Assembly: GCF_963678225.1 (NCBI RefSeq)
Contig: NZ_OY782764.1
Coordinates: forward strand, 1,047,001-1,111,000
From: an uncultured Cohaesibacter sp.
GTDB taxonomy: Bacteria > Pseudomonadota > Alphaproteobacteria > Rhizobiales > Cohaesibacteraceae
Length of the DNA stretch: 64,000 bases
Direction of reading: 5' to 3'
Made by a program: the position numbers and the translations under genes. Shown piece after piece: positions 1-64,000 of the stretch. A model generated the notes under the pieces. It had not been told where the DNA came from. It made no database searches and saw nothing but the letters and a program-made list of their open reading frames with translations. How positions within the stretch are numbered: position 1 is the first letter of the stretch; each line of letters starts with the position of its first letter.

Positions 1-287
1 TTGCAGTCCGAATTGAGCACGATTCCCAACAAACTTCCTAATAAAATATTTAAGTTTTAGAATCTGTTTCTTCTTTTAGACCGTGGATTGTGGGAGTTAT
101 TTTTGGCCCACACATTGCCCACAATGACTCTTGAACAACTGTGATTCAACAGTCGTTACCTTCTAGTAACTTTTAGGGACCAATGGGGACAAGTCTTATC
201 GACAGGCAGATTTCCGCGGAGTCTTCTGTGGTCAAATCTGGGGGCTATCTGGAGACAGAAATTGAGCAAAGTTTAACAAAGTGTGCA

Positions 288-303
288 TTAACTGTTTGTT
301 AAC
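288..303 (+). promoter_or_regulatory. CtrA-box-like site TTAA-N7-TTAAC
   Basis: TTAACTGTTTGTTAAC is an exact match to the full CtrA recognition sequence TTAA-N7-TTAAC known from Caulobacter and other alphaproteobacteria. It lies inside the putative origin, where CtrA binding would block initiation, and 320 bp upstream of maf, so it could also act on a promoter. Confidence 0.55.
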
Positions 304-355
304 CTCAGTAAACAGAGTGTTAATAAAACAGGCGTTGCTCAACTCAGCTTGGGGA

Positions 356-371
356 TTAATAAATGGTTAAC
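356..371 (+). promoter_or_regulatory. CtrA-box-like site TTAA-N7-TTAAC
   Basis: TTAATAAATGGTTAAC is the second exact full CtrA box, 68 bp after the first (start to start). Both have the trailing C of the consensus. Confidence 0.55.
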
Positions 372-460
372 GGGCATGAAAAGCCAAGCTCGGGAAAAAC
401 GGCTTGATTATCCCCTGTTGCCCACACCCCCTGTTGAAGAATCGATTGTTGAAGCCGGTC

Positions 461-475
461 TTAACCCTCTATTAA
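461..475 (+). promoter_or_regulatory. CtrA-box-like site TTAA-N7-TTAA
   Basis: TTAACCCTCTATTAA is the third TTAA-N7-TTAA motif. It is exact in both half-sites and the spacer, but followed by G instead of C. It lies 147 bp before the maf start. Confidence 0.45.
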
Positions 476-621
476 GACAGTCTCATGACGGAAATTGCTG
501 TTTTCCGGCCTTTTCAGCCTGTGTAAATCGTGACAGAGGGGAAAGATCCACAACAGCCGTTTTGTTTGACGCCTGCTTGCTCTAAAACTCGGATCATCTT
601 CTCAACGGTTGGACCTTTTTC

Positions 622-1218
622 ATGATTCCATTGATTCTAGCTTCCAAAAGTCAGGCTCGGGCACAGCTCTTGTCCAATGCCGGCCTTTCATTTGAGACAT
701 CGGTTGCGCAAATTGATGAGCGCGCCGCCGAACAGCCTCTATTGGCAGCAGGGGCTTCTCCTGCCGATATAGCAACCCTGCTTGCTCAGGTGAAAGCGAC
801 CGAGGTGTCCGTTCGCAATCCCGGTGCGCTGGTCATCGGAGCCGATCAGACATTGGGTTTTGGGGATAAACGCTTCAACAAACCAGAAGATGACGCTGCT
901 GCGCGCCGCCAGCTGCTGGAATTGGCCGGTCAGAGCCACCAGCTGAATTCGGCTGTGGTTTGTGCAAAAGATGGGGAAATCCTCTGGAGCCATGTTTCGA
1001 CAGCCACCCTCACCATGCGGCCATTGAGCCCGGAAGAGATCGGGCGCTATATGGCGCGCGTTGGCGATCAGGTGCGTTCCAGTGTCGGCTGTTATCAGCT
1101 TGAAGGGCTTGGCGTGCAATTGTTTGAAAAGATTGATGGCGACTATTTCACCATCCTCGGATTGCCCCTCCTCCCATTGCTCGGCTATTTGCGTGACCAT
1201 CAGGGACTGGGTTTTTGA
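622..1218 (+). CDS. maf: Maf-family nucleoside triphosphate pyrophosphatase
   Basis: This 198-residue protein belongs to the Maf family, cytoplasmic pyrophosphatases that remove non-canonical or modified nucleotides. The N-terminal substrate loop ([11 protein letters not shown], residues 7-17) has SQAR where many members have SPRR. The catalytic-acid motif IGADQT has its aspartate near residue 75. The tail reads [15 protein letters not shown], typical of alphaproteobacterial members beside aroE. Length is normal for the family. The stop codon lies two bases before the aroE ATG, so the two genes are probably translationally coupled. It is the first gene after the putative origin. Exact substrate preference cannot be read from the sequence. 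Confidence 0.93.
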
Positions 1219-1220
1219 TC

Positions 1221-2084
1221 ATGACTACGACTAATTCATCCAGTGCGCCCAAGGCCTTTGTCATTGGCTGGCCCATTGAACAATCCAAATCACCGGTCAT
1301 TCATGGTCATTGGCTTAAAAAATTCGGCTTTGCCGGCTCCTATGAGAAGATCGCCGTTGAGCCGGACGCATTGGGCAGCTTTATTGCAGAGATGAAAGAC
1401 AAGGGATTTGCCGGTGGCAATGTGACAATCCCGCACAAACAGGCGGTTCTGGCCTTTGCTGATGTGATTCATCCTGCGGCCAAAAGACTTCACGCTGCAA
1501 ATACTCTTTGGTTTGAGGATGGGAAGCTCCATGCTGACAATACCGATGGCTACGGCTTTCTAGCCAATCTTGATCAGCTACAGCCTGGTTGGGATAGCAA
1601 AAAGGGCGGCCATGCAATGGTATTGGGCGCCGGAGGCGCAGCACGACCCATCATCAATGGCTTGATAGAGCGTGGCTTTTCGACCGTTACGATAGCGAAT
1701 CGAACAAAAGAAAAAGCAGAGGTGCTCGTAAAGCTCTTCACTGAGCTTGGATATGACGATCATTTGCAGTGCATCGAATGGGACAGGCGGTCTGAGCAGC
1801 TTTGTGATATCGACCTGCTTGTGAACACCTCAAGCCTGGGCATGATCGGTCAACCACCTCTCGAAATTTCCCTTGCCGCTTTGTCCGCCTCTGCATTGGT
1901 GACTGATATTGTCTATAATCCTCTTGAAACGGATCTGTTGCGGCAGGCAAGAATGAAAGGCAATCTGGTCGTTGATGGGCTGGGCATGTTGCTGCATCAG
2001 GCAGTCCCGGGCTTTGAACACTGGTTTGGCAAGCGCCCCACAGTGACCGAAGCCTTGCGCGAAGAGGTGCTGGCGCAGCTTTAG
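1221..2084 (+). CDS. aroE: shikimate dehydrogenase (NADP+)
   Basis: This enzyme reduces 3-dehydroshikimate to shikimate in the cytoplasm, in the aromatic amino acid pathway. The 287-residue protein has the shikimate-binding motif SKSPVIH (about residues 22-28), the catalytic lysine in NVTIPHK (about 73), the substrate aspartate in DNTDGYGF (about 109) and the nucleotide-binding loop GAGGAARP. The ATG at 1221 is preferred over a TTG two codons upstream that overlaps the maf stop. No clear Shine-Dalgarno is visible, so expression probably depends on coupling to maf. coaE follows after 9 bp. Confidence 0.95.
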   Translation: MTTTNSSSAPKAFVIGWPIEQSKSPVIHGHWLKKFGFAGSYEKIAVEPDALGSFIAEMKDKGFAGGNVTIPHKQAVLAFADVIHPAAKRLHAANTLWFEDGKLHADNTDGYGFLANLDQLQPGWDSKKGGHAMVLGAGGAARPIINGLIERGFSTVTIANRTKEKAEVLVKLFTELGYDDHLQCIEWDRRSEQLCDIDLLVNTSSLGMIGQPPLEISLAALSASALVTDIVYNPLETDLLRQARMKGNLVVDGLGMLLHQAVPGFEHWFGKRPTVTEALREEVLAQL

Positions 2085-2093
2085 GAGGGACAC

Positions 2094-2696
2094 ATGATCA
2101 AGATCGGCCTTACGGGCTCCATTGGCATGGGCAAAAGCACCACAGGACAGATGTTTGTGCAGCGTGGCTGTCCGCTTCACGATGCTGATGCCGTGGTTCA
2201 TGAGCTTTATCATGGTGAGGCTGTGCCATTGATTGAAGCGGAGTTCCCCGGAACCACCGGGCCGCTGGGGGTTGATCGCGCGGTGCTTTCTCAAAAGGTG
2301 ATCGGCAATCCGGAAGCCATGCGTCGGCTGGAAAGCATCATTCACCCGCTCGTGCGGGCCGAGGAAAGAAAATTTTTCGAGAAAGCCCAATCGGATAAGG
2401 CCGACATCGTTGTTCTGGATATCCCCCTTCTTTATGAGACCGATGCACAGGATCGTGTGGACGTCGTCGTTGTCGTTTCGGCCGAGGAGAGCATTCAGCG
2501 GACACGGGTGCTTGAGCGTCCGGGCATGACAGCCGAAAAGTTCGAGGCCATCAAGGCCAAGCAGATGGCCGATGCTGAAAAACGCAGCCGTGCGGATTAT
2601 GTTATCGACACTGGCAAGGGGCTGGAAGCTGCTGCCCGGCAGGTTGAAGCAATTCTGGATGATGTCAGAAGCCGCTTTGCACAAACGGGCGAATAG
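2094..2696 (+). CDS. coaE: dephospho-CoA kinase
   Basis: It phosphorylates the 3'-hydroxyl of dephospho-CoA, the last step of coenzyme A synthesis. The 200-residue protein has a Walker A loop GSIGMGKST (residues 8-16), DADAVVHEL in the lid/substrate region and DIPLLYE, all characteristic of CoaE. An AGGAGG Shine-Dalgarno overlaps the aroE stop and lies 7-8 bases before the ATG. It is part of the maf-aroE-coaE run. The first committed kinase of the pathway, coaA, is 12 kb downstream on the same strand. Confidence 0.95.
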   Translation: MIKIGLTGSIGMGKSTTGQMFVQRGCPLHDADAVVHELYHGEAVPLIEAEFPGTTGPLGVDRAVLSQKVIGNPEAMRRLESIIHPLVRAEERKFFEKAQSDKADIVVLDIPLLYETDAQDRVDVVVVVSAEESIQRTRVLERPGMTAEKFEAIKAKQMADAEKRSRADYVIDTGKGLEAAARQVEAILDDVRSRFAQTGE

Positions 2697-2738
2697 ATCA
2701 TAGTCTGCAAAGTGATTTGATTTGGAAGAGAGTTTGAA

Positions 2739-3494
2739 ATGGCGCTAAGGGAAATTGTATTCGATACGGAAACGACCGGCCTTGATGTCATGACTGGCGA
2801 CAGGATCGTGGAAATTGGCTGCGTTGAACTCATCAACCATTTGCCGACCGAGAATAACTTCCATGTCTATATCAATCCCGAACGCGATATGCCCGAAGAG
2901 GCCTTCCGGGTGCATGGTCTTTCAGAAGAATTTCTCTCGGATAAACCGAAATTTGCTGAAATCGCCAAGGATTTTCACGACTTTATCAAAGACACCGTGT
3001 TGATCGCCCACAATGCCAGCTTCGACGTGAAATTTCTCAATTGGGAACTGGATAAAGCCGGTTTTCCCAAGATCAAGGATGATCTTGTCATCGATACGTT
3101 GGCCATGGCGCGCCAAAAATTCCCTGCTGGCCCCAACAATCTCGATGTGCTCTGCAGCCGCTTCGGTATTGATAACTCCAAGCGAACCTTGCACGGCGCC
3201 TTGCTCGATAGTGAGATTTTGGCCGATGTCTATCTGGAATTGATTGGTGGCCGCCAGACCAGCTTCATGCTGTCCAATGACCAGCAGAATGATTCCGATG
3301 GCGAGGATTGGGAAGCGACACGCGTGCGCAAACCTGCCAAGGCACGTCCTTCTTCGCTGCCTGCAAGGCTTACGGAAGAGGAAATTTCAGCACATAGAGT
3401 TTTTCTTGGAGAGCTAAAAGGCGAGACAATCTGGTCACACTATATGTCACCGAAACCTGGTGAAAACGCTGATCAGGACCAAACTGAGGCATAA
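2739..3494 (+). CDS. dnaQ: DNA polymerase III epsilon subunit (3'-5' exonuclease)
   Basis: This is the proofreading exonuclease of the replicative polymerase. The 251-residue protein has ExoI FDTETTGL near residue 8 (the two metal-binding acids), ExoII AHNASFDVKFLN near 88, and ExoIII with HGALLDSE near 149, so the DEDDh active site is complete. The tail beyond about residue 190 is the polymerase-alpha binding region. Gene order maf-aroE-coaE-dnaQ is standard near alphaproteobacterial origins. A strong hairpin terminator follows and is shared with the convergent secB. Confidence 0.95.
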   Translation: MALREIVFDTETTGLDVMTGDRIVEIGCVELINHLPTENNFHVYINPERDMPEEAFRVHGLSEEFLSDKPKFAEIAKDFHDFIKDTVLIAHNASFDVKFLNWELDKAGFPKIKDDLVIDTLAMARQKFPAGPNNLDVLCSRFGIDNSKRTLHGALLDSEILADVYLELIGGRQTSFMLSNDQQNDSDGEDWEATRVRKPAKARPSSLPARLTEEEISAHRVFLGELKGETIWSHYMSPKPGENADQDQTEA

Positions 3495-3555
3495 GCCCTG
3501 CCTGAGGCACGGATTCACGTGAAACGAATTCGTAATTTTCAAAATTTAAGCAACA

Positions 3556-3592
3556 AAAAAGCCGACCGGATAAACCGGTCGGCTTTTTGATT
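3556..3592. terminator. bidirectional terminator between dnaQ and secB
   Basis: A 14-bp perfect stem (AAAAAGCCGACCGG, loop ATAAA, and its complement) is flanked by A and T runs. It sits between the convergent ends of dnaQ and secB and can serve both. Confidence 0.93.
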
Positions 3593-3611
3593 TTTGGCAT
3601 TTGAGGGCAGC

Positions 3612-4109
3612 TTACTGTGTAGGTTGATCCTGCTGCTGCTGTGCAGCCATTTCCATCATGCGCTGACGGTAAAGCTGAGCAAAATCGATCGGATCCACGT
3701 TCAGTGGTGGGAAACCGCCACGTGCAGTCGCATCAGAAATGATCTGACGTGCAAACGGGAACAGCATTCGTGGGCATTCGATCATGATGAACGGATGCAG
3801 CTGATCCTGCGGAACGTTGGAAATGGAGAAGATACCGGCATAGAGCAGCTCGACGTTGAACATGGTTGTTTCGTCGCTGGTCGCGGTGGCGTTCAATGTC
3901 AGCTCGGCTTCGAATTCAGTTTCCGACAGTGGCGTTGCATTGACGTTGATCTGAACGTTAATCTCAGGCGCTTTCTCGCGAGGACGCAGAGAATCTGGAG
4001 CGTTTGGATTTTCGAAGGACATATCCTTGATATATTGGGCTAGAATTCTCAGGCCTGGCAGTTTGAGTTCACCGCCTTCAGCTGCGCCATTTTCTTGTGC
4101 GTCGCTCAT
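3612..4109 (-). CDS. secB: protein-export chaperone SecB
   Basis: SecB is a cytoplasmic tetrameric chaperone that keeps preproteins unfolded and hands them to SecA. The 165-residue protein shows the family core (LRILAQYIKDMSFENPNAP near residues 21-39, later CPRMLFPFARQIISD and GGFPPLNVDPIDF). The C-terminus is glutamine-rich, as often seen in alphaproteobacteria. Length is typical. It is convergent with dnaQ and shares a terminator with it. The upstream 300 bp contains no other gene, so secB probably has its own promoter there. Confidence 0.96.
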   Translation of the reverse strand: MSDAQENGAAEGGELKLPGLRILAQYIKDMSFENPNAPDSLRPREKAPEINVQINVNATPLSETEFEAELTLNATATSDETTMFNVELLYAGIFSISNVPQDQLHPFIMIECPRMLFPFARQIISDATARGGFPPLNVDPIDFAQLYRQRMMEMAAQQQQDQPTQ

Positions 4110-4411
4110 AAAACTGTTTCCTAATTTATTGGTTGAACAAATTTGGATCCCAAATGGATCGCCTGAACACCCAGCGCCAGAATTAATGTCGAGATCAGGC
4201 TTTGATCACCTGATCGCCTCCCATAGCTTACCCAGGCGCTTCAGCAGGGTCCGAAATGATAATCCTCTTGTCTAAGAACCGCTGTAGCATGATGAACCGG
4301 TTGAAACAAGGTAAAGGCCAGATTAGCCAATCCATTTGCCAGCTTTGCCCAAAATATGTGAAGCAATTTCATGAGATCGTCATCTATTCGGGCGCGCAAC
4401 AGCGTGTGACC
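4110..4411. other. gene-free stretch between fxsA and secB, with an inverted repeat
   Basis: No coding sequence is recognisable. The only notable structure is an inverted repeat GATCAGG / CCTGATC at 4193-4199 and 4209-4215, about 85-105 bp upstream of the secB start. It may be an operator or part of a leader. It lacks a T-run, so it is unlikely to be a terminator. Confidence 0.5.
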
Positions 4412-4990
4412 CTAGTTTTTATTCCAGGGTGAGTTGCCGTCTTTTTTGCTTTCAATGGCATCGCGGTCTTTTACTTCTCCGAACTGATCCTCATCCAGAT
4501 CAATGATGTCATCATTATCTGGGCGAGTATTGTTTTCTCTGTTCGGCGCGTCATAACTCTGGTAGCTGTAGCTTTCATAATAGGTGGAGCCGTTACCGAA
4601 AGACTGCCCCTGCATGCCAGCGATCGTGACGCGGGATTTGAAAAAGTGGAATATACCATCGCGAATGCCAGGAACCAAAAGCAAGAAGCCGATGGTGTCT
4701 GTTACAAAGCCCGGCGTAAGCAACAACAGGCCTGCTGCCAGCAACATGACTCCATGGGCCATTTCCTTTCCGGGAATCTTGCCCTGATTCATTTGCTGTT
4801 GAGCCTGCCCGACCAGAGCAAAGCCTTGATGCCGCAATAGAATGGTGCCAATCACCGCGGTGAGCAAAATGCCGAGCAGGGTGTTGAGAACGCCAATTTG
4901 TCCACCCACAATGATGAACACGCCAATTTCCAAGATCGGCACTGCCAGCAGCAGAAAGGGAAGGAATGGAAAGAGCGATTTGTGCCTCAC
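4412..4990 (-). CDS. fxsA: FxsA-family inner-membrane protein
   Basis: This 192-residue protein has two or three hydrophobic segments in its first ~80 residues (PFLPFLLLAVPILEIGVFIIV, then ILLTAVIGTILL), another near 85-110 (LLAAGLLLLTPGFVTDTIG, a hallmark of FxsA) and an acidic, disordered tail. FxsA is known from E. coli, where overexpression relieves phage T7 exclusion by F plasmid; its normal job is not settled. It is divergent from the Tim44-domain gene. This adjacency to secB and the Tim44 gene is common in Hyphomicrobiales. Confidence 0.88.
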   Translation of the reverse strand: MRHKSLFPFLPFLLLAVPILEIGVFIIVGGQIGVLNTLLGILLTAVIGTILLRHQGFALVGQAQQQMNQGKIPGKEMAHGVMLLAAGLLLLTPGFVTDTIGFLLLVPGIRDGIFHFFKSRVTIAGMQGQSFGNGSTYYESYSYQSYDAPNRENNTRPDNDDIIDLDEDQFGEVKDRDAIESKKDGNSPWNKN

Positions 4991-5136
4991 TTAAGCGTTC
5001 TCCTCAAAAGTCTGTGTTTTTTATGCTCCTTTCGTTATCCATTATGGATTTGCAAGGAGCCCTCCCCTAAATATAGAAAGAAAAGTGAAAGTTTCAGTGC
5101 TTTTTTGCAAAAATCAACTTGGTCAAGGCGAGCTAT

Positions 5137-5868
5137 ATGTCCCAATTCCTCGGTTTCGATTTAACTTCAGTCGTTTTCCTCATTATCGCTGTCGTCTTGT
5201 TTTGGCGATTAAAGGATGTTTTAGGTACGAGAACAGGCAACGAAGCCGATCCTTTTGATCCCTTTTCAGACCATGAAAGCCGGGAAGAGAAAAAGGCACC
5301 GCATGCCGATGATACCGGCGACAACGTAATTGCCCTGCCTGAGCGTGTGGACAACGAGCGGGAATCCACTGAAGAGAAGAGCAAGCGGATCGAGAAGATC
5401 GCACCTGAAGGCTCATCGCTCAACGCGGCGCTTTCCCAGTTGATGGTGATGGATCGCAATTTTGATCCCGATACCTTCCTTTCCGGTGCCCGCACAGCTT
5501 ATGAGATGATTGTCACAGCTTATGCACAAGGCGATCGAAAGACCCTCAAGCAGCTTTTGGCCGCCGATGTGTTTGCCGGCTTCTCTGCCGCGTTGGATGA
5601 TCGAGAGGCTAACAAGCTGCGCGTTGATTTCACCTTTATCGGCATCAACAAGTCTTCCATCGTGGAAGCTGAAGTGGCAGGCAATGAAGCTCAGATCACA
5701 GTGCGGTTCGTCTCCTCTATCACTTCTTGCACCAAGGACGAGGTTGGCCATGTGATCGAGGGAGATCCGAACGCGGTCGAAGACGTCACCGATATCTGGA
5801 CCTTCAGCCGCGATGTCACCAGTCGCAACCCGAACTGGAAACTGATCGGTACCGAATCGGCCCAATAA
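5137..5868 (+). CDS. Tim44-like domain membrane-anchored protein
   Basis: The 243-residue protein starts with one transmembrane helix (SVVFLIIAVVLFWRLKDVLG, about residues 11-30), followed by a charged linker and a C-terminal Tim44-like domain from about residue 95. Tim44/TimA-type proteins in alphaproteobacteria are inner-membrane proteins related to the mitochondrial import motor subunit; their bacterial job is only partly known. The ATG at 5137 is preferred over a TTG six codons upstream. It precedes mltA by about 50 bp and probably forms an operon with it and smr. Confidence 0.88.
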   Translation: MSQFLGFDLTSVVFLIIAVVLFWRLKDVLGTRTGNEADPFDPFSDHESREEKKAPHADDTGDNVIALPERVDNERESTEEKSKRIEKIAPEGSSLNAALSQLMVMDRNFDPDTFLSGARTAYEMIVTAYAQGDRKTLKQLLAADVFAGFSAALDDREANKLRVDFTFIGINKSSIVEAEVAGNEAQITVRFVSSITSCTKDEVGHVIEGDPNAVEDVTDIWTFSRDVTSRNPNWKLIGTESAQ

Positions 5869-5919
5869 ATCCGGATTTTCTGGCAGTTGATACGGGAAGA
5901 TCCAAAGGAGCAACACGCA

Positions 5920-7035
5920 ATGGCAGGGCCCGAAAATATCTCCTTTTCAGATCTTGCCGGATGGCGAGACCATGATCACAAGGCGGCTTTTGCCGCCTTT
6001 TGTCATGCTGCCGGTTATCTGTTGAAGAGCCCGCCAACAACAAGGGAGGGCAGTGCACGGGCCCAAGACCTTCTGGCTGTCAGCGAGCAGGCGCTCCTTT
6101 TTCGTGAAACCGTTGATCAGGCGCTAGACAACACACAAGCTCGCCGTTTTTTTGAAACACACTTTCATCCCGAGGCAATCGCTGGACCGGGTTTGTTGAC
6201 CGGCTATTTCGAGCCGGTGTTCGACGGGCGCCTCGAGCCGGATGAATGCTTCCGCTTTCCCTTGCATAAAAGACCCGATGATCTGGTGGCTCTTTCTGAG
6301 GATCAGGCCTTAAAAGCCGGGTTCACTGCAGAGACCAGTTTTGCGCGCCAAGGTGCTGATGGCTATCAGTTCCATCACAGTCGTGCGGAGGTGATGGCCG
6401 GTGCGCTTGATGACATGCATCTGGAATTGGTTTGGCTGAAAGATCCCTTCGAAGCCTATATCATCCATATTCAGGGCTCGGCGACCATCGATCTGGGCGG
6501 CGGACGGCGCATGCGCATCGCTTTTGATGGCAAATCCGGCCATCCCTATCGCTCTTTGGGCAAGTTGTTGATCGAACAGGGGGTCTTTACCGCTGAGACG
6601 ATCACGATGGATGGATTGATCGATTATCTCAGGGCACGTGATACCGACGGCCATCACTTTCTGGGTGAAAATCCATCCTATATCTTTTTCAAGGCCATTG
6701 AGGATCAAACATCCGAAGCCCAAGCCTTCGGCCCCCGTGCGGCAGCCAGAGTGCCTCTTGTGCCCATGCGTAGCATGGCGGTTGATCGGCATTTGCACAC
6801 ATTCGGATTGCCTTTTTGGCTGCAAACGACCTTGCCTGATGCGAGCGGAGAGGATAAACCCTTCAAGCAAATGGTATTTGCCCATGATACCGGGTCTGCA
6901 ATCAAGGGTGCAGCCCGCGGCGATCTGTTTGTTGGAACCGGAACCGAAGCGGGCGCATGCGCCGGAAAGCTTCAGCAAGAGACAACCTTTATCTGCCTGA
7001 TGCCTAACCGGCCAAAGCTGGCAGTTGATGAATGA
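5920..7035 (+). CDS. mltA: MltA-type lytic murein transglycosylase
   Basis: MltA cleaves peptidoglycan glycan strands with formation of 1,6-anhydromuropeptides. The 371-residue protein has the MltA domain (LLTGYFEPVFDG, then HIQGSATIDLGGGRRMRI and GHPYRSLGKLL) and a C-terminal 3D domain (FAHDTGSAIKGAARGDLF) carrying the conserved aspartates. The start at 5920 has an AGGAG 9 bases upstream. A possible TTG start 11 codons earlier would add no signal sequence either. No lipobox or signal peptide is visible at either start, unlike the E. coli lipoprotein, so how it reaches the periplasm is unclear. Confidence 0.9.
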   Translation: MAGPENISFSDLAGWRDHDHKAAFAAFCHAAGYLLKSPPTTREGSARAQDLLAVSEQALLFRETVDQALDNTQARRFFETHFHPEAIAGPGLLTGYFEPVFDGRLEPDECFRFPLHKRPDDLVALSEDQALKAGFTAETSFARQGADGYQFHHSRAEVMAGALDDMHLELVWLKDPFEAYIIHIQGSATIDLGGGRRMRIAFDGKSGHPYRSLGKLLIEQGVFTAETITMDGLIDYLRARDTDGHHFLGENPSYIFFKAIEDQTSEAQAFGPRAAARVPLVPMRSMAVDRHLHTFGLPFWLQTTLPDASGEDKPFKQMVFAHDTGSAIKGAARGDLFVGTGTEAGACAGKLQQETTFICLMPNRPKLAVDE

Positions 7036-7047
7036 GAGGAGGAAACA

Positions 7048-7671
7048 ATGGCTCGTAAACCTCCCCTCAGTCGCAAGGATATCAAGCTCTGGCAGAAAGT
7101 CGCCAAAACGGTGGAGCCGCTTGAAGGCCGCTCTGCAGAGCTGAAGGCGCTGATCGAGACAATTGATACACAAAGCCTGATGGCCCCCGGCAATCAGCCT
7201 GATGCGACCCATCCGGTGCAGCGCCGGGCCAGTGATGCTGAATTGAATGCCCTCAAGGAAGCCGGTATACGCGGCAAGGCAACCTCGAAATCCAAAACGA
7301 CTTTACCTCTTGCGGGGATAGACCGGAAAGAAAAGAAACGCATTGTGCGTGGCCATCTAGCCATTGATGCGCGGCTTGATCTGCATGGTATGACCCAGCG
7401 CGAAGCTCACACAGCCCTGTTCGGCTTCCTCAAGAGTGCTCACCAGCAGAATCACAAACATGTGCTTGTCATCACCGGCAAGGGCAGTCGGGGCGAGCGG
7501 GAAACCTACGCCATTGGACAGGAAAAAGGTGTGTTGCGGCGGGTCGTGCCAAAATGGCTGTCCGAGCCTGATATCCGCAGCATCATTGTGGGATTTGAAG
7601 AGGCCCACCCGTCTCTTGGCGGAGCGGGTGCCTTGCATATAAGATTGAGACGGCGTAACAAAATCCGCTAG
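7048..7671 (+). CDS. Smr/MutS2-type domain protein
   Basis: The 207-residue protein has a basic N-terminal half of no clear fold and a C-terminal Smr domain (LDLHGMTQREAH near residue 108, VITGKGSRG near 141, and a terminal HPSLGGAGALHIRLRR). Smr domains are nucleases or nucleic-acid-binding modules; stand-alone proteins of this kind are implicated in ribosome-associated mRNA cleavage or DNA processing in other bacteria. A GAGGAGG-like Shine-Dalgarno lies before the ATG. It follows mltA by 12 bp, an arrangement conserved in Hyphomicrobiales. Confidence 0.9.
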   Translation: MARKPPLSRKDIKLWQKVAKTVEPLEGRSAELKALIETIDTQSLMAPGNQPDATHPVQRRASDAELNALKEAGIRGKATSKSKTTLPLAGIDRKEKKRIVRGHLAIDARLDLHGMTQREAHTALFGFLKSAHQQNHKHVLVITGKGSRGERETYAIGQEKGVLRRVVPKWLSEPDIRSIIVGFEEAHPSLGGAGALHIRLRRRNKIR

Positions 7672-7719
7672 AGTGGGCCCCAAGTTTTTCTTATTCTGTC
7701 AGATACAAGGATCTGAGCC

Positions 7720-8121
7720 ATGACTCCCTTTGGTGCAAAATTGCGGCGTATGCGTAAAGAACGCAAGCTGACGCTTAAGGAAATGGCCGATCGGCTGGAT
7801 GTCTCAAGCGCCTATCTGTCGGCTCTTGAGCATGGCAAAAGAGGCAAGCCCACCTGGTTCCTCATCCAGCGCATCATCGCCTATTTCAACGTAATTTGGG
7901 ATGAAGCCGAAGAATTGCAGCGGTTGGCAGAAATTTCGGATCCGAATCCAACCATCCGTACCGCCGGCCTTGATCCCCGCGCTACCGAGCTTGCCAATTT
8001 GCTGGCAGATCGCATTGACCAGATTTCAAAAGAAAGCCTTGAGGCGTTGATCTTACAGGTCCGGTCCGCTTCATCGCGCGGGCGCGGTATGGGAACACCC
8101 GATTTCAGGGATCAAACCTGA
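7720..8121 (+). CDS. XRE-family helix-turn-helix transcriptional regulator
   Basis: The 133-residue protein opens with a Cro/CI-type helix-turn-helix (residues about 4-60, with LTLKEMADRLDVSSAYLSALEHGKRGKP). A second, helical region (about 75-125) has no recognised family. The target is unknown. It sits after mltA-smr on the same strand and before hslU on the opposite strand, a common order in the Hyphomicrobiales, so it is a core gene here and not a phage remnant. Confidence 0.88.
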   Translation: MTPFGAKLRRMRKERKLTLKEMADRLDVSSAYLSALEHGKRGKPTWFLIQRIIAYFNVIWDEAEELQRLAEISDPNPTIRTAGLDPRATELANLLADRIDQISKESLEALILQVRSASSRGRGMGTPDFRDQT

Positions 8122-8165
8122 CCATAAGAAATAATTATGGTGTGGACGCTATAAGAGACGGTATG

Positions 8166-8201
8166 AAAAAAGGGCATTCCGAGGTGCGGAATGCCCTTTT
8201 T
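8166..8201. terminator. bidirectional terminator between the xre gene and hslU
   Basis: A near-perfect hairpin (AAAAAGGGCATTCCG, loop AGGTG, and its complement) with A and T flanks lies between the convergent ends of the regulator gene and hslU. Confidence 0.92.
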
Positions 8202-8232
8202 ATTGGGTGCCTCAATGATACCGAAAAACCAA

Positions 8233-9540
8233 TTACAGTATATAGCGGCTGAGGTCGGTATTCTTGGCTAGTTCACCCACATTATTGCGTACGAAGTCGC
8301 CGGTGATTTCGATGGTATCGCCACCGCGATCCGGCGCTTCGAATGAGATGTCTTCGAGGATCTTTTCCATCACGGTCTGCAAGCGACGAGCCCCGATATT
8401 CTCTACGGTGCTATTCAGCTCTACGGCAATATCGGCAATGGTGTCGATGGCATCATCACTAAAGGTAAGGGTCACTTCCTCGGTGGCCATCAGTGCCGAA
8501 TATTGCTTGGGCAAATTGGCTTCCGTATCTATGAGAATAGCCTTGAAGTCCTCTCTTGTCAGTGCCCGCAGCTCAACCCGGATTGGCAAGCGGCCCTGAA
8601 GCTCCGGTAGCAAATCCGATGGTTTGGACACATGGAAGGCCCCTGAAGCGATGAAAAGGATGTGGTCAGTTTTCACCGGACCATATTTGGTGGTAACTGT
8701 CGTACCTTCAATAAGCGGCAGCAAATCGCGCTGCACGCCTTCGCGGGAGACGTCTGCGCCCCCCTTGCCTTCTCGAGCGCAGATCTTGTCGATCTCGTCA
8801 AGGAAAACAATACCGCTATTTTCCACCAATGATACCGCTTCCGAAATGATCTTGTCTTCATCCAGAAGTTTGTCGGATTCTTCGGTGATCAGCAGCTCGT
8901 AGGAATCTTTCACATTGATCTTGCGCTGCTTGGTGCGCCCGCCGAAGGCTTTGCCAAACATGTCTGAAAGATTCATCACACCCATAGAGCCACCTGGCAT
9001 GCCGGGGATTTCGAAAGAGGACATCGGTGAGGAGGTATCTTTCACCTCGATCTCGATTTCCTTTTCATCTAGCAGCCCATCACGCAACTTCTTGCGGAAG
9101 CTGTCCCGCGTGGAAGGGCCTGCGCCCGGACCAACCAGAGCGTCCAGCACGCGCTCTTCAGCGGCACCATGAGCCTTGGCCTGGACATCCTGGCGTCTCT
9201 TTTCCCGCGTCAGCGCAATGCCGCTTTCAATAAGGTCGCGCACGATCTGGTCCACATCGCGGCCGACATAGCCGACCTCTGTGAATTTGGTGGCTTCGAT
9301 CTTGATGAAAGGCGCATTGGCCAGCTTGGCCAGACGGCGGGAAATTTCGGTCTTGCCGACACCGGTCGGCCCGATCATGAGGATATTTTTCGGCAGGACC
9401 TCTTCTCTGAGGTCGTCATCCAATTGTTGCCGCCGCCAGCGGTTCCGAAGCGCAATCGCCACGGCACGCTTGGCGTCTTTCTGCCCTACGATGAAGCGAT
9501 CCAGCTCGGAAACAATTTCGCGAGGGGAAAAATTGGTCAT
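8233..9540 (-). CDS. hslU: HslU, ATPase subunit of the HslVU protease
   Basis: HslU is the AAA+ unfoldase that feeds substrates to HslV. The 435-residue protein has an N-terminal helix ([15 protein letters not shown]), Walker [16 protein letters not shown], the pore motif [14 protein letters not shown], an inserted I-domain, Walker [11 protein letters not shown] and sensor/C-terminal elements ending DLSRYIL. Start is set at the ATG at 9540, which has an AGGAG eight bases upstream; the reading frame continues 26 codons further but without a ribosome site. hslV lies upstream by 119 bp and they are probably co-transcribed. Confidence 0.96.
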
Positions 9541-9659
9541 ACTTGTATCTCCTGAAGGCTTCTGACTGATGTCAGACCTTGATGGTCTTGCTGGGGCCGG
9601 AAGGCGCTTTTGGGGCAAAGGCCCCGACAGTCACACCAGCCTATGGCAAGAGGGATGCC

Positions 9660-10232
9660 TTATTGGCTGGCATCCAGTATTTCGACGGTCAGATTGTCAT
9701 TGGTGTAGATGCAGATTTCAGCCGCGATGGCCATTGCCTTGCGGGCGATTGCTTCGGCATCCATATCGGTATCCATAAGCGCGCGGGCAGCGGCGAGGGC
9801 ATAGTTGCCGCCTGATCCGATGGCGGTAACGCCGTTTTCCGGCTCAAGAACATCGCCTGTACCGGTGAGCACGAGGGAAACATCCTTGTCGGCCACGATC
9901 ATCATGGCTTCCAGACGACGCAGATAACGGTCGGTGCGCCAATCCTTGGCCATGTCCACACAGGCACGGGTCAATTGATCGGGATATTGTTCAAGCTTTC
10001 CTTCGAGGCGCTCGAACAGTGTGAAGGCATCTGCAGTGGCTCCTGCGAAGCCCGAAATCACATTGCCTTTGCCCAAGGGGCGCACCTTACGCGCATTGCC
10101 CTTGATCACGGTCTGTCCAAGGCTCACCTGTCCGTCGCCTGCGACAACAACCTTGCCGCCCTTGCGAACGGTCAGGATGGTGGTTCCGCGCCAGCCAGGG
10201 AAAGCCGAATTGTTAGAAGACTGTTCTGTCAT
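9660..10232 (-). CDS. hslV: HslV, peptidase subunit of the HslVU protease
   Basis: HslV is a bacterial proteasome-like threonine protease. The 190-residue precursor reads ...[16 protein letters not shown]; in the family the mature protein begins at the first T of TTI, so an N-terminal propeptide of 16 residues is predicted to be removed. The core motifs [26 protein letters not shown] and [14 protein letters not shown] are intact. It is divergent from hisB, with 356 bp between them. I did not find a good heat-shock promoter in that gap. Confidence 0.96.
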
Positions 10233-10588
10233 GAATGAATTAATCCATCATCTTGCCCGTTTGTACCGGGCCGTGTGGGTAGGCGAAACAAGCTTGCTTG
10301 AGCCGCATGTGTTTAATCAGATGTAAGCATCACTGTGCGATTTTCAATCTCGCTTTGATTGAAAGCCGAATGCAAGACCTTTGCGTTCATTTGTGCCATT
10401 TAGGGCAGCTTTCGTTGGTATTCCGTCAACAAAGGGATTAAAACCACAAATATCGCCGCTTCTCAGTTGCATTTTGGACGCTACGCGCTATGGATTTGTC
10501 AACTGCGCCCTGATACATATCGATAGCCTTTTACATAACAGTGGCCTTTTCAATAACGCTGGAATGAACCAAACGAAGGAATGCCTTC
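10233..10588. other. divergent promoter region between hslV and hisB
   Basis: No gene is recognisable in these 356 bp. It must hold the promoters of hslV (minus) and hisB (plus). I saw no RpoH-type CTTG-N17-CTATAT match on the hslV side and only weak sigma-70 candidates on the hisB side (TTGTCA near 10498 with TATCGA 16 bases later). Confidence 0.4.
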
Positions 10589-11182
10589 ATGCGCACAGCA
10601 TCGATCACTCGTAAAACCAACGAAACCGACATCTCCCTTTCCATCAATCTGGATGGAACAGGCTCCTATACCATTGATACAGGCGTCGGCTTTCTGGACC
10701 ATATGATCGATCAATTGTCGCGCCATTCCCTGATTGATATGGAAATCAAGGCAAAAGGTGATTTGCATATCGATGCCCATCATACGGCAGAAGATATCGG
10801 CATCGCCCTCGGGCAGGCCTTCAAACAGGCGCTCGGCGACAAAAAGGGCATTGCACGCTATGCGGACGTTCATCTGCCGATGGATGAAGTGATGACCCGC
10901 GCTGCGGTGGATGTGTCTGGCCGCCCCTTCTTTGTCTGGGATGTGACCTTCAGTCGCGACAAAGTGGGTGATTTCGACACTGAGCTGTTTGAAGAATTCT
11001 TCCATGCCTTTGCCCAGAATGCCGGTATTACGCTGCATATCGCCAATCTTTACGGCACCAACAATCATCATATTGCGGAAAGCTGCTTCAAGGCAGTTGC
11101 GCGGGTGTTGCGCATGGCGGTGGAAGTGGATCCACGTCAGGCAGATCGGGTTCCTTCAACCAAGGGAACATTGAATGGATAA
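10589..11182 (+). CDS. hisB: imidazoleglycerol-phosphate dehydratase
   Basis: It converts imidazole glycerol phosphate to imidazole acetol phosphate, step six of histidine synthesis. The 197-residue protein is the monofunctional type, without the N-terminal histidinol-phosphatase of E. coli HisB. It shows the two metal-binding motifs, [12 protein letters not shown] with [11 protein letters not shown], and later the FFHAFA and [12 protein letters not shown] repeats. An AAGGAATG ribosome site precedes the ATG. It leads the cluster hisB-DUF2628-hisH-hisA-hisF-hisE. Confidence 0.96.
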
Positions 11183-11251
11183 ATCCTGCAGGTCTGAGGT
11201 GATCTGTTCGGATATGTCCTGCAAGGCAGGCCCTCTCACATAGGCAAGGCT

Positions 11252-11791
11252 ATGGCTTCCTACACGATCTATGAAAAACCGGGGATTTCTGTCGATCAGA
11301 CAGTCGAAAGCGCGGTTATAATTAAGAACCATTATTCAACGCTGGCCTTTTTTCTGCCGGTGCTGTGGATGCTGTTCAAGCGTTTATGGTGGGTTCTGCT
11401 CGGCTATTGCCTGTTCATGATTCCCCTTTGGTCGCTCTATGACACCCTCCCCTTATGGTCCGAGATGCTGATCAGCCTGATCATCAGCGTCTGGATCAGT
11501 GTTGAGGCCCCCAATCTGATTGGCTGGCAGCTTGAGAGAAAGGGTTATCAGGAAGTCGTGACCCTTTATGCGGAAGACCAAGAGCATTGCGAGCAGCGCT
11601 ATATTGCCTTCCGCCTTGAAGCTGCAGACAGAGCCGACAAAAAAGAAACCCCGACCTTCACGCAGGCATCGCGGTCGGTGAATGATAAGGGATTGAAGCG
11701 TTTTGCAACGGCTGAACCGACCGGTAAGATATCAAATGGTCCGGTTCTTGGCCTGTTTCCAACGCCTAATTCCTCCCAGGAGACGAAATAA
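11252..11791 (+). CDS. DUF2628 family membrane protein
   Basis: The 179-residue protein has three hydrophobic stretches between residues about 30 and 92 ([30 protein letters not shown] and the segment around [15 protein letters not shown]) and a hydrophilic tail with low-complexity ends. Its function is unknown. It lies inside the histidine cluster and its stop codon overlaps the hisH start by one base (TAATG), so it is co-translated with hisH. The same position is occupied in other Hyphomicrobiales, which argues for a real but uncharacterised core protein. Confidence 0.85.
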
Positions 11792-12441
11792 TGCGCATAG
11801 CAATCATTGACTACGGCTCGGGCAATTTATGCTCGGCAGCCAAGGCATTTGAGCGAGCCGCCAGAGAGAGCGGCTTTCAGGCTGAGGTGCTGGTGACATC
11901 GCATCCCGAAGATGTGCGCTCTGCGGATCATATCGTGTTGCCTGGCGTTGGCGCCTATGCCGACTGTCGGGCGGGGCTTGATGCGGTTGATGGCATGGTC
12001 GAAGCGCTCAACGAAGCGGTGATCAAGGGCGGCAAGCCCTTCCTTGGCATTTGCGTGGGGTTGCAGCTGTTGGCCAGCCGCGGGCTGGAATATCAAATCA
12101 CCGAAGGGTTGGGCTGGATTCCGGGCGATGTGGTGTCGCTGGAGCCTTCCGATCCGAGCCTCAAGATTCCGCATATGGGCTGGAACACCGTGGAACTGGT
12201 GAAGGACCATCCCGTCTGGGCAGGCATTCCCACCGGTCCTGATGGCTTGCATGCCTATTTCGTGCATTCCTATCACCTGAAGGCAGCCAATCCCGCGCAT
12301 GTTTTGGCCACCGCCGATTATGCCGAAACGGTTACTGCCTGCGTTGGGCGCGACAATATCATCGGAACCCAGTTCCACCCGGAAAAGAGCCAGAAACTCG
12401 GCCTTTCCCTGATTTCCAACTTCCTCAAATGGAGGCCGTAA
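11791..12441 (+). CDS. hisH: imidazole glycerol phosphate synthase, glutaminase subunit
   Basis: HisH releases ammonia from glutamine and channels it to HisF. The 216-residue class I amidotransferase has the oxyanion strand [10 protein letters not shown], the catalytic cysteine in GICVGLQLL (about residue 87) and the His-Glu pair in QFHPEKSQ near 193-195. The ATG overlaps the preceding stop by one base, and hisA begins directly after its own stop, so the three genes are tightly coupled. Confidence 0.96.
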
Positions 12442-13194
12442 ATGATCATTTTTCCCGCTATCGATCTGAAGGATGGTCAGTGCGTACGTCTCAAATTGGG
12501 CGATATGGATCAGGCCACGGTTTTCAACAATGATCCGGGCGATCAGGCGCGTCAGTTTCAGGATCAAGGCTTTGAATGGCTTCATGTGGTGGATCTGAAC
12601 GGCGCCTTTGCTGGCAAGTCGGAAAACACCGCAGCCGTTGACAGCATCCTCAAAAATACCACCAACCCGGTGCAGTTGGGAGGCGGCATTCGCGACTTGA
12701 AGGGCATCGAGCATTGGCTTGAAAAAGGCATTACGCGCGTGATTCTGGGTACCGTTGCCGTGCGTGACCCGCAGTTGGTCAAAGAGGCCTGTAAGGCATT
12801 TCCGGGGCGTATCGCCGTGGGGATTGATGCCAAGGGTGGCAAGGTTGCTGTTGAAGGTTGGGCCGAAACTTCTGAGCTGACCACGGTCGATTTGGCCAAA
12901 CAGTTCGAGGATGCCGGTGTTGCCGCTATTATCTACACCGATATTGATCGCGATGGCATCCTGAAAGGGCTCAACATCCCATCGACGCTGGAATTGGCCA
13001 ATGCAACCTCCATTCCGGTCATCGGATCGGGCGGCCTGGCATCCATCGAAGATGTCAAACGCCTGTTGCAGCCTGATTGCGCCATTCTGGAAGGTGCGAT
13101 CACAGGGCGTGCCTTGTATGATGGACGCCTTGATCCGAACGAGGCCCTTGGCCTGATTGCCGCTGCCAAAGCTGCTGGAGAGAAAGAATGCTGA
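12442..13194 (+). CDS. hisA: ProFAR isomerase (phosphoribosylformimino-5-aminoimidazole carboxamide ribotide isomerase)
   Basis: HisA is a TIM-barrel isomerase acting just before HisF/HisH. The 250-residue protein has the N-terminal catalytic aspartate ([14 protein letters not shown], about residue 8), the second aspartate in [10 protein letters not shown] (about 130), and the phosphate loops GGGIRD and GSGGLAS. The ATG follows the hisH stop without a gap and the end overlaps hisF by 7 bp. Confidence 0.96.
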
Positions 13195-13970
13195 AAGCCC
13201 GTGTCATTCCCTGCCTTGATGTCAAGGACGGCCGTGTCGTCAAGGGCGTCAATTTCGTTGATCTGAAGGATGCAGGCGATCCGGTGGAAAGCGCCAAGGC
13301 CTATGATGCCGCCGGTGCCGACGAGCTTTGTTTCCTCGACATCACCGCCAGCCACGAAAATCGCGGCACCATTCTTGATGTGGTCCGCCGCACCGCCGAA
13401 GAATGCTTCATGCCGGTGACTGTCGGTGGCGGCATCCGTACGACGGACAATATCCGCGATCTGTTAAAGGCAGGCGCGGACAAGGTGTCGATCAACACCG
13501 CTGCAGTGCTGCGTCGTGAATTCATCAAGGAAGCCTCGGAGAAATTCGGGGCCCAATGCATTGTGGCCTCCGTGGATGCCAAGCGCGTCTCCAAGGAAGG
13601 TGAGCCCCTTAAATGGGAGATCTTCACCCATGGTGGCCGTACGCCAACCGGTATCGATGCCATTGAATATGCGCAGGAAGTGGTTGATCTTGGGGCTGGC
13701 GAAATCCTGCTCACTTCTATGGATCGGGATGGTACCAAGATTGGTTTCGATATCGATCTGACCCGCAAAATTGCCGATATGCTGACGGTTCCGGTGATTG
13801 CGTCTGGCGGTGTCGGCACACTTGATCATCTGGTTGAAGGCGTGCGCGATGGCCATGCCACGGCTGTTCTAGCCGCCTCCATTTTCCATTTTGGCGAATA
13901 TTCCATTCAGGAAGCCAAGGACTATATGGTCAAGGCAGGCATCCCCATGCGGATGGACCTCAACAAATAG
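13188..13970 (+). CDS. hisF: imidazole glycerol phosphate synthase, cyclase subunit
   Basis: HisF is the TIM-barrel synthase that pairs with HisH to make imidazole glycerol phosphate and AICAR. The 260-residue protein has [17 protein letters not shown] with the catalytic aspartate near residue 11, [14 protein letters not shown] with the second near 132, [14 protein letters not shown] and [11 protein letters not shown]. The start overlaps the hisA end by 7 bp and has a GGAGAGAAAG ribosome site. hisE follows after about 96 bp. Confidence 0.97.
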
Positions 13971-14066
13971 GCTCGGCCATCAATCCGGGTCTGATGCCCG
14001 GAAACTAATAAAAAGGCTTGCCTCCCCGAGAGGCGAGCTTTCCTTTGCAGGAAAGGGACATACCCC

Positions 14067-14390
14067 GTGACACAATTCTCGCTCACTGATCTTGAAGCCA
14101 TCATCGACAAGCGCGCCGGATCGGAAGACAAGAAATCCTACACCCGCAAACTGATCGGCAAGGGCGTTGGCAAATGCGCCCAGAAGATGGGTGAGGAAGC
14201 CGTGGAAGCCGTGATCGCCGCCGTTGAGGGAGACAAACAGGAGCTGACCTCAGAGACAGCAGACCTGCTCTACCATCTCCTGGTGGTGCTGAAGATCTCC
14301 AATGTGCCACTTTCTGATGTTATGGATGAATTGGCGAGCCGTACCGGCCAAACGGGTCTTGAGGAGAAAGCATCGCGTCCGGCGGACTAA
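14067..14390 (+). CDS. hisE: phosphoribosyl-ATP pyrophosphatase
   Basis: HisE hydrolyses PR-ATP to PR-AMP, step two of histidine synthesis. The 107-residue MazG-like protein has [29 protein letters not shown] with the metal-binding glutamates, and [17 protein letters not shown]. It starts with GTG, preceded by an AGGAAAGGGA ribosome site. hisI, the next enzyme, is not fused and is not in the window. A weak GC-rich hairpin between hisF and hisE (about 14013-14036) lacks a T-run. Confidence 0.95.
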
Positions 14391-14617
14391 AGTCTACTGG
14401 AATGAGCTTTTTGCGGGTTCGCAGATGCAAAAAAGCCTGTAGAGATTGAGCTTGATCAAGCCGTTGGCAAGATTCACTCGCTAGGGTGCGCGCGCTTGCC
14501 CCGCGCAGTTTTCCGGTATCGGAGCAAAACACCAGTAAGCGTGTGCAGGATCGGGCTAAAGGAGCGTGCAACTCGAAATCGACAGCCAGTCGATCAAAAA
14601 GGCTCCGAGGATTTACA

Positions 14618-15571
14618 ATGAAGCAAACGGTAGACCGGCAACTGTCCCCATACAGGGTTTTTTCCAGCGACGAATGGGCGACATTGCGCGCCGATACGCC
14701 CCTCACCCTGACACGTTCCGACCTTGAGAAAATCAAGAGTCTGAATGATCCGATTTCCCTTCAGGAAGTCGAGGAAATCTACCTGCCGCTGTCCAGACTG
14801 CTTAGCTATTATGTTGAGTTTGCCAAGGGCCTGAACAACGCGACACAGCATTTCCTAGGGACCAATGAACCCAAGACCCCCTTTATCATCGGCATTGCTG
14901 GTTCGGTTTCGGTGGGCAAGTCGACCACAGCGCGTCTGCTTCAGACGCTGCTCAGCCGATGGCCTGCAAGCCCGAAGGTGGATCTGGTAACGACTGACGG
15001 CTTTTTGCTGCCCAACGCAGTGCTGGAAGCCGAAGGCTTGATGCGTCGCAAGGGCTTTCCCGAAAGCTATGACCGCACGGCCCTGATCGAATTCCTGACC
15101 GACATCAAGGCGGGCAAACGAAATGTGCGCGCTCCGGTCTATTCCCACTTCTATTATGATGTGATGTCGACCGAGGCCCAGATCGTTGATCAACCCGACA
15201 TCCTGATCCTTGAAGGGCTGAATGTGCTGCAGACCAGCATTCTGCCCACTGACGCCAAGGATATACCCTTCGTCTCTGACTTTTTCGATTTCTCGGTCTA
15301 TATCGATGCGGATGAAGACATGCTGCACCAGTGGTATCTGGATCGCTTCTTGCGCTTGCGCGAGACCGCCTTCCGGGATCCCGGTTCCTATTTCCACCGT
15401 TACTCCCTGATTGAGGAAGAAGAGGCGCTCCAGATTGCCAAGGATCTGTGGCGCTCGATCAACCTGGTGAACCTGCGCGAAAATATCTTCCCCACCCGCC
15501 CTCGTGCCGATCTTGTGTTGCGCAAGGAAGATGGCCACGCGATCACCACCGTCATGCTCAGAAAGCTCTGA
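14618..15571 (+). CDS. coaA: type I pantothenate kinase
   Basis: CoaA phosphorylates pantothenate, the controlling step of CoA synthesis. The 317-residue protein has the P-loop GSVSVGKST (residues 95-103), [12 protein letters not shown], the long helical region with KGFPESYD, and the C-terminal [19 protein letters not shown]. The ATG at 14618 has a CCGAGG-type site upstream; the frame extends further but with compositionally unlike residues. It commonly follows hisE in Hyphomicrobiales. Confidence 0.96.
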
Positions 15572-15596
15572 GCAGCAGGGTTCAGGCAATGGATAA

Positions 15597-15627
15597 AAGA
15601 AAAGGCAGCCTGAAGAGCTGCCTTTTT
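15597..15627. terminator. terminator between coaA and the PfkB kinase gene
   Basis: The hairpin AAAGGCAGC, loop CTGAAGA, GCTGCCTTT is followed by Ts and preceded by an A-run. It lies just after the coaA stop and could also act on the convergent kinase gene. Confidence 0.9.
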
Positions 15628-15682
15628 TATGGAAATCTCATCTTTTCACCTGCTTAGAAAGCGGCGATTACAGCCCTTGGCT

Positions 15683-16681
15683 TTAAAGCAATTGCGCCTG
15701 ATCAGCCGCCTGTTTCAGGTCATGTTCCGGCCTTGGGCCGACATGCTGAATGACTTCTGAAGCACAGAAATTCCCAAGCAAGGCACATTTCTCAAGGCTC
15801 ATTTCCTGAGACAGGCCATAAAGGAAGCCCGAGGCATATAGATCGCCGGCTCCTGTGGTATCCACCAACTCGCGAATGGCACAGGCCGGTGCATGGTGGG
15901 TCTGATTGCCAGAAATGGCAACTGACCCTTCAGATCCCAGCGTGACGGCGGACAGCGTGGTATCACGGCGCAGCGCATTGAGCGCGGTTGCCCGGTCTGC
16001 CGTTTGATAAAGCGCCTTGGCTTCGGATTCATTGGCGAAAACAATATCAACCTGACCGGTCTGCATCAGCTCAAGGAATTCCTCACGGAAGCGATCAACG
16101 CAGAAACTGTCTGACAGAGTGATGGAAACCTTCCGACCAGCTGCATGGGCAACCTTGGCTGCCTTCCGGAAGGCATTCTTGGCGTTTTCCTTATCCCACA
16201 AATAGCCTTCCATATAGAGGATGCCGGAGTCCTGGACCACTTGTTCGTCGATATCCTGCTCAGTCAGTTCGCTGCAAGCACCCAGATAGGTGTTCATGGT
16301 GCGCTCGCCATCGGGCGAAATGAGCACCATGCAGCGCGCGGTGGGATTGCCGCCGACCAGAGGCTTGGTGTCAAAATGCGCACCCAGCGAACGCATGTCA
16401 TGGCCAAAGATTTCGCCGAGCTGATCATCGGCCACCTTGCCGAAATAGGCAGCCTTGCCACCAAGGCTGGTCAGCCCGAAAACCGTATTGCCTGCACTGC
16501 CGCCCGAAGACTCGATACCGGCACCCATTTTGGCATAGAGATATTCGGCGCGTTCGGTATCGATCAGATTCATGGAGCCTTTGTGCAGTTCTTCGGCAAC
16601 CAGAAAGTCATCTTCAACGCGGGCAAGCACATCAACGATGGCATTGCCGATCCCCAGAACATCAAAACGTGGTGCAGTCAT
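15683..16681 (-). CDS. PfkB-family carbohydrate/nucleoside kinase (adenosine kinase-like)
   Basis: The 332-residue protein is a ribokinase-fold kinase. It has the N-terminal GIGNAIVDVLARV, the substrate glycines SSGGSAGNTVFGLTSLGGKAAYFGKV (residues about 57-83), and the C-terminal DTTGAGDLYASGFLYG with the catalytic aspartate. Closely similar alphaproteobacterial proteins are usually called adenosine kinase. The true substrate, adenosine or a sugar, cannot be decided here. It stands alone between terminators, divergent from an EI24 membrane-protein gene. Confidence 0.88.
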   Translation of the reverse strand: MTAPRFDVLGIGNAIVDVLARVEDDFLVAEELHKGSMNLIDTERAEYLYAKMGAGIESSGGSAGNTVFGLTSLGGKAAYFGKVADDQLGEIFGHDMRSLGAHFDTKPLVGGNPTARCMVLISPDGERTMNTYLGACSELTEQDIDEQVVQDSGILYMEGYLWDKENAKNAFRKAAKVAHAAGRKVSITLSDSFCVDRFREEFLELMQTGQVDIVFANESEAKALYQTADRATALNALRRDTTLSAVTLGSEGSVAISGNQTHHAPACAIRELVDTTGAGDLYASGFLYGLSQEMSLEKCALLGNFCASEVIQHVGPRPEHDLKQAADQAQLL

Positions 16682-16907
16682 CTCTTACTCCCGCCATGGC
16701 TCTTTTCAGTTTCACAAGCGGGGTGCGACCCACTGGTGCTATCTGAAAAAGCTGGCGTATTCCTGATTGGTAAAAAGCTGGACGCAGTATAGGAAGACAA
16801 AGCGTCATGGCAACCGGCAAATCGGCTGAATTCCCCTTGCACAAGCGCTTATGCCCGCCTATGTGAAGCAGGAAACTGCACAAAACCCTTTTAAAGAGAA
16901 CCCAATC

Positions 16908-17633
16908 ATGTTGTCTCCGGCCATTCTGGCGCTCAATCAGCTTTTCTCCAAACCCTTCCGCTCGGTACTCTGGAAGATGTTGGGCATCACCCTTCTGTTG
17001 CTGCTTCTGGTCGGCATCGGCATGCAAGCGGGTCTGGAATATCTCTTGAGCATGGAATCCTTCCTGCCCGGTTGGGCGGAAACAGGAGCCAGCATTCTGG
17101 CGGGCCTTGGACTGTTTTTCGGACTTGGCTTTCTTATCATCCCCGTATCGGCCGTCGTCGCCGGACTCTATCTTGATGAGGTCAGCTATATCGTTGAGAG
17201 CACCCACTATCCCCATGAAGCCCATGGTCGGGACTTACCGATGATTGATGCCATCGTGCAGACGATCCGCTTCCTCGGGGTCGTGATTGGCGTCAACCTG
17301 TTGGTGCTGATCCTCATCCCGTTTCTCGGGCTCGGGGTGCCTCTATTCTTCGTTGCCAACGGCTATTTGCTTGGGAGGGAATATTTCGAGCAGGCGGCCC
17401 TGCGCTTTCGCTCTCGTGAGCAAGTCAAGGAGCTGCGTTCTCGTCACGGAGCGAAGATCTTCTTGTCAGGCTTGCTGATTTCACTGTTTGTTGTGGTGCC
17501 CTTCCTCAACTTGCTGACACCTCTGTTTGCGACCGCCTTCATGGTGCATGTCCACAAATGGGTCTCTGGCTCGAAACCCTCACGCATTGAAAGCCCGACT
17601 ACTTTAGCCGCTAATCCCGAAAGAGAATCCTAA
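16908..17633 (+). CDS. EI24-domain (CysZ-like) membrane protein
   Basis: The 241-residue protein has four hydrophobic regions: ITLLLLLLVGIGMQAGL near residues 26-42, ILAGLGLFFGLGFLIIPVSAVVAGLYL near 63-89, VVIGVNLLVLILIPFLGLGVPLFFVANGYLLG near 125-157 and LLISLFVVVPFLNLLTPLFATAFM near 188-212. This is the EI24 domain layout, shared with CysZ sulfate permeases. The ATG at 16908 has an AAAGAGA site; an upstream ATG at 16851 lacks one. Its last 23 bp overlap the end of the convergent YczE-like gene. Confidence 0.85.
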   Translation: MLSPAILALNQLFSKPFRSVLWKMLGITLLLLLLVGIGMQAGLEYLLSMESFLPGWAETGASILAGLGLFFGLGFLIIPVSAVVAGLYLDEVSYIVESTHYPHEAHGRDLPMIDAIVQTIRFLGVVIGVNLLVLILIPFLGLGVPLFFVANGYLLGREYFEQAALRFRSREQVKELRSRHGAKIFLSGLLISLFVVVPFLNLLTPLFATAFMVHVHKWVSGSKPSRIESPTTLAANPERES

Positions 17634-18267
17634 TGTGCTTCACGGTGCTTTGGTCAAGCTTTGAGTAGAGTTGCACAAAGTAGCCAACCAGCAAGGCAGC
17701 GATTATGGTGCCTTCTCGTATGCCGACCAGCTTATGGATCAGTAGGAAAGAGCTCAGAATTCCGATTAGGACCATTGAGCTGTCGAACCCGATTTTTGTT
17801 TTGCCAAAATTTTTCTCGAAGGTGTTTGCGATAGCAAGGATTAGCCCATCGCCAGGGATATAGGTTACATGCATGGTAACCACCAGATAGATCCCGAAAG
17901 ACATGATAAGGCAACTGGCGAGAAAGTAGGCTATCTGAGATGGATAGCTGACAGGATTGATGTCTTGCACCAAATAGAGCGAAAAGTCGATGAAATAGCC
18001 CAGAATGCTGACGGCCAAAACCTGCGTGAGCTGAAAGGGAGGAAATTTCCGACCTAAAATCAGGATTTGCATCAGTAGAAAAATGCAGTTCATGGCAATG
18101 GTCAGCTGGCCAAGGCTGAGGGGAAGATACTGGCTGTAAACGAATGGGATACAGGAGATAGGCGTAACACCCAGATCCGCTTTTACGGACAGGGATATGC
18201 CCAAAGCCATCAAGAAAAGGCCTATGATGAACAATGGCACATTCTGAAAATTGATCTTGTTATGCAT
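17611..18267 (-). CDS. YczE/YitT-like (DUF6198-type) integral membrane protein
   Basis: The 218-residue protein has five or six membrane helices (VPLFIIGLFLMALGISLSV, then segments near residues 52-70, 80-98, 110-130, 160-180 and 190-205) and the phrase ADLGVTPISCIPFVYS near residue 30, typical of this transporter-like family of unknown substrate. It is AT-richer than its neighbours. Its start overlaps the end of the MarR gene by 8 bp, so the two form an operon, and its end overlaps the EI24 gene by 23 bp tail to tail. The pair may be a local acquisition. Confidence 0.8.
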   Translation of the reverse strand: MHNKINFQNVPLFIIGLFLMALGISLSVKADLGVTPISCIPFVYSQYLPLSLGQLTIAMNCIFLLMQILILGRKFPPFQLTQVLAVSILGYFIDFSLYLVQDINPVSYPSQIAYFLASCLIMSFGIYLVVTMHVTYIPGDGLILAIANTFEKNFGKTKIGFDSSMVLIGILSSFLLIHKLVGIREGTIIAALLVGYFVQLYSKLDQSTVKHIRILFRD

Positions 18268-18721
18268 TCAAGTTCTTCTTTTTCTTATTGCGCATGTTAT
18301 CGATCATTAGATCGAGCTGGCTTGAAAATTGCTCTCTTTCTTCCTCACTGAATCCATCAAACAGAGTGTCTATCTGCTGTTGCAAAATCGTGAGAATGTC
18401 TGCCTGAAGTGCGATACTTTTTTGGGTCGGGTTGATGAGTTTGCAACGCTTGTCTTTGGGATCGTCTTCGCGAATAATCAAACCATTCTTTTCCAATATC
18501 TGCATTGCCCGAGTCGTTGCCGCGCGATCGATAGATAAGGCTTGGGTTATTTCTTCCTGAATAACTGTCCCTCTACTTAGAATTTCCATTAGAAAGGGAA
18601 AACTCCCTTGCATAATTCCCATCTGGCTCAAAGGCGCGCTAAGGCGATTGAGATTGAGGCGATGCAGTATGGAAATTTTGCGAATTGGAGAGCCGCGTTC
18701 GAAATCGTCAATGGAAGTCAT
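18260..18721 (-). CDS. MarR-family transcriptional regulator
   Basis: The 153-residue protein has the MarR winged helix-turn-helix (about residues 38-105, with ITQALSIDRAATTRAMQILEKNGLIIREDDPKDKRCKLI) between N- and C-terminal dimerisation helices, and a lysine-rich end. It overlaps and precedes the YczE-like membrane protein gene. Two identical-core palindromes lie 17-55 bp upstream of its start, so it very probably represses its own operon. The ligand is unknown. Confidence 0.92.
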   Translation of the reverse strand: MTSIDDFERGSPIRKISILHRLNLNRLSAPLSQMGIMQGSFPFLMEILSRGTVIQEEITQALSIDRAATTRAMQILEKNGLIIREDDPKDKRCKLINPTQKSIALQADILTILQQQIDTLFDGFSEEEREQFSSQLDLMIDNMRNKKKKNLNA

Positions 18722-18737
18722 GGAAAAGCTCTAGATT

Positions 18738-18776
18738 GTTGACATGTCAATAATCTTATTTTGTTGACATGTCAAC
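18738..18776 (-). promoter_or_regulatory. twin palindromic operator upstream of the marR-type operon
   Basis: TTGACATGTCAA occurs twice, at 18739-18750 and 18764-18775. The second copy extends to a perfect 14-bp palindrome GTTGACATGTCAAC. Copies are 25 bp apart centre to centre and lie 17-55 bp before the start codon. Each contains TTGACA, so the distal copy may double as the -35 element. This is the layout of an autoregulated MarR operon; binding is inferred. Confidence 0.75.
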
Positions 18777-18890
18777 TAAATCCGTAACTTCAAATAGACA
18801 CACAGCCATGAGTTCCTCGCAAAAACCGGAACTCAAATGATATCTTTTTATCAAAATTAAAGGCGACAAATGCCAAAAGGCATTTCAGCT

Positions 18891-19721
18891 TTAAGCGCCG
18901 AATTCTCCGGTTTTGTCGGGTGTGCTTTGCTTATTTTCGTAGGAATCCAGTTCCACAATGGGCGCGGGCACTGAATAGGTCTTTTCCTTGTAGCGGCAGA
19001 GATCGGCAACAATGCATTTCTGGCAATCGGGCTTGCGCGCCTTGCAGACATAACGTCCGTGTAGGATGAGCCAGTGATGGGAATGACGCACATAGGGCTC
19101 AGGGATTACATGTTCGAGCGCCATTTCTACCTCTTCCACGGTCTTGCCCGGAGCCAGTTCCAGCCGGTTTGAAAGGCGGAAGATGTGGGTGTCGACGGCA
19201 ATGGTCGGCTGGCCGAAAAAGATATTGAGCACCACATTGGCGGTCTTGCGACCAACACCGGGAAGACTGACCAACGCATCCCGATCTGCGGGGACTTCGC
19301 CACCAAATTCATCAATCAGTTTCTGGCTGAGCAGAATGACATTCTTGGCCTTGTTGCGATAAAGCCCGATGGTCTTGATGTAGCTTTCCACGGCTTCCTG
19401 CCCCAGAGCTACCATCTTCTCGGGCGTGTCAGCCACAGCGAACAGCGGGCCTGTGGCCTTGTTGACGCCCACATCGGTGGCTTGAGCGGAGAGAACCACA
19501 GCCACCAGCAGTGTATAGGCACTGGAATAATCCAATTCACCGCGCGGATTGGGCCGTTGCTTTGAAAAGCGGGCAAACAGCTCCTCGATATCCTCTTTGG
19601 GCATCTTGCTCCATTTGCGCCGACGCACGGACTTTTTTGCTTTCGCGCTTGCTGCTCGGGTCTTTTTTGGCTTGCCTTTGGAAGCAGCGGTTTCTTTTTC
19701 GCTCACAATGGTCCCCTTCAT
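18891..19721 (-). CDS. nth: endonuclease III (DNA glycosylase/AP lyase)
   Basis: Nth removes oxidised pyrimidines and cuts the abasic site. The protein has the helix-hairpin-helix LPGVGRKTANVVLN with the catalytic lysine, the catalytic aspartate in AVDTHIFRLSNR, and the iron-sulfur cluster ligands C-X6-C-X2-C-X5-C (CKARKPDCQKCIVADLC). The N-terminus is an unusual basic tail of about 40 residues (lysine, arginine, alanine), so the start is uncertain: ATG at 19721 is chosen, but a GTG near 19703 with AAGGGG upstream is possible. It is divergent from the Ada-like gene. Confidence 0.93.
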   Translation of the reverse strand: MKGTIVSEKETAASKGKPKKTRAASAKAKKSVRRRKWSKMPKEDIEELFARFSKQRPNPRGELDYSSAYTLLVAVVLSAQATDVGVNKATGPLFAVADTPEKMVALGQEAVESYIKTIGLYRNKAKNVILLSQKLIDEFGGEVPADRDALVSLPGVGRKTANVVLNIFFGQPTIAVDTHIFRLSNRLELAPGKTVEEVEMALEHVIPEPYVRHSHHWLILHGRYVCKARKPDCQKCIVADLCRYKEKTYSVPAPIVELDSYENKQSTPDKTGEFGA

Positions 19722-19880
19722 GCTCAATTCCGGCAGTCAGTCCCCTGCCCTTGCGTCTTCTTCTGTCTTTATCCGATTCTTCATGCCGGCTGACAAGAGA
19801 CAAGTGCAAAGCAAGTTTCGGGTGGTTGAAACCGCCTGCACCGAGTAGCATCCTTGGGAATGCGATTTCGGGATGACATC

Positions 19881-20825
19881 ATGACGCCAAAACTAAAACC
19901 GCTCAAACATTTGCCACTGGACGGCGATTGCCCCATCGTGACCGATGTCCAGACGAGCAAGGAAGACAAGCAGGAAGCCTTGCGGGATTATGATACCATT
20001 CGCCGCTCGATCGAGTATCTGACGGACCATTGGCGCGAACAGCCCAGTCTCGAACGCCTGTCTGATCATATCGGCCTGTCACCCCATCACCTGCAGCGGC
20101 TGTTTACCCGCTGGACCGGAGGGCTCTCCCCGAAGGGCTTTATTCAGGCCGTGACCTTGGATAATGCCAAGAAAATACTGGATCAGTCCGCATCCGTAAT
20201 GGAAGCCTCCTTCGAGGTCGGATTGTCCGGATCATCACGCCTGCATGATCTGTTTGTCACGCATGAAGCGATCACCCCGGGCGCCTACAAGGCCAAGGGC
20301 GAGGGGCTCACTATTCTGTTTGGCTTCCACCCTAGCCCCTTTGGCAAGGCTCTGGTTATGGTTACGGACCATGGTCTGGCCGGTCTTGCCTTCGCCGATA
20401 AGGGCGATGAGCAGGCCGCACTTTCAGACATGTATAGCCGTTGGCCGCGGGCCAACTATCAGCAGGATGACGAGGCAACACGCCCCTTTGCCGCCCACAT
20501 CTTCAACCCTCACGCATGGCAACAGGAGCAGCCTCTGCGCATCACCCTGATTGGAACCGATTTCGAAGTGCGGGTCTGGGAGATGTTGCTCAAGATTCCC
20601 TTGGGTAACATGACGACCTATTCCACCATTGCACGCCATATGGGAAAGCCCAAGGCCGCCCGGGCGGTGGGCTCTGCGGTTGGTCGCAACCCCATTTCCT
20701 TTGTCGTGCCTTGCCATCGTGTGGTGGGCAAAGGGGGCTCCATCTGCGGCTATCATTGGGGCCTCACGCGCAAGCGGGCAATCCTTGGCTGGGAACAGGG
20801 CTATTTGGGCGGCAATGATACTTAG
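19881..20825 (+). CDS. Ada-like protein: AraC-type HTH plus O6-methylguanine-DNA methyltransferase
   Basis: The protein joins an AraC-type helix-turn-helix (about residues 35-125, with LERLSDHIGLSPHHLQRLFTRWTGGLSPKGF) to a DNA-methyltransferase domain (about 140-310) that ends with the active-site PCHRVVGKGG. The N-terminal cysteine/zinc domain of full Ada, which repairs methylphosphotriesters and triggers activation, is absent. It may therefore only repair O6-methylguanine or regulate in another way. Start is uncertain: ATG at 19881 with an upstream GGGA, or ATG at 19860. It is divergent from nth. Confidence 0.87.
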   Translation: MTPKLKPLKHLPLDGDCPIVTDVQTSKEDKQEALRDYDTIRRSIEYLTDHWREQPSLERLSDHIGLSPHHLQRLFTRWTGGLSPKGFIQAVTLDNAKKILDQSASVMEASFEVGLSGSSRLHDLFVTHEAITPGAYKAKGEGLTILFGFHPSPFGKALVMVTDHGLAGLAFADKGDEQAALSDMYSRWPRANYQQDDEATRPFAAHIFNPHAWQQEQPLRITLIGTDFEVRVWEMLLKIPLGNMTTYSTIARHMGKPKAARAVGSAVGRNPISFVVPCHRVVGKGGSICGYHWGLTRKRAILGWEQGYLGGNDT

Positions 20826-20868
20826 GCGCGAATGCCCTGCGCGATCGATATCCGGTGTTCAGACAAAA

Positions 20869-20894
20869 AAAAGGGTGACCGAAGCCACCCTTTT
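20869..20894. terminator. terminator between the ada-like gene and gpmA
   Basis: AAAAGGGTG, an 8-base loop, then CACCCTTTT, with an A-run before it, lies between convergent genes and can serve both. Confidence 0.85.
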
Positions 20895-20917
20895 CACTAT
20901 TCAGCATAACGCTTCGA

Positions 20918-21535
20918 TTAGCCAAGGATTTCCTTGGAAGCAATCGTGGTGTCAGCGTTGAATTTGTAGATGATAGGAACACCGGTGCCCAGGTTGACTT
21001 CGAGAATTTCTTCTCTGCTCAGGCGGTCCAGAACCATCACGATGGAGCGCAGGGAGTTACCATGTGCTGCACAAAGAACAGACTTGCCAGCCATGACCTG
21101 TGGCAGAATGTCGGTGATGAAGTAAGGTAGCGTGCGGGCTGCAGTGTCTTTCAGGCTTTCGCCACCCGGAGGAGGAACGTCGTAAGAACGGCGCCAGATA
21201 TGCACCTGCTCTTCGCCCCATTTCTTGCGAGCGTCGTCTTTGTTGAGGCCAGACAGATCGCCATAATCGCGTTCGTTGAGGGCCAGATCGCGGTAGGTCG
21301 TCAGGTCAGACTGACCAACGCCATCAAGGATATGCTGGCAGGTTTTCTGGGCGCGCTGCAGGTCGGAAGTGAAAGCAACGTCGAATTTCATGCCCATATC
21401 GTTGAGCTTCTTGCCAGCAGCAATCGCTTCAGCGGTGCCCTGTTCGGTCAGGTCGGGGTCTTTCCAGCCGGTGAAAAGGTTTTTCAGATTCCAATCGCTC
21501 TGGCCATGACGCGCCAGCACTAGTGTCCGTTCCAT
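20918..21535 (-). CDS. gpmA: 2,3-bisphosphoglycerate-dependent phosphoglycerate mutase
   Basis: It interconverts 3- and 2-phosphoglycerate in glycolysis and gluconeogenesis. The 205-residue histidine-phosphatase-fold protein has [18 protein letters not shown] with the phosphorylated histidine near residue 8, [12 protein letters not shown] with the active-site glutamate, and [10 protein letters not shown] with the second histidine. The ATG at 21535 has AAGGAG eight bases upstream; a GTG three codons earlier would overlap that site. Length is slightly shorter than the E. coli enzyme, as usual in alphaproteobacteria. dapB lies upstream. Confidence 0.95.
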
Positions 21536-21699
21536 CGGATTCACTCCTTAACTGCAAATTGAAGCGCTTTTCTGTTGGTCTGAGCCGCAGACCGATCAGG
21601 AAAGCGCTGTGTTACATTGGTTTGCAGCATTCCTCACAGGATTGTTGCGTGAGAATTGCTCTCTTTGCGGTTTAAATCTTCGCCATGTGGCGTGTCTGT

Positions 21700-22512
21700 T
21701 CAATTCAGTCCCAGAACATCCATCATGGAGTAATAGCCAACGGGTTTGTCTTTTGCCCAGGATGCAGCCTTCACGGCACCACGGGCAAAAATGGAGCGAT
21801 CCTGGGCCTTATGCGTGAGCTCGATGCGCTCGCCTTCCCCTGCCAGGATCACACTATGCTCGCCAATCACCGAACCGCCCCGCAAGGTAGCAAACCCGAT
21901 GCTACCCCGTTCCCGGGCACCGGTCATGCCTTCGCGAGACATTACGGCATTGGCGTGCAAATCGATGCCGCGCCCCTGCGCAGCAGCTTCACCAAGCAGA
22001 AGAGCCGTGCCGGAAGGCGCGTCAACCTTGTGCTTGTGATGCATTTCAAGAATTTCAATGTCGAAATCAGCGTCAAGCGCCTTGGTGGCCTGCTCGATCA
22101 GTTTTGAGAGCAGATTGACCCCGAGGCTCATATTGCCAGAGCGAACCATGGTGGCGCCGCTTTCAGCAATGCCCTTCAGTTCGGCTTCTTCTTCAGGTGT
22201 GAAACCAGTGGTGCCGATAATATGGATCTTGCTCTTGGCAGCCGTAATACGGGCAAAAGCAAGGCTCGCCTGTGGTGCGGTGAAATCAATGACACCGTCC
22301 GCTGCGTCCAGCGCTGCGTCCAGATCGCTGGTTATCGGAATATCAAGAGGCTGAAGGCCTGCCAATGTGCCAGCATCCATGCCGATGCATTCGGCCCCTT
22401 CCCGTTCCACGGCTCCTGCAACGCATACTCCCTGCTGTTCGGAAATAGCCGTAATGAGCGCACGGCCCATCCGTCCCTGTGCACCTACTACAACAAGCCG
22501 TAAGTCGGTCAT
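21700..22512 (-). CDS. dapB: 4-hydroxy-tetrahydrodipicolinate reductase
   Basis: DapB makes tetrahydrodipicolinate for lysine and diaminopimelate synthesis. The 270-residue protein has the dinucleotide loop [12 protein letters not shown] (about residues 8-19), [19 protein letters not shown], and the signature [16 protein letters not shown] containing the catalytic histidine and lysine. AAAGGA lies eight bases before the ATG. gpmA follows after about 165 bp, a gene order seen in other Hyphomicrobiales. Confidence 0.96.
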
Positions 22513-22782
22513 AACGCAGTCCTTTGCGATTGCAAGAAAAACACGTTTGTTCTACGCATAAGGGAGCATCAAGGCAAGAACTGATTTTCAAACAGGCGGC
22601 GGAATTTGGGCTAGGTTTGGGCAAAAACCCTCCGCCCATGACGGACTCTATGCGGCAGGATGGAACCCTGTTTTGCTCCTTTAAAAAGAGGACCAAGCCA
22701 TTCACTCGGTAAGAGATGTGGCTGTTCTCTTTTAAGAGAATCCGCTGTCAAATCCCCGAAGGTCTAAAGATGGGACCCAAGC

Positions 22783-23346
22783 TCACTGTCGCGACAAATC
22801 AATATGCATGATGCAGCGCGTCTCAACATTGGCACCCGCATCAATTTCCTTTCGCAGGATGGTCTTGAGTTCGGAATTTGCGCTTGCGGTGGGGAGAATG
22901 GAAAATCCAGCCGAGCGATAGAAAGAGCCATTCCAGCCGATGTCCGAGTAGGTCGTAAGCGTGACGCACGGAAAGCCTTTCTCGCGCGCATAAGTCAACA
23001 CATGTTCAAGAAGCGACCGCCCTATTCCCCATCCCTGATCCTTTTTATGGACAGACAGCTCATACAGATGCAGCCCCTCGCCTAACGGAGCCGCAAAGGC
23101 AAATCCCGCTTTGACCATGCGTGGCTGATCTTGGGTCGCCTCGTTGTTTGCCTCTATCTCAGCAACAAAAACGGGATGCTTGTTGGCAAAATGCGTCTCA
23201 TAGGTCTGAGCGGAAAGTGGCGATGCGAGCGCCAACTCCGAATAGGGTGACTTGTGAAAAAGAGAGGCCGCAGCCACTTCAATGGCCTGAAGCTCCGGTA
23301 TGTCTGCCGCCAGAGCATACCGGATGGCTGGGAGCTTTCTACACAT
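22783..23346 (-). CDS. GNAT-family N-acetyltransferase
   Basis: The 187-residue protein has a GNAT fold: an N-terminal ADIPELQAIE motif and the acetyl-CoA loop KKDQGWGIGRSLLEHVLTYA near residues 102-121, then YRSAGF near 156. The substrate is unknown. It starts 11 bp after pyrF ends and is probably in the same transcript. A short hairpin TTCTCTT/AAGAGAA at about 22734-22749 follows it, without a T-run. Confidence 0.85.
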   Translation of the reverse strand: MCRKLPAIRYALAADIPELQAIEVAAASLFHKSPYSELALASPLSAQTYETHFANKHPVFVAEIEANNEATQDQPRMVKAGFAFAAPLGEGLHLYELSVHKKDQGWGIGRSLLEHVLTYAREKGFPCVTLTTYSDIGWNGSFYRSAGFSILPTASANSELKTILRKEIDAGANVETRCIMHIDLSRQ

Positions 23347-23357
23347 GCCCTATCGTA

Positions 23358-24068
23358 TCAAGCGCGTTCAGAAAGCGCCGCCTCAATGTCAGCGACGATG
23401 CCGAGCGCCATGTCCTTGCGCTTTTCTGCTTCCAGAATCGGCCGTCCGACCACCAGATAGTCTGCCCCGGCTGCAATGGCCTTTTTCGGGGTCATGACGC
23501 GTTTCTGATCGCCTACATCAGTGCCTGCAGGGCGAATGCCCGGCGTAACGATGGCCATGTCCGGCCCGACGATGGAACGCATGGCATCAGCTTCCTGAGC
23601 AGAGCAGACAATGCCATCCATACCGGCAGCCCGGGCATCGGCGGCCCTTTTCGCAACCAGCTCGCCAGCCGTGAAACGATAGCCCGCTTCTTCAAGATCT
23701 GCATCATCCATGGATGTAAGCACCGTAACGCCCAGCAGGTTGAGTCCGCTTTCCCCCCTGCCAGCCACTGCGGACCTCATCGCCTTGGGATAGGCGTGAA
23801 TGGTCAGGAACTTGGCGCCGAGCGTTGAAATGGACACAACACCCTTCTCGATGGTGTTGTCGATATCCAGCAGCTTGAGATCCATGAAGACATCCTTGCC
23901 CTCGCTGATCAATTCGCGAGCAAGATCAAATCCACCTGCATATCCAAGCTGATAGCCGATCTTGTAGAAAGAAACGCTATCACCAAGATCCGCAATAATG
24001 GTGCGAGCATCTTCGACGCTGGGGACATCAAGCGGGACAATGAGGCGGTCACGAGGAGAAAGAGACAT
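23358..24068 (-). CDS. pyrF: orotidine 5'-phosphate decarboxylase
   Basis: PyrF makes UMP from OMP. The 236-residue TIM-barrel protein has [13 protein letters not shown] at the N-terminus, the catalytic array [19 protein letters not shown] near residues 59-77 (Asp-Lys-Asp), VTPGIRP and the phosphate loop DYLVVGRPI. It precedes a GNAT gene by 11 bp. In Hyphomicrobiales pyrF usually lies near dnaJ and pmtA; here an FMN-reductase gene and a GNAT gene are inserted between. Confidence 0.96.
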
Positions 24069-24179
24069 CGGCGGCTGTTCCTTTTGGTTGCTCGAGCTAA
24101 GTCAAATTGGCAAAGGCTTATCACTTCACCTCGCAAGGGTCCAGCTTCTCATGCGGTCTTTTTGCGCGCGCCTTTGCTG

Positions 24180-24764
24180 TCAAACCCACTCTAGCGGTTT
24201 CTTGCGTTGCGCCATGTAAACCAGATTGCGCGCGCAGGCGCTCAGGAACATGGCATTCCTGTCATCCTTTAGGTTGCCTTTCTCATCAAAAGCTTCATGG
24301 GCTGCGCCGATACTGACCTGGTCGGGAATGGTCAATGCGCCCAAAGCCGTCAGAATATCGCGCAGATGAGCCAGAGAGCGCATGCCCCCCAGCTTCCCCG
24401 GCGACGCAGCACCGATGGCATAAACAGGTTTGGTAAAGGGATTTTGCTCTTTTGCAGGCACGCGTGAGAGCCAATCCAGCGTATTTTTCATCAAAGGCGG
24501 CACAGAGCCATTATGCTCCGGGCTGGCCAGAAAAACGCCATCATGAGAGGCGATCATTTTTGCCAGTTTGATAACGTTTTCCGGCAGGCCTTTTTCGGCT
24601 TCGTCTTCAATATCAAAAAGTGGCAGAGGATAATCGACGAGAGAAAGGTAGGTGACATCCATTTCCATCAGGCTGAGTTCCTTGGCCATGGCCCCTGCGA
24701 GGGTTTGGTTGAAGCTGCCCGAACGGGTGGAACCGGCAAAGCAAAGAAGACGGATTTGCTGCAT
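24180..24764 (-). CDS. NADPH-dependent FMN reductase-family protein
   Basis: The 194-residue flavodoxin-like protein has the FMN-binding GSTRSGSFNQ (residues 11-20) and LASPEHNGSVPPLMKNTLDWLSR (about 78-100), characteristic of ChrR/ArsH-type reductases. Such enzymes reduce quinones, azo dyes, chromate or flavin. The natural substrate here is not known. It stands alone upstream of pyrF, divergent from a GNAT gene. Confidence 0.87.
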   Translation of the reverse strand: MQQIRLLCFAGSTRSGSFNQTLAGAMAKELSLMEMDVTYLSLVDYPLPLFDIEDEAEKGLPENVIKLAKMIASHDGVFLASPEHNGSVPPLMKNTLDWLSRVPAKEQNPFTKPVYAIGAASPGKLGGMRSLAHLRDILTALGALTIPDQVSIGAAHEAFDEKGNLKDDRNAMFLSACARNLVYMAQRKKPLEWV

Positions 24765-24918
24765 GATAGAGCCTCTTGGTCATAGCAATCGCGTTATTTC
24801 AAATGTCACTTTTCCATGTAAGGCTGATTGGACGATTTTTGCAATCGCTCTTCTCAAGAGCCTCAATTCATGCAAGATATTTTGTTCATGTGCGTTACGG
24901 AAGTGATAAGGATCCATC

Positions 24919-25479
24919 ATGTTACCCAAATATGAAACTGAGCGTCTTATCCTGCGAGAACGAAGTCTGGGCGATCTGGATGTTTGTGTTGCCATGGATC
25001 TGGACCCCGAGGTGGTCAAATATATCCGCCCGACACCACCGGAACCGGAACATCGGGTTTTTCTGCGCGAGAGCATTTCCCGTCAATTTGCCCAAGGGCT
25101 GGGCTTCTGGAGTATTTTTGAAAAGGCAGCGGAAGGGGCTGAGGGAGAGTTTATCGGCTGGGTTCTGCTTGTGCCCTTGGCTGGAGGCGGCCCCGAGGTG
25201 GAAATCGGCTACCGTTTTGTGCAGCGGGCCTGGGGAAAGGGCTATGCAACAGAAGCGGCCACAGTCATTCGCGATCATGCTTTCGAGGAAGCCGGTCTTG
25301 ATGCGATTTGCGGTGTGACCGATCCGCACAATGCGGCCAGTCAGCATGTGTTGCAGAAGATCGGTCTAAGCCGAGAGGGCGATCGATTCGCCTATGGCGA
25401 AGTCCTTCCCTTCTTTCTTCTCACAAGAGAAAACTGGATAGCCAAAAATGCGGAGTGCGAGACGCGCGGCCAATCCTAG
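24919..25479 (+). CDS. GNAT-family N-acetyltransferase (RimJ/RimL-like)
   Basis: The 186-residue protein opens with ETERLILRERSLGDLDV, the N-terminal pattern of the RimJ/RimL branch, and has EIGYRFVQRAWGKGYATEAATVI (about residues 94-116), the acetyl-CoA site, then GVTDPHNAASQHVLQKIGL. It may acetylate protein N-termini or small molecules. AAGGA lies six bases before the ATG. Its last four bases overlap the convergent PmtA-like gene. Confidence 0.87.
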   Translation: MLPKYETERLILRERSLGDLDVCVAMDLDPEVVKYIRPTPPEPEHRVFLRESISRQFAQGLGFWSIFEKAAEGAEGEFIGWVLLVPLAGGGPEVEIGYRFVQRAWGKGYATEAATVIRDHAFEEAGLDAICGVTDPHNAASQHVLQKIGLSREGDRFAYGEVLPFFLLTRENWIAKNAECETRGQS

Positions 25480-26078
25480 TTGACAGGGCGGCGATAGACC
25501 CAAACCCGAGCGGGTGGCAGATTGCCTAGAATCCAGCTGCTTGTCTCAACGGTGAAATCCCCTTCCCTTTCGGGCACCGGAGGCACCAGAGCATAGGAAA
25601 ATTGAATGAAGGGGGCTCCCGGTTTCAGGGCATCAAGGCAAAGGGAAATCAAACGCTTGCGCATTGCTTTGGGCTTTGTGAAGAGCGGCAGGCTGGAAAC
25701 CACGGCTGAAAGGGGTGCATCGATGTTCTGTTGCCGGATGGCAGCAAAATCATAAGCATCGCCCTCAATCACGTTCACGCCTGCAAAGCGATCCCGCAGC
25801 ATGGAAACAAATTGGCTGGAATACTCAACCGCTAGAATATTGGCGGGTTCAACACCATGCTCCAGCACGGCATTGGTTACCACGCCGGTGCCCGGCCCCA
25901 ACTCCAACACCAGCCCGGACTGATCCAGAGGAATATAGGACGCCATCTTGCGTGCAAGTGCGGGACTGGACGGAGCAACAGCGCCAATTTTAAGCGGATC
26001 GTCGAACCATCGCCTCAAAAAACGGATCTCGTCCGGAATATGGGCTTTCAGTGCGTGGTTTCGCAGTTGCTTGAGCAT
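25476..26078 (-). CDS. pmtA: PmtA-like phospholipid N-methyltransferase
   Basis: The 200-residue protein has the SAM-binding motif LVLELGPGTGVVTNAVLEHG (about residues 56-75) and the DPLKIGAVAPSSPALARKMA entry, features of the Rhizobium/Agrobacterium PmtA branch that methylates phosphatidylethanolamine to phosphatidylcholine. The position beside dnaJ agrees. Single-copy Pmt enzymes differ in how many methylations they perform, so full phosphatidylcholine synthesis is inferred. A small rRNA or protein methyltransferase is the alternative. Confidence 0.82.
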   Translation of the reverse strand: MLKQLRNHALKAHIPDEIRFLRRWFDDPLKIGAVAPSSPALARKMASYIPLDQSGLVLELGPGTGVVTNAVLEHGVEPANILAVEYSSQFVSMLRDRFAGVNVIEGDAYDFAAIRQQNIDAPLSAVVSSLPLFTKPKAMRKRLISLCLDALKPGAPFIQFSYALVPPVPEREGDFTVETSSWILGNLPPARVWVYRRPVN

Positions 26079-26274
26079 GGGATCCCCGAAAACAAAGCGT
26101 CCAAATCATTTCCCCGTGAAAAGCTTGGTGTAAGCTATGCGCGGGGGTGATGGTTTGTGCCAATAAAATCACGTCTATTATGCATGTAAGAGCAATTTGT
26201 GTCAGGTAAAAGGCCTTAACCAAATATGCTAATGATAATAGTGCAGCATCGGCGATGAATAAGGGAAAAGCCAG

Positions 26275-26312
26275 ATACAAAAAAGGAGACACCCTTAAAA
26301 AGGGTATCTCCT
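26275..26312 (-). terminator. rho-independent terminator of the dnaKJ operon
   Basis: Read on the minus strand, AGGAGATACCCTT, loop TTT, AAGGGTGTCTCCT (one mismatch) is followed by a run of Ts. It lies 25-60 bp after the dnaJ stop. Confidence 0.9.
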
Positions 26313-26337
26313 CAAGCTTTGACAAGATCGGCTGAGG

Positions 26338-27462
26338 CTACTCGCTGATGCGCTCGATGAAATCCTTCACCTTTGCGAAAAAGCCTGTGCTGTCAGGATG
26401 ATTGTCATCATTGGTAAGGGAATCAAATTCCTGAATCAGTTCCCGTTGGCGCTTGGTCAGCTTGCGTGGTGTTTCCACCTCGACCTGAATATACATATCG
26501 CCATATTGCTGGCTGCGCAGCACCGGCATGCCTTTGCCGCGCAGACGGAATTGCTTGCCGCTTTGCGTACCCTCAGGCACCCTCACCCGGGTTTTGCCGC
26601 CATCAACGGTGGGAACTTCAAATTGCCCGCCCAGAATGGCGGTCGTCATGGAAATTGGTACGCGGCAGAAAATGTCTGCTCCATCCCTCTGGAACAGGTC
26701 ATGCGGCTTCTGCGTAAGGAAGATATAAAGATCGCCCGGAGGGCCGCCACGAACACCGGCTTCCCCTTCACCTGACAGGCGAATACGGGTGCCATCTTCG
26801 ATACCGGCTGGAATATTGACGGACAGATTGCGGTTTTCCGTGGTTCGGCCTACGCCACCGCAGGAATCACAGGGATCATCGATGATTTCACCGCGCCCGT
26901 GACAGGTGGGACAGGTGCGTTCGACCGTGAAAAAGCCCTGTGTTGCCCGCACTTTGCCCATGCCGGCACAGGTGGGGCATGGCTTGGGAGAGGTGCCCGG
27001 CTTGGCGCCGCTACCCGAACAGGACGTACAGGTAACCGAAGTTGGCACCTCGATCTCTGCGGTCTTGCCATGGAAAGCCTCTTCGAGAGTGATTTCCATA
27101 TTATAGCGCAGATCGGCTCCACGCTCGCGACCACGCGATCGCCTGCCACCGCCCATCATGTCTCCGAAAATATCTTCGAAGATATCGGACATCGAGGATC
27201 CGAAATCGGATCCGAATCCCTGACCCATACCACCCTGTTCAAAGGCAGCATGTCCATAGCGATCATAAGCGGCGCGCTTTTCGGGATCCTTCAGGATCTC
27301 GTAGGCTTCATTCACTTCCTTGAAACGGGATTCGGCATCAGGGTCGTCTGGATTGCGGTCAGGGTGAAACTGCATCGCTTTCTTGCGGAAAGCGCTTTTC
27401 AATTCTTTGTCGCCAGCCCCGCGGGAGACCCCGAGCGTTTCATAAAAATCGGCTTTAGACAT
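26338..27462 (-). CDS. dnaJ: chaperone protein DnaJ
   Basis: DnaJ delivers substrates to DnaK and stimulates its ATPase. The 374-residue protein has the J-domain with HPD (residues about 5-70), a Gly/Phe-rich region, four zinc-binding repeats ([32 protein letters not shown]) and the C-terminal substrate domain. It lies 81 bp downstream of dnaK in the same direction, with a hairpin between them, and ends before a clear terminator. Confidence 0.97.
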
Positions 27463-27486
27463 ATTTGCTCATCCACCTTTACCAAA

Positions 27487-27513
27487 AAGTCGACGCCAGT
27501 GAGGCGCCGACTT
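27487..27513 (-). promoter_or_regulatory. hairpin in the dnaK-dnaJ intergenic region
   Basis: On the minus strand, AAGTCGGCGCC, a 5-base loop and GGCGTCGACTT (one G-U pair) are followed by TTTTGG. This looks like a partial terminator or RNA-processing site, which would lower dnaJ relative to dnaK. The effect is inferred. Confidence 0.6.
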
Positions 27514-27543
27514 CATTTGGTTCTACTTGTTCATGAAGTCCGC

Positions 27544-29463
27544 TCAGGATTTTTTGGAATCGTCGTCTTGTACTTCTTCGAAGTCCGCGTCGACAATGTC
27601 GTCATCCTTAGCCGCATCGGCAGCAGCGTCAGCTGCAGCGCGTGCTTCTTCATCAGACTGCTGTGCCGAATACATTGCTTCACCCAGTTTCATGGATGCC
27701 TGCGTCATGGCTTCGGTCTTGGCCTTGATGGCTTCCAGATCATCGCCTTCAAGAGCCGTTTTCAGCTCTGCAATAGCAGCTTCAATGGCAGATTTATCTG
27801 CTTCGGAAACCTTGTCGCCAAAGTCGGCGAGAGATTTCTCACCGGAATGAACAAGGGCTTCACCCTGGTTCTTGGCTTCAACCAGTTCCTTGCGGATCTT
27901 ATCGGCTTCAGCGTTGGCTTCAGCATCCTTGACCATCTGTTCAATGTCTGCATCAGACAGGCCACCCGAGGCGCGGATAGAAATTTTCTGTTCCTTGCCG
28001 GTGCCCTTATCAAGAGCGGACACATTCACGATGCCGTTGGCGTCGATGTCGAAGGTCACTTCAATCTGCGGAACACCGCGTGGTGCCGGTGGGATACCAA
28101 CCAGATCGAACTGGCCAAGCGCCTTGTTGTCGGCAGCCATCTCACGTTCACCCTGGAAGACGCGGATCGTTACGGCGTTCTGATTGTCGTCAGCCGTAGA
28201 GAAGACCTGGCTCTTCTTGGTCGGGATCGTGGTGTTGCGGTCGATGAGGCGAGTGAACACACCGCCCAGGGTTTCGATACCAAGGGACAGTGGGGTCACG
28301 TCGAGCAGCAGCACGTCTTTGACATCGCCCTGCAGCACGCCAGCCTGAATGGCAGCACCCATGGCAACCACTTCATCCGGGTTCACACCCTTGTGCGGCT
28401 CTTTGCCGAAGAACTGTTTAACGGCAGCCTGAACCTTCGGCATACGGGTCATACCACCAACCAGAACGACTTCGTCGATCTCGGAAGCGGAAAGACCAGC
28501 GTCTTTCAGTGCGGATTCACACGGCTTGATGGTGCGTTTGATCAGATCGTCAACCAGTGCTTCAAATTTCGCACGGGTTAGCTTCAGGGCCAGATGTTTC
28601 GGGCCGGAAGCGTCTGCCGTGATGTAAGGCAGGTTGATTTCGGTCTGGGTCGAGGAAGAAAGCTCGATCTTGGCTTTTTCGGCAGCTTCCTTGAGGCGCT
28701 GCAGAGCCAGATTGTCTTTCTTGAGGTCGATGCCGCTTTCTTTCTTGAACTCTTCAACCAGATAGTCAACCAGACGCATATCGAAGTCTTCACCACCAAG
28801 GAAGGTATCACCGTTGGTGGATTTCACTTCAAACACGCCATCGCCGATTTCAAGAACGGACACGTCGAAGGTACCACCACCAAGGTCATAAACCGCGATG
28901 GTCTTGCCGTCATTCTTGTCCAAGCCATAGGCCAGAGCAGCAGCAGTCGGCTCGTTGATGATACGAAGGACTTCCATACCGGCGATCTTGCCAGCGTCCT
29001 TGGTAGCCTGACGCTGGGCGTCGTTAAAGTAAGCAGGAACCGTGATGACGGCCTGAGTTACAGGCTCACCGAGGTAATCTTCTGCGGTTTCCTTCATTTT
29101 CTGAAGGATCATGGCGGAGACCTGTGAAGGAGAGTATTTTTCACCCTCGACTTCTACCCATGCATCACCATTGTCGCCTTTGACAATCTTGAACGGAACC
29201 AGATCCTTGTCTTTGCTAACAGCCGGATCTTCATAGCGACGGCCAATAAGACGCTTGACCGCGAACAGGGTGTTCAGCGGGTTGGTTACAGCCTGACGCT
29301 TGGCTGGCTGACCAGCAAGGCGTTCGCCATCGTCGGTGAAGGCGATCATGGAAGGTGTGGTACGTGCACCTTCGGCGTTTTCGATGACTTTCGGTTCTTT
29401 GCCATCCATAATGGATACGCACGAGTTTGTGGTACCCAAGTCAATACCAATGACTTTGCTCAT
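27544..29463 (-). CDS. dnaK: chaperone protein DnaK (Hsp70)
   Basis: DnaK is the ATP-dependent Hsp70. The 639-residue protein begins [17 protein letters not shown], has [20 protein letters not shown] and [18 protein letters not shown] in the ATPase domain, the linker near [16 protein letters not shown], the substrate domain and a C-terminal acidic tail ([18 protein letters not shown]). The ATG at 29463 has AAAGGAG upstream; ten upstream codons in frame are unlikely. A heat-shock-type promoter lies about 125-150 bp upstream. Confidence 0.98.
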
Positions 29464-29587
29464 TCTCTCTTCTCCTTTCGGCAGGCCGGTCAAACCCTTT
29501 AAAAGCGGTTATAAGCGCCGATAATTCGGCCCAGCCCCCATGAAGATGCGCATTTGATGCGCGGGTTGGGTTTTACATTCATGGCAC

Positions 29588-29616
29588 ATATAGGAGCCGT
29601 TTACGCGGACTGCAAG
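29588..29616 (-). promoter_or_regulatory. RpoH (heat-shock sigma) type promoter of dnaK
   Basis: On the minus strand CTTGCA (29616-29611) is followed after exactly 17 bases by CTATAT (29593-29588). This fits the alphaproteobacterial RpoH pattern CTTG-N17-CTATAT or close variants. It implies a dnaK leader of roughly 115 nt, containing a small GCGCAT/ATGCGC hairpin. Confidence 0.75.
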
Positions 29617-29713
29617 GCGCAAATCCAGCATCTTTGAATGCATTTGCGACGTTTTTTGAAATTGGCACCCCTCATATAAGAGTGAAGCGAGAAAATAAAG
29701 AGGGTCAGGCAGG

Positions 29714-29728
29714 TTAAGGTCACGTTAA
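29714..29728 (+). promoter_or_regulatory. CtrA-box-like site TTAA-N7-TTAA upstream of dnaK/alkB
   Basis: TTAAGGTCACGTTAA matches both CtrA half-sites with exact spacing. It lies about 100 bp upstream of the dnaK -35 element and 340 bp before alkB. Lacking the trailing C, it is a weaker candidate than the origin sites. Confidence 0.35.
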
Positions 29729-30068
29729 AGCACAAAATTCCCCACATCTGTGTTGGTTATTCAGAAAAGCGTGCCCAACCGGGCCAATGAGAAGAAATCG
29801 GCGTTCATTCTGTGCTGGCAGGCATCGTGACAGCTGGAAGGAAGCGGTAGTCATCCCGATTTCTTTAAATGTCAGAGAAAGGGGAGCGAAATCGTCCATA
29901 TGCGCAAACCATAGTCGGCGCATAAGATGGATATAGCTGGGGGATGGTCCCGGTCTGTCATATGGATGCATGCCAAGGGCGAATCACGGCAAACAGAACA
30001 TCCCCGCTGGCTTATGGGTTCGCAGATTGAAAAAGCTGATCGTAAAAAGGAAAGGAGCGCACCAAACC

Positions 30069-30674
30069 ATGCAATATCTGTCCGGATATCTTGATGAAGC
30101 CGCCCAGCAGGCCCTTGTTGCAGAAATTCGGGCTCTCGTGGCCAAAGCACCTCTTTTCACGCCCACAATGCCGCGCTGGGGGCGTCCCTTTTCCGTTCGC
30201 ATGAGCAATTGCGGCCCGCTGGGCTGGGTGTCGGACAAATCCGGCTATCGCTATCAAGCCACCCATCCGGTCACCGCAGAGCCATGGCCACCTATTCCGC
30301 AGAGTCTGTTGGATTTGTGGGATGTGACCACCGGCTACCCATTGCCGCCGGAAGCCTGTCTCATTAACTATTATCATCCCGATGCCAAGATGGGTCTTCA
30401 TGTCGATAATGATGAAGAGGATTTCGATGCACCCATTCTGTCGGTCTCGCTGGGCGATGATGCGCGATTTCGTCTCGGTGGCAGGGAACGAAAAGACCCA
30501 ACAAAGAGTTATATCCTCAGGTCAGGAGATATTTTCATTCTCGATGAGGAGGATCGGCTCGCCTATCACGGCATTGACCGGATTTATCCGGGCACGTCGA
30601 TGCTGCTCAAGGAAGCCGGAAGGATCAACCTGACCATGCGACGGGTGACGCGCGACTGCGCTAAGGGGCACTGA
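30069..30674 (+). CDS. alkB: AlkB-type Fe(II)/2-oxoglutarate-dependent DNA repair dioxygenase
   Basis: AlkB oxidatively removes 1-methyladenine and 3-methylcytosine lesions. The 201-residue protein has SVRMSNCGPLGWVSDKSGYRYQ, the iron ligands in GLHVDNDEEDFDAPI (H-X-D) and the distal histidine in LAYHGIDRI, followed by the 2-oxoglutarate arginines in INLTMRR. Start at 30069 has AAAGGAG 11 bases upstream; a longer form from 29970 would add 33 unlike residues. It stands upstream of the glucosylglycerate-type operon. Confidence 0.93.
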   Translation: MQYLSGYLDEAAQQALVAEIRALVAKAPLFTPTMPRWGRPFSVRMSNCGPLGWVSDKSGYRYQATHPVTAEPWPPIPQSLLDLWDVTTGYPLPPEACLINYYHPDAKMGLHVDNDEEDFDAPILSVSLGDDARFRLGGRERKDPTKSYILRSGDIFILDEEDRLAYHGIDRIYPGTSMLLKEAGRINLTMRRVTRDCAKGH

Positions 30675-30793
30675 CGTCACACCCGCGTTATATGACCTGT
30701 CTACCTTATGTGGCTGGTTTGGCTTCAGAAATGATGCTATCTGTTAGGGAATGTTTTTTTGCGCGCCTTACAAGGCCAACCGTCAGGCAGGTT

Positions 30794-31588
30794 ATGTCCT
30801 TCGTTATTTTTACTGATCTCGATGGAACCTTGCTGGATCATGCCAGCTATTCTTACGCTCCGGCCAAACCGGCGCTGGCGCTGCTGCACAAGCATGATAT
30901 TCCGCTAATATTGGCCTCAAGCAAAACCGCTTTTGAAATCGCCCCCCTGCGCGAGGAGCTGGGCTTTGCCCATTGTCCGGCAATTGTCGAGAATGGGGCT
31001 GGCCTGTTGCCTGCGCACGCTGATCCGGAAAGCCTTGTCGGGGCGCAAAGTGACTATCAGCGCATCCGCACGATACTGAACGCGATGCCAGCCGATTTGC
31101 GAGCTCTTTTTACCGGCTTTGGGGATTGGAGCGTCGAGGAAATCGCACAGAATACCGGTCTGCCAAAAGACAATGCGGCTCTTGCGGCCCGTCGGCTTTT
31201 CTCAGAGCCGGGTCTTTTTTCAGGCAACGCGCACCAGAAGCAGCGCTTTGAAAGCTATATTGAAGAAAGAGGCCTTAGGGCGCGACAGGGCGGGCGCTAT
31301 TACACCCTCTCTTTTGGCGCCACTAAGGCCGACCAGATGAAGGGCATCTTAAAGCAGCCATCCTTGGCCACACCTCCGGTCACATCGATTGCGCTGGGCG
31401 ATGCCGCAAATGATATTGAAATGCTGGAAACAGCCGATTTCGGCGTCATCATCAACAATCCCGAAGGCAAGCCATTCCCGCCGCTCTCGGGCGAAGATGA
31501 AGGCCGAATCATGCGTACTGACAATCCCGGCCCAACCGGCTGGAACAAGGCAATATTGAATCATATTGGCGGACCGGCGACGGCCTGA
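30794..31588 (+). CDS. HAD-family mannosyl/glucosyl-3-phosphoglycerate phosphatase-like
   Basis: The 264-residue HAD-IIB phosphatase has motif I FTDLDGTLLDH near residues 5-15, the serine motif LASSKT near 40, and motif IV LGDAANDIEMLETAD near 201-215. This matches mannosyl-3-phosphoglycerate phosphatases. Together with the next gene it should make glucosylglycerate or a related solute, removing phosphate from glucosyl-3-phosphoglycerate. Start is at 30794, with AGGCAGG upstream; the frame continues upstream without features. The exact sugar is inferred from the neighbour. Confidence 0.87.
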   Translation: MSFVIFTDLDGTLLDHASYSYAPAKPALALLHKHDIPLILASSKTAFEIAPLREELGFAHCPAIVENGAGLLPAHADPESLVGAQSDYQRIRTILNAMPADLRALFTGFGDWSVEEIAQNTGLPKDNAALAARRLFSEPGLFSGNAHQKQRFESYIEERGLRARQGGRYYTLSFGATKADQMKGILKQPSLATPPVTSIALGDAANDIEMLETADFGVIINNPEGKPFPPLSGEDEGRIMRTDNPGPTGWNKAILNHIGGPATA

Positions 31589-31615
31589 CAAAGAAAAATA
31601 GAAACGGAGTGTCAT

Positions 31616-32842
31616 ATGGGCGATTTTCATCAGAATGGCAAAGTAGCGACCCTGCACCATTTTCCAACCGCATCGGCGGAAAATATGGAGCGGATTCTGG
31701 AGACCTATGCCCAGAACAGGAAAATCACACTGATCCTGCCCTCTTTGTTTTCTGAGCTGGAACAGCCCGCGCTCTCCAACATCCTTGATGAACTGAGCAA
31801 GGCCAAATTCATCAATCAGATCGTGATCGGGCTGGACCGCGCCGATGAAGAACAATATCGCCACGCCAAGCAATATTTTTCACGTTTGCCGCAAGATCAT
31901 GTCGTGCTGTGGAATGATGGGCCACGGCTAAAGGCCATTGATGAGCGTTTGCAGACCCTTGGTCTTTCCCCTTCCGAACCGGGCAAGGGGCGCAATGTCT
32001 GGTATTGCATGGGCTATGTGCTTTCGGCCAAGAATAGCGATGTGGTAGCCCTGCATGATTGCGATATCGTGACCTACAACAAGGAGATGCTGGCGCGTCT
32101 GGTCTATCCAGTGGCCAATCCCAATTTCTCCTATCAATTCTGCAAGGGCTTCTATCCGCGCATCGCAGACGGCAAGCTCAACGGCCGCGTTACCCGCCTT
32201 TTCATCACGCCGCTGCTGCTAGCCCTGCGTAAATTGATCGGCAACAACGAATATCTGGAATATCTGCAGGCTTTCCGTTATCCGCTGGCGGGTGAATTCG
32301 CCATGCGCACCTATATGCTGCCGGATATGCGCATCCCATCAGACTGGGGGCTGGAAATCGGCGTTCTCTCAGAGGTACACCGGAATTTCTCCTCCAAGGC
32401 CGTCTGTCAGGTAGAGATCGCCGATATTTATGACCATAAGCATCAGCCGCTTTCGGAAGAAGATGCCACCACAGGCCTGTCGCGCATGTCGACCGACATC
32501 GCCAAGGCGCTTTATCGCAAGCTGGCCATTGATGGCATTATTTTCTCAAGCGAATTCTTCCGCACCCTCAAGGCGACCTATCTGCGCCTGTCCTTGGACA
32601 TGGTCGAGACCTATTACAATGATGCCATGATGAATGGGCTTCATACGGACAGGCATATGGAAGAGCGCAGCTGCGAGCTGTTTGCTGCCAATATCGTTGA
32701 AGCGGGGTCTGCCTATATGGACAACCCGATGGAAGTGCCCTTCATTCCCAACTGGAGCCGCGTCAGCGCCGCAGATTATGATCTGCTGCTCGATTTCTAC
32801 AATGCGGTGAAGCAGGATAATGAAGAATATGGTGCTGCCTGA
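31616..32842 (+). CDS. glucosyl-3-phosphoglycerate synthase-like glycosyltransferase (GT81-type)
   Basis: The 408-residue protein resembles GpgS-type retaining glycosyltransferases. It has GKGRNVWYCMGYVLSA near residues 122-137, the metal-binding DCDIV (near 147), FCKGFYPRI near 176 and GLEIGVLSEVHRNF near 243. Such enzymes join glucose from a nucleotide sugar to 3-phosphoglycerate. It lies between the matching phosphatase and a lipid kinase-like gene, whose start overlaps its stop (TGATG). The product is probably the compatible solute glucosylglycerate or a lipid-linked derivative. Confidence 0.83.
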   Translation: MGDFHQNGKVATLHHFPTASAENMERILETYAQNRKITLILPSLFSELEQPALSNILDELSKAKFINQIVIGLDRADEEQYRHAKQYFSRLPQDHVVLWNDGPRLKAIDERLQTLGLSPSEPGKGRNVWYCMGYVLSAKNSDVVALHDCDIVTYNKEMLARLVYPVANPNFSYQFCKGFYPRIADGKLNGRVTRLFITPLLLALRKLIGNNEYLEYLQAFRYPLAGEFAMRTYMLPDMRIPSDWGLEIGVLSEVHRNFSSKAVCQVEIADIYDHKHQPLSEEDATTGLSRMSTDIAKALYRKLAIDGIIFSSEFFRTLKATYLRLSLDMVETYYNDAMMNGLHTDRHMEERSCELFAANIVEAGSAYMDNPMEVPFIPNWSRVSAADYDLLLDFYNAVKQDNEEYGAA

Positions 32843-33789
32843 TGCAATCGAGCAATCATGAAGAAGGCTCTCCCATGCAAAGTGAAAAACAATCGGGCCA
32901 TATCGCCGCTTTTCTGAATACCGGCAGTGGCACCTTCCAGATGCTGGAAATAGGCCATGTGCGCGGCATGCTTGAAAGGGCGTTCGGTGACGCTGGCTAT
33001 GAGCTGACCATCTATACCGGTGGCGGCTCCGACCTGATAAGCCAGATGAAGGAGCATAGCCAGTCGGACGATTTTGATATCCTGTTGGCTGGTGGAGGCG
33101 ATGGCACGGTGTCCGCTGCGGCAGAAACCGCTTGGCGCAACAACAAGACTCTTGCCGTGCTACCTGGCGGCACTATGAATCTTTATGCCCGCGCGCTCAG
33201 CATCCCTCTGGATGTGGAGCTTGCAATTGATGCGCTTTCAAGCGGCAAAAAGAAAGACGCCGATATTGCGACAGCCAATGGTGACCCTTTTGTGCATCAG
33301 TTCTCGGTGGGCCTGCATCCGCGAATGATTCGAAAACGAAACAATCTTGATTATCAGTCGCGCATCACCAAGATGCTGGCCAGTACACGCGCCTTTTGGG
33401 AAACAATTTCCCATATGCCGACCTGCGGCGTGACCATCGATCTGGATGGTAAAAGCGAAGAGCGCCAGCTCAGCGCCCTATCGGTGTCGAACAACATGTT
33501 CGGTTCGACCGCTCCGCCCTATGCGGAAAGACTGGATGGTGGCGAACTGGGCGTCTATATGGCAGGGCAGCTCACATGGCAGAAAGCATTGATACTGGGG
33601 ACGGATCTTCTGATCGGGCAGACACCGAACAATCCTGATCTGGAAATACACTCGGCCAAATGCGTCAAGCTGACCGTGCATGAAAAGCCTGAAGGCTCTC
33701 AATGTGTGCGTGACGGCGAACTCTACGACCTGCCCGACGAAATCACCATCGAGCTGCACGCCAAGGAGCTGTCGGTTCTGGTGCCGTGA
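32842..33789 (+). CDS. diacylglycerol kinase-family lipid kinase
   Basis: The 315-residue protein has the DAGK catalytic motif LLAGGGDGTVSAAAETAW near residues 83-100 and LPGGTMNLYARAL near 107-119, with the C-terminal YegS-like domain (DGELYDLPDEITIELH). It phosphorylates diacylglycerol or a related lipid. Its ATG overlaps the previous stop by one base. A second ATG at 32875 is an alternative start. Its pairing with glucosylglycerate-type enzymes is seen in other alphaproteobacteria, but a shared pathway is not proven. Confidence 0.87.
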   Translation: MQSSNHEEGSPMQSEKQSGHIAAFLNTGSGTFQMLEIGHVRGMLERAFGDAGYELTIYTGGGSDLISQMKEHSQSDDFDILLAGGGDGTVSAAAETAWRNNKTLAVLPGGTMNLYARALSIPLDVELAIDALSSGKKKDADIATANGDPFVHQFSVGLHPRMIRKRNNLDYQSRITKMLASTRAFWETISHMPTCGVTIDLDGKSEERQLSALSVSNNMFGSTAPPYAERLDGGELGVYMAGQLTWQKALILGTDLLIGQTPNNPDLEIHSAKCVKLTVHEKPEGSQCVRDGELYDLPDEITIELHAKELSVLVP

Positions 33790-33864
33790 AGCTTTTGTCA
33801 CCTATAGGGTGTCCCTAGGACATCTCTGGGCTGCAAACGATTCTTTGATGCAGTGGATTTGCCT

Positions 33865-34314
33865 CTATCCCCTATCCTTCACGCTTTCCATCACCACGAA
33901 GGTGGAGGTGTGAGAGACATAGGGAAGAGCCGAGATCTTCTCGCCCAGCACCTTGCGGTAGTTGCTCATATCGCGGGTGCGGATCTTCAAAAGATAATCG
34001 AAATTCGATGCAATCATATGGCATTGCTCGATTTCGCGGATATGGCGCGTGGCTTCGTTGAAGGCATTCAGAGCTTCCGAACGGGTGTCGCTTAGGGACA
34101 CCTGCACAAAGGCAATATGACCCTCGCCGAGCTTCTCCGGGTCGAGAATGGCGCCATAGCCGCGGATGAAGCCACCCTCCTCCAGACGACGCATGCGAAT
34201 CTGGCAGGGCGTCTTGGATAATCCGACCTTTTTTGCAAGCTCGGTGATGGTGATGCGCCCATTCTCTGCGAGTATGGTCAGGATGTTTCGGTCGAACCTA
34301 TCCAATTTGTCCAT
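33865..34314 (-). CDS. putR: Lrp/AsnC-family regulator, probable PutR
   Basis: The 149-residue protein has a winged HTH (residues 5-55, LDRFDRNILTILAENGRITITELAKKVGLSKTPCQIRMRRLE) and the ligand-binding RAM domain. It is divergent from putA. In Agrobacterium and Brucella the Lrp-type PutR activates proline dehydrogenase in response to proline, so this is its likely role. A near-palindrome CGAAAAATTTCG lies 37 bp upstream of its start. Confidence 0.92.
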   Translation of the reverse strand: MDKLDRFDRNILTILAENGRITITELAKKVGLSKTPCQIRMRRLEEGGFIRGYGAILDPEKLGEGHIAFVQVSLSDTRSEALNAFNEATRHIREIEQCHMIASNFDYLLKIRTRDMSNYRKVLGEKISALPYVSHTSTFVVMESVKDRG

Positions 34315-34350
34315 ATATTGTCTCTTTCATAGCGAAAGCGGTAAATATGT

Positions 34351-34362
34351 CGAAAAATTTCG
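34351..34362. promoter_or_regulatory. near-palindrome in the putR-putA intergenic region
   Basis: CGAAAAATTTCG, with 5-bp arms, lies between the divergent genes. Lrp-type proteins often bind AT-centred palindromes, so it is a candidate PutR operator. No second copy was seen. Confidence 0.35.
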
Positions 34363-34543
34363 GTCATATATCCTAAATGTACCTGAATATTGGTCACTCT
34401 GACTAGAGCTTTTTCGCTATCCTTGCAGACATAATAAACGACAATCACACATCCCTTCGGTTTTTAAGATCTCAAACAAAACTGCGTCAAAAGCAGGTTG
34501 GATCGCTATGCCAAAACCGGAGCCCTACTTCCAGGAGTGCCCA

Positions 34544-37500
34544 ATGGATCAACAGTCTTTCGACTCGCATCGCGATCTGGACGCCCGCCTCTCAGAGCTG
34601 CGTCAGGTCATTCGCGAACACTATCTGGCAGACGAAGCAAGCAACGTTCGTCGCCTGATCGAAGAAGCTCATATGGATGAACGCATGAGCCTGCGCATTT
34701 CCCAGCGCGCGGCCGATCTCATCCGCACCATCCGTACCACAACCAAGCCATCCATGATGGAAAATTTCCTCGCGGAATATGGCCTGTCCACCCGCGAAGG
34801 TGTGGCGCTGATGTGCCTGTCCGAAGCGCTGCTGCGCGTGCCGGACGCTGAAACCATCGATGCCTTGATCTCCGATAAGATCACCCCGAGTGAATGGGGC
34901 CAGCATCTGGGCAAATCCACCTCTTCTCTGATCAATACTTCCACCTGGGGGCTGATGTTGACCGGCAACATCCTCAAGGAGAAAGATGAAGAAGGTCTCG
35001 CCGCTTCCATGCGCTCCATGGTCAAGCGCCTCGGCGAACCGGTGATCCGCACCGCCGTTGGACAGGCCATGAAGGAGCTGGGCCGTCAGTTCGTGCTGGG
35101 TACCACCATCGAGAAAGCCATTCAGCGCGGCAAGCATTACGAAACCAAGGGCTTCACCTATTCCTACGACATGCTGGGCGAAGCGGCCCGCACCGAAGCA
35201 GACGGTATCAAATATCATCTGGCCTATTCCAAGGCGATCGCCACGCTGGCCCCTTACTGCAAGTCAAAATCGGTTCATAAGAATCCGGGCCTGTCTGTGA
35301 AGCTTTCTGCGCTGCATCCGCGCTATGAAGAAGGCAAGAAAGAGCGCGTCATGTCCGAGCTGGTCTCGCGCACCTTCGGTCTTGCCCTTCTGGCACGCTC
35401 AGCCAACATGAACTTCACCATCGATGCCGAGGAAATGGATCGTCTTGATATTTCCCTCGATGTGATCGAAGCCGTGCTTTCCAATCCGGCCCTTGAAGGC
35501 TGGGATGGCTTTGGCGTGGTCGTGCAGGCCTTCGGCCACCGTGCAAGCTTCGTCATCGATTGGCTCTACATGCTTTCCAAGAAGTTGGATCGCAAGATTA
35601 CGGTGCGTCTGGTGAAGGGCGCTTATTGGGATAGCGAAATCAAGCGGGCGCAGGTTATGGGGCTGGAAGGCTTCCCGGTCTTCACCCGTAAGGCCAACTC
35701 CGATGTCTCCTACCTGTCCAATGCTCGTCGCCTGCTGGATATGACCGATCATATCTATCCGCAGTTTGCCTCTCATAATGCCCATACCGCGACAGCCGTC
35801 ATGGAAATGGCCATTTCGGCCCGCGTGGGCAAAGGCTCCTATGAGCTTCAGCGCTTGCATGGCATGGGTGATGCGTTGCATGACACGCTGGTCAAACAGG
35901 AAAAAGTCGCCTGCCGCATCTATGCGCCGGTGGGGGCTCACTCTGACCTGCTGGCCTATCTGGTCCGTCGCTTGTTGGAAAATGGTTCCAACTCTTCCTT
36001 CGTCAACCAGATTGTCGATACCCATATTAGACCGGAGGAAATTGCGGGTGACCCATTTGCCAAGGTGCGTGAGCTGGGCGATGCCATCGAAAACCCGTTC
36101 CTGACCAAGCCAAAGGATATTTTCAAAGGCGTGCGTCGCAACTCCAAAGGCTGGGACCACACCGATCCGCTTTCCATTGAGGCGATTGACGAGAAACGTG
36201 GCAAGTTCAAATCCCATCTGTGGGAGGCAACGCCGCTGATAGCCGGGCACAAATCCAAGGAAGACCCCTCCCCGGTCTACAATCCGGCTGATCGTAGCGA
36301 ACAGATCGGCACAGTGGTCAAAGCTTCCGAGGCAGATGTTGAAAAGGCTCTGGCAGCCAGCGAGAAAGGCTTTGCCGTCTGGTCAGCCAAACCGGTGGCC
36401 GAACGCTCTGCCATTCTGACCAAGGTTGCGGAACTGTATGAAGCCAACGCAGAGGAACTGTTTGCCATTGCTGCCCGTGAGGCCGGCAAGGTGATGACCG
36501 ATGCTATTGGCGAAGTCAGAGAAGCGGTCGACTTTGCGCATTACTATGCCGCTGAAGCCGAAAGGCTCGAAAAGGAAGCCAAGGACGGACGCACTGCGCG
36601 TGGCACAATCGCCTGTATTTCGCCATGGAACTTCCCGCTGGCCATCTTCACCGGCCAGATTCTCGCCGCCCTTGCTGCTGGTAACGCCGTCATCGCCAAA
36701 CCGGCAGGCCCGACCGGTATCATGGCCTTCCGTGCGGTTCAGCTGATGCATGAAGCCGGTGTGCCCAAAGGCGCCATCCAATTGTTGCCCGGCAGCGGCT
36801 CGGTGGTTGGTACGCCCATCACCTCTGATTCGCGTATTGCTGGCGTCTGCTTTACCGGCTCCACCGGAACAGCGCAGACCATCAACCGTGCTATGGCGGC
36901 AAGCCTTGACCCAAGCGCGCCGCTGATTGCGGAAACAGGCGGCCTCAACGCCATGATCGTTGACTCCACCGCCCTGCCCGAGCAAGCGGTGAAAGACATC
37001 GTTTCGTCCTCGTTCCAATCTGCAGGTCAGCGCTGTTCTGCTCTGCGCATGCTGTATGTGCAGGAAGATATCTATGATCATCTGATGGAAATGCTTAAGG
37101 GGGCCACTGATGAGCTTTCCCTTGGCAATCCGTGGGACTGGTCAACTGATGTTGGTCCGGTCATTGATGAAGCCGCAAAAGCGGGCATCGATAACCATTG
37201 CGACAAGATGCGCGCCAAGGGCCGCTTAATCAAGCAGCTCTCCACCCCGAAAGAAGGTGTTTTCTGCGCGCCGACCATCATCGAACTGAACGGCATTGAA
37301 GAGCTGGAAGAAGAAATCTTCGGTCCGGTTCTGCATGTGGCCAAATTCAAGGCAGGCAAGCTGAATGACGTGATTGCGGCCATCAACGCCAAGGGCTTCG
37401 GCCTTACCTTCGGTCTGCATACCCGTATGGATAATCGGGTGCAGGAAGTGATCGATCAGATCAAGGTCGGCAACGCTTATGTCAACCGCAACCAGATCGG

Positions 37501-38248
37501 TGCCGTTGTGGCCTCGCAGCCCTTCGGTGGCGAAGGCTTGTCCGGCACTGGACCGAAAGCCGGTGGACCAAACTATGTGGAACGCTTCTACATGCCCTTC
37601 AAGCATGAGGAGCCAGCCGCACCGGAAGGCGATTCGGCTTCGGTCACGGAAATCCAGTATGCCATCCACGAGCTGCGAGCCGACAAGGCTAAACGCAAGA
37701 AATGGGCCGAGAAGGACTATCGCTTCGCGGCGCTGAAGAGTGCCTACAATCTGCCGGTCTCGTTCGATGTGTTCCTGCAGCGCGATATGAGCCCACGGGA
37801 CATGTCCGGGCCGACCGGTGAATCCAACCGCCTCACCTTTGCGCCGCGTGGCGTTGTGATGGTGGTCGGGGCAACCGAGCGCATGGCTCTGCTGCAGGCT
37901 GTGGCAGCTCTGGTTGCTGGCAACGCTGTCATTCTTATTGGCAAGGGTGCAAAAGCCATGGCCGCCAAGCTTGCCGAGAGTGGCGCACCGGTTGCTGGCT
38001 TTGACGGCGTGCTCGCCGCCGACGCCATCGCCAAGTTCGAGGGCATCGATGCCATTGCCTATATGGCTGATAATGAGACCCTGCGCACTGTCCGTGTGGC
38101 AATGGCCAAAAGGGATGGCGCTTTGACACCTCTGATCACGGAAGCCAACCCCTTCCGCTTTGCCTTGGAACGTCATGTCTGCGTGGACACCACGGCAGCT
38201 GGCGGCAACGCAACCCTGCTGGCAGCGGCTGAAGGAGAGGCCAATTAG
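34544..38248 (+). CDS. putA: bifunctional proline dehydrogenase / L-glutamate-gamma-semialdehyde dehydrogenase
   Basis: PutA oxidises proline to glutamate. The 1234-residue protein has a proline dehydrogenase barrel (about residues 200-480, with VKLSALHPRYE and VRLVKGAYWDSEIKRAQ), then the aldehyde dehydrogenase domain (from about 560) with SPWNFPLAIFTG, LIAETGGLNAMIVDS and the catalytic cysteine in SAGQRCSALR, then a C-terminal ALDH-like domain. The N-terminus lacks the ribbon-helix-helix of E. coli PutA, consistent with a separate PutR. The ATG at 34544 has AGGAG six bases upstream, better than an ATG at 34508. Confidence 0.97.
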   Translation: MDQQSFDSHRDLDARLSELRQVIREHYLADEASNVRRLIEEAHMDERMSLRISQRAADLIRTIRTTTKPSMMENFLAEYGLSTREGVALMCLSEALLRVPDAETIDALISDKITPSEWGQHLGKSTSSLINTSTWGLMLTGNILKEKDEEGLAASMRSMVKRLGEPVIRTAVGQAMKELGRQFVLGTTIEKAIQRGKHYETKGFTYSYDMLGEAARTEADGIKYHLAYSKAIATLAPYCKSKSVHKNPGLSVKLSALHPRYEEGKKERVMSELVSRTFGLALLARSANMNFTIDAEEMDRLDISLDVIEAVLSNPALEGWDGFGVVVQAFGHRASFVIDWLYMLSKKLDRKITVRLVKGAYWDSEIKRAQVMGLEGFPVFTRKANSDVSYLSNARRLLDMTDHIYPQFASHNAHTATAVMEMAISARVGKGSYELQRLHGMGDALHDTLVKQEKVACRIYAPVGAHSDLLAYLVRRLLENGSNSSFVNQIVDTHIRPEEIAGDPFAKVRELGDAIENPFLTKPKDIFKGVRRNSKGWDHTDPLSIEAIDEKRGKFKSHLWEATPLIAGHKSKEDPSPVYNPADRSEQIGTVVKASEADVEKALAASEKGFAVWSAKPVAERSAILTKVAELYEANAEELFAIAAREAGKVMTDAIGEVREAVDFAHYYAAEAERLEKEAKDGRTARGTIACISPWNFPLAIFTGQILAALAAGNAVIAKPAGPTGIMAFRAVQLMHEAGVPKGAIQLLPGSGSVVGTPITSDSRIAGVCFTGSTGTAQTINRAMAASLDPSAPLIAETGGLNAMIVDSTALPEQAVKDIVSSSFQSAGQRCSALRMLYVQEDIYDHLMEMLKGATDELSLGNPWDWSTDVGPVIDEAAKAGIDNHCDKMRAKGRLIKQLSTPKEGVFCAPTIIELNGIEELEEEIFGPVLHVAKFKAGKLNDVIAAINAKGFGLTFGLHTRMDNRVQEVIDQIKVGNAYVNRNQIGAVVASQPFGGEGLSGTGPKAGGPNYVERFYMPFKHEEPAAPEGDSASVTEIQYAIHELRADKAKRKKWAEKDYRFAALKSAYNLPVSFDVFLQRDMSPRDMSGPTGESNRLTFAPRGVVMVVGATERMALLQAVAALVAGNAVILIGKGAKAMAAKLAESGAPVAGFDGVLAADAIAKFEGIDAIAYMADNETLRTVRVAMAKRDGALTPLITEANPFRFALERHVCVDTTAAGGNATLLAAAEGEAN

Positions 38249-38279
38249 TCAAGAATAATAGGAAAGTCTTACAGTCCTG

Positions 38280-38318
38280 GAAGCCCCGGAAGCTCATTGC
38301 TTTCGGGGTTCTTTTTTG
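38280..38318 (+). terminator. rho-independent terminator after putA
   Basis: GAAGCCCCGGAAGC, loop TCATT, GCTTTCGGGGTTC (with G-U pairs) is followed by CTTTTTT. It begins 31 bp after the putA stop. Confidence 0.92.
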
Positions 38319-38488
38319 CTTTCTGTCGTCTAGTGATGGCACCTGTGCCCTGAAAAATGCTGTAGCCGTGAGTCGGAATAACGGGTTCGTCTTAGGGCGG
38401 ACCATTCCCCGCTTGAGAAATCTGCCATGTCCTGTAAAACAGGAAGCAGACAAGTTCTCAACACAAGCGCTGCAGTGCGAGGCCTATC

Positions 38489-39391
38489 GTGCAAAGAAAA
38501 CTCCCTCCTTTCAGTGCCCTCAAGGCGTTTGAAGCGGCCGCAAGAAACGGGTCTTTTGCACGCGCTGCAGCAGAGCTGAATGTCACCGCCACCGCTGTGA
38601 GCCAACATGTCAAAGGACTTGAAAACTGGCTTGGGGAAGCCCTGTTTGTTCGTCATGCCAATGGTGTCGAGTTGAGCGACAGGGCCAAAGCGCTTGTGCC
38701 CGAGGCGTCTCGCCTGCTCGATGAAATCGCTACGCTCTTGCCTCCGGCGCAGGAAGAAAATAATTCCGTATCCGTAACGATATCGGCTCCTAGAGCCTTT
38801 GCGGATGGTTGGCTCGGGCCGCGTCTGGCAGATTTTCAGAATGACAATCCCGGCATTACCGTGTTTTTGGACGCGGAAGACAAGCAGAGCCATCCTGAAC
38901 GCAATGTGACGGCCGATCTGATGATCTCGCGGATGCCGGCGACAAATGACAGCCTCTTGTCCGAATTGTTATTTGAAGATCGCATCATGCCAGTCTGCAC
39001 CGAGCAATATCGCGACCTCATGGGGCTGGATCTTGCAGAGGGCTGGAAGTCCGTCACCCTTTTGCACGATGCACTTTGGGAAAAGGATTGGCCCTTCTGG
39101 GGTACGCAACAGCCTGATGTGAGATTGGATTGGCTTGCAGGCCCTCGCTATCCCAATCATTGGCTGCTTCTGGAGGCAGCAAGACAAGGGCGCGGGGTCG
39201 CCATGGCTCATATGGATCTGGCCGCAGACTCCCTGATGGAGGGATCGCTTGTACCGCTGGCGCCGCAACCCGTCGAAACAGGGGACAGCTACTTCCTCAC
39301 AAGACGACGGGGCCATCGCTCACCGGCGGCCATTCAACTGCGCGCCTGGCTTCTGGGCTGTATGCGTGAAAGCCCAAACACAAGTTCCTGA
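38489..39391 (+). CDS. LysR-family transcriptional regulator (GcvA-like)
   Basis: The 300-residue protein has the N-terminal LysR helix-turn-helix (residues about 6-65, with ALKAFEAAARNGSFARAAAELNVTATAVSQHVKGLENWLG) and a periplasmic-binding-like effector domain. The start is GTG at 38489. Similarity in the HTH to GcvA-type members is clear, but the regulated genes are unknown. It stands alone between putA and grpE. Confidence 0.9.
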   Translation: MQRKLPPFSALKAFEAAARNGSFARAAAELNVTATAVSQHVKGLENWLGEALFVRHANGVELSDRAKALVPEASRLLDEIATLLPPAQEENNSVSVTISAPRAFADGWLGPRLADFQNDNPGITVFLDAEDKQSHPERNVTADLMISRMPATNDSLLSELLFEDRIMPVCTEQYRDLMGLDLAEGWKSVTLLHDALWEKDWPFWGTQQPDVRLDWLAGPRYPNHWLLLEAARQGRGVAMAHMDLAADSLMEGSLVPLAPQPVETGDSYFLTRRRGHRSPAAIQLRAWLLGCMRESPNTSS

Positions 39392-39963
39392 TGAGCTCAG
39401 GCGAGGTCAAAGTGATCCTTCAAGTAGGGCGCTAGAATCAGTACGCATCAAAGCGCGCGTTATATTGGCGCTTGCTGTAGCCTTCAAATAATGGATTTGA
39501 AAAAGAAAAGGAGACTCACGGCGGAGCCTCCTTGAGAATGTGATCCATGGACGTAGCACCAGCAGAGGAACGTCGAGGGGAGGAGAGAGACGCACTGGCA
39601 AGCCCGAACCACAAGGTTATAATAAGTCTAGACGGCCCGCTTTGGACCAACTTTGATCAATGTCATATTTGACGAGCAAAGGGCTATGGGCATATGCGAC
39701 GAAACAGCGCACCTGGGTAATTTTGCAAAGACTTTGGTCTTAAAGATCTGACGCTTACGTTAAGGTAATAGAACTTTCGGCGAATGGGAATCAAGCAAGA
39801 AGGCACATTGCTGATCTTAAAAGGCCGGACAATTCAAAATGATAAAGCACGCTGCGGTTCTTTATAGAACAAATGAAAACACCCGGAGGGTGTCCGGGTG
39901 TTTTGAAATTTCGAATGCATATCTTCCACTTACGTTAAGGGAAGGTGGCGCAACGGCGGCGCG
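39392..39963. other. gene-free stretch between the lysR gene and grpE
   Basis: No gene is recognised in these 570 bp. It contains a strong terminator near 39876-39904 and a 12-mer CTTACGTTAAGG repeated at 39754-39765 and 39929-39940. Nothing else is supported. Confidence 0.5.
39876..39904. terminator. bidirectional terminator downstream of grpE
   Basis: AAAACACCCGG, a 7-base loop, CCGGGTGTTTT: a perfect 11-bp stem with A and T arms, about 60 bp after the grpE end on the minus strand. Confidence 0.9.
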
Positions 39964-40599
39964 TTAGACGCTCTTGTCGACGCCATCTGCATCATCGGCA
40001 GGCTGCGCGGGGAACTTCGGTCCACCCTTGGCAACACCAACCATCGCAGGACGCAGAACGCGAGTTCCGATAACGTAACCGGACTGCACGACCTGAATAA
40101 CCGAATTGTTCGGAACATCCGGGTTGGGTACTTCAAACATGGCCTGATGATAATTCGGGTCGAATTTCTCCCCTTCCGGGTTCAGCTTCTTGACACCGTG
40201 CTTTTCCAGCGTCTTGAGCATTTCCCGTTCGGTCATCTCGGTGCCTTCCAGCAGAGCTTTCAAAGCGCCATCAGCGTTGGCCCGTTCTTCTTCGGGAATG
40301 GCTTCCAGACCACGACGCAGATTGTCAGCCACCGCCAGCATGTCACGTGCAAAGCTGGTAACGGAAAACTGCTTGGCATCGCGGATTTCCTTTTCGGTCC
40401 GGCGACGCAGATTTTCCATTTCCGCCACAGTGCGCAGCAGCTGGTCTTTCATCTCGGAAGCTTCTTTTTCCATCTCCTGGATGCGCAGCTCGGCAGCTTC
40501 CAGGGGATTGAGATAAGTCTCCTCTTGGGAAACCTCTTCAGCCGGAGCCTCGGCAAGCGGGTCTACGACAGCTTCAGGATTACGGGTTTCGTCAGACAT
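39964..40599 (-). CDS. grpE: nucleotide exchange factor GrpE
   Basis: GrpE releases ADP from DnaK. The 211-residue protein has a long N-terminal acidic/helical part (dimer coiled-coil, about residues 30-110, with [36 protein letters not shown]) and the C-terminal beta-wing with NYHQAMFEV and [23 protein letters not shown]. It lies downstream of hrcA by about 160 bp and has its own heat-shock-type promoter. Confidence 0.96.
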
Positions 40600-40677
40600 C
40601 TACTAGCCTCTATTTTGATTGCGTGCCCAAAATGGAAGGCAGCGTGCATCCACTGCCCGGGCATGAGTTTGAACCGG

Positions 40678-40706
40678 ATATCGAGCTTTCTGATCAAAAA
40701 ATCAAG
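40678..40706 (-). promoter_or_regulatory. RpoH-type promoter candidate of grpE
   Basis: On the minus strand CTTGAT (40706-40701), a 17-base spacer, then CGATAT (40683-40678). Spacing is identical to the dnaK promoter, but the -10 differs by one base. It lies 79 bp before the grpE start. Confidence 0.6.
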
Positions 40707-40762
40707 AGCTCAGGGCCAAAGAGTTGAATAAAGCGGCCCAATTGTTCAGATTGTGGAACCAA

Positions 40763-41872
40763 TCAGTCGCTTTCAAATCGTCTTTTCGGATCTGTCAGCA
40801 TGCTGCTCAGCACCCGTGCGGTATAATCGACCATGGGCACGATGCGCGCATAATTGAGCCGGGTCGGACCAATAACGCCCAGCACGCCGACGATCTTCTG
40901 GTTGCCATCGCGGTAGGGAGATACAATGACCGATGAGCCTGAAAGCGAAAACAGCTGGTTTTCCGAACCGATATAGATTCGAACCCCGTCGCCCTGTTCG
41001 GCCAGTTCCAGAAGTTGAACGAAATCCTTCTTGGATTCCAGATCGTCAAACAGATGACGGATGCGTTCAAGATCTTCCTGCGCCGTGACATTTTCCAACA
41101 GGTTGGAGCGCCCGCGAATGATCAGGCTCTGTGGCTGGTCCTCGCTAGCCCCGGCCCATGTGGCGACCCCGGATTCCACCAGCTTTGCGGTGAGATCATC
41201 CAATTCGGCCTGTAGCTCCACATGATGGGCTTCGATTTCCTTTTGCGCTTCAGACAGGGTCTTGCCTCGAATATGGGCATTGAGAAAGTTGCTCGCTTCT
41301 GTGAGCGCCGAGGCAGGCAGCCCCTTGGGCAGGGTCATCAGGCGGTTTTCCACCTTGTCATCCTCATCCACGAGGACTACCAGCGCCTTGGTGGCCTCCA
41401 ACCGTACAAATTCCACATGCTTGAGGCGCTGATCCTGCTTGTTGGCCAGAACGAGCCCCGCGCCGGAAGATAGGCCGGAGAGCATCTGGCTCGCCTGCGT
41501 CAACAGGCTCTCGAAACCGGCGTCAGGCTGATGGGAAGACGTCATCTGCCGTTTGATGGCGTTGCGCTCGTCATTCGACAGGTCGCCAAATTCCATCATG
41601 GCATCAACGAAAAAGCGCAGCCCCATTTCTGTGGGCAAGCGGCCGGCACTGGTGTGGGGCGAATAGATCAGCCCCAATTGCTCCAGATCGGACATCACAT
41701 TGCGCACCGACGCTGGCGACAGCGAAATGGGCAAGGCGCGGGAGATGTTGCGCGATCCCACAGGATCACCGGTCGAAAGATAGGATTCCACGATGGTGCG
41801 GAAAATATCTTTTACCCTGTCATCCATTCCAACCAATGGCGGTATCTGGTTTAGACGGTCTCGTTCAAACAT
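40763..41872 (-). CDS. hrcA: heat-inducible transcription repressor HrcA
   Basis: HrcA represses heat-shock genes through CIRCE elements. The 369-residue protein has the winged HTH ([40 protein letters not shown]) and [23 protein letters not shown], then the GAF-like and dimerisation domains. I saw no CIRCE element in this window, so its targets (usually groESL) are elsewhere. Start is at 41872; the frame runs upstream into non-conserved, cysteine-rich sequence. It is divergent from rph. Confidence 0.95.
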
Positions 41873-42162
41873 TTCTATTTCCGTGTTCAAGCAGCCGAAT
41901 TGACAATTGGCACCACAAAGCGGTTGGGCAACTGTTCCATTTATGCCCCAAAAGCAGGAAAAGCTGCAAGCGCCCCTTGTCACCTGCTGCTGACGCTTTT
42001 AAGAAGCTTGAGGAAACGCCACAAGGGCGTTCGCACAAATTGGAACATGCATAGCATAACGATATATAGGTGCGAATATTCAAGGGAAAACTGTCTATGA
42101 CAGCAATCTGCCCCGAGCGCCCACTATTTTAACATCACAAGAAAGCAAGGCAGGAGAGCATA

Positions 42163-42888
42163 ATGCGCCCTTCCAAACGGAATCCCGACCAGAAACGCGT
42201 CGTCACCATGACACGCAACGTCTCCAAACACGCGGAGGGCTCTTGCCTGATCAAATGCGGCGACACCCATGTATTGTGCATCGCCAGCCTTGAAGAGCGC
42301 ATTCCGCCCTGGCTGCGCGGACAGAATCGCGGTTGGGTCACCGCTGAATATGGCATGCTGCCGCGCGCCACTGGTGATCGTATGCGCCGCGAGGCACAGG
42401 CTGGCAAGCAGTCTGGCCGCACGCAGGAAATCCAGCGCCTGATTGGTCGTTCCCTGCGCGCCGTTGTTGATCTGGAAGCGCTCGGCGAGCGGCAGATCAC
42501 CATCGACTGTGATGTGCTTCAGGCAGACGGCGGCACCCGCACCGCTTCTATCACCGGTGCATGGGTAGCGCTGAATGACTGCATCGAATGGATGCGGGCC
42601 CGTGGCATGATCGCTGCTGACACGAAGGTTCTCAAAGATCAGGTCGCCGCCATTTCTTGCGGTATCTATAACGGCACGCCGGTGCTCGATCTGGATTATC
42701 TGGAAGATTCCGATGCGGAAACCGATTCCAACTTTGTCATGACCGGCAAGGGCGGCATCGTGGAAATCCAGGGCACCGCCGAAGGAGAACCATTCTCCGA
42801 AGACGAATTCGCCCAGCTGATGGCGCTTGCCAAAAAGGGTATCGGCGAGCTGGTTACCCAGCAGCTTGAAGCCCAGCCTCAGGACTAG
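42163..42888 (+). CDS. rph: ribonuclease PH
   Basis: RNase PH trims the 3' ends of tRNA precursors using phosphate. The 241-residue protein begins [16 protein letters not shown] and has [38 protein letters not shown], and [24 protein letters not shown] with the catalytic acids. An AGGAGAG site precedes the ATG. It is followed by rdgB and hemW in the conserved order and is divergent from hrcA. Confidence 0.97.
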
Positions 42889-42906
42889 TCTCAGGAGAAA
42901 AGACCC

Positions 42907-43548
42907 ATGGCAAATAGATTATCCGCTGACACCCCGCTTGTTGTGGCCAGCCATAACAAGGGCAAGATCCGCGAAATCAAGGATCTGCTTGGCCATTATG
43001 GCCTCAGCATCAAAACCGCGACCGAGCTGGATCTGGAAGAGCCTGAAGAAACCGGCACGACCTTTGAAGCCAATGCGGAACTCAAGGCCATGGCTGCGGC
43101 TAAGGCAACCGGCCTGCCTGCGTTGGCCGATGATTCCGGCTTTGCGGTTGATGCGCTTGATGGTGATCCGGGAATCTATTCAGCCCGTTGGGCTGGCCCT
43201 GACAGGGATTTTGCTCAAGCCATGCGCAATGTGGAAGAAAAGCTGCAGGCGCTTGGCGCAACCACGCCTGAAAAACGCGGCTGTCGCTTTGTCGCCGTGC
43301 TTTGCCTTGCCTGGCCAGATGGGGAAACCCATTTCTTCCGCGGCGAAGTGGAAGGACTGGCCGTTTGGCCGCCACGCGGAGAGAAGGGCTTTGGCTATGA
43401 TCCGATGTTCCAGCCCGAGGGCTTTGATATCACCTTTGGCGAAATGGAACCGGATCAGAAACATGGCTGGAAGCCGGGGGATGAGACTGCCTTGTCGCAT
43501 CGCTCCCGCGCATTCAAGCTTTTTGCCGATGCATGCCTTGAAGGGTAA
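42907..43548 (+). CDS. rdgB: XTP/dITP diphosphatase (RdgB/HAM1)
   Basis: RdgB removes deaminated purine nucleotides (dITP, XTP). The 213-residue protein has [17 protein letters not shown] near residues 12-28, the catalytic [24 protein letters not shown] near 75-98, and [15 protein letters not shown] near 158-172. Its N-terminal part is normal for the family. It follows rph by 18 bp and precedes hemW by 6 bp, so the three genes are co-transcribed. Confidence 0.96.
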
Positions 43549-43554
43549 TTGCCC

Positions 43555-44769
43555 ATGGTGACAGGTGAGCCTATGTGCCCTGACAATCAACAACTCTCAA
43601 AGCCGGGACCAGACAATCCCGGCTTTGGCATTTATTTGCACTGGCCTTTTTGCAAGGCCAAATGCCCCTATTGCGACTTCAATTCCCATGTGCGCCATCA
43701 GCCTGTGGATCAGCAGCGCTTTGCTTCTGCCATGATTGCCGAGCTTGGTCTCTATGCCAGTCGCATCAAGGGGGCAGGGCGGAGCGCGCCTGTTACCTCG
43801 ATCTTTTTCGGTGGCGGCACACCGTCTCTGATGCAGCCCGCCATCGTTGGCCAATTGCTTGATGCCATCGCTGATCTCTGGACCGTGGCGCCAGACGCCG
43901 AAATCACGCTGGAAGCCAACCCCACATCGGTGGAAGCGGAACATTTCAAGGGCTATGCCAGTGCGGGGGTCAATCGCGTCTCGCTTGGGGTGCAGTCGCT
44001 CTATGATGATCAATTGCGCTTTCTGGGCCGGATGCACAGCGCCGATGAGGCGAAGGTCGCCATCGAGCTGGCACAAAAGCATTTTAATCGCATGTCGTTC
44101 GATCTCATCTATGCCCGCCCGCATCAAACGCCAGAAGCATGGGCAAGGGAGCTGGACGAGGCCATCGCATTGGCTGCCGATCATCTCTCGCTCTATCAGC
44201 TCACCATTGAGCAGGACACGCCCTTCTTTGCGCTGTATCGCAATGGCAAATTCGAGCTGCCCGATGAAGACACCTCGGTGGCGCTTTATGAAATGACCCA
44301 CGAGCGGCTGGAAATGCATGGCATGCCTGCCTATGAAATTTCCAACCATGCACGACCGGGCTATGAATCCCGCCATAATCTGACCTATTGGCGCTATGGC
44401 GACTATGTCGGTGTTGGCGCCGGTGCCCATGGACGGTTGCAACTGGCCAATGGCAGGCTCGCGACCAGCAATGAACGCCACCCTGAAAGCTGGCTGAAGC
44501 GGGTCGAGCAACAGGGCACGGGAGCGATCGAAGAGGAAATCCTGACCCTTGAAGAGCAAAGCGATGAATTTCTCATCATGGGCTTGCGTGTCAAGGAAGG
44601 CATAGACCTTGATCGCTATGAGAAACTGGCAGGCAGACAGCTTGATGCAGGGCGCATTGACGGGCTGGTCGGCGAGGGGCTGTTGGTGCGTGAGGGCAAC
44701 CGCATCCACGCCACCCGCAAAGGCTTTCTTGTGCTCAACGCTCTGGTCGCCGATTTGGCCAGTGAATAA
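43555..44769 (+). CDS. hemW: heme chaperone HemW (radical SAM, coproporphyrinogen oxidase-like)
   Basis: HemW binds heme and passes it to membrane cytochromes. The 404-residue protein has the radical SAM motif C-X3-C-X2-C (CKAKCPYCDF, about residues 34-43), FGGGTPSLM, and the HemW-specific heme motif HNLTYWRYGDYVGVG, which distinguishes it from the oxidase HemN. The start is ATG at 43555, with GAAGGG upstream; ATG at 43573 is an alternative. It lies directly after rdgB. Confidence 0.92.
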   Translation: MVTGEPMCPDNQQLSKPGPDNPGFGIYLHWPFCKAKCPYCDFNSHVRHQPVDQQRFASAMIAELGLYASRIKGAGRSAPVTSIFFGGGTPSLMQPAIVGQLLDAIADLWTVAPDAEITLEANPTSVEAEHFKGYASAGVNRVSLGVQSLYDDQLRFLGRMHSADEAKVAIELAQKHFNRMSFDLIYARPHQTPEAWARELDEAIALAADHLSLYQLTIEQDTPFFALYRNGKFELPDEDTSVALYEMTHERLEMHGMPAYEISNHARPGYESRHNLTYWRYGDYVGVGAGAHGRLQLANGRLATSNERHPESWLKRVEQQGTGAIEEEILTLEEQSDEFLIMGLRVKEGIDLDRYEKLAGRQLDAGRIDGLVGEGLLVREGNRIHATRKGFLVLNALVADLASE

Positions 44770-44827
44770 TCAAGAGCACCCCGCCTTTGGAAAGTGGCAA
44801 TAAAACGGGCCGCACAAAGAGCGCATG

Positions 44828-44856
44828 AAAAAAGGGAGCCATTTGGCTCCCTTTTT
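44828..44856. terminator. bidirectional terminator between hemW and the LpoA-like gene
   Basis: AAAAAAGGGAGCC, loop ATTT, GGCTCCCTTTTT: an exact hairpin between convergent genes. Confidence 0.93.
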
Positions 44857-44883
44857 GAGTCTGTATCGATGAACAATGAATGC

Positions 44884-46158
44884 CTAGTTTGGTAGGCCTG
44901 CCGCCGACATGGGGGCTTGATCAATAATTCTGGCGTTGCCATCGGAAATTTCCATGATCGCAAGGCTGCGCTGGGATGTGCCATCCGCGCGGAAGCGGAA
45001 GAAGCCATCACCAAAGCCGATGAAGCCATTGGGATCGGTCAGGGTCTGCGGCGAGAAGCGACGCTCCCCGGACTGGGCCACCAGAGCCGCAGCGAGAATA
45101 ACGCTGTCATAAGCCAGCGAAGCAACGCGCGGTGGCTGTGAACCGAACTGGGCGGCATAGCGATTGGCGAAGCTGTCAAACCCGATGGTGCGACCATCAA
45201 GATTGCGCAATACCTTTGGAGCTGCAGGATACCAGGCGCCCGCCAACATGGGTTCACGCGCAATGGCTGGCTGATCCCACTGGCCAGAGCCAAGGAACGT
45301 AACGGATTTGTTGCGAACACCCTGTCCGGCAAGAAGCTGGGTCGCAGAAACGGCCGCAGCGCCTTCGGGAATGAAGATCGTATCGATCTGGTCCTTCACC
45401 TTGGCAATCTGCTCGGCGGCATTCTGCAGGCCGAACGGATCAGGCTTGTTGCCCGATTTGTAGCTCTCGATGGTCATCACGCGCATGCCATGACGGGCTG
45501 CATTCTGACGCAAGGAAGCCTCTACGATATTTCCGTAAGGTGTCTGGGGGACCATGGCAGCGATGCTGCGTTTCCCCTGAGACGCCGCATAGGAAATGAT
45601 GCGCTCAACGTCATTCTCTGGCGTGAAGTTGATGAGATAGACACCCTGCGCCGCCGCGCCGGTATCCGTTGTGAAGGCAATCATCGGAACGCCAGCCGGT
45701 TTCAATACCATGCCAGCGCGCTTGACTGCATCAGAGCGAAGCGGGCCGATGACCAGCTGAGCGCCTTCGGCCAGTGCGCGGCTGGCCTGTTGGGAGGCAC
45801 CACTTGTACTCTGGCCAACATCTTTCACGATGACTTGCAAATCAGCAGAGCTGTAATCCTGCAGCGCCATGGCTGCCGCATTTCGGAGTGCCTGTCCGGT
45901 TTGCCCGAAGACCCCTTGCGCAGAAGAGGGCGTCAGCAACGCCACGCGCACAGAGCCCGACCCGAGCACTTCGCCCGTGGGTTCGGCAATGGTCACTGGC
46001 TGGTTGGTCCCGGTTCCGAAGCCAGGCCCTGAGAGCGTCGTCGGATTACAGGCAGCAAGCAGGGAAGCAGCGCCGATCACGGCGCCGGAAACGGTGTGAC
46101 GGATCAGCCTGTTCAGGAGCGGGCGAGCGTCAGGGGACGAGCGAAATAAACCTATCAA
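44884..46158 (-). CDS. LpoA-like penicillin-binding protein activator lipoprotein
   Basis: The 424-residue protein has an N-terminal signal with the lipobox LLAAC (cysteine 37) and a periplasmic-binding fold (IGPLRSDAVKRAGMVLKPAGVPMIAFTTD, AAMVPQTPYGNIV and later YDSVILAAALVAQSGERR). It resembles the LpoA/YraM C-terminal module and branched-chain amino acid binding proteins. It is divergent from rsmI-yraN, the same neighbourhood as LpoA in E. coli, so a role in activating a peptidoglycan synthase in the outer membrane is inferred. The N-terminal TPR domain of LpoA is missing. Confidence 0.78.
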   Translation of the reverse strand: MIGLFRSSPDARPLLNRLIRHTVSGAVIGAASLLAACNPTTLSGPGFGTGTNQPVTIAEPTGEVLGSGSVRVALLTPSSAQGVFGQTGQALRNAAAMALQDYSSADLQVIVKDVGQSTSGASQQASRALAEGAQLVIGPLRSDAVKRAGMVLKPAGVPMIAFTTDTGAAAQGVYLINFTPENDVERIISYAASQGKRSIAAMVPQTPYGNIVEASLRQNAARHGMRVMTIESYKSGNKPDPFGLQNAAEQIAKVKDQIDTIFIPEGAAAVSATQLLAGQGVRNKSVTFLGSGQWDQPAIAREPMLAGAWYPAAPKVLRNLDGRTIGFDSFANRYAAQFGSQPPRVASLAYDSVILAAALVAQSGERRFSPQTLTDPNGFIGFGDGFFRFRADGTSQRSLAIMEISDGNARIIDQAPMSAAGLPN

Positions 46159-46527
46159 TTTCTGGCCTCCAAATCAGACCACATGTCCGTATTGATTTGC
46201 ATCGTTTGAATGGTGGAGCTGAATAGACCTATGGCAGCACATTAGAAGGAGCCCGTAAAGAGCTATCTATGCACGAATGCATCCCTCAAATCATCCCAAC
46301 AACGCAGCGTGTTTGATTCCTTGATTTGTCAGAATTATGGTTTGATAACAAGCGCCTTGGGGAACGCACACAGAAAAGTGTGATATTTCAACAAAACTGT
46401 GGCCTATTTGTCGCGAATCACCCCGGCTATTCACACGACAGGCGCGCCGTGGTGTGACATGATGAAATACAGCAACAAAAGCTGTGAAACGCTGTGGCAG
46501 GGGTGAAAATGCACCTCAAAGAGCGAA
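46159..46527. other. divergent promoter region between the LpoA-like gene and rsmI
   Basis: These 369 bp contain no recognisable gene and must hold the promoters of both genes. I saw no strong conserved motif. Confidence 0.4.
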
Positions 46528-47541
46528 ATGAAAGCGCAAGAGATGACCGAAATAGACGAAACAGCCCATGCAGATGAACCTGATGGAGCATCGCTTTGCG
46601 CTCATGATGACGGGGATGAAGCCACCGATGGCCATGCCCGCAGGGATTATATTCTGCTTGGCTCCAAGCAACGGGCCCCTAGTCTTGCCTCAGCGCTCTA
46701 CATCGTGGCTACCCCGATTGGCAATCTGAAAGATATGACGGTGCGCGCCCTGGAGGTTCTGGCCGGCTGCGACATCATCGCCTGCGAAGACACCCGTGTA
46801 TCGCGCAAGCTGCTGACCCACTATGGCATTCATACGCGCCTCATTACCTATCATGAGCATAATGCCGACAAACAGCGCCCCTATTTGCTCAATGCCCTTG
46901 CCGAGGGAAAGGCTGTGGCGCTGATTTCCGATGCGGGCACGCCGCTGCTTTCGGACCCGGGATACAAGCTCGTTGCCGATATGCTGGAAGCAGATCATGC
47001 TGTTGTGCCCATTCCCGGCGCCTCGGCCATGCTTTCCGCGCTGGTGGCCAGTGGCTTGCCCACAGATCAGATCCACTTCGCAGGTTTCTTGCCCCAGAAG
47101 GCAGGCGCCAGAAACCGCAAGCTGGCAGACCTCAAGGATATACCCGGTACGCTGGTCTTTTATGAAAGTCCGCGCCGCCTCGGGGCTGTTCTGCCAGCCA
47201 TGGTCGAGCATCTGGGCGCTGGGCGCGAAGTGGTCATCGCGCGCGAACTCACCAAGAAATTTGAGGATTTCCATCGTGGCTCGCTTGGGGCGCTGGCTGA
47301 GCATTACGCCAGTGCGGATGCCCCCAAGGGGGAAGCCGTGGTTCTGCTTGGCCCGGCAGAGGAAGAAGCTCCCGATGAAGATGATATCGATGCGATGATC
47401 ATCAAGGGCCTTGAAGAGGGCCAACATATCAAGGCGCTGTCCGGCGAGATTGCCCAGAAGGTCGGGGCCAAGAAGAATGATATCTACAAGCGCGCACTGG
47501 GTTTGAAAGATGCTTTGGGCAATGGTGGAGACAAGGCATAG
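46528..47541 (+). CDS. rsmI: 16S rRNA 2'-O-ribose C1402 methyltransferase
   Basis: RsmI methylates the ribose of C1402 of 16S rRNA with SAM. The 337-residue protein has VATPIGNLKDMTVRALEVL and CEDTRVSRKLLTHYGI near residues 60-98, then SDAGTPLLSDPGY and IPGASAMLSALVASGLPTD. The N-terminal 45 residues are an extra acidic tail rich in D, E and A. ATG 46528 is chosen, but ATG 46543 is possible. yraN follows by 4 bp. Confidence 0.94.
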   Translation: MKAQEMTEIDETAHADEPDGASLCAHDDGDEATDGHARRDYILLGSKQRAPSLASALYIVATPIGNLKDMTVRALEVLAGCDIIACEDTRVSRKLLTHYGIHTRLITYHEHNADKQRPYLLNALAEGKAVALISDAGTPLLSDPGYKLVADMLEADHAVVPIPGASAMLSALVASGLPTDQIHFAGFLPQKAGARNRKLADLKDIPGTLVFYESPRRLGAVLPAMVEHLGAGREVVIARELTKKFEDFHRGSLGALAEHYASADAPKGEAVVLLGPAEEEAPDEDDIDAMIIKGLEEGQHIKALSGEIAQKVGAKKNDIYKRALGLKDALGNGGDKA

Positions 47542-47545
47542 ACCG

Positions 47546-47974
47546 ATGGCAAATTTGCAGCCTTCCAAACCCGCTTTGAGGCCCAAAAGAAAAGCCAGCA
47601 AGACCCAGCACCGCAAGGAAAGCTATGAGCGGGGTGTGCGTGTCGAGCGCTGGGCAGGCTGGATCATGCGGGTGAAGGGCTTTGAGATCATCAAGCGGCG
47701 CTACAAGGCGCAAGGGGGAGAGATCGATCTCATTTGCCGGAAGGACGACCTCATCGTCTTCCTAGAGGTCAAATATCGAGATCGTCTGGATGATGCCCTT
47801 TATGCCATCACCCCGCGCACTCAGGGGCGGATTGTGGCGGCCGCCAGTCACTATATTGCAGAGGCCGAAGAGGAACCCGCCAGCAGCTATCGGTTTGACA
47901 TCATGGCCTTTGCCAAGGGGGCGGGCCCTGCACCCCGCTGGACGCATCTGGAATCCGCATTCGAGGCCTTTTGA
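47546..47974 (+). CDS. YraN-family (UPF0102) putative nuclease
   Basis: The 142-residue protein has a PD-(D/E)XK-like core: GGEIDLICRKDDLIVFLEVKYR near residues 57-78 and VAAASHYI. YraN is a Holliday-junction resolvase-like protein of unproven activity. The N-terminus is basic. The start is ATG at 47546, 4 bp after the rsmI stop, and rsmI-yraN-gshB is the conserved order. Confidence 0.87.
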   Translation: MANLQPSKPALRPKRKASKTQHRKESYERGVRVERWAGWIMRVKGFEIIKRRYKAQGGEIDLICRKDDLIVFLEVKYRDRLDDALYAITPRTQGRIVAAASHYIAEAEEEPASSYRFDIMAFAKGAGPAPRWTHLESAFEAF

Positions 47975-48126
47975 GGGACGTCGAATCATAGCCGACTATT
48001 CTGGATGGCGGCCCTGACAATCGGCACCTTGAAATATGCTTTCAAAGCGGACATATAGGAACTGACACTTTCTTCCGGACCAACGCTTCCGGACCATCCC
48101 GATATTCTCAAGCCGGAGCATCCGTC

Positions 48127-49080
48127 ATGGCTCAGTCACGCACGCTTAAAGTCGCGTTTCAAATGGATCACATCAAGGGCATCAATATTGCAGGGGATTC
48201 CACCTTTGCCATGATGCTGGAAGCGCAAAAGCGCGGGCATGAAATCTTCCACTATACGGTCGATACAATGGCCATGGAAAATGGCGAGGTCTTTGCCTCC
48301 GTGGAGCCGGTTGAAGTGCGCGACGAAGCGGGCAGCCATTTCACTCTTGGAGATGCCGTGCGGACCAATCTGGCCGAGTTCGACGTCATTCACATGCGTC
48401 AGGATCCACCGTTTGATCTCAATTATATTTCGGCCACCCACATGCTGGAGCGCATCCACCCCAAGACACTGGTGGTCAACGATCCGGCCAACGTGCGTAA
48501 CGCGCCTGAGAAAATCTTCGTCACCCAGTTTCCGGACCTGATGCCACCAACCATCATCACCCGCTCGGAAGATGAATTGCGTGCCTTCAAGGAAAAGCAC
48601 GGCGACATTGTCATGAAGCCGCTTTACGGCCATGGCGGTGCGGCGGTTTTCCGGTTGAACAAGGAAGATCAGAATTTCGGCTCTCTGGTGGCTCTGTTCG
48701 GCGACATTTTCCGCGAGCCATGGGTTGCTCAGAAATTCCTGCCTGACGTAAAGGCTGGCGACAAGCGCATTCTGCTGGTCGATGGCGAGGCCGCTGGTGC
48801 GGTCAACCGCATTCCTGCCGATGATGACCTGCGTTCCAACATGGTGCGTGGCGGGGCCGCTGCCAAAACAGACCTGACCGATCGCGAAAAGGAAATTTGC
48901 GAACGCATCGGGCCTGCACTCAAGGAAATGGGCTTTATTCTGGTGGGTATTGATGTGATCGGTGGCTATCTCACAGAAATCAACGTGACCTCCCCGACGG
49001 GTATCCGCTCCATTCAGAAGCTTTCGGGCATTGACGTCGCGGCCATGGTCTGGGACGCAATCGAAGCCAAGTGCGCTTAA
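48127..49080 (+). CDS. gshB: glutathione synthetase
   Basis: GshB joins gamma-glutamylcysteine and glycine. The 317-residue ATP-grasp protein starts [26 protein letters not shown], has [37 protein letters not shown] and the metal/ATP-binding [20 protein letters not shown] near the C-terminus. A terminator follows directly. comM, its usual neighbour, is 2.7 kb away. Confidence 0.97.
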
Positions 49081-49084
49081 AAAG

Positions 49085-49109
49085 AAGGCTCCGGTTCTGG
49101 AGCCTTTTT
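49085..49109 (+). terminator. terminator after gshB
   Basis: AAGGCTCC, loop GGTTCT, GGAGCCTTTTT begins 5 bp past the gshB stop. Confidence 0.9.
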
Positions 49110-49228
49110 GACAAAGCTTGACCAGTTGCAAGACATATGTGTATCTACGAAGCAAGAGACCTGAATGGACCGCATTTGTCTTGCGTCTGGTGTGACCAGC
49201 CAGCCGCTATGCTTTGAATGAGGATAGC

Positions 49229-50422
49229 ATGTCCCGACTGGAAAAGTTGCGGGTGATGGCCCTGTGCGTCTCAATGTCTGCGGGGGCGGCCCCCATGGCT
49301 GTGGCTGAAGATCTGCCGACTTTGCCTGACAACAAGGCAACATTGGAGGGCCTCGGCGCGGCCTTGTTTTTTGACGAAAATCTTTCCAAGAATCGCAATC
49401 AGGCCTGCGCGACCTGCCATTCTCCGGATGTGGGCTTTGCCGATCCGCGCCCCAATGGCCTTGATGGATTGGCTGGACGTGCGGCGTCGCTGGGCGATGA
49501 TGATCGGTCGATCGGAGATCGCAACGCCCCGACAGCGAGTTACGCCGCCTTCAGCCCGAAATTCCATCTCAATGAAGACGGCCTATATGTTGGTGGCCAA
49601 TTCCTTGATGGACGCGAGCCCGATCTGGAAGGGCAGGCGGGCGGACCGCCCCTTAATCCCATTGAAATGGGCATGCCGGACAAGGCCTCCGTTGTCGAAC
49701 GACTCAAGGAAAATGAGGAATATGTCAACGGCTTCAAGCTGCTCTATGGAAAAGATATTTTCAAAGAGTCCGAGCGCGCCTATCGAGCGATGACCGAAGC
49801 CATCGCCGCTTTCGAGCGTACGGAATTCTTCAGCCCGTTTGATTCCAAATATGATCGATATTTGCGTGGTGAAGCCGAGTTTACCAATGAAGAGGAGTTG
49901 GGGCGGACCTTGTTCTTTTCCCAGCAGTTTACCAACTGCAACCAGTGCCATCAGTTGCGTCCGCGCCCGGGCATGGAGAAGGAAACCTTCACCAACTACC
50001 AGTATTTCAACATCGGTGTGCCTGCCCACAAAGCCTTGAGAGCGGCCAACGGCTCAAAGGCCGATTTTATCGATCACGGCCTTTTGGAAAACAATCCGCA
50101 CGTGACTGACAAGAAATGGGATGGCACCTACAAGACCAGCACATTGCGCAATGTAGCCGTGACAGGCCCCTACATGCATAACGGGGTGTTCAACGATCTT
50201 GAAACGGTGATCCGCTTCTACAACAAGTATAATTCACGCGCCAAGAGTGCTTTGATCAACCCCGAAACCAATGAGCCATGGGGTGAACCGGAGGTGGCTG
50301 ATACCATCGATATGGAAAAGCTGACCGATGGTCCGGCACTGGATGAACGCCGCATCAAGGCTCTGGTTGCCTTCTTGAAAACGCTCACCGATCAGCGCTA
50401 TGAATATCTATTGGAAGACTAG
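49229..50422 (+). CDS. di-heme cytochrome c peroxidase-family protein
   Basis: The 397-residue protein has a signal peptide (cleavage near residue 26, after AVA) and two heme-binding motifs, CATCH (about 60) and CNQCH. Further features fit the periplasmic bacterial CcpA/MauG family: RNAPTASYAAFSPKFHLNEDG, FLDGREPDLEGQAGGPPLNPIEM, KTSTLRNVAVTGPYMHNG. It reduces hydrogen peroxide or is a MauG-like oxidase. The start is ATG at 49229, with GAGGA upstream. It lies in the accessory stretch between gshB and comM. Confidence 0.92.
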   Translation: MSRLEKLRVMALCVSMSAGAAPMAVAEDLPTLPDNKATLEGLGAALFFDENLSKNRNQACATCHSPDVGFADPRPNGLDGLAGRAASLGDDDRSIGDRNAPTASYAAFSPKFHLNEDGLYVGGQFLDGREPDLEGQAGGPPLNPIEMGMPDKASVVERLKENEEYVNGFKLLYGKDIFKESERAYRAMTEAIAAFERTEFFSPFDSKYDRYLRGEAEFTNEEELGRTLFFSQQFTNCNQCHQLRPRPGMEKETFTNYQYFNIGVPAHKALRAANGSKADFIDHGLLENNPHVTDKKWDGTYKTSTLRNVAVTGPYMHNGVFNDLETVIRFYNKYNSRAKSALINPETNEPWGEPEVADTIDMEKLTDGPALDERRIKALVAFLKTLTDQRYEYLLED

Positions 50423-50547
50423 CCCCTTGATGTGTCCGGCTGTAGCTGACCAGTATCTGATCATCCTTTGAAGATCATGATCAACCGGAGACCTCCGCTC
50501 ACCTTGTGAGGGAATGCACTTCAAGACAAGAGAAAGAGCCCAGGACC

Positions 50548-51048
50548 ATGTGTGCCGATCTCAAGAAGCCAACCTCTCCGGGTATTCGCATTGCCATCCC
50601 GCCGCTAATCTTTATTTTGTGCGGTGGGAGCGCTCTGGCGCTGGAATGGTTTTATTTCTATTCTGTCGGCCCGCTTTCGGCCTTGGGGATCCCCATTCTA
50701 ACGCTCGTTATCTGCGGTTTCCTGATTGGTTGGGCTGGTTTCGCCTTTATGGGATGGGGCTTTTTCAAGTTCAAGCTGGTTGGTACGACAACCAACCTGA
50801 TTGACCCAGCTTCGCAACTGGTGAGTAGCGGAGCGTTTCGCTTCAGTCGCAACCCCATGTATGTGGGCTTCGTGGTGATGCTGTTCGCAGGGATCATCCT
50901 GTTTGACAGTATACCCTTCCTGATCGCCACACTCGTTATGTTCTTCTATCTGGATCGCTTTGTGATACCACGCGAGGAGGCCTATCTCCGGGCCGAATTT
51001 GGCCAGGCTTTCACAGACTATTGCGCCCGAACCCGCCGTTGGTTCTGA
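50548..51048 (+). CDS. isoprenylcysteine methyltransferase-like membrane protein
   Basis: The 166-residue protein has four hydrophobic segments and the C-terminal motif LVSSGAFRFSRNPMYVGFVVML then REEAYLRAEFGQAFTDYCARTRRWF, diagnostic of the ICMT/PEMT-type family of membrane methyltransferases. The substrate in bacteria is unknown. ATG at 50548 is chosen; a GTG 14 codons earlier is possible. It follows the di-heme protein gene by about 125 bp and is convergent with ogt. Confidence 0.83.
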   Translation: MCADLKKPTSPGIRIAIPPLIFILCGGSALALEWFYFYSVGPLSALGIPILTLVICGFLIGWAGFAFMGWGFFKFKLVGTTTNLIDPASQLVSSGAFRFSRNPMYVGFVVMLFAGIILFDSIPFLIATLVMFFYLDRFVIPREEAYLRAEFGQAFTDYCARTRRWF

Positions 51049-51069
51049 TCAGGCATCTGCCTAAAAAGG

Positions 51070-51612
51070 TTAGAAGGCAAAGCCAAGCTGTCCGGGGCTG
51101 CAAATCTGCCCCGGGGTGATGCCTTCATGGGATAGTAGCCAGAGCTTCAAGTCTATGCCGCCTCCAAAACCAACCATGGAACCATCTGCGCCAATAACCC
51201 GATGACAGGGGATGATAATCGGCAAGGGATTGGCATGATTGGCCATGCCGACCGCTTGAGCCCCTTTTGGTTTGCCAACCCGCTTGGCGATTTCCCCATA
51301 GCTGACAATCGAGCCATAGGGAATGGAGGAAAGGGCGCGCCAGACGGAGAGCTGGAACTGCGATCCCCTGAGCAGATAGGACACGGTGAAACGCTCCAGC
51401 TTCTTTTCAAAATAGGCGTCCAACTCGCGCCGCGCATCAGCAAAGCTGTCAGGATTTTCTCGCCATGCAGTATCGGCCGGGGTCGCTTCTCCGTCGACGG
51501 GAAAAGAGAGCGCGTGCAAACAGTCCTCCATTCCGCTGAGCAGAAGGGGACCAATCGGGCTCTCATGATAACAAAATTGGATCTCGTTTGCGTTCACTTC
51601 ACGACCTGCCAA
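51070..51612 (-). CDS. ogt: methylated-DNA-protein-cysteine methyltransferase
   Basis: It repairs O6-methylguanine and O4-methylthymine in a single-use reaction. The 180-residue protein has the active-site motif IIIPCHRVIGADGSM and SYGEIAKRVGKPKGAQAVGMANHANP. It is one of two such activities in the window, the other being the Ada-like protein at 19.9 kb. The N-terminus appears complete. Confidence 0.93.
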   Translation of the reverse strand: MAGREVNANEIQFCYHESPIGPLLLSGMEDCLHALSFPVDGEATPADTAWRENPDSFADARRELDAYFEKKLERFTVSYLLRGSQFQLSVWRALSSIPYGSIVSYGEIAKRVGKPKGAQAVGMANHANPLPIIIPCHRVIGADGSMVGFGGGIDLKLWLLSHEGITPGQICSPGQLGFAF

Positions 51613-51764
51613 TTCGATAGAGTTGTGCGTCTGACCTCTCCTGTGTAGGGCAAAATTGTGTTCACATATTGTTCTTGAAGCACAACTTGAAACATCATAT
51701 GGTTGTTAAAATTTCTTCATCACGCAGAAATGGTTTTGTTCTTTTCAATTTTTTTGAGTTCACC

Positions 51765-53291
51765 ATGGTTTCCCATGTTCAAACGGTTTCCTTTCAGGGC
51801 ATAGCGGCCACGCCCGTTGATGTTCAGGTGCATGTGGCTTCGGGTTTGCCAGCCTTTACCATTGTTGGCCTGCCTGACAAGGCTGTGGCGGAAAGCCGCG
51901 AGCGGGTGCGGGCCGCGCTTTCGGCCTCTGGCCTGTCGCTGCCGCCCAAACGCATCACCATCAATCTCGCTCCGGCGGATTTGCCCAAGGAAGGCAGCCA
52001 TTTTGATTTGCCCATCGCCCTTGGCCTGATGGCTGCCATCGGAGCGGTCCCTGCCGACAGTCTGGATGCCTATACGGTGCTGGGCGAGCTGGCGCTTGAT
52101 GGCCGGTTGGCGCCCGTTGTCGGGGTGCTGCCAGCAGCCATTGCAGCCAATGGCGAGGAGCGGGGCCTCATTTGCCCGTTTGATTGCGGGCCGGAAGCGG
52201 CATGGGCCGATCCGGATATGGATATACTGGCCCCCGATAGCCTTATCTCGCTGGCCAATCATTTCAAGGGCAGTCAGGTCCTCTCGCGGCCCCATGCCTC
52301 GATCCGTGACCCCAATGCCTCCCTTATTGATCTGTCCGATATCAAGGGGCAGGAAGTGGCCAAGCGGGCGCTTGAGGTCACTGCGGCCGGTGGTCATAAC
52401 ATGCTGATGGTCGGTCCTCCCGGATCGGGCAAATCCATGCTGGCTGCCCGCTTGCCGACCATTCTGCCGCCCCTTGCGCCGACCGAGCTGCTGGATGTTT
52501 CGATGATCCATTCCATCGCAGGCCTGTTGCCCAATGGTCAGCTCTCCGTTGCGCGCCCGTTCCGCAACCCTCACCATTCTGCCTCCATGGCGGCCATGAT
52601 CGGTGGCGGCATGCGCGCCAAACCTGGGGAAGTGGCGCTGGCCCACAATGGCATTCTGTTTCTGGATGAGTTGCCTGAATTCTCCCCGCAGGTGCTTGAT
52701 AGTTTGCGGCAGCCAATTGAGAGCGGTGAGGCTGTGATCGCTCGCGCCAACCATCGCGTGACTTATCCGGCGCGTTTCCAACTGATTGCTGCAATGAATC
52801 CCTGCCGCTGTGGCCATGCCGGTGAGCCGGGTTATGTCTGCAAGCGCGGTCCGCGCTGCGCAGCTGACTATCAGGCTCGCATCTCCGGCCCCCTGATGGA
52901 CCGTTTTGATTTGCGTGTGGAAGTGCCTGCCGTCTCCGCTACCGATCTTATGCTTCCGCCCTCAAAAGAAGGGTCAGCGGAAGTTGGAGCCCGTGTGCGG
53001 CAAGCCCGCAAGGTGCAGAAGGAACGCTTCAGCGCTATGGGGCTGGAGACTGTCATCACCAATGCCCAATGCCCGGCCAGCATGATCGAACGCATTTGCG
53101 AGCCAAGCGGTGAAGCGCGTACTCTTCTGGCTCATGCCGCTGAGAGTATGGCACTTTCAGCCCGTGGCTATCATCGTGTTCTGAAGCTGGCGCGAACGCT
53201 GGCCGATCTGGCCGGTCACGAGCAACCGGGCAGCGAAGAAATCGCCGAGGCACTCGGTTACAGGGTGTCCACGCCATCGCTGGTGGCTTAG
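51765..53291 (+). CDS. comM: YifB/ComM family Mg-chelatase-like AAA+ ATPase
   Basis: ComM is a helicase-like AAA+ protein that promotes branch migration in natural transformation in other bacteria. The 508-residue protein begins MVSHVQTVSFQGIAATPVDVQVHV, and has ESRERVRAALSASGL, Walker A VGPPGSGKSMLAARL near residue 222-236, FLDELPEF (Walker B) and the zinc-like CRCGHAGEPGYVCKRGPRCAADY. ATG at 51765 is chosen, matching the family start. It is usually directly after gshB; here 2.7 kb of other genes intervene. Confidence 0.94.
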   Translation: MVSHVQTVSFQGIAATPVDVQVHVASGLPAFTIVGLPDKAVAESRERVRAALSASGLSLPPKRITINLAPADLPKEGSHFDLPIALGLMAAIGAVPADSLDAYTVLGELALDGRLAPVVGVLPAAIAANGEERGLICPFDCGPEAAWADPDMDILAPDSLISLANHFKGSQVLSRPHASIRDPNASLIDLSDIKGQEVAKRALEVTAAGGHNMLMVGPPGSGKSMLAARLPTILPPLAPTELLDVSMIHSIAGLLPNGQLSVARPFRNPHHSASMAAMIGGGMRAKPGEVALAHNGILFLDELPEFSPQVLDSLRQPIESGEAVIARANHRVTYPARFQLIAAMNPCRCGHAGEPGYVCKRGPRCAADYQARISGPLMDRFDLRVEVPAVSATDLMLPPSKEGSAEVGARVRQARKVQKERFSAMGLETVITNAQCPASMIERICEPSGEARTLLAHAAESMALSARGYHRVLKLARTLADLAGHEQPGSEEIAEALGYRVSTPSLVA

Positions 53292-53329
53292 CGGTTTGGC
53301 GCTTTACAAAGTCGCACGGAATCTTGCGT

Positions 53330-53758
53330 TTAATCGAAATTCTTTGATGACCGAAGCTTTTTGATGGCACCTCGCTTGGTCTTGCTGTCCATCCGGCGCC
53401 TCTTGCTGGCCTTGGTCGGCTTGGTAGCGATGCGTCGTTTGGGCCGATAGGCGGCCTTTTCGATGAGAGCGACGAGGCGCTCGATGGCTTCTTCGCGGTT
53501 GCGGGCCTGGGTGCGATGGGTTTGCACCTGCATCACCAGTTCGCCATCCTGTGTCATCAAATGCGCTGCCTGACGCCGCAAGTTTGCCTTGATATAGGCT
53601 GGCAGGGATGGAGACTGACGCACATCAAACCGCAACTCGACCGCAGTGGACACCTTGTTGACATTCTGCCCGCCCGGTCCGGATGAGCGAATGAAGCGCT
53701 CTTGCAGTTCGTCTGCGTCCAGGCTCAGGCCTTCCTTGATGAAGATGCGATCAGACAT
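53330..53758 (-). CDS. arfB: alternative ribosome-rescue factor ArfB (YaeJ)
   Basis: ArfB hydrolyses peptidyl-tRNA on stalled ribosomes. The 142-residue protein has the catalytic GGQ within RSSGPGGQNVNKVSTAVELRF near residues 24-44, and the basic C-terminal tail (AAYRPKRRIATKPTKASKRRRMDSK) that enters the empty mRNA channel. It is convergent with comM. Confidence 0.95.
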   Translation of the reverse strand: MSDRIFIKEGLSLDADELQERFIRSSGPGGQNVNKVSTAVELRFDVRQSPSLPAYIKANLRRQAAHLMTQDGELVMQVQTHRTQARNREEAIERLVALIEKAAYRPKRRIATKPTKASKRRRMDSKTKRGAIKKLRSSKNFD

Positions 53759-53830
53759 ATCCCTTGGTCCACACGTATGAAGTCGTCAAACGAGACCTGT
53801 CTTACCGCGAATTGCCCGAAAGTGCATCCC

Positions 53831-55297
53831 CTATCCCAGAAATTTCAGAAAGGAGATGATCTTGCGAATACCCGGCTTGGAGGGAAGATCCGCATAGGCA
53901 CTGATGGCGGCCCGACGTCCAACCTCCGAGAGGGTTGGGTAGGGCGACACATAGCCCGTAATGGCCTTGATATTCATCTTCTGGGACACGATCAAAGCCC
54001 ACATATTGATGATTTCGCCTGCATTCTTGCCCACCACGGAAGCCCCAAGCACCACGCCCTTCTTGTTGGTGATGATCTTGATCAAGCCCGCCGTTTCTCG
54101 TTCAGCTTGCGCGCGATCATTCTCGCCGAAGGGCCAGCGCAAAATCCGTACCTGACGGAATTTCTGTCGCGCCTCCGCTTCGCTATAGCCCACATGAGCC
54201 AACTCGGGCGCCGTGAAGGTGACCCGCGGCACGATATGTGTGTTTTCCTTTGCGCCAAGCTTGAACAGGATGTTGCGCACCACCAGACCGGCATGATAGC
54301 CCGCCACGTGAGTGAATTGCATACCGCCAGCGACATCACCGATGGCATAAACCCGGCGGTTGCTGGTCTTCATGGTGGGTTTGACCGCAATGCCCCGCTC
54401 GCTGTAGCTGATGCCGGCAGCTTCCAGCCCGAGGTCAGACACATTGGCGCGTCTACCGGTGGCGACAAGTACATGGGTTGCCTCAACAAAATCGGCATCA
54501 CCGGCTATTCCCCCATCCAGAGTGTGGGTAAAGTGAAGCGTTGCGCCGTAAGGAGTAGCGTCCTTGTCCTCTGCCGGTTCGATGCGATCAAGGGTCACGC
54601 CTTCATGCAGGGTGACCCCTTCGCGCTTGAGCTGGTCAATCACCACTGAAGACAGTTCCGGATCTTCTCTGGACAGAATGCCATAGGCTTCCAGAATGGT
54701 GACTTCAGCACCAAGTCGGCGATGCGCCTGCGCCAGTTCCACCCCGATCGGACCGCCGCCGATGATCACAAGATGCTCTGGGCGCTCAGTGAGCGAGAAG
54801 ATCGTTTCGTTGGTGAAATAGGGGATCCGTTCAATGCCTTCGATAGGAGGAACTGCGGCAGATGAGCCTGTCGCGATAACAAAGCTGCGGGCCTTGATTT
54901 CATATTGGCCATCGGCGGTGGCAACCGTGCGCTTGTCCGTGAAGTGCCCGGCCTGCTGGATAACCCGCACGCCAAGGCCCTCAAAGCGTTCTACCGAATC
55001 ATTGGGAGCAATGGCCCCGATCACGGAATGGACATGATCATGCACTGCCTGAAAATCGACTCTGGGTTCAACAGAACTGATGCCGAACAGATTGGCCTTG
55101 CGCATGTTTTCTGCATGGTGCGCCGCCGCGATCAGCGCCTTGGAGGGAACACAGCCAGTATTGAGGCAATCGCCTCCCATCTGGCTTTTTTCCAACAACA
55201 CCACATCCTCGCCAAAGGCAGCCGCTGCTGCAGCTACTGTTAGACCGCCAGAGCCTGCGCCGATGACGCAGATGTCTGTCTTGATTTGTTCGCTCAT
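53831..55297 (-). CDS. FAD-dependent pyridine nucleotide-disulfide oxidoreductase (Lpd/MerA-like)
   Basis: The 488-residue protein has the FAD loop IGAGSGGLTVAAAAA, the redox disulfide GGDCLNTGCVPSK and the NAD loop GGGPIGVELAQAHRRLG. At the position where dihydrolipoyl dehydrogenase has the catalytic HPTLSE histidine, it reads YPTLSE, as in mercuric reductases, and it lacks the C-terminal cysteine pair of MerA. Its substrate is therefore uncertain. It lies 58 bp downstream of a TVP38-family membrane-protein gene, a recurrent pairing. Confidence 0.85.
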   Translation of the reverse strand: MSEQIKTDICVIGAGSGGLTVAAAAAAFGEDVVLLEKSQMGGDCLNTGCVPSKALIAAAHHAENMRKANLFGISSVEPRVDFQAVHDHVHSVIGAIAPNDSVERFEGLGVRVIQQAGHFTDKRTVATADGQYEIKARSFVIATGSSAAVPPIEGIERIPYFTNETIFSLTERPEHLVIIGGGPIGVELAQAHRRLGAEVTILEAYGILSREDPELSSVVIDQLKREGVTLHEGVTLDRIEPAEDKDATPYGATLHFTHTLDGGIAGDADFVEATHVLVATGRRANVSDLGLEAAGISYSERGIAVKPTMKTSNRRVYAIGDVAGGMQFTHVAGYHAGLVVRNILFKLGAKENTHIVPRVTFTAPELAHVGYSEAEARQKFRQVRILRWPFGENDRAQAERETAGLIKIITNKKGVVLGASVVGKNAGEIINMWALIVSQKMNIKAITGYVSPYPTLSEVGRRAAISAYADLPSKPGIRKIISFLKFLG

Positions 55298-55355
55298 GAC
55301 TTGTCCTGAAAAATTGTTGACTTGGATGTTATTGTGAAGGGCGTGGCCTCTATTC

Positions 55356-56153
55356 TCAACCACATTTGGCAGCGTTTCGTCTTTTTCTGAGCGCCTTGAG
55401 TAGGGGCGGGATGAGGGAAACGACCCCCATGGCCACAAAAGCGGCGATCAGTTCGCCCGTGATGACCGAGCTGGTATCCAGCGTGAGCGTGCAGGTCGGA
55501 TCGTCAAGGCATCCCGGATTGCTTGCCAACTGGGCTGCAATGACGCTGTCCAGCCCCGAGCCGACCAGCGCATAGGCAAAAGTGCCCGGCAAGATGCCGA
55601 TGAGTGTTGCCATCGCATAGGTCGCGAAGCGCACCTGAAACAGGGCGGGCACGATATTGACCAGCCAGAAGGGAAAGAGCGGCACAAGCCGCAAAAATAG
55701 CATATAGCTGAAGGCATCCTCGCGAAAACCATCGGCAAAGCGCTCGGTAAAGCTGCCTGCGCGGGCTCGCAAAGCCGATCCGATGGCAGAGCGAGCCGCC
55801 AGAAACACGATGCCTGCGCCGGTCGTTGCTGCAAGCACAGTGGTCAAGCCACCAACCGCCCAGCCAAACAGCAGCCCGCCCACGATGGTTAGGAAACTGG
55901 CACCGGGAAAGGAAATGGCCACCGCTAAAGCATAGAGCCCACCATAGGCCAGAAGCGACAGGGCAAAATGGTCCGTCACATAGCCGGACAGGCGCGCGCG
56001 ATTCTCCACCAGCATTTCGAGGGTGAAATAGCTGTGCCATCCTTGGGAAAAGCCAAAGAGAGCCAAGGCCAACAACAGCAACAGCGGGAGCCACTTTTTC
56101 AAACAGACTGTCACGGCGCTATCCTGACAAATTTGGTTGGTCTGATCGGTCAT
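55356..56153 (-). CDS. TVP38/TMEM64-family (VTT domain) membrane protein
   Basis: The 265-residue protein has about six hydrophobic segments and the VTT-domain phrase VAISFPGASFLTIVGGLLFGWAVGGLTTVLAATTGAGIVFLAARSAIG. The family is related to DedA; function is largely unknown, with roles in membrane lipid scrambling or transport proposed. ATG at 56153 has GAGG ten bases upstream. It precedes a flavoprotein reductase in the same direction. Confidence 0.87.
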   Translation of the reverse strand: MTDQTNQICQDSAVTVCLKKWLPLLLLLALALFGFSQGWHSYFTLEMLVENRARLSGYVTDHFALSLLAYGGLYALAVAISFPGASFLTIVGGLLFGWAVGGLTTVLAATTGAGIVFLAARSAIGSALRARAGSFTERFADGFREDAFSYMLFLRLVPLFPFWLVNIVPALFQVRFATYAMATLIGILPGTFAYALVGSGLDSVIAAQLASNPGCLDDPTCTLTLDTSSVITGELIAAFVAMGVVSLIPPLLKALRKRRNAAKCG

Positions 56154-56402
56154 CAACAATGGGCCTCATGACGCAAAAACAATGAAGGAGTTATCGTCCC
56201 GGTGAAATTCCTGATAAGTCGTATATAAACGGAATTCCGGGCCTTGGGAGGCCTCTCACTGTCATTTGATTGCCGATCATGAGATCCTCACGGGGGTGTG
56301 ACTACAGAGCCCATTTTTGTGATCGATCGGTGGCTTTTGACCGTTAGAGCGGGTTGTTGCTGGTAACATGGTCAAGAATTGGCGATTTTTCTTTGCGGAC
56401 GA

Positions 56403-56431
56403 TTGACTCAAAGCCCTCATCTCCGTATAAG
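56403..56431 (+). promoter_or_regulatory. sigma-70-type promoter of rpmH-rnpA
   Basis: TTGACT (56403-56408), a 17-base spacer and TATAAG (56426-56431) form the best housekeeping promoter seen in the window. It gives an rpmH leader of about 108 nt. Confidence 0.75.
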
Positions 56432-56458
56432 CCAGACCAAGTGTATCAGGATAGCGGA

Positions 56459-56486
56459 AAGCGTCTCTCTGGAGGCGCTTCTTTTT
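56459..56486 (+). terminator. terminator-like hairpin in the rpmH leader
   Basis: AAGCGTCTC, loop TCTG, GAGGCGCTT (one G-U pair), then CTTTTT, lies between the promoter and the rpmH ATG. Its form is that of a rho-independent terminator, so it may attenuate the ribosomal-protein operon. Confidence 0.6.
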
Positions 56487-56517
56487 ACCGCTCTGGTAGG
56501 ATTTGAGAAAATCAAAT

Positions 56518-56545
56518 AAGGGGCCGCGAAAGCGGTATAAAGCCC
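56518..56545 (+). promoter_or_regulatory. looped-out ribosome binding site of rpmH
   Basis: AAGGGG (56518-56523) is 22 bases from the ATG, too far for normal use, but the intervening CCGC-GAAA-GCGG (56524-56535, a GNRA hairpin) would bring it to about 10 bases. No other Shine-Dalgarno is visible. Confidence 0.45.
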
Positions 56546-56680
56546 ATGAAACGGACTTATCAGCCAAGCCGACTGGTGCGCAAGCGCCGCCACGGCTTCC
56601 GGGCTCGTATGGCAACCAAGAATGGCCGTCAGGTCTTGGCTCGCCGCCGGGCAAAAGGACGCAAGCGTCTTTCCGCTTAA
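56546..56680 (+). CDS. rpmH: 50S ribosomal protein L34
   Basis: The 44-residue basic protein reads [21 protein letters not shown], then [21 protein letters not shown], which is L34 end to end. rpmH-rnpA-yidC is the universal bacterial order. Both flanking signals fit: a strong promoter upstream and rnpA about 135 bp downstream. Confidence 0.98.
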
Positions 56681-56815
56681 GGCAATTTGCATTAACCGCC
56701 AGAATTTAAGCGCTTGAGCTTCAAATCTGGCGGTTTTGCATGTCCGGGACAATCATTTGCGATGAATCAATCTTTCGCCAGTGACTGGCCCTCGGAGCGC
56801 TTCAGGGAGGCATTC

Positions 56816-57259
56816 ATGCTTCGATTGAAAAAGCGCAGCGAATTCTTAGCCGCGGCCAAGGGAGTGCGTCTCTCACGTCGCGGTTTTGTGCTTCAGGCCA
56901 TAAGACGATCGCCAGAAGACAAGGATCCGGCTCGTGTCGGCTTCACGGTGACCAAGAAAGTCGGCAATGCCGTGATTCGCAACAGGGTGAAACGCCGGTT
57001 GCGCGAAGTGGCGAGGCTTCTGGGGCCAGAGCATCTTCAACCCGGTTGGGACTATGTGCTCATCGGGCGATATGGCGCGTTGCATTTGCCTTTCGATTCT
57101 CTCTGCGCAGATTTCAAGGGATGTGTACGTGATCTTGCCGCTGGCAAGACGGATGCAAAACGGCGTGCACCGGGTCGCTCCGGACACAGGAAGGCACCAG
57201 CGGGGAGCTCGCATTTGTCGGGCAGGCCCGATGGCAGGAATTCGCAAAGCAGTAGCTGA
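56816..57259 (+). CDS. rnpA: ribonuclease P protein component
   Basis: RnpA assists the catalytic RNA in tRNA 5' maturation. The 147-residue protein has RLKKRSEFLAAAKGVRLSRRGF at the N-terminus and the RNA-binding RNRVKRRLREVAR near residues 59-71. The C-terminal 35 residues are a basic, low-complexity extension (RRAPGRSGHRKAPAGSSH...). The start at 56816 has GGGAGG five bases upstream. yidC follows after 229 bp; yidD, often between them, is not seen. Confidence 0.95.
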   Translation: MLRLKKRSEFLAAAKGVRLSRRGFVLQAIRRSPEDKDPARVGFTVTKKVGNAVIRNRVKRRLREVARLLGPEHLQPGWDYVLIGRYGALHLPFDSLCADFKGCVRDLAAGKTDAKRRAPGRSGHRKAPAGSSHLSGRPDGRNSQSSS

Positions 57260-57488
57260 TCGGGAACCCCAGCTGGAGGTTTCAGGCATCAGCGATCAGA
57301 CGAGCGGAGTGGTTTGCCCCGATTTTGGCCAGCTTGAAGGCTAGGTTGAGGCGCTCCAAATGAAACGAAACACTTGACTTGGCGGCATCAAGCGGCCAAT
57401 TGGGTGTGTATCAAGTCGGATCTGTCAGGTCACAACCGTCCGGGTCAGAGTACAAGTCCGACAGTCAATTATGGGATGAAGAAAGTCG

Positions 57489-59291
57489 ATGGACAATAAT
57501 CGCAATCTCTTCCTTGCCATCGCCCTGTCTTTCATTGTCTTGCTGGGATGGCAGTATTTTGTCGCCGGACCGCGCATGGAAGCAGAACAGGCGCGGCAGG
57601 AACAACTTGCAGCCCAACAGGCAGCGGAAACTAAAACCACCACAGAGCATGCAGATACGGCACCCACCCCAGGAGCCGCAAATGCTCCGGCAACAACGGC
57701 CGGTGCCGTTCCGCTGAGCCCGCAAAATGCCCTGTCCCAGTCGGCACGTATTGAAATTGATACGCCAAAGCTGACCGGCTCGCTGAACCTGACCGGTGCC
57801 CGTATCGATGATTTGCATCTGAGTGAATATCGCGAGACGCTGGACGAAAACAGCCCGACCATTACGCTTCTGTCTCCTTCCGGGTCTCAGAAGCCCTATT
57901 ATGCTGAATTCGGTTGGGTTTCAGGCTCTGGTGACATCGCCCTGCCAAACGCCAACACCGTCTGGACCGCACCTGAAAATGCCAAACTGACCCTCGATCA
58001 GCCTCTGGTGCTGACCTGGGACAACGGCGCAGGCCTTACCTTCGTGCGCACCATCTCTGTGGATAACGACTATCTGTTTACCATCGACCAGAAAGTTGAA
58101 AACAACACAGATGCAGCTGTTGCGCTCTATCCTTACGGCTTGATCTCCCGTCACGGCACGATCAAGACCACCGGTATTTACATTCTGCATGAAGGTTTGA
58201 TCGGTGTGGCTGGTGACGCTGGTCTGCAGGAAGTCGATTACAAGGATCTGGCCGAAGACAAACTCATGCAGCCGGACAAATCCTCTGAAGGTTGGGTCGG
58301 CATCACGGACAAATATTGGGCAACGGCCGTTATTCCGCCACAGGGCGAGAGCTTCCAGCCGAGCTTCCGTTATAACGAGATTGCCGGTAAACCTGCTTAC
58401 CAGTCAGACTATCTGGGCGACGTGGTTAGCGTGGCTGCTGGGTCCAGCATCGATTACAAGACGGCCCTGTTCGCCGGTGCCAAGGAAGTGGCGACGCTTG
58501 GCGCAGTGGAAAGCAAGACCAATGCGCTCAACTTCGATTTGATGATCGACTGGGGCTGGTTCTACTTCCTCACCAAGCCGATGTTCTGGGCCATTGACCA
58601 TCTCTATGGGCTGGTCGGCAACTTCGGTATCGCCATCCTTCTGATCACCGTCATCGTCAAGGCGATCTTCTTCCCGCTGGCCAGCAAGTCTTATGCGTCC
58701 ATGGCCAAGATGAAGCTGCTGCAGCCGAAGATGGAAGAGGTCAAGAAGAATTTCGGTGATGACAAGCAGGCCCAGCAACAGGCCATCATGAAGCTCTATC
58801 AGGAAGAGAAGGTCAATCCGCTGGCGGGCTGTTTGCCGATCGCCATCCAGATTCCGGTCTTCTTCTCCCTCTATAAGGTGCTCTATACCACCATCGAAAT
58901 GCGCCATGCGCCATTCTTTGGCTGGATTCAGGACCTTTCGGGCCCTGATCCGACCAACCTGTTCACCCTGTTCGGTCTTGTGCCTTGGGACACTCCGGCC
59001 TTCTTGGCCATCGGTATCTGGCCGATCATCATGGGTATTACCATGTTCGTTCAGATGAAACTGAACCCGACGCCTCCGGATCCGACCCAGAAGATGATCT
59101 TCACATGGATGCCAATCATGTTCACCTTCATGCTGGCCCGCATGCCAGCCGGTCTGGTGATCTACTGGGCGTGGAACAACTCTTTGTCCATCATCCAGCA
59201 GGCGACCATCATGAAGAAACATGGTACCAAGATCGAGATCTGGCAGAATATCAAGGACACTTTCAAGCGCTCGAAACCGAGCAGCGAATAG
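57489..59291 (+). CDS. yidC: membrane protein insertase YidC
   Basis: YidC inserts and folds inner-membrane proteins. The 600-residue protein has an N-terminal helix (LFLAIALSFIVLLGWQYFV), a large periplasmic domain (about residues 75-350) and the conserved C-terminal core with five helices, including YGLVGNFGIAILLITVIVKAIFFPL and NPLAGCLPIAIQIPVFFSLYKVLY. It is the longer, proteobacterial form. A hairpin terminator follows the stop. Confidence 0.97.
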   Translation: MDNNRNLFLAIALSFIVLLGWQYFVAGPRMEAEQARQEQLAAQQAAETKTTTEHADTAPTPGAANAPATTAGAVPLSPQNALSQSARIEIDTPKLTGSLNLTGARIDDLHLSEYRETLDENSPTITLLSPSGSQKPYYAEFGWVSGSGDIALPNANTVWTAPENAKLTLDQPLVLTWDNGAGLTFVRTISVDNDYLFTIDQKVENNTDAAVALYPYGLISRHGTIKTTGIYILHEGLIGVAGDAGLQEVDYKDLAEDKLMQPDKSSEGWVGITDKYWATAVIPPQGESFQPSFRYNEIAGKPAYQSDYLGDVVSVAAGSSIDYKTALFAGAKEVATLGAVESKTNALNFDLMIDWGWFYFLTKPMFWAIDHLYGLVGNFGIAILLITVIVKAIFFPLASKSYASMAKMKLLQPKMEEVKKNFGDDKQAQQQAIMKLYQEEKVNPLAGCLPIAIQIPVFFSLYKVLYTTIEMRHAPFFGWIQDLSGPDPTNLFTLFGLVPWDTPAFLAIGIWPIIMGITMFVQMKLNPTPPDPTQKMIFTWMPIMFTFMLARMPAGLVIYWAWNNSLSIIQQATIMKKHGTKIEIWQNIKDTFKRSKPSSE

Positions 59292-59623
59292 AGGCCTTGC
59301 AAAATCAAGAGACAATGGGGCGGCTTTTTAGCCGCCCTTTTTGTTGCAGGAAAACAACGCGCACGCGGAGTGCGTGGTGCAAATACCTGATTTGGATGGA
59401 TCAGAATGCAATTTCTGATAAATTGACCCCATCCTGCAACGATGCAAATTCGAGTGAACCGGTTCGATGAACAACTGACAGCAGCCAATCCCTATAGGCA
59501 TCACGCATAAGCGTGGGCATGGCGTGCAAAGCGCCAGCAAGGGGCAATCGTGCGCCCGACACGATCTGTGCTGCATTTCCCGCCGTCACCGAAAATTTTC
59601 TGCTGCATCGAAAGGGTCTTCCC
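59292..59623. other. spacer between yidC and the acetyltransferase gene
   Basis: Apart from the yidC terminator at its left end I see no gene or clear promoter in these 332 bp. Confidence 0.4.
59318..59342 (+). terminator. terminator after yidC
   Basis: GGGCGGC, loop TTTTTA, GCCGCCC, followed by five Ts, 26 bp after the yidC stop. Confidence 0.9.
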
Positions 59624-60304
59624 ATGCAAGACAATCAAGCCATCAATCCCGATCCGAACTATCCCTATCCCGTCGCCGCTTTCAAGCGCTTCGCCTTTCT
59701 CAAGCCACTGATCACAAATCCGATGATCGAAGTGGGTGACTTCAGCTATTATGATGATCCTGAAGGGCCCGAGAAATTTGAACAGAAGAATGTCCTTTAT
59801 CATTATGATTTTCTCGGAGATCGTCTGATCATCGGCAATTTCTGCGCTTTGGCGACCGGCGTGACCTTCATCATGAACGGGGCCAACCACGACATGACCG
59901 GCCTTTCAACCTACCCCTTCGGCGTCATGGGGCATGGATGGGGCGAAGGCTTTGATATTGAAACATTCAAGGCCCAGTCTCGTGGCGATACTGTCGTCGG
60001 CCATGATGTATGGATCGGACGCAAGGCCACCATCATGCCCGGCGTTACCGTCGGGTCCGGGGCCATCATCGGGTCAGGCGCTCTGGTGGCCAGCGATGTG
60101 CCCCCCTACGCAATCGTCGGCGGCAATCCGGCCAGACCCATCCGCATGCGTTTTGAAGAGGCGACCATAAAGCGGCTTCTGGCCATTGCCTGGTGGAACT
60201 GGCCCGTTGAGATGATCAATCGTCACAGGCTCCTCATTCAGGGCGCAGATATCGACGCGTTGGAAGCAGCTTCCAAGGCATTTTCTGGCACCCTAGACAC
60301 ATAG
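59624..60304 (+). CDS. Vat/CatB-type hexapeptide O-acetyltransferase
   Basis: The 226-residue protein is a left-handed beta-helix acetyltransferase. It has [23 protein letters not shown] with the catalytic-type histidine near residue 89, and the hexapeptide repeats [54 protein letters not shown]. The family includes streptogramin (Vat) and chloramphenicol (CatB) acetyltransferases, but chromosomal members have unknown natural substrates. It interrupts the usual yidC-engB adjacency. AAAGGG lies eight bases before the ATG. Confidence 0.88.
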
Positions 60305-60383
60305 GGGCCTCGCTTTCACGCTTGTTTCTCTGTAAAAGGCAGGCTACCAAGGCCTGCCCTTTTCTAATCAGGAACGCTCAATC

Positions 60384-61100
60384 ATGACCGATCAAGATAA
60401 CACCGCCGAGACCAACCCCGCTGAAGACACCGAGAGCCTTGTTGCGCTCGTTGGTGACGATGAAGTGGATCCGGCGCTTGCCGAGCGGGCCAGACTGCTT
60501 TTCGCCCAAAGCTGGGATTTCATGTGGGGTACGAAATTCTTCCACCAGCTGCCGCCGATCGAAGGCGTCGAGATTGCTTTTGCCGGTCGCTCCAACGTGG
60601 GCAAATCCTCTTTGCTCAACGCCATCACCGGTCGCAAAGCCTTGGCGCGCACATCCAACACGCCGGGCCGCACCAAAGAACTCAACTTCTTTCGTCCGGA
60701 GAAAGATCCCACTCTGGTGATCTGTGACATGCCCGGCTATGGCTATGCCAAGGCCTCCAAGAAGGAAGTGGCAGCCTGGAACGAGCTTATTCTGGACTAT
60801 CTGCGCGGGCGCCCGAATTTGCGGCGCGTCTATGTCCTGATCGACAGCCGCCACGGCCTCAAGGCCAATGATACCGAGGTGATGGAAACCCTTGATAAGG
60901 CTGCGGTCAACTATCAGGTGGTGCTCACCAAGGTCGACAAGACCAAGCTCAAGGATCTCAGGAAGGTCATCGAAAAGGTACAGCTGGGCCTCAAGAAACG
61001 TCCGGCAGCACATCCGGAGATTCTGCTGACTTCCTCTGAAAAGAAGATTGGCATCAAGCGTTTGCGTACTGAAATGCTGCTTTTGTCCGATGGGATGTAA
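60384..61100 (+). CDS. engB: ribosome biogenesis GTP-binding protein EngB (YsxC/YihA)
   Basis: EngB is a GTPase that assists 50S assembly. The 238-residue protein has G1 [14 protein letters not shown] (about residues 74-87), the G2 region [12 protein letters not shown]3 [10 protein letters not shown] and G4 TKVDK. The N-terminal 25 residues form an acidic extension. It follows yidC in many bacteria, here separated by the acetyltransferase, and leads to argB. Confidence 0.96.
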
Positions 61101-61229
61101 AAGGAGAAGCCGCACATTGTTTCAAAAATTGTGACAAAAGCGGCATAACCCTCCGGATTTCTTGCGTATCCAAACAATAGTCGTTATACAGCGTGGCAGT
61201 TACGTCACCCGCCGATACAGAGAAGCGCC

Positions 61230-62132
61230 ATGTCCGACACGTCCAATTCATCAAATAAGCCGGCCAATCGTGCCAAGACCATCTCCGAAGCGCTTCCTTT
61301 CATGCAGCGCTATGATGGCCAGACTGTTGTTGTCAAATATGGCGGCCATGCCATGGGTGACGCAGAATTGGGGCAGGCCTTTGCACGCGATATTGTTCTG
61401 CTCAAGCAGGCAGGCGTCAAACCGATTGTTGTGCATGGCGGTGGCCCGCAGATCAAATCAATGCTCGAACGTCTCGGCATCGAATCCGAATTTAAAGGCG
61501 GTTTGCGCGTGACAGATGCCCACACAGTGGAAGTGGTTGAAATGGTGCTGGCCGGCTCCATCAACAAATCCATTGTCAGCAATATCAATGCAGAAGGGGG
61601 CCGCGCCATCGGTTTGTGTGGCAAGGATGGCAACATGGTGCAGGCTGAAAAGCTGACCAGAACCATCCGCGACCCTGATAGCAAGATCGAGGAAATCGTT
61701 GATCTGGGCTTTGTGGGTGATCCAAAGAAAGTGGATCGTTCTGTGCTCGACATCGTAGCCAAGGACGCGCTTATTCCGGTGATCGCTCCTGTTGCGCCCG
61801 GTGCGGACGGAGCCACCTATAATATTAATGCCGATACCTTTGCCGGTGCTGTGGCTGGAGCGGTTGATTCAAAGCGCCTGCTTTTCTTGACGGATGTGCC
61901 CGGTGTTCTTGATAAGGACGGCAAGCTGATCAAGGCGCTCACCATCAAACAGGCTCATGATCTCATTGCCGACGGCACGATTTCCGGCGGCATGATTCCA
62001 AAAGTGGAAACGTGCATCGATGCTCTCAACAAAGGCGTCGAAGGCGTGGTCATCCTTGATGGCAAGGTGCCACATGCCGTGCTGCTCGAACTCTTCACGG
62101 AAGGTGGAGCGGGAACTTTGATCACCCATTGA
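61230..62132 (+). CDS. argB: acetylglutamate kinase
   Basis: ArgB phosphorylates N-acetylglutamate in arginine synthesis. The 300-residue protein has [36 protein letters not shown] near residues 68-81, and the C-terminal [29 protein letters not shown]. The arginine-sensitive N-terminal helix pattern ([14 protein letters not shown]) suggests feedback inhibition, by analogy with other long-form enzymes. A terminator follows. Confidence 0.96.
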
Positions 62133-62500
62133 GATGTGGTGGCGACGCTCAAAGCTTGGTATATGAAGGGGGAGCCTCGGCTCCCCTTTTTGTTGTCAGA
62201 AGCACAAGGCGCGAGACTGCAAAGGCTTGCTCATGTATCTTGCAGGGATTTTTTAATGAGCGAGCGTCATTCATGCAATACATTCATAAGTCATTTCTGC
62301 CTGACGATGCTTATCTTACAGCCTGGGCGGTATTAAATAGAGGTCGACGGCCGATGAACAGGCCGTGAGACTAGAAATTCCAATCTGTAAGACCGTTATG
62401 ATCCTTGCCCGGCTGGATGTGATGCAGTCGCCGTAATCAATGGCTGGTACCGTCCGGCTCGCGGACAAATGGCAGGAATGACCCGAGAGGAAAGACAATC
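62133..62500. other. spacer between argB and the aldo/keto reductase gene
   Basis: Beyond the argB terminator I see no gene. The last 30 bp contain a GAGAGGAAAG-type ribosome site for the next gene. Confidence 0.45.
62169..62191 (+). terminator. terminator after argB
   Basis: GGGGAGC, loop CTCG, GCTCCCC, then TTTTT, begins 37 bp past the argB stop. Confidence 0.88.
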
Positions 62501-63364
62501 ATGATTTTGCAAGAAACCTATACCCTGTCGAACGATGTCAAGATCCCAAAACTCGCACTTGGCACATGGATGATTGAAGATGGTGACGTGGCTGAAGCAG
62601 TCAAAACCGCTGTCAAACTAGGCTATCGCCACATCGATACCGCGCAGGCCTATGCCAACGAACGTGGCGTTGGCGAAGGCATCCGCGAATGCGGTGTTGC
62701 TCGCGATGAGCTCTTTTTAACAACCAAACTGGATGCATCCCATAAGAACTATGCCGACGCAAAGGCTGCAATTGATGAGTCGCTGGAGACATTGGGTCTG
62801 GATTATATCGACCTGATGATCATTCACAGTCCGCAGCCTTGGGGTGATTTTGCCGGTGAAGACCGCTATTTCGAAGGCAATCTGGAAGCATGGCGTGCTC
62901 TGGAAGAAGCCTATGAAGCTGGCAAGATTCGCGCGATCGGCGTTTCCAACTTCGAGAAGGCCGATCTGGATAACCTGCTTGATAACGCCAAGATCAAGCC
63001 GATGATCAACCAGGTGCTGGCGCATGTGTCCAACACCCCGTTCGAGCTGATCGACTATACCCAGAGCAAGGGTATTCAGGTCGAGGCCTATTCACCTGTG
63101 GCGCATGGTAAGATTCTGGACAACGAAAAAATCGGCGAAATGGCCAAGAAATACGGCGTCAGCATTCCGCAGCTCTGCATTCGCTACTGCTTGGAACTTG
63201 GCCTTCTGCCTCTGCCGAAAACCGCAAATCCGGATCACATGAAGTCCAACGCTGACGTGAATTTCGAGATTTCCGCAGACGATATGGAAACCCTGAAAAA
63301 CATTGAGCGTATCAAGGACTATGGCGACGCCAGCATGTTCCCGGTCTTCGGCGGTAAAATGTAA
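62501..63364 (+). CDS. aldo/keto reductase family protein
   Basis: The 287-residue protein has the (alpha/beta)8 NADPH-dependent fold with catalytic residues of the tetrad: D in HIDTAQAY, Y in the same motif, K in FLTTKLD and H in MIIHSPQPW. It ends with LPLPKTANPDHMKSN. It resembles 2,5-diketo-gluconate reductases (DkgA/DkgB-type) and probably reduces small aldehydes. The substrate is unknown. Confidence 0.9.
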   Translation: MILQETYTLSNDVKIPKLALGTWMIEDGDVAEAVKTAVKLGYRHIDTAQAYANERGVGEGIRECGVARDELFLTTKLDASHKNYADAKAAIDESLETLGLDYIDLMIIHSPQPWGDFAGEDRYFEGNLEAWRALEEAYEAGKIRAIGVSNFEKADLDNLLDNAKIKPMINQVLAHVSNTPFELIDYTQSKGIQVEAYSPVAHGKILDNEKIGEMAKKYGVSIPQLCIRYCLELGLLPLPKTANPDHMKSNADVNFEISADDMETLKNIERIKDYGDASMFPVFGGKM

Positions 63365-63390
63365 GCCAACGGCTTTCTATCAGATCAAGG

Positions 63391-63417
63391 AAGGGGCGCT
63401 TGCGCCCCTTTATTTTT
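63391..63417. terminator. terminator between the aldo/keto reductase gene and mutM
   Basis: AAGGGGC, loop GCTTGC, GCCCCTT, then TATTTTT on the plus strand, lies 26 bp after the reductase stop and overlaps the last bases of mutM. Confidence 0.82.
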
Positions 63418-64000
63418 GGCAATTGGCGCAGAAGAAGGTGGAGCGTCCGCTCTGGGTGATCCGTTCGACTGTGCCACCGCAGCCTTCTTTGGTGCAGGCA
63501 TCGCCCTCCCGGTCATAGACCTTGAAACGATGCTGGAAATAGCCAAGGCTGCCGTCCGCGCGGGTATGATCACGCAAGGTGGAACCGCCCGCTGCGATGG
63601 CTTCGGCGATGGTGGCGCGGATCTCTTCGGTCAGTAATGCAAGCTTTGCCGAAGGCTTCCCTTTCTTGGACACGAGTGTGCCTGCCGCCCGTCTCGGGTC
63701 GAGGCCGGATCTGAACAGCGCTTCGCACACATAGATGTTGCCGAGGCCGGCAATGATATGCTGGTCGAGCAGAGCCGATTTTAACGGCGTCTTCTTGCCC
63801 ATAAATTTTTCTGCCAGATAATCAGCGCTCAGGGCATTGCCCACCGGCTCTACCCCCAACTTGGCAAAATAGGGATGTTCGGCCAGCGAAACGCGGGCGA
63901 TGAGATCGAAGAAACCAAAGCGGCGCGGGTCATTATAGAGGATCGATGCGCCAGAGGTGAGATGAAGCACCACATGATCATGCTGGGGGCGTTTGCCCCG
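63410..64000 (-). CDS. mutM: formamidopyrimidine-DNA glycosylase, C-terminal part (continues beyond window)
   Basis: MutM/Fpg removes 8-oxoguanine and formamidopyrimidines. Only the last 196 residues are in the window. The N-terminal catalytic proline and glutamate lie outside. Visible are [46 protein letters not shown] (the helix-two-turn-helix, DNA-intercalating region), [26 protein letters not shown] and the zinc finger C-X4-C-X16-C-X2-C. The gene is convergent with the aldo/keto reductase. Confidence 0.95.

Follow-up and report, generated by a model that had tools for sequence, protein, structure and literature searches.

The intergenic region between hemE and maf

The window, by which we mean the whole stretch of 64,000 nucleotides that was analysed, opens with an intergenic region between the divergent hemE and maf genes (Table 1). 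The original prediction had placed a replication origin in positions 1-490, within a gene-free stretch ahead of maf; in the list of open reading frames of the window, the earliest frame of at least 80 aa begins at 622, so that the gene-free stretch extends to the start of maf. The Maf protein of the window shares 97% identity with its C. marisflavi counterpart, and the host is a marine Cohaesibacter. The hemE gene, which was expected just before position 1, was indeed found there by profile search (TIGR01464, 392.9 bits), followed leftward by hemJ, rho, mnmE, mnmG, rsmG, a ParA-like gene and the ParB gene, of which rho, mnmE, mnmG and rsmG were assigned by eye, without a profile. To the right of the intergenic region lie maf, aroE, coaE and dnaQ, and the dnaA gene is 144 kb away. 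An intergenic position beside hemE and near parAB is typical of alphaproteobacterial chromosomal origins, as is a change in the sign of the GC skew, which we sampled in 36 stretches of 20 kb, together 720 kb out of 4.94 Mb (29 stretches on contig C2 and seven on C1). All ten samples to the left of the window gave a negative skew; to its right, 16 of the 18 between 1.12 and 3.5 Mb were positive (the remaining two being -0.004), and the skew was negative again at 3.59 Mb, the last sample on C2, and in all seven samples on C1. By this sampled pattern the origin lies at the left end of the window and a terminus around 3.5-3.6 Mb on C2, and the two contigs appear to belong to a single chromosome. 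With hemE just to the left of position 1 and the skew switching sign there, the predicted origin holds, and positions 1-621 are almost certainly the chromosomal oriC of a Cohaesibacter.

Alphaproteobacterial origins usually have ppsR as their right-hand neighbour. A profile search of the whole window genome (G000) found no ppsR (DUF299/PF03618); C. celericrescens still has a PF03618 gene beside its origin, and the gap between hemE and maf is without an ORF longer than 200 aa in 11 of 18 Cohaesibacter genomes.

Table 1. Features at the left end of the window; functions are predicted from sequence.
Position	Strand	Feature	Remark
1..621		Intergenic region between divergent hemE and maf, almost certainly oriC	hemE start codon 17 bp left of position 1, outside the window
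39..78		AT-richest 40 bp (85% A+T), candidate unwinding element beside hemE	putative function
81..94	-	Conserved origin core with GTGGAT at 83-88 (ATCCAC on minus), candidate DnaA site	conserved block
107..123	+	Two CCCACA motifs (107, 118), weakly DnaA-like	cover the originally predicted site at 115
183..195		Conserved block with GGGGACAA, possible weak DnaA site	putative function
196..204	+	Originally predicted DnaA-like site TTATCGACA	one-mismatch match
288..302		CtrA box 1, exact	first half of the conserved tandem pair
309..323		CtrA box 1-prime, one mismatch (left half TAAA)	21 bp after box 1
356..370		CtrA box 2, exact	overlaps weak DnaA-like TGGGGATTA (350-358)
408..426	+	TTATCCCCT and TTGCCCACA, DnaA-like	cover the originally predicted site at 418
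461..475		CtrA box 3, exact	most recent
546..552	+	ATCCACA, nearest match to the order-wide DnaA core	outside the original interval 1..490 and overlooked there
622..1218	+	maf, right-hand flanking gene	NF002690, 278.5 bits, cut-off 269

The three DnaA-like 9-mers named in the original prediction are present, at 115 and 418 with two mismatches to TTATCCACA and at 196 with one. The matches to the DnaA box in oriC are all such one- and two-mismatch ones; a further candidate is the conserved GTGGAT core, which had been overlooked and which occurs in 20 of 20 aligned Cohaesibacteraceae; across the order, ATCCACA is found in 36 of 56 origins, against 2.8 expected. The site at 196 was set aside as a candidate, since among the aligned genomes it is present only in G000 and G002. 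The motif CTGTTGA/TCAACAG, possibly a variant of the DnaA site, occurs in 27 of 56 origins of the order (3.3 expected), and the window has TGTTGA at 432 and 447. Positions 1-490 hold six GANTC sites (21, 60, 126, 143, 219 and 439) instead of the five originally counted, against 0.9 expected from the rate in the window (P 3.5e-4). In 42 origins of the order, GANTC, the CcrM motif, was counted 158 times versus 34-74 for seven permuted motifs, and AGANTCT 33 times versus 1-9.

CtrA boxes in the window, the genus and the order

The three full TTAA-N7-TTAA boxes of the original prediction stand as described, and the 64-kb window contains only one further exact copy, at 29714. Shuffling the whole window (n = 100) gave a mean of 0.23 boxes and a largest count of 2. 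Even one full box had been held to be improbable in so short a stretch; first-order shuffles of 1-490 gave a mean of 0.026 boxes and a P of at least one of 0.025, and none of 20,000 such shuffles reached three. The whole genome has 57 sites in 4.94 Mb, and three boxes within 621 bp have a probability of about 6e-8 if the genome rate applies, or 3e-6 if the local rate is used; among the 50 listed of these 57 sites there is no other trio equally close. Box 1-prime, which follows box 1 with one mismatch, had been overlooked.

The intergenic region next to hemE was aligned across 20 genomes, 18 of Cohaesibacter and two of other Cohaesibacteraceae. All of these origins except that of G017 (19 of 20) have one exact box or more, and together the 20 hold 37 boxes at spacing 7, as opposed to 0-6 at any other spacing between 3 and 11 and an expectation of 0.56. 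Several boxes in oriC that are kept in relatives are what a CtrA-controlled origin would be expected to show. The tandem pair formed by box 1 and box 1-prime, 21 bp apart, is full or has one mismatch in all 18 Cohaesibacter genomes: box 1 matches fully in 14 and misses by one base in four; for box 1-prime the numbers are three and 15, and its right half reads TTAA in every case. Box 2 is exact in nine and box 3 in six of the 18, all within the clade of the window, and both are absent from the Cohaesibacter genomes more distant than that clade; G001, G003 and G006 lack box 3 and carry a single mismatch in box 1. Loss of the boxes in relatives had been named as grounds for rejecting the prediction, and it is seen in part, in the changes just given to boxes 1, 2 and 3. 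Three of the six most conserved blocks of the region fall in the tandem pair, although the overall identity of the region to the window drops to 49-57% in nine of the 17 other Cohaesibacter genomes. In the six genomes with box 3, the invariant columns comprise 8 of 8 in the half-sites, 2 of 7 in the spacer and 12 of 30 in the flanks (60% over all columns), a pattern that is suggestive rather than strong since three of the six genomes are nearly identical. Judged from the alignment, the conserved unit is the tandem pair, not boxes 2 and 3.

For the order (Hyphomicrobiales), 49 genomes were taken, of which four were dropped because a divergent hemE was out of reach (G026, G028, G037, G054) and three because the gene border was unclear (G025, G038 and G047, the last with one exact box); the resulting sample comprises 42 origin regions from 40 family codes, G074 and G081 repeating families, with G021, G035, G064, G065 and all other second representatives left out. 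An exact box is found in 15 of the 42, which hold 17 boxes at spacing 7 versus 0-3 at each other spacing from 3 to 11; shuffled origins (n = 300) gave a mean of 1.1 and a maximum of 5. The 34 origins with at least 40% G+C have 12 boxes at spacing 7 versus 0-1 at the others, and six A/T control motifs reach 1-6 or fewer copies per set, in the Cohaesibacteraceae as in the 42 origins. Named loci, whose family labels we assigned from the record titles, differ by lineage: 4 of 13 Stappiaceae-type loci have an exact box, and so does 1 of 34 Rhizobiaceae-type origins, that of an uncultured Bartonella MAG with 26% G+C, at which chance explains the box. Five of the 39 Rhizobiaceae-type loci had been dropped for unclear borders, and none of the five has an exact box over the whole hemE-maf gap. 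A rough HemE tree was built by a quick method from 124 rows; it has several long branches and places G018 outside the Cohaesibacter group. In it, a box is present in 1 of 35 members of the Rhizobiaceae-type clade and in 1 of 19 of another clade. The state of the box changes 19 times on this tree, versus 36.2 times for shuffled labels (lowest 30 of 200), and 18 times once the Cohaesibacteraceae are removed, versus a shuffled mean of 21.9 (lowest 18), a modest signal. Since outside the Cohaesibacteraceae the state changes often, frequent gain and loss are likely.

At least two exact boxes are also seen in the origins of a Devosia MAG (L103), a Caulobacteraceae MAG (L097) and the AT-rich G069, and in the origin of G046 one exact box is accompanied by a one-mismatch box at a distance of 21 bp.

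Regulators, a proposed mechanism and alternative explanations

The genome encodes a CtrA orthologue that scores above the NF045991 cut-off and is 81% identical over 227 aa to Caulobacter CtrA, with a nearly unchanged C-terminal half. Proteins of the GcrA, DUF1153 and HPTransfase families are likewise encoded, all above their cut-offs; we take DUF1153 to be the SciP family and HPTransfase the ChpT family. The original prediction would have failed in a genome lacking ctrA or ccrM: the former is present, and the single N6_N4_Mtase gene encodes a CcrM-like methylase that scores 638 bits with the CcrM model, below the equivalog cut-off of 830. As regards the claim that CtrA controls initiation, the boxes, the pair and the genes of the CtrA, GcrA, SciP, ChpT and CcrM families are in place, and control itself would be their best explanation. 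An asymmetric cell cycle, which had also been proposed, does not follow from the boxes and is conjecture.

We propose that DnaA would open oriC beside hemE, at the AT-rich element and the conserved GTGGAT core, and that CtrA~P would bind the tandem pair, whose boxes are two helical turns apart, assisted in the clade of the window by the added boxes 2 and 3; the bound CtrA~P would then restrain initiation until CtrA is inactivated. We consider it rather likely that an origin opened by DnaA near hemE is held back in this way by CtrA~P on the tandem pair, although CtrA binding, repression, its timing and the bases used by DnaA are what we infer from sequence. Steric exclusion as in Caulobacter predicts boxes beside DnaA sites, a pattern that was not seen across the order: the median distance of 25 boxes to TCCACA/TGTGGA is 63 bp, versus 59 bp for random positions, and 4 of the 25 lie within 30 bp of such a motif, versus 7.1 expected. 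As these distances are no nearer than chance, a simple overlap of the boxes with DnaA sites is unsupported. In the window itself, box 2 lies on a weak DnaA-like site, and the last bases of box 1-prime belong to a conserved TGTTAATAA block that differs from a DnaA box at two positions, so that exclusion of DnaA by CtrA may be possible there.

Alternatively, the boxes could be CtrA sites that act in transcription, as part of a CtrA-dependent promoter for maf/ppsR, hemE or a small RNA, and take no direct part in initiation. Elsewhere in the genome, most CtrA boxes precede genes: full boxes lie ahead of FliF (two boxes), FliE, FlgI/FliX and FlgE/F/G-type genes, and further ones ahead of two flagellins and of CpaB-type, Tad, MCP and CheB/CheR genes. 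Flagellar, Tad and chemotaxis products make up 11 of the 20 neighbour genes or products run against Pfam, a set picked by hand, partly for its flagellar look, with 3 of the 20 lacking a Pfam match. Flagellar, Tad/Cpa and chemotaxis genes are usual targets of CtrA. Of the 50 listed boxes, 39 that lie outside the window were examined; 34 of them are intergenic, versus 12 of 17 sites with other TTAA spacings and 30 of 51 sites of other AT-only motifs, and because such control motifs are also mostly intergenic, this placement is weak evidence. Box 3 ends 146 bp before maf, within the range seen at those genes. The tandem pair, however, lies about 300 bp from the hemE start and keeps this distance (294-320 bp where box 1 is exact), whereas its distance to the rightward gene ranges between 46 and 532 bp; the pair is retained next to ppsR and next to maf alike. 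Moreover, positions 1-640 contain no sigma-70-like promoter versus 0.9 expected (CtrA promoters may deviate from the consensus), no Rfam family was found in 1-2000, and a terminator scan of the region found nothing. Hence we regard a purely transcriptional role as unlikely. Separately, two full boxes 23 bp apart were observed between a sciP-family gene and fliF (G000:C2:177770-178320).

It is very improbable that the boxes are bound by another OmpR-type regulator with CtrA-like specificity: response regulators are indeed many, with 43 matches to the CtrA query in the genome, but the second-best of these is only 39% identical, far from CtrA itself, and FliX and flagellar genes carry the same motif. 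The view that the TTAA repeats only reflect the AT-richness of origin DNA, without specific binding, would accord with a G+C content of 43% in oriC versus 54% in the window and with the lack of genome-wide enrichment of the motif (57 sites versus 85 for the reversed control pattern), but it is already disfavoured, and we give it hardly any credence, as spacing 7 alone stands out in the Cohaesibacteraceae, in the 42 other origins and in those with at least 40% G+C, and the A/T control motifs stay low.

CtrA-box origins beyond Caulobacter

Direct control of initiation by CtrA is best known from Cori of Caulobacter crescentus, an origin between hemE and COG1806 with CtrA, DnaA and IHF sites (PMC1914354, PMC4285127, PMC4468827). 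The Cohaesibacter origin resembles it in its place beside hemE, in its several TTAA-N7-TTAA boxes and in a CtrA orthologue with nearly the same DNA-binding half, and the Caulobacteraceae MAG origin mentioned above also has its two boxes 21 bp apart. It differs from the narrow Cori arrangement in that COG1806/ppsR is gone from the flank and from the window genome, the DnaA sites are not of the G-box type, and an exact match to the IHF consensus was not found in oriC; boxes 2 and 3, furthermore, are specific to the clade of the window. In a review from 2015, CtrA sites are described as unseen in origins other than that of Caulobacter and possibly that of Rickettsia, and their removal from Cori as only mildly perturbing to the cell cycle in the laboratory but of consequence under stress (PMC4468827). 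Sinorhizobium meliloti and Brucella abortus share with Cohaesibacter the order and the hemE side; unlike Cohaesibacter, the former is reported to have an origin without a CtrA motif and unbound by CtrA (PMC4433202), and the CtrA of the latter reportedly does not bind its own origin (PMC2877005). CtrA motifs have been predicted at the hemE-flanked origins of Rickettsia and Wolbachia (PMC1914354), which differ in being very AT-rich, so that chance matches are commoner there, and in Hyphomonas neptunium, which belongs to another order, a CtrA ChIP-seq peak adjoins the origin and is described as one site (PMC7200025). A search of the literature, subscription papers aside, found none that combines Cohaesibacter with CtrA.

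The classic connection of cell fate with DNA replication is CtrA acting at the origin, but the published case for it comes mostly from Caulobacter. Our comparison of origin sequences suggests that CtrA-box origins are common outside the Rhizobiaceae-type lineage; it adds Cohaesibacter to those that have them, and probably a third of the families in the order. It is possible, though we put this forward only tentatively, that direct CtrA control of oriC is old and widespread in the Hyphomicrobiales, disappeared from the Rhizobiaceae-type lineage that includes the model species (Sinorhizobium, Brucella), and was developed further in Cohaesibacter, with a third and a fourth box added to the conserved 21-bp pair. 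The Cohaesibacter oriC presents likely CtrA boxes, kept in relatives, in an order whose model species reportedly lack them. Since the genus is culturable, the pair is conserved and close species have two, three or four boxes, the gain and loss of direct CtrA control would be testable here.
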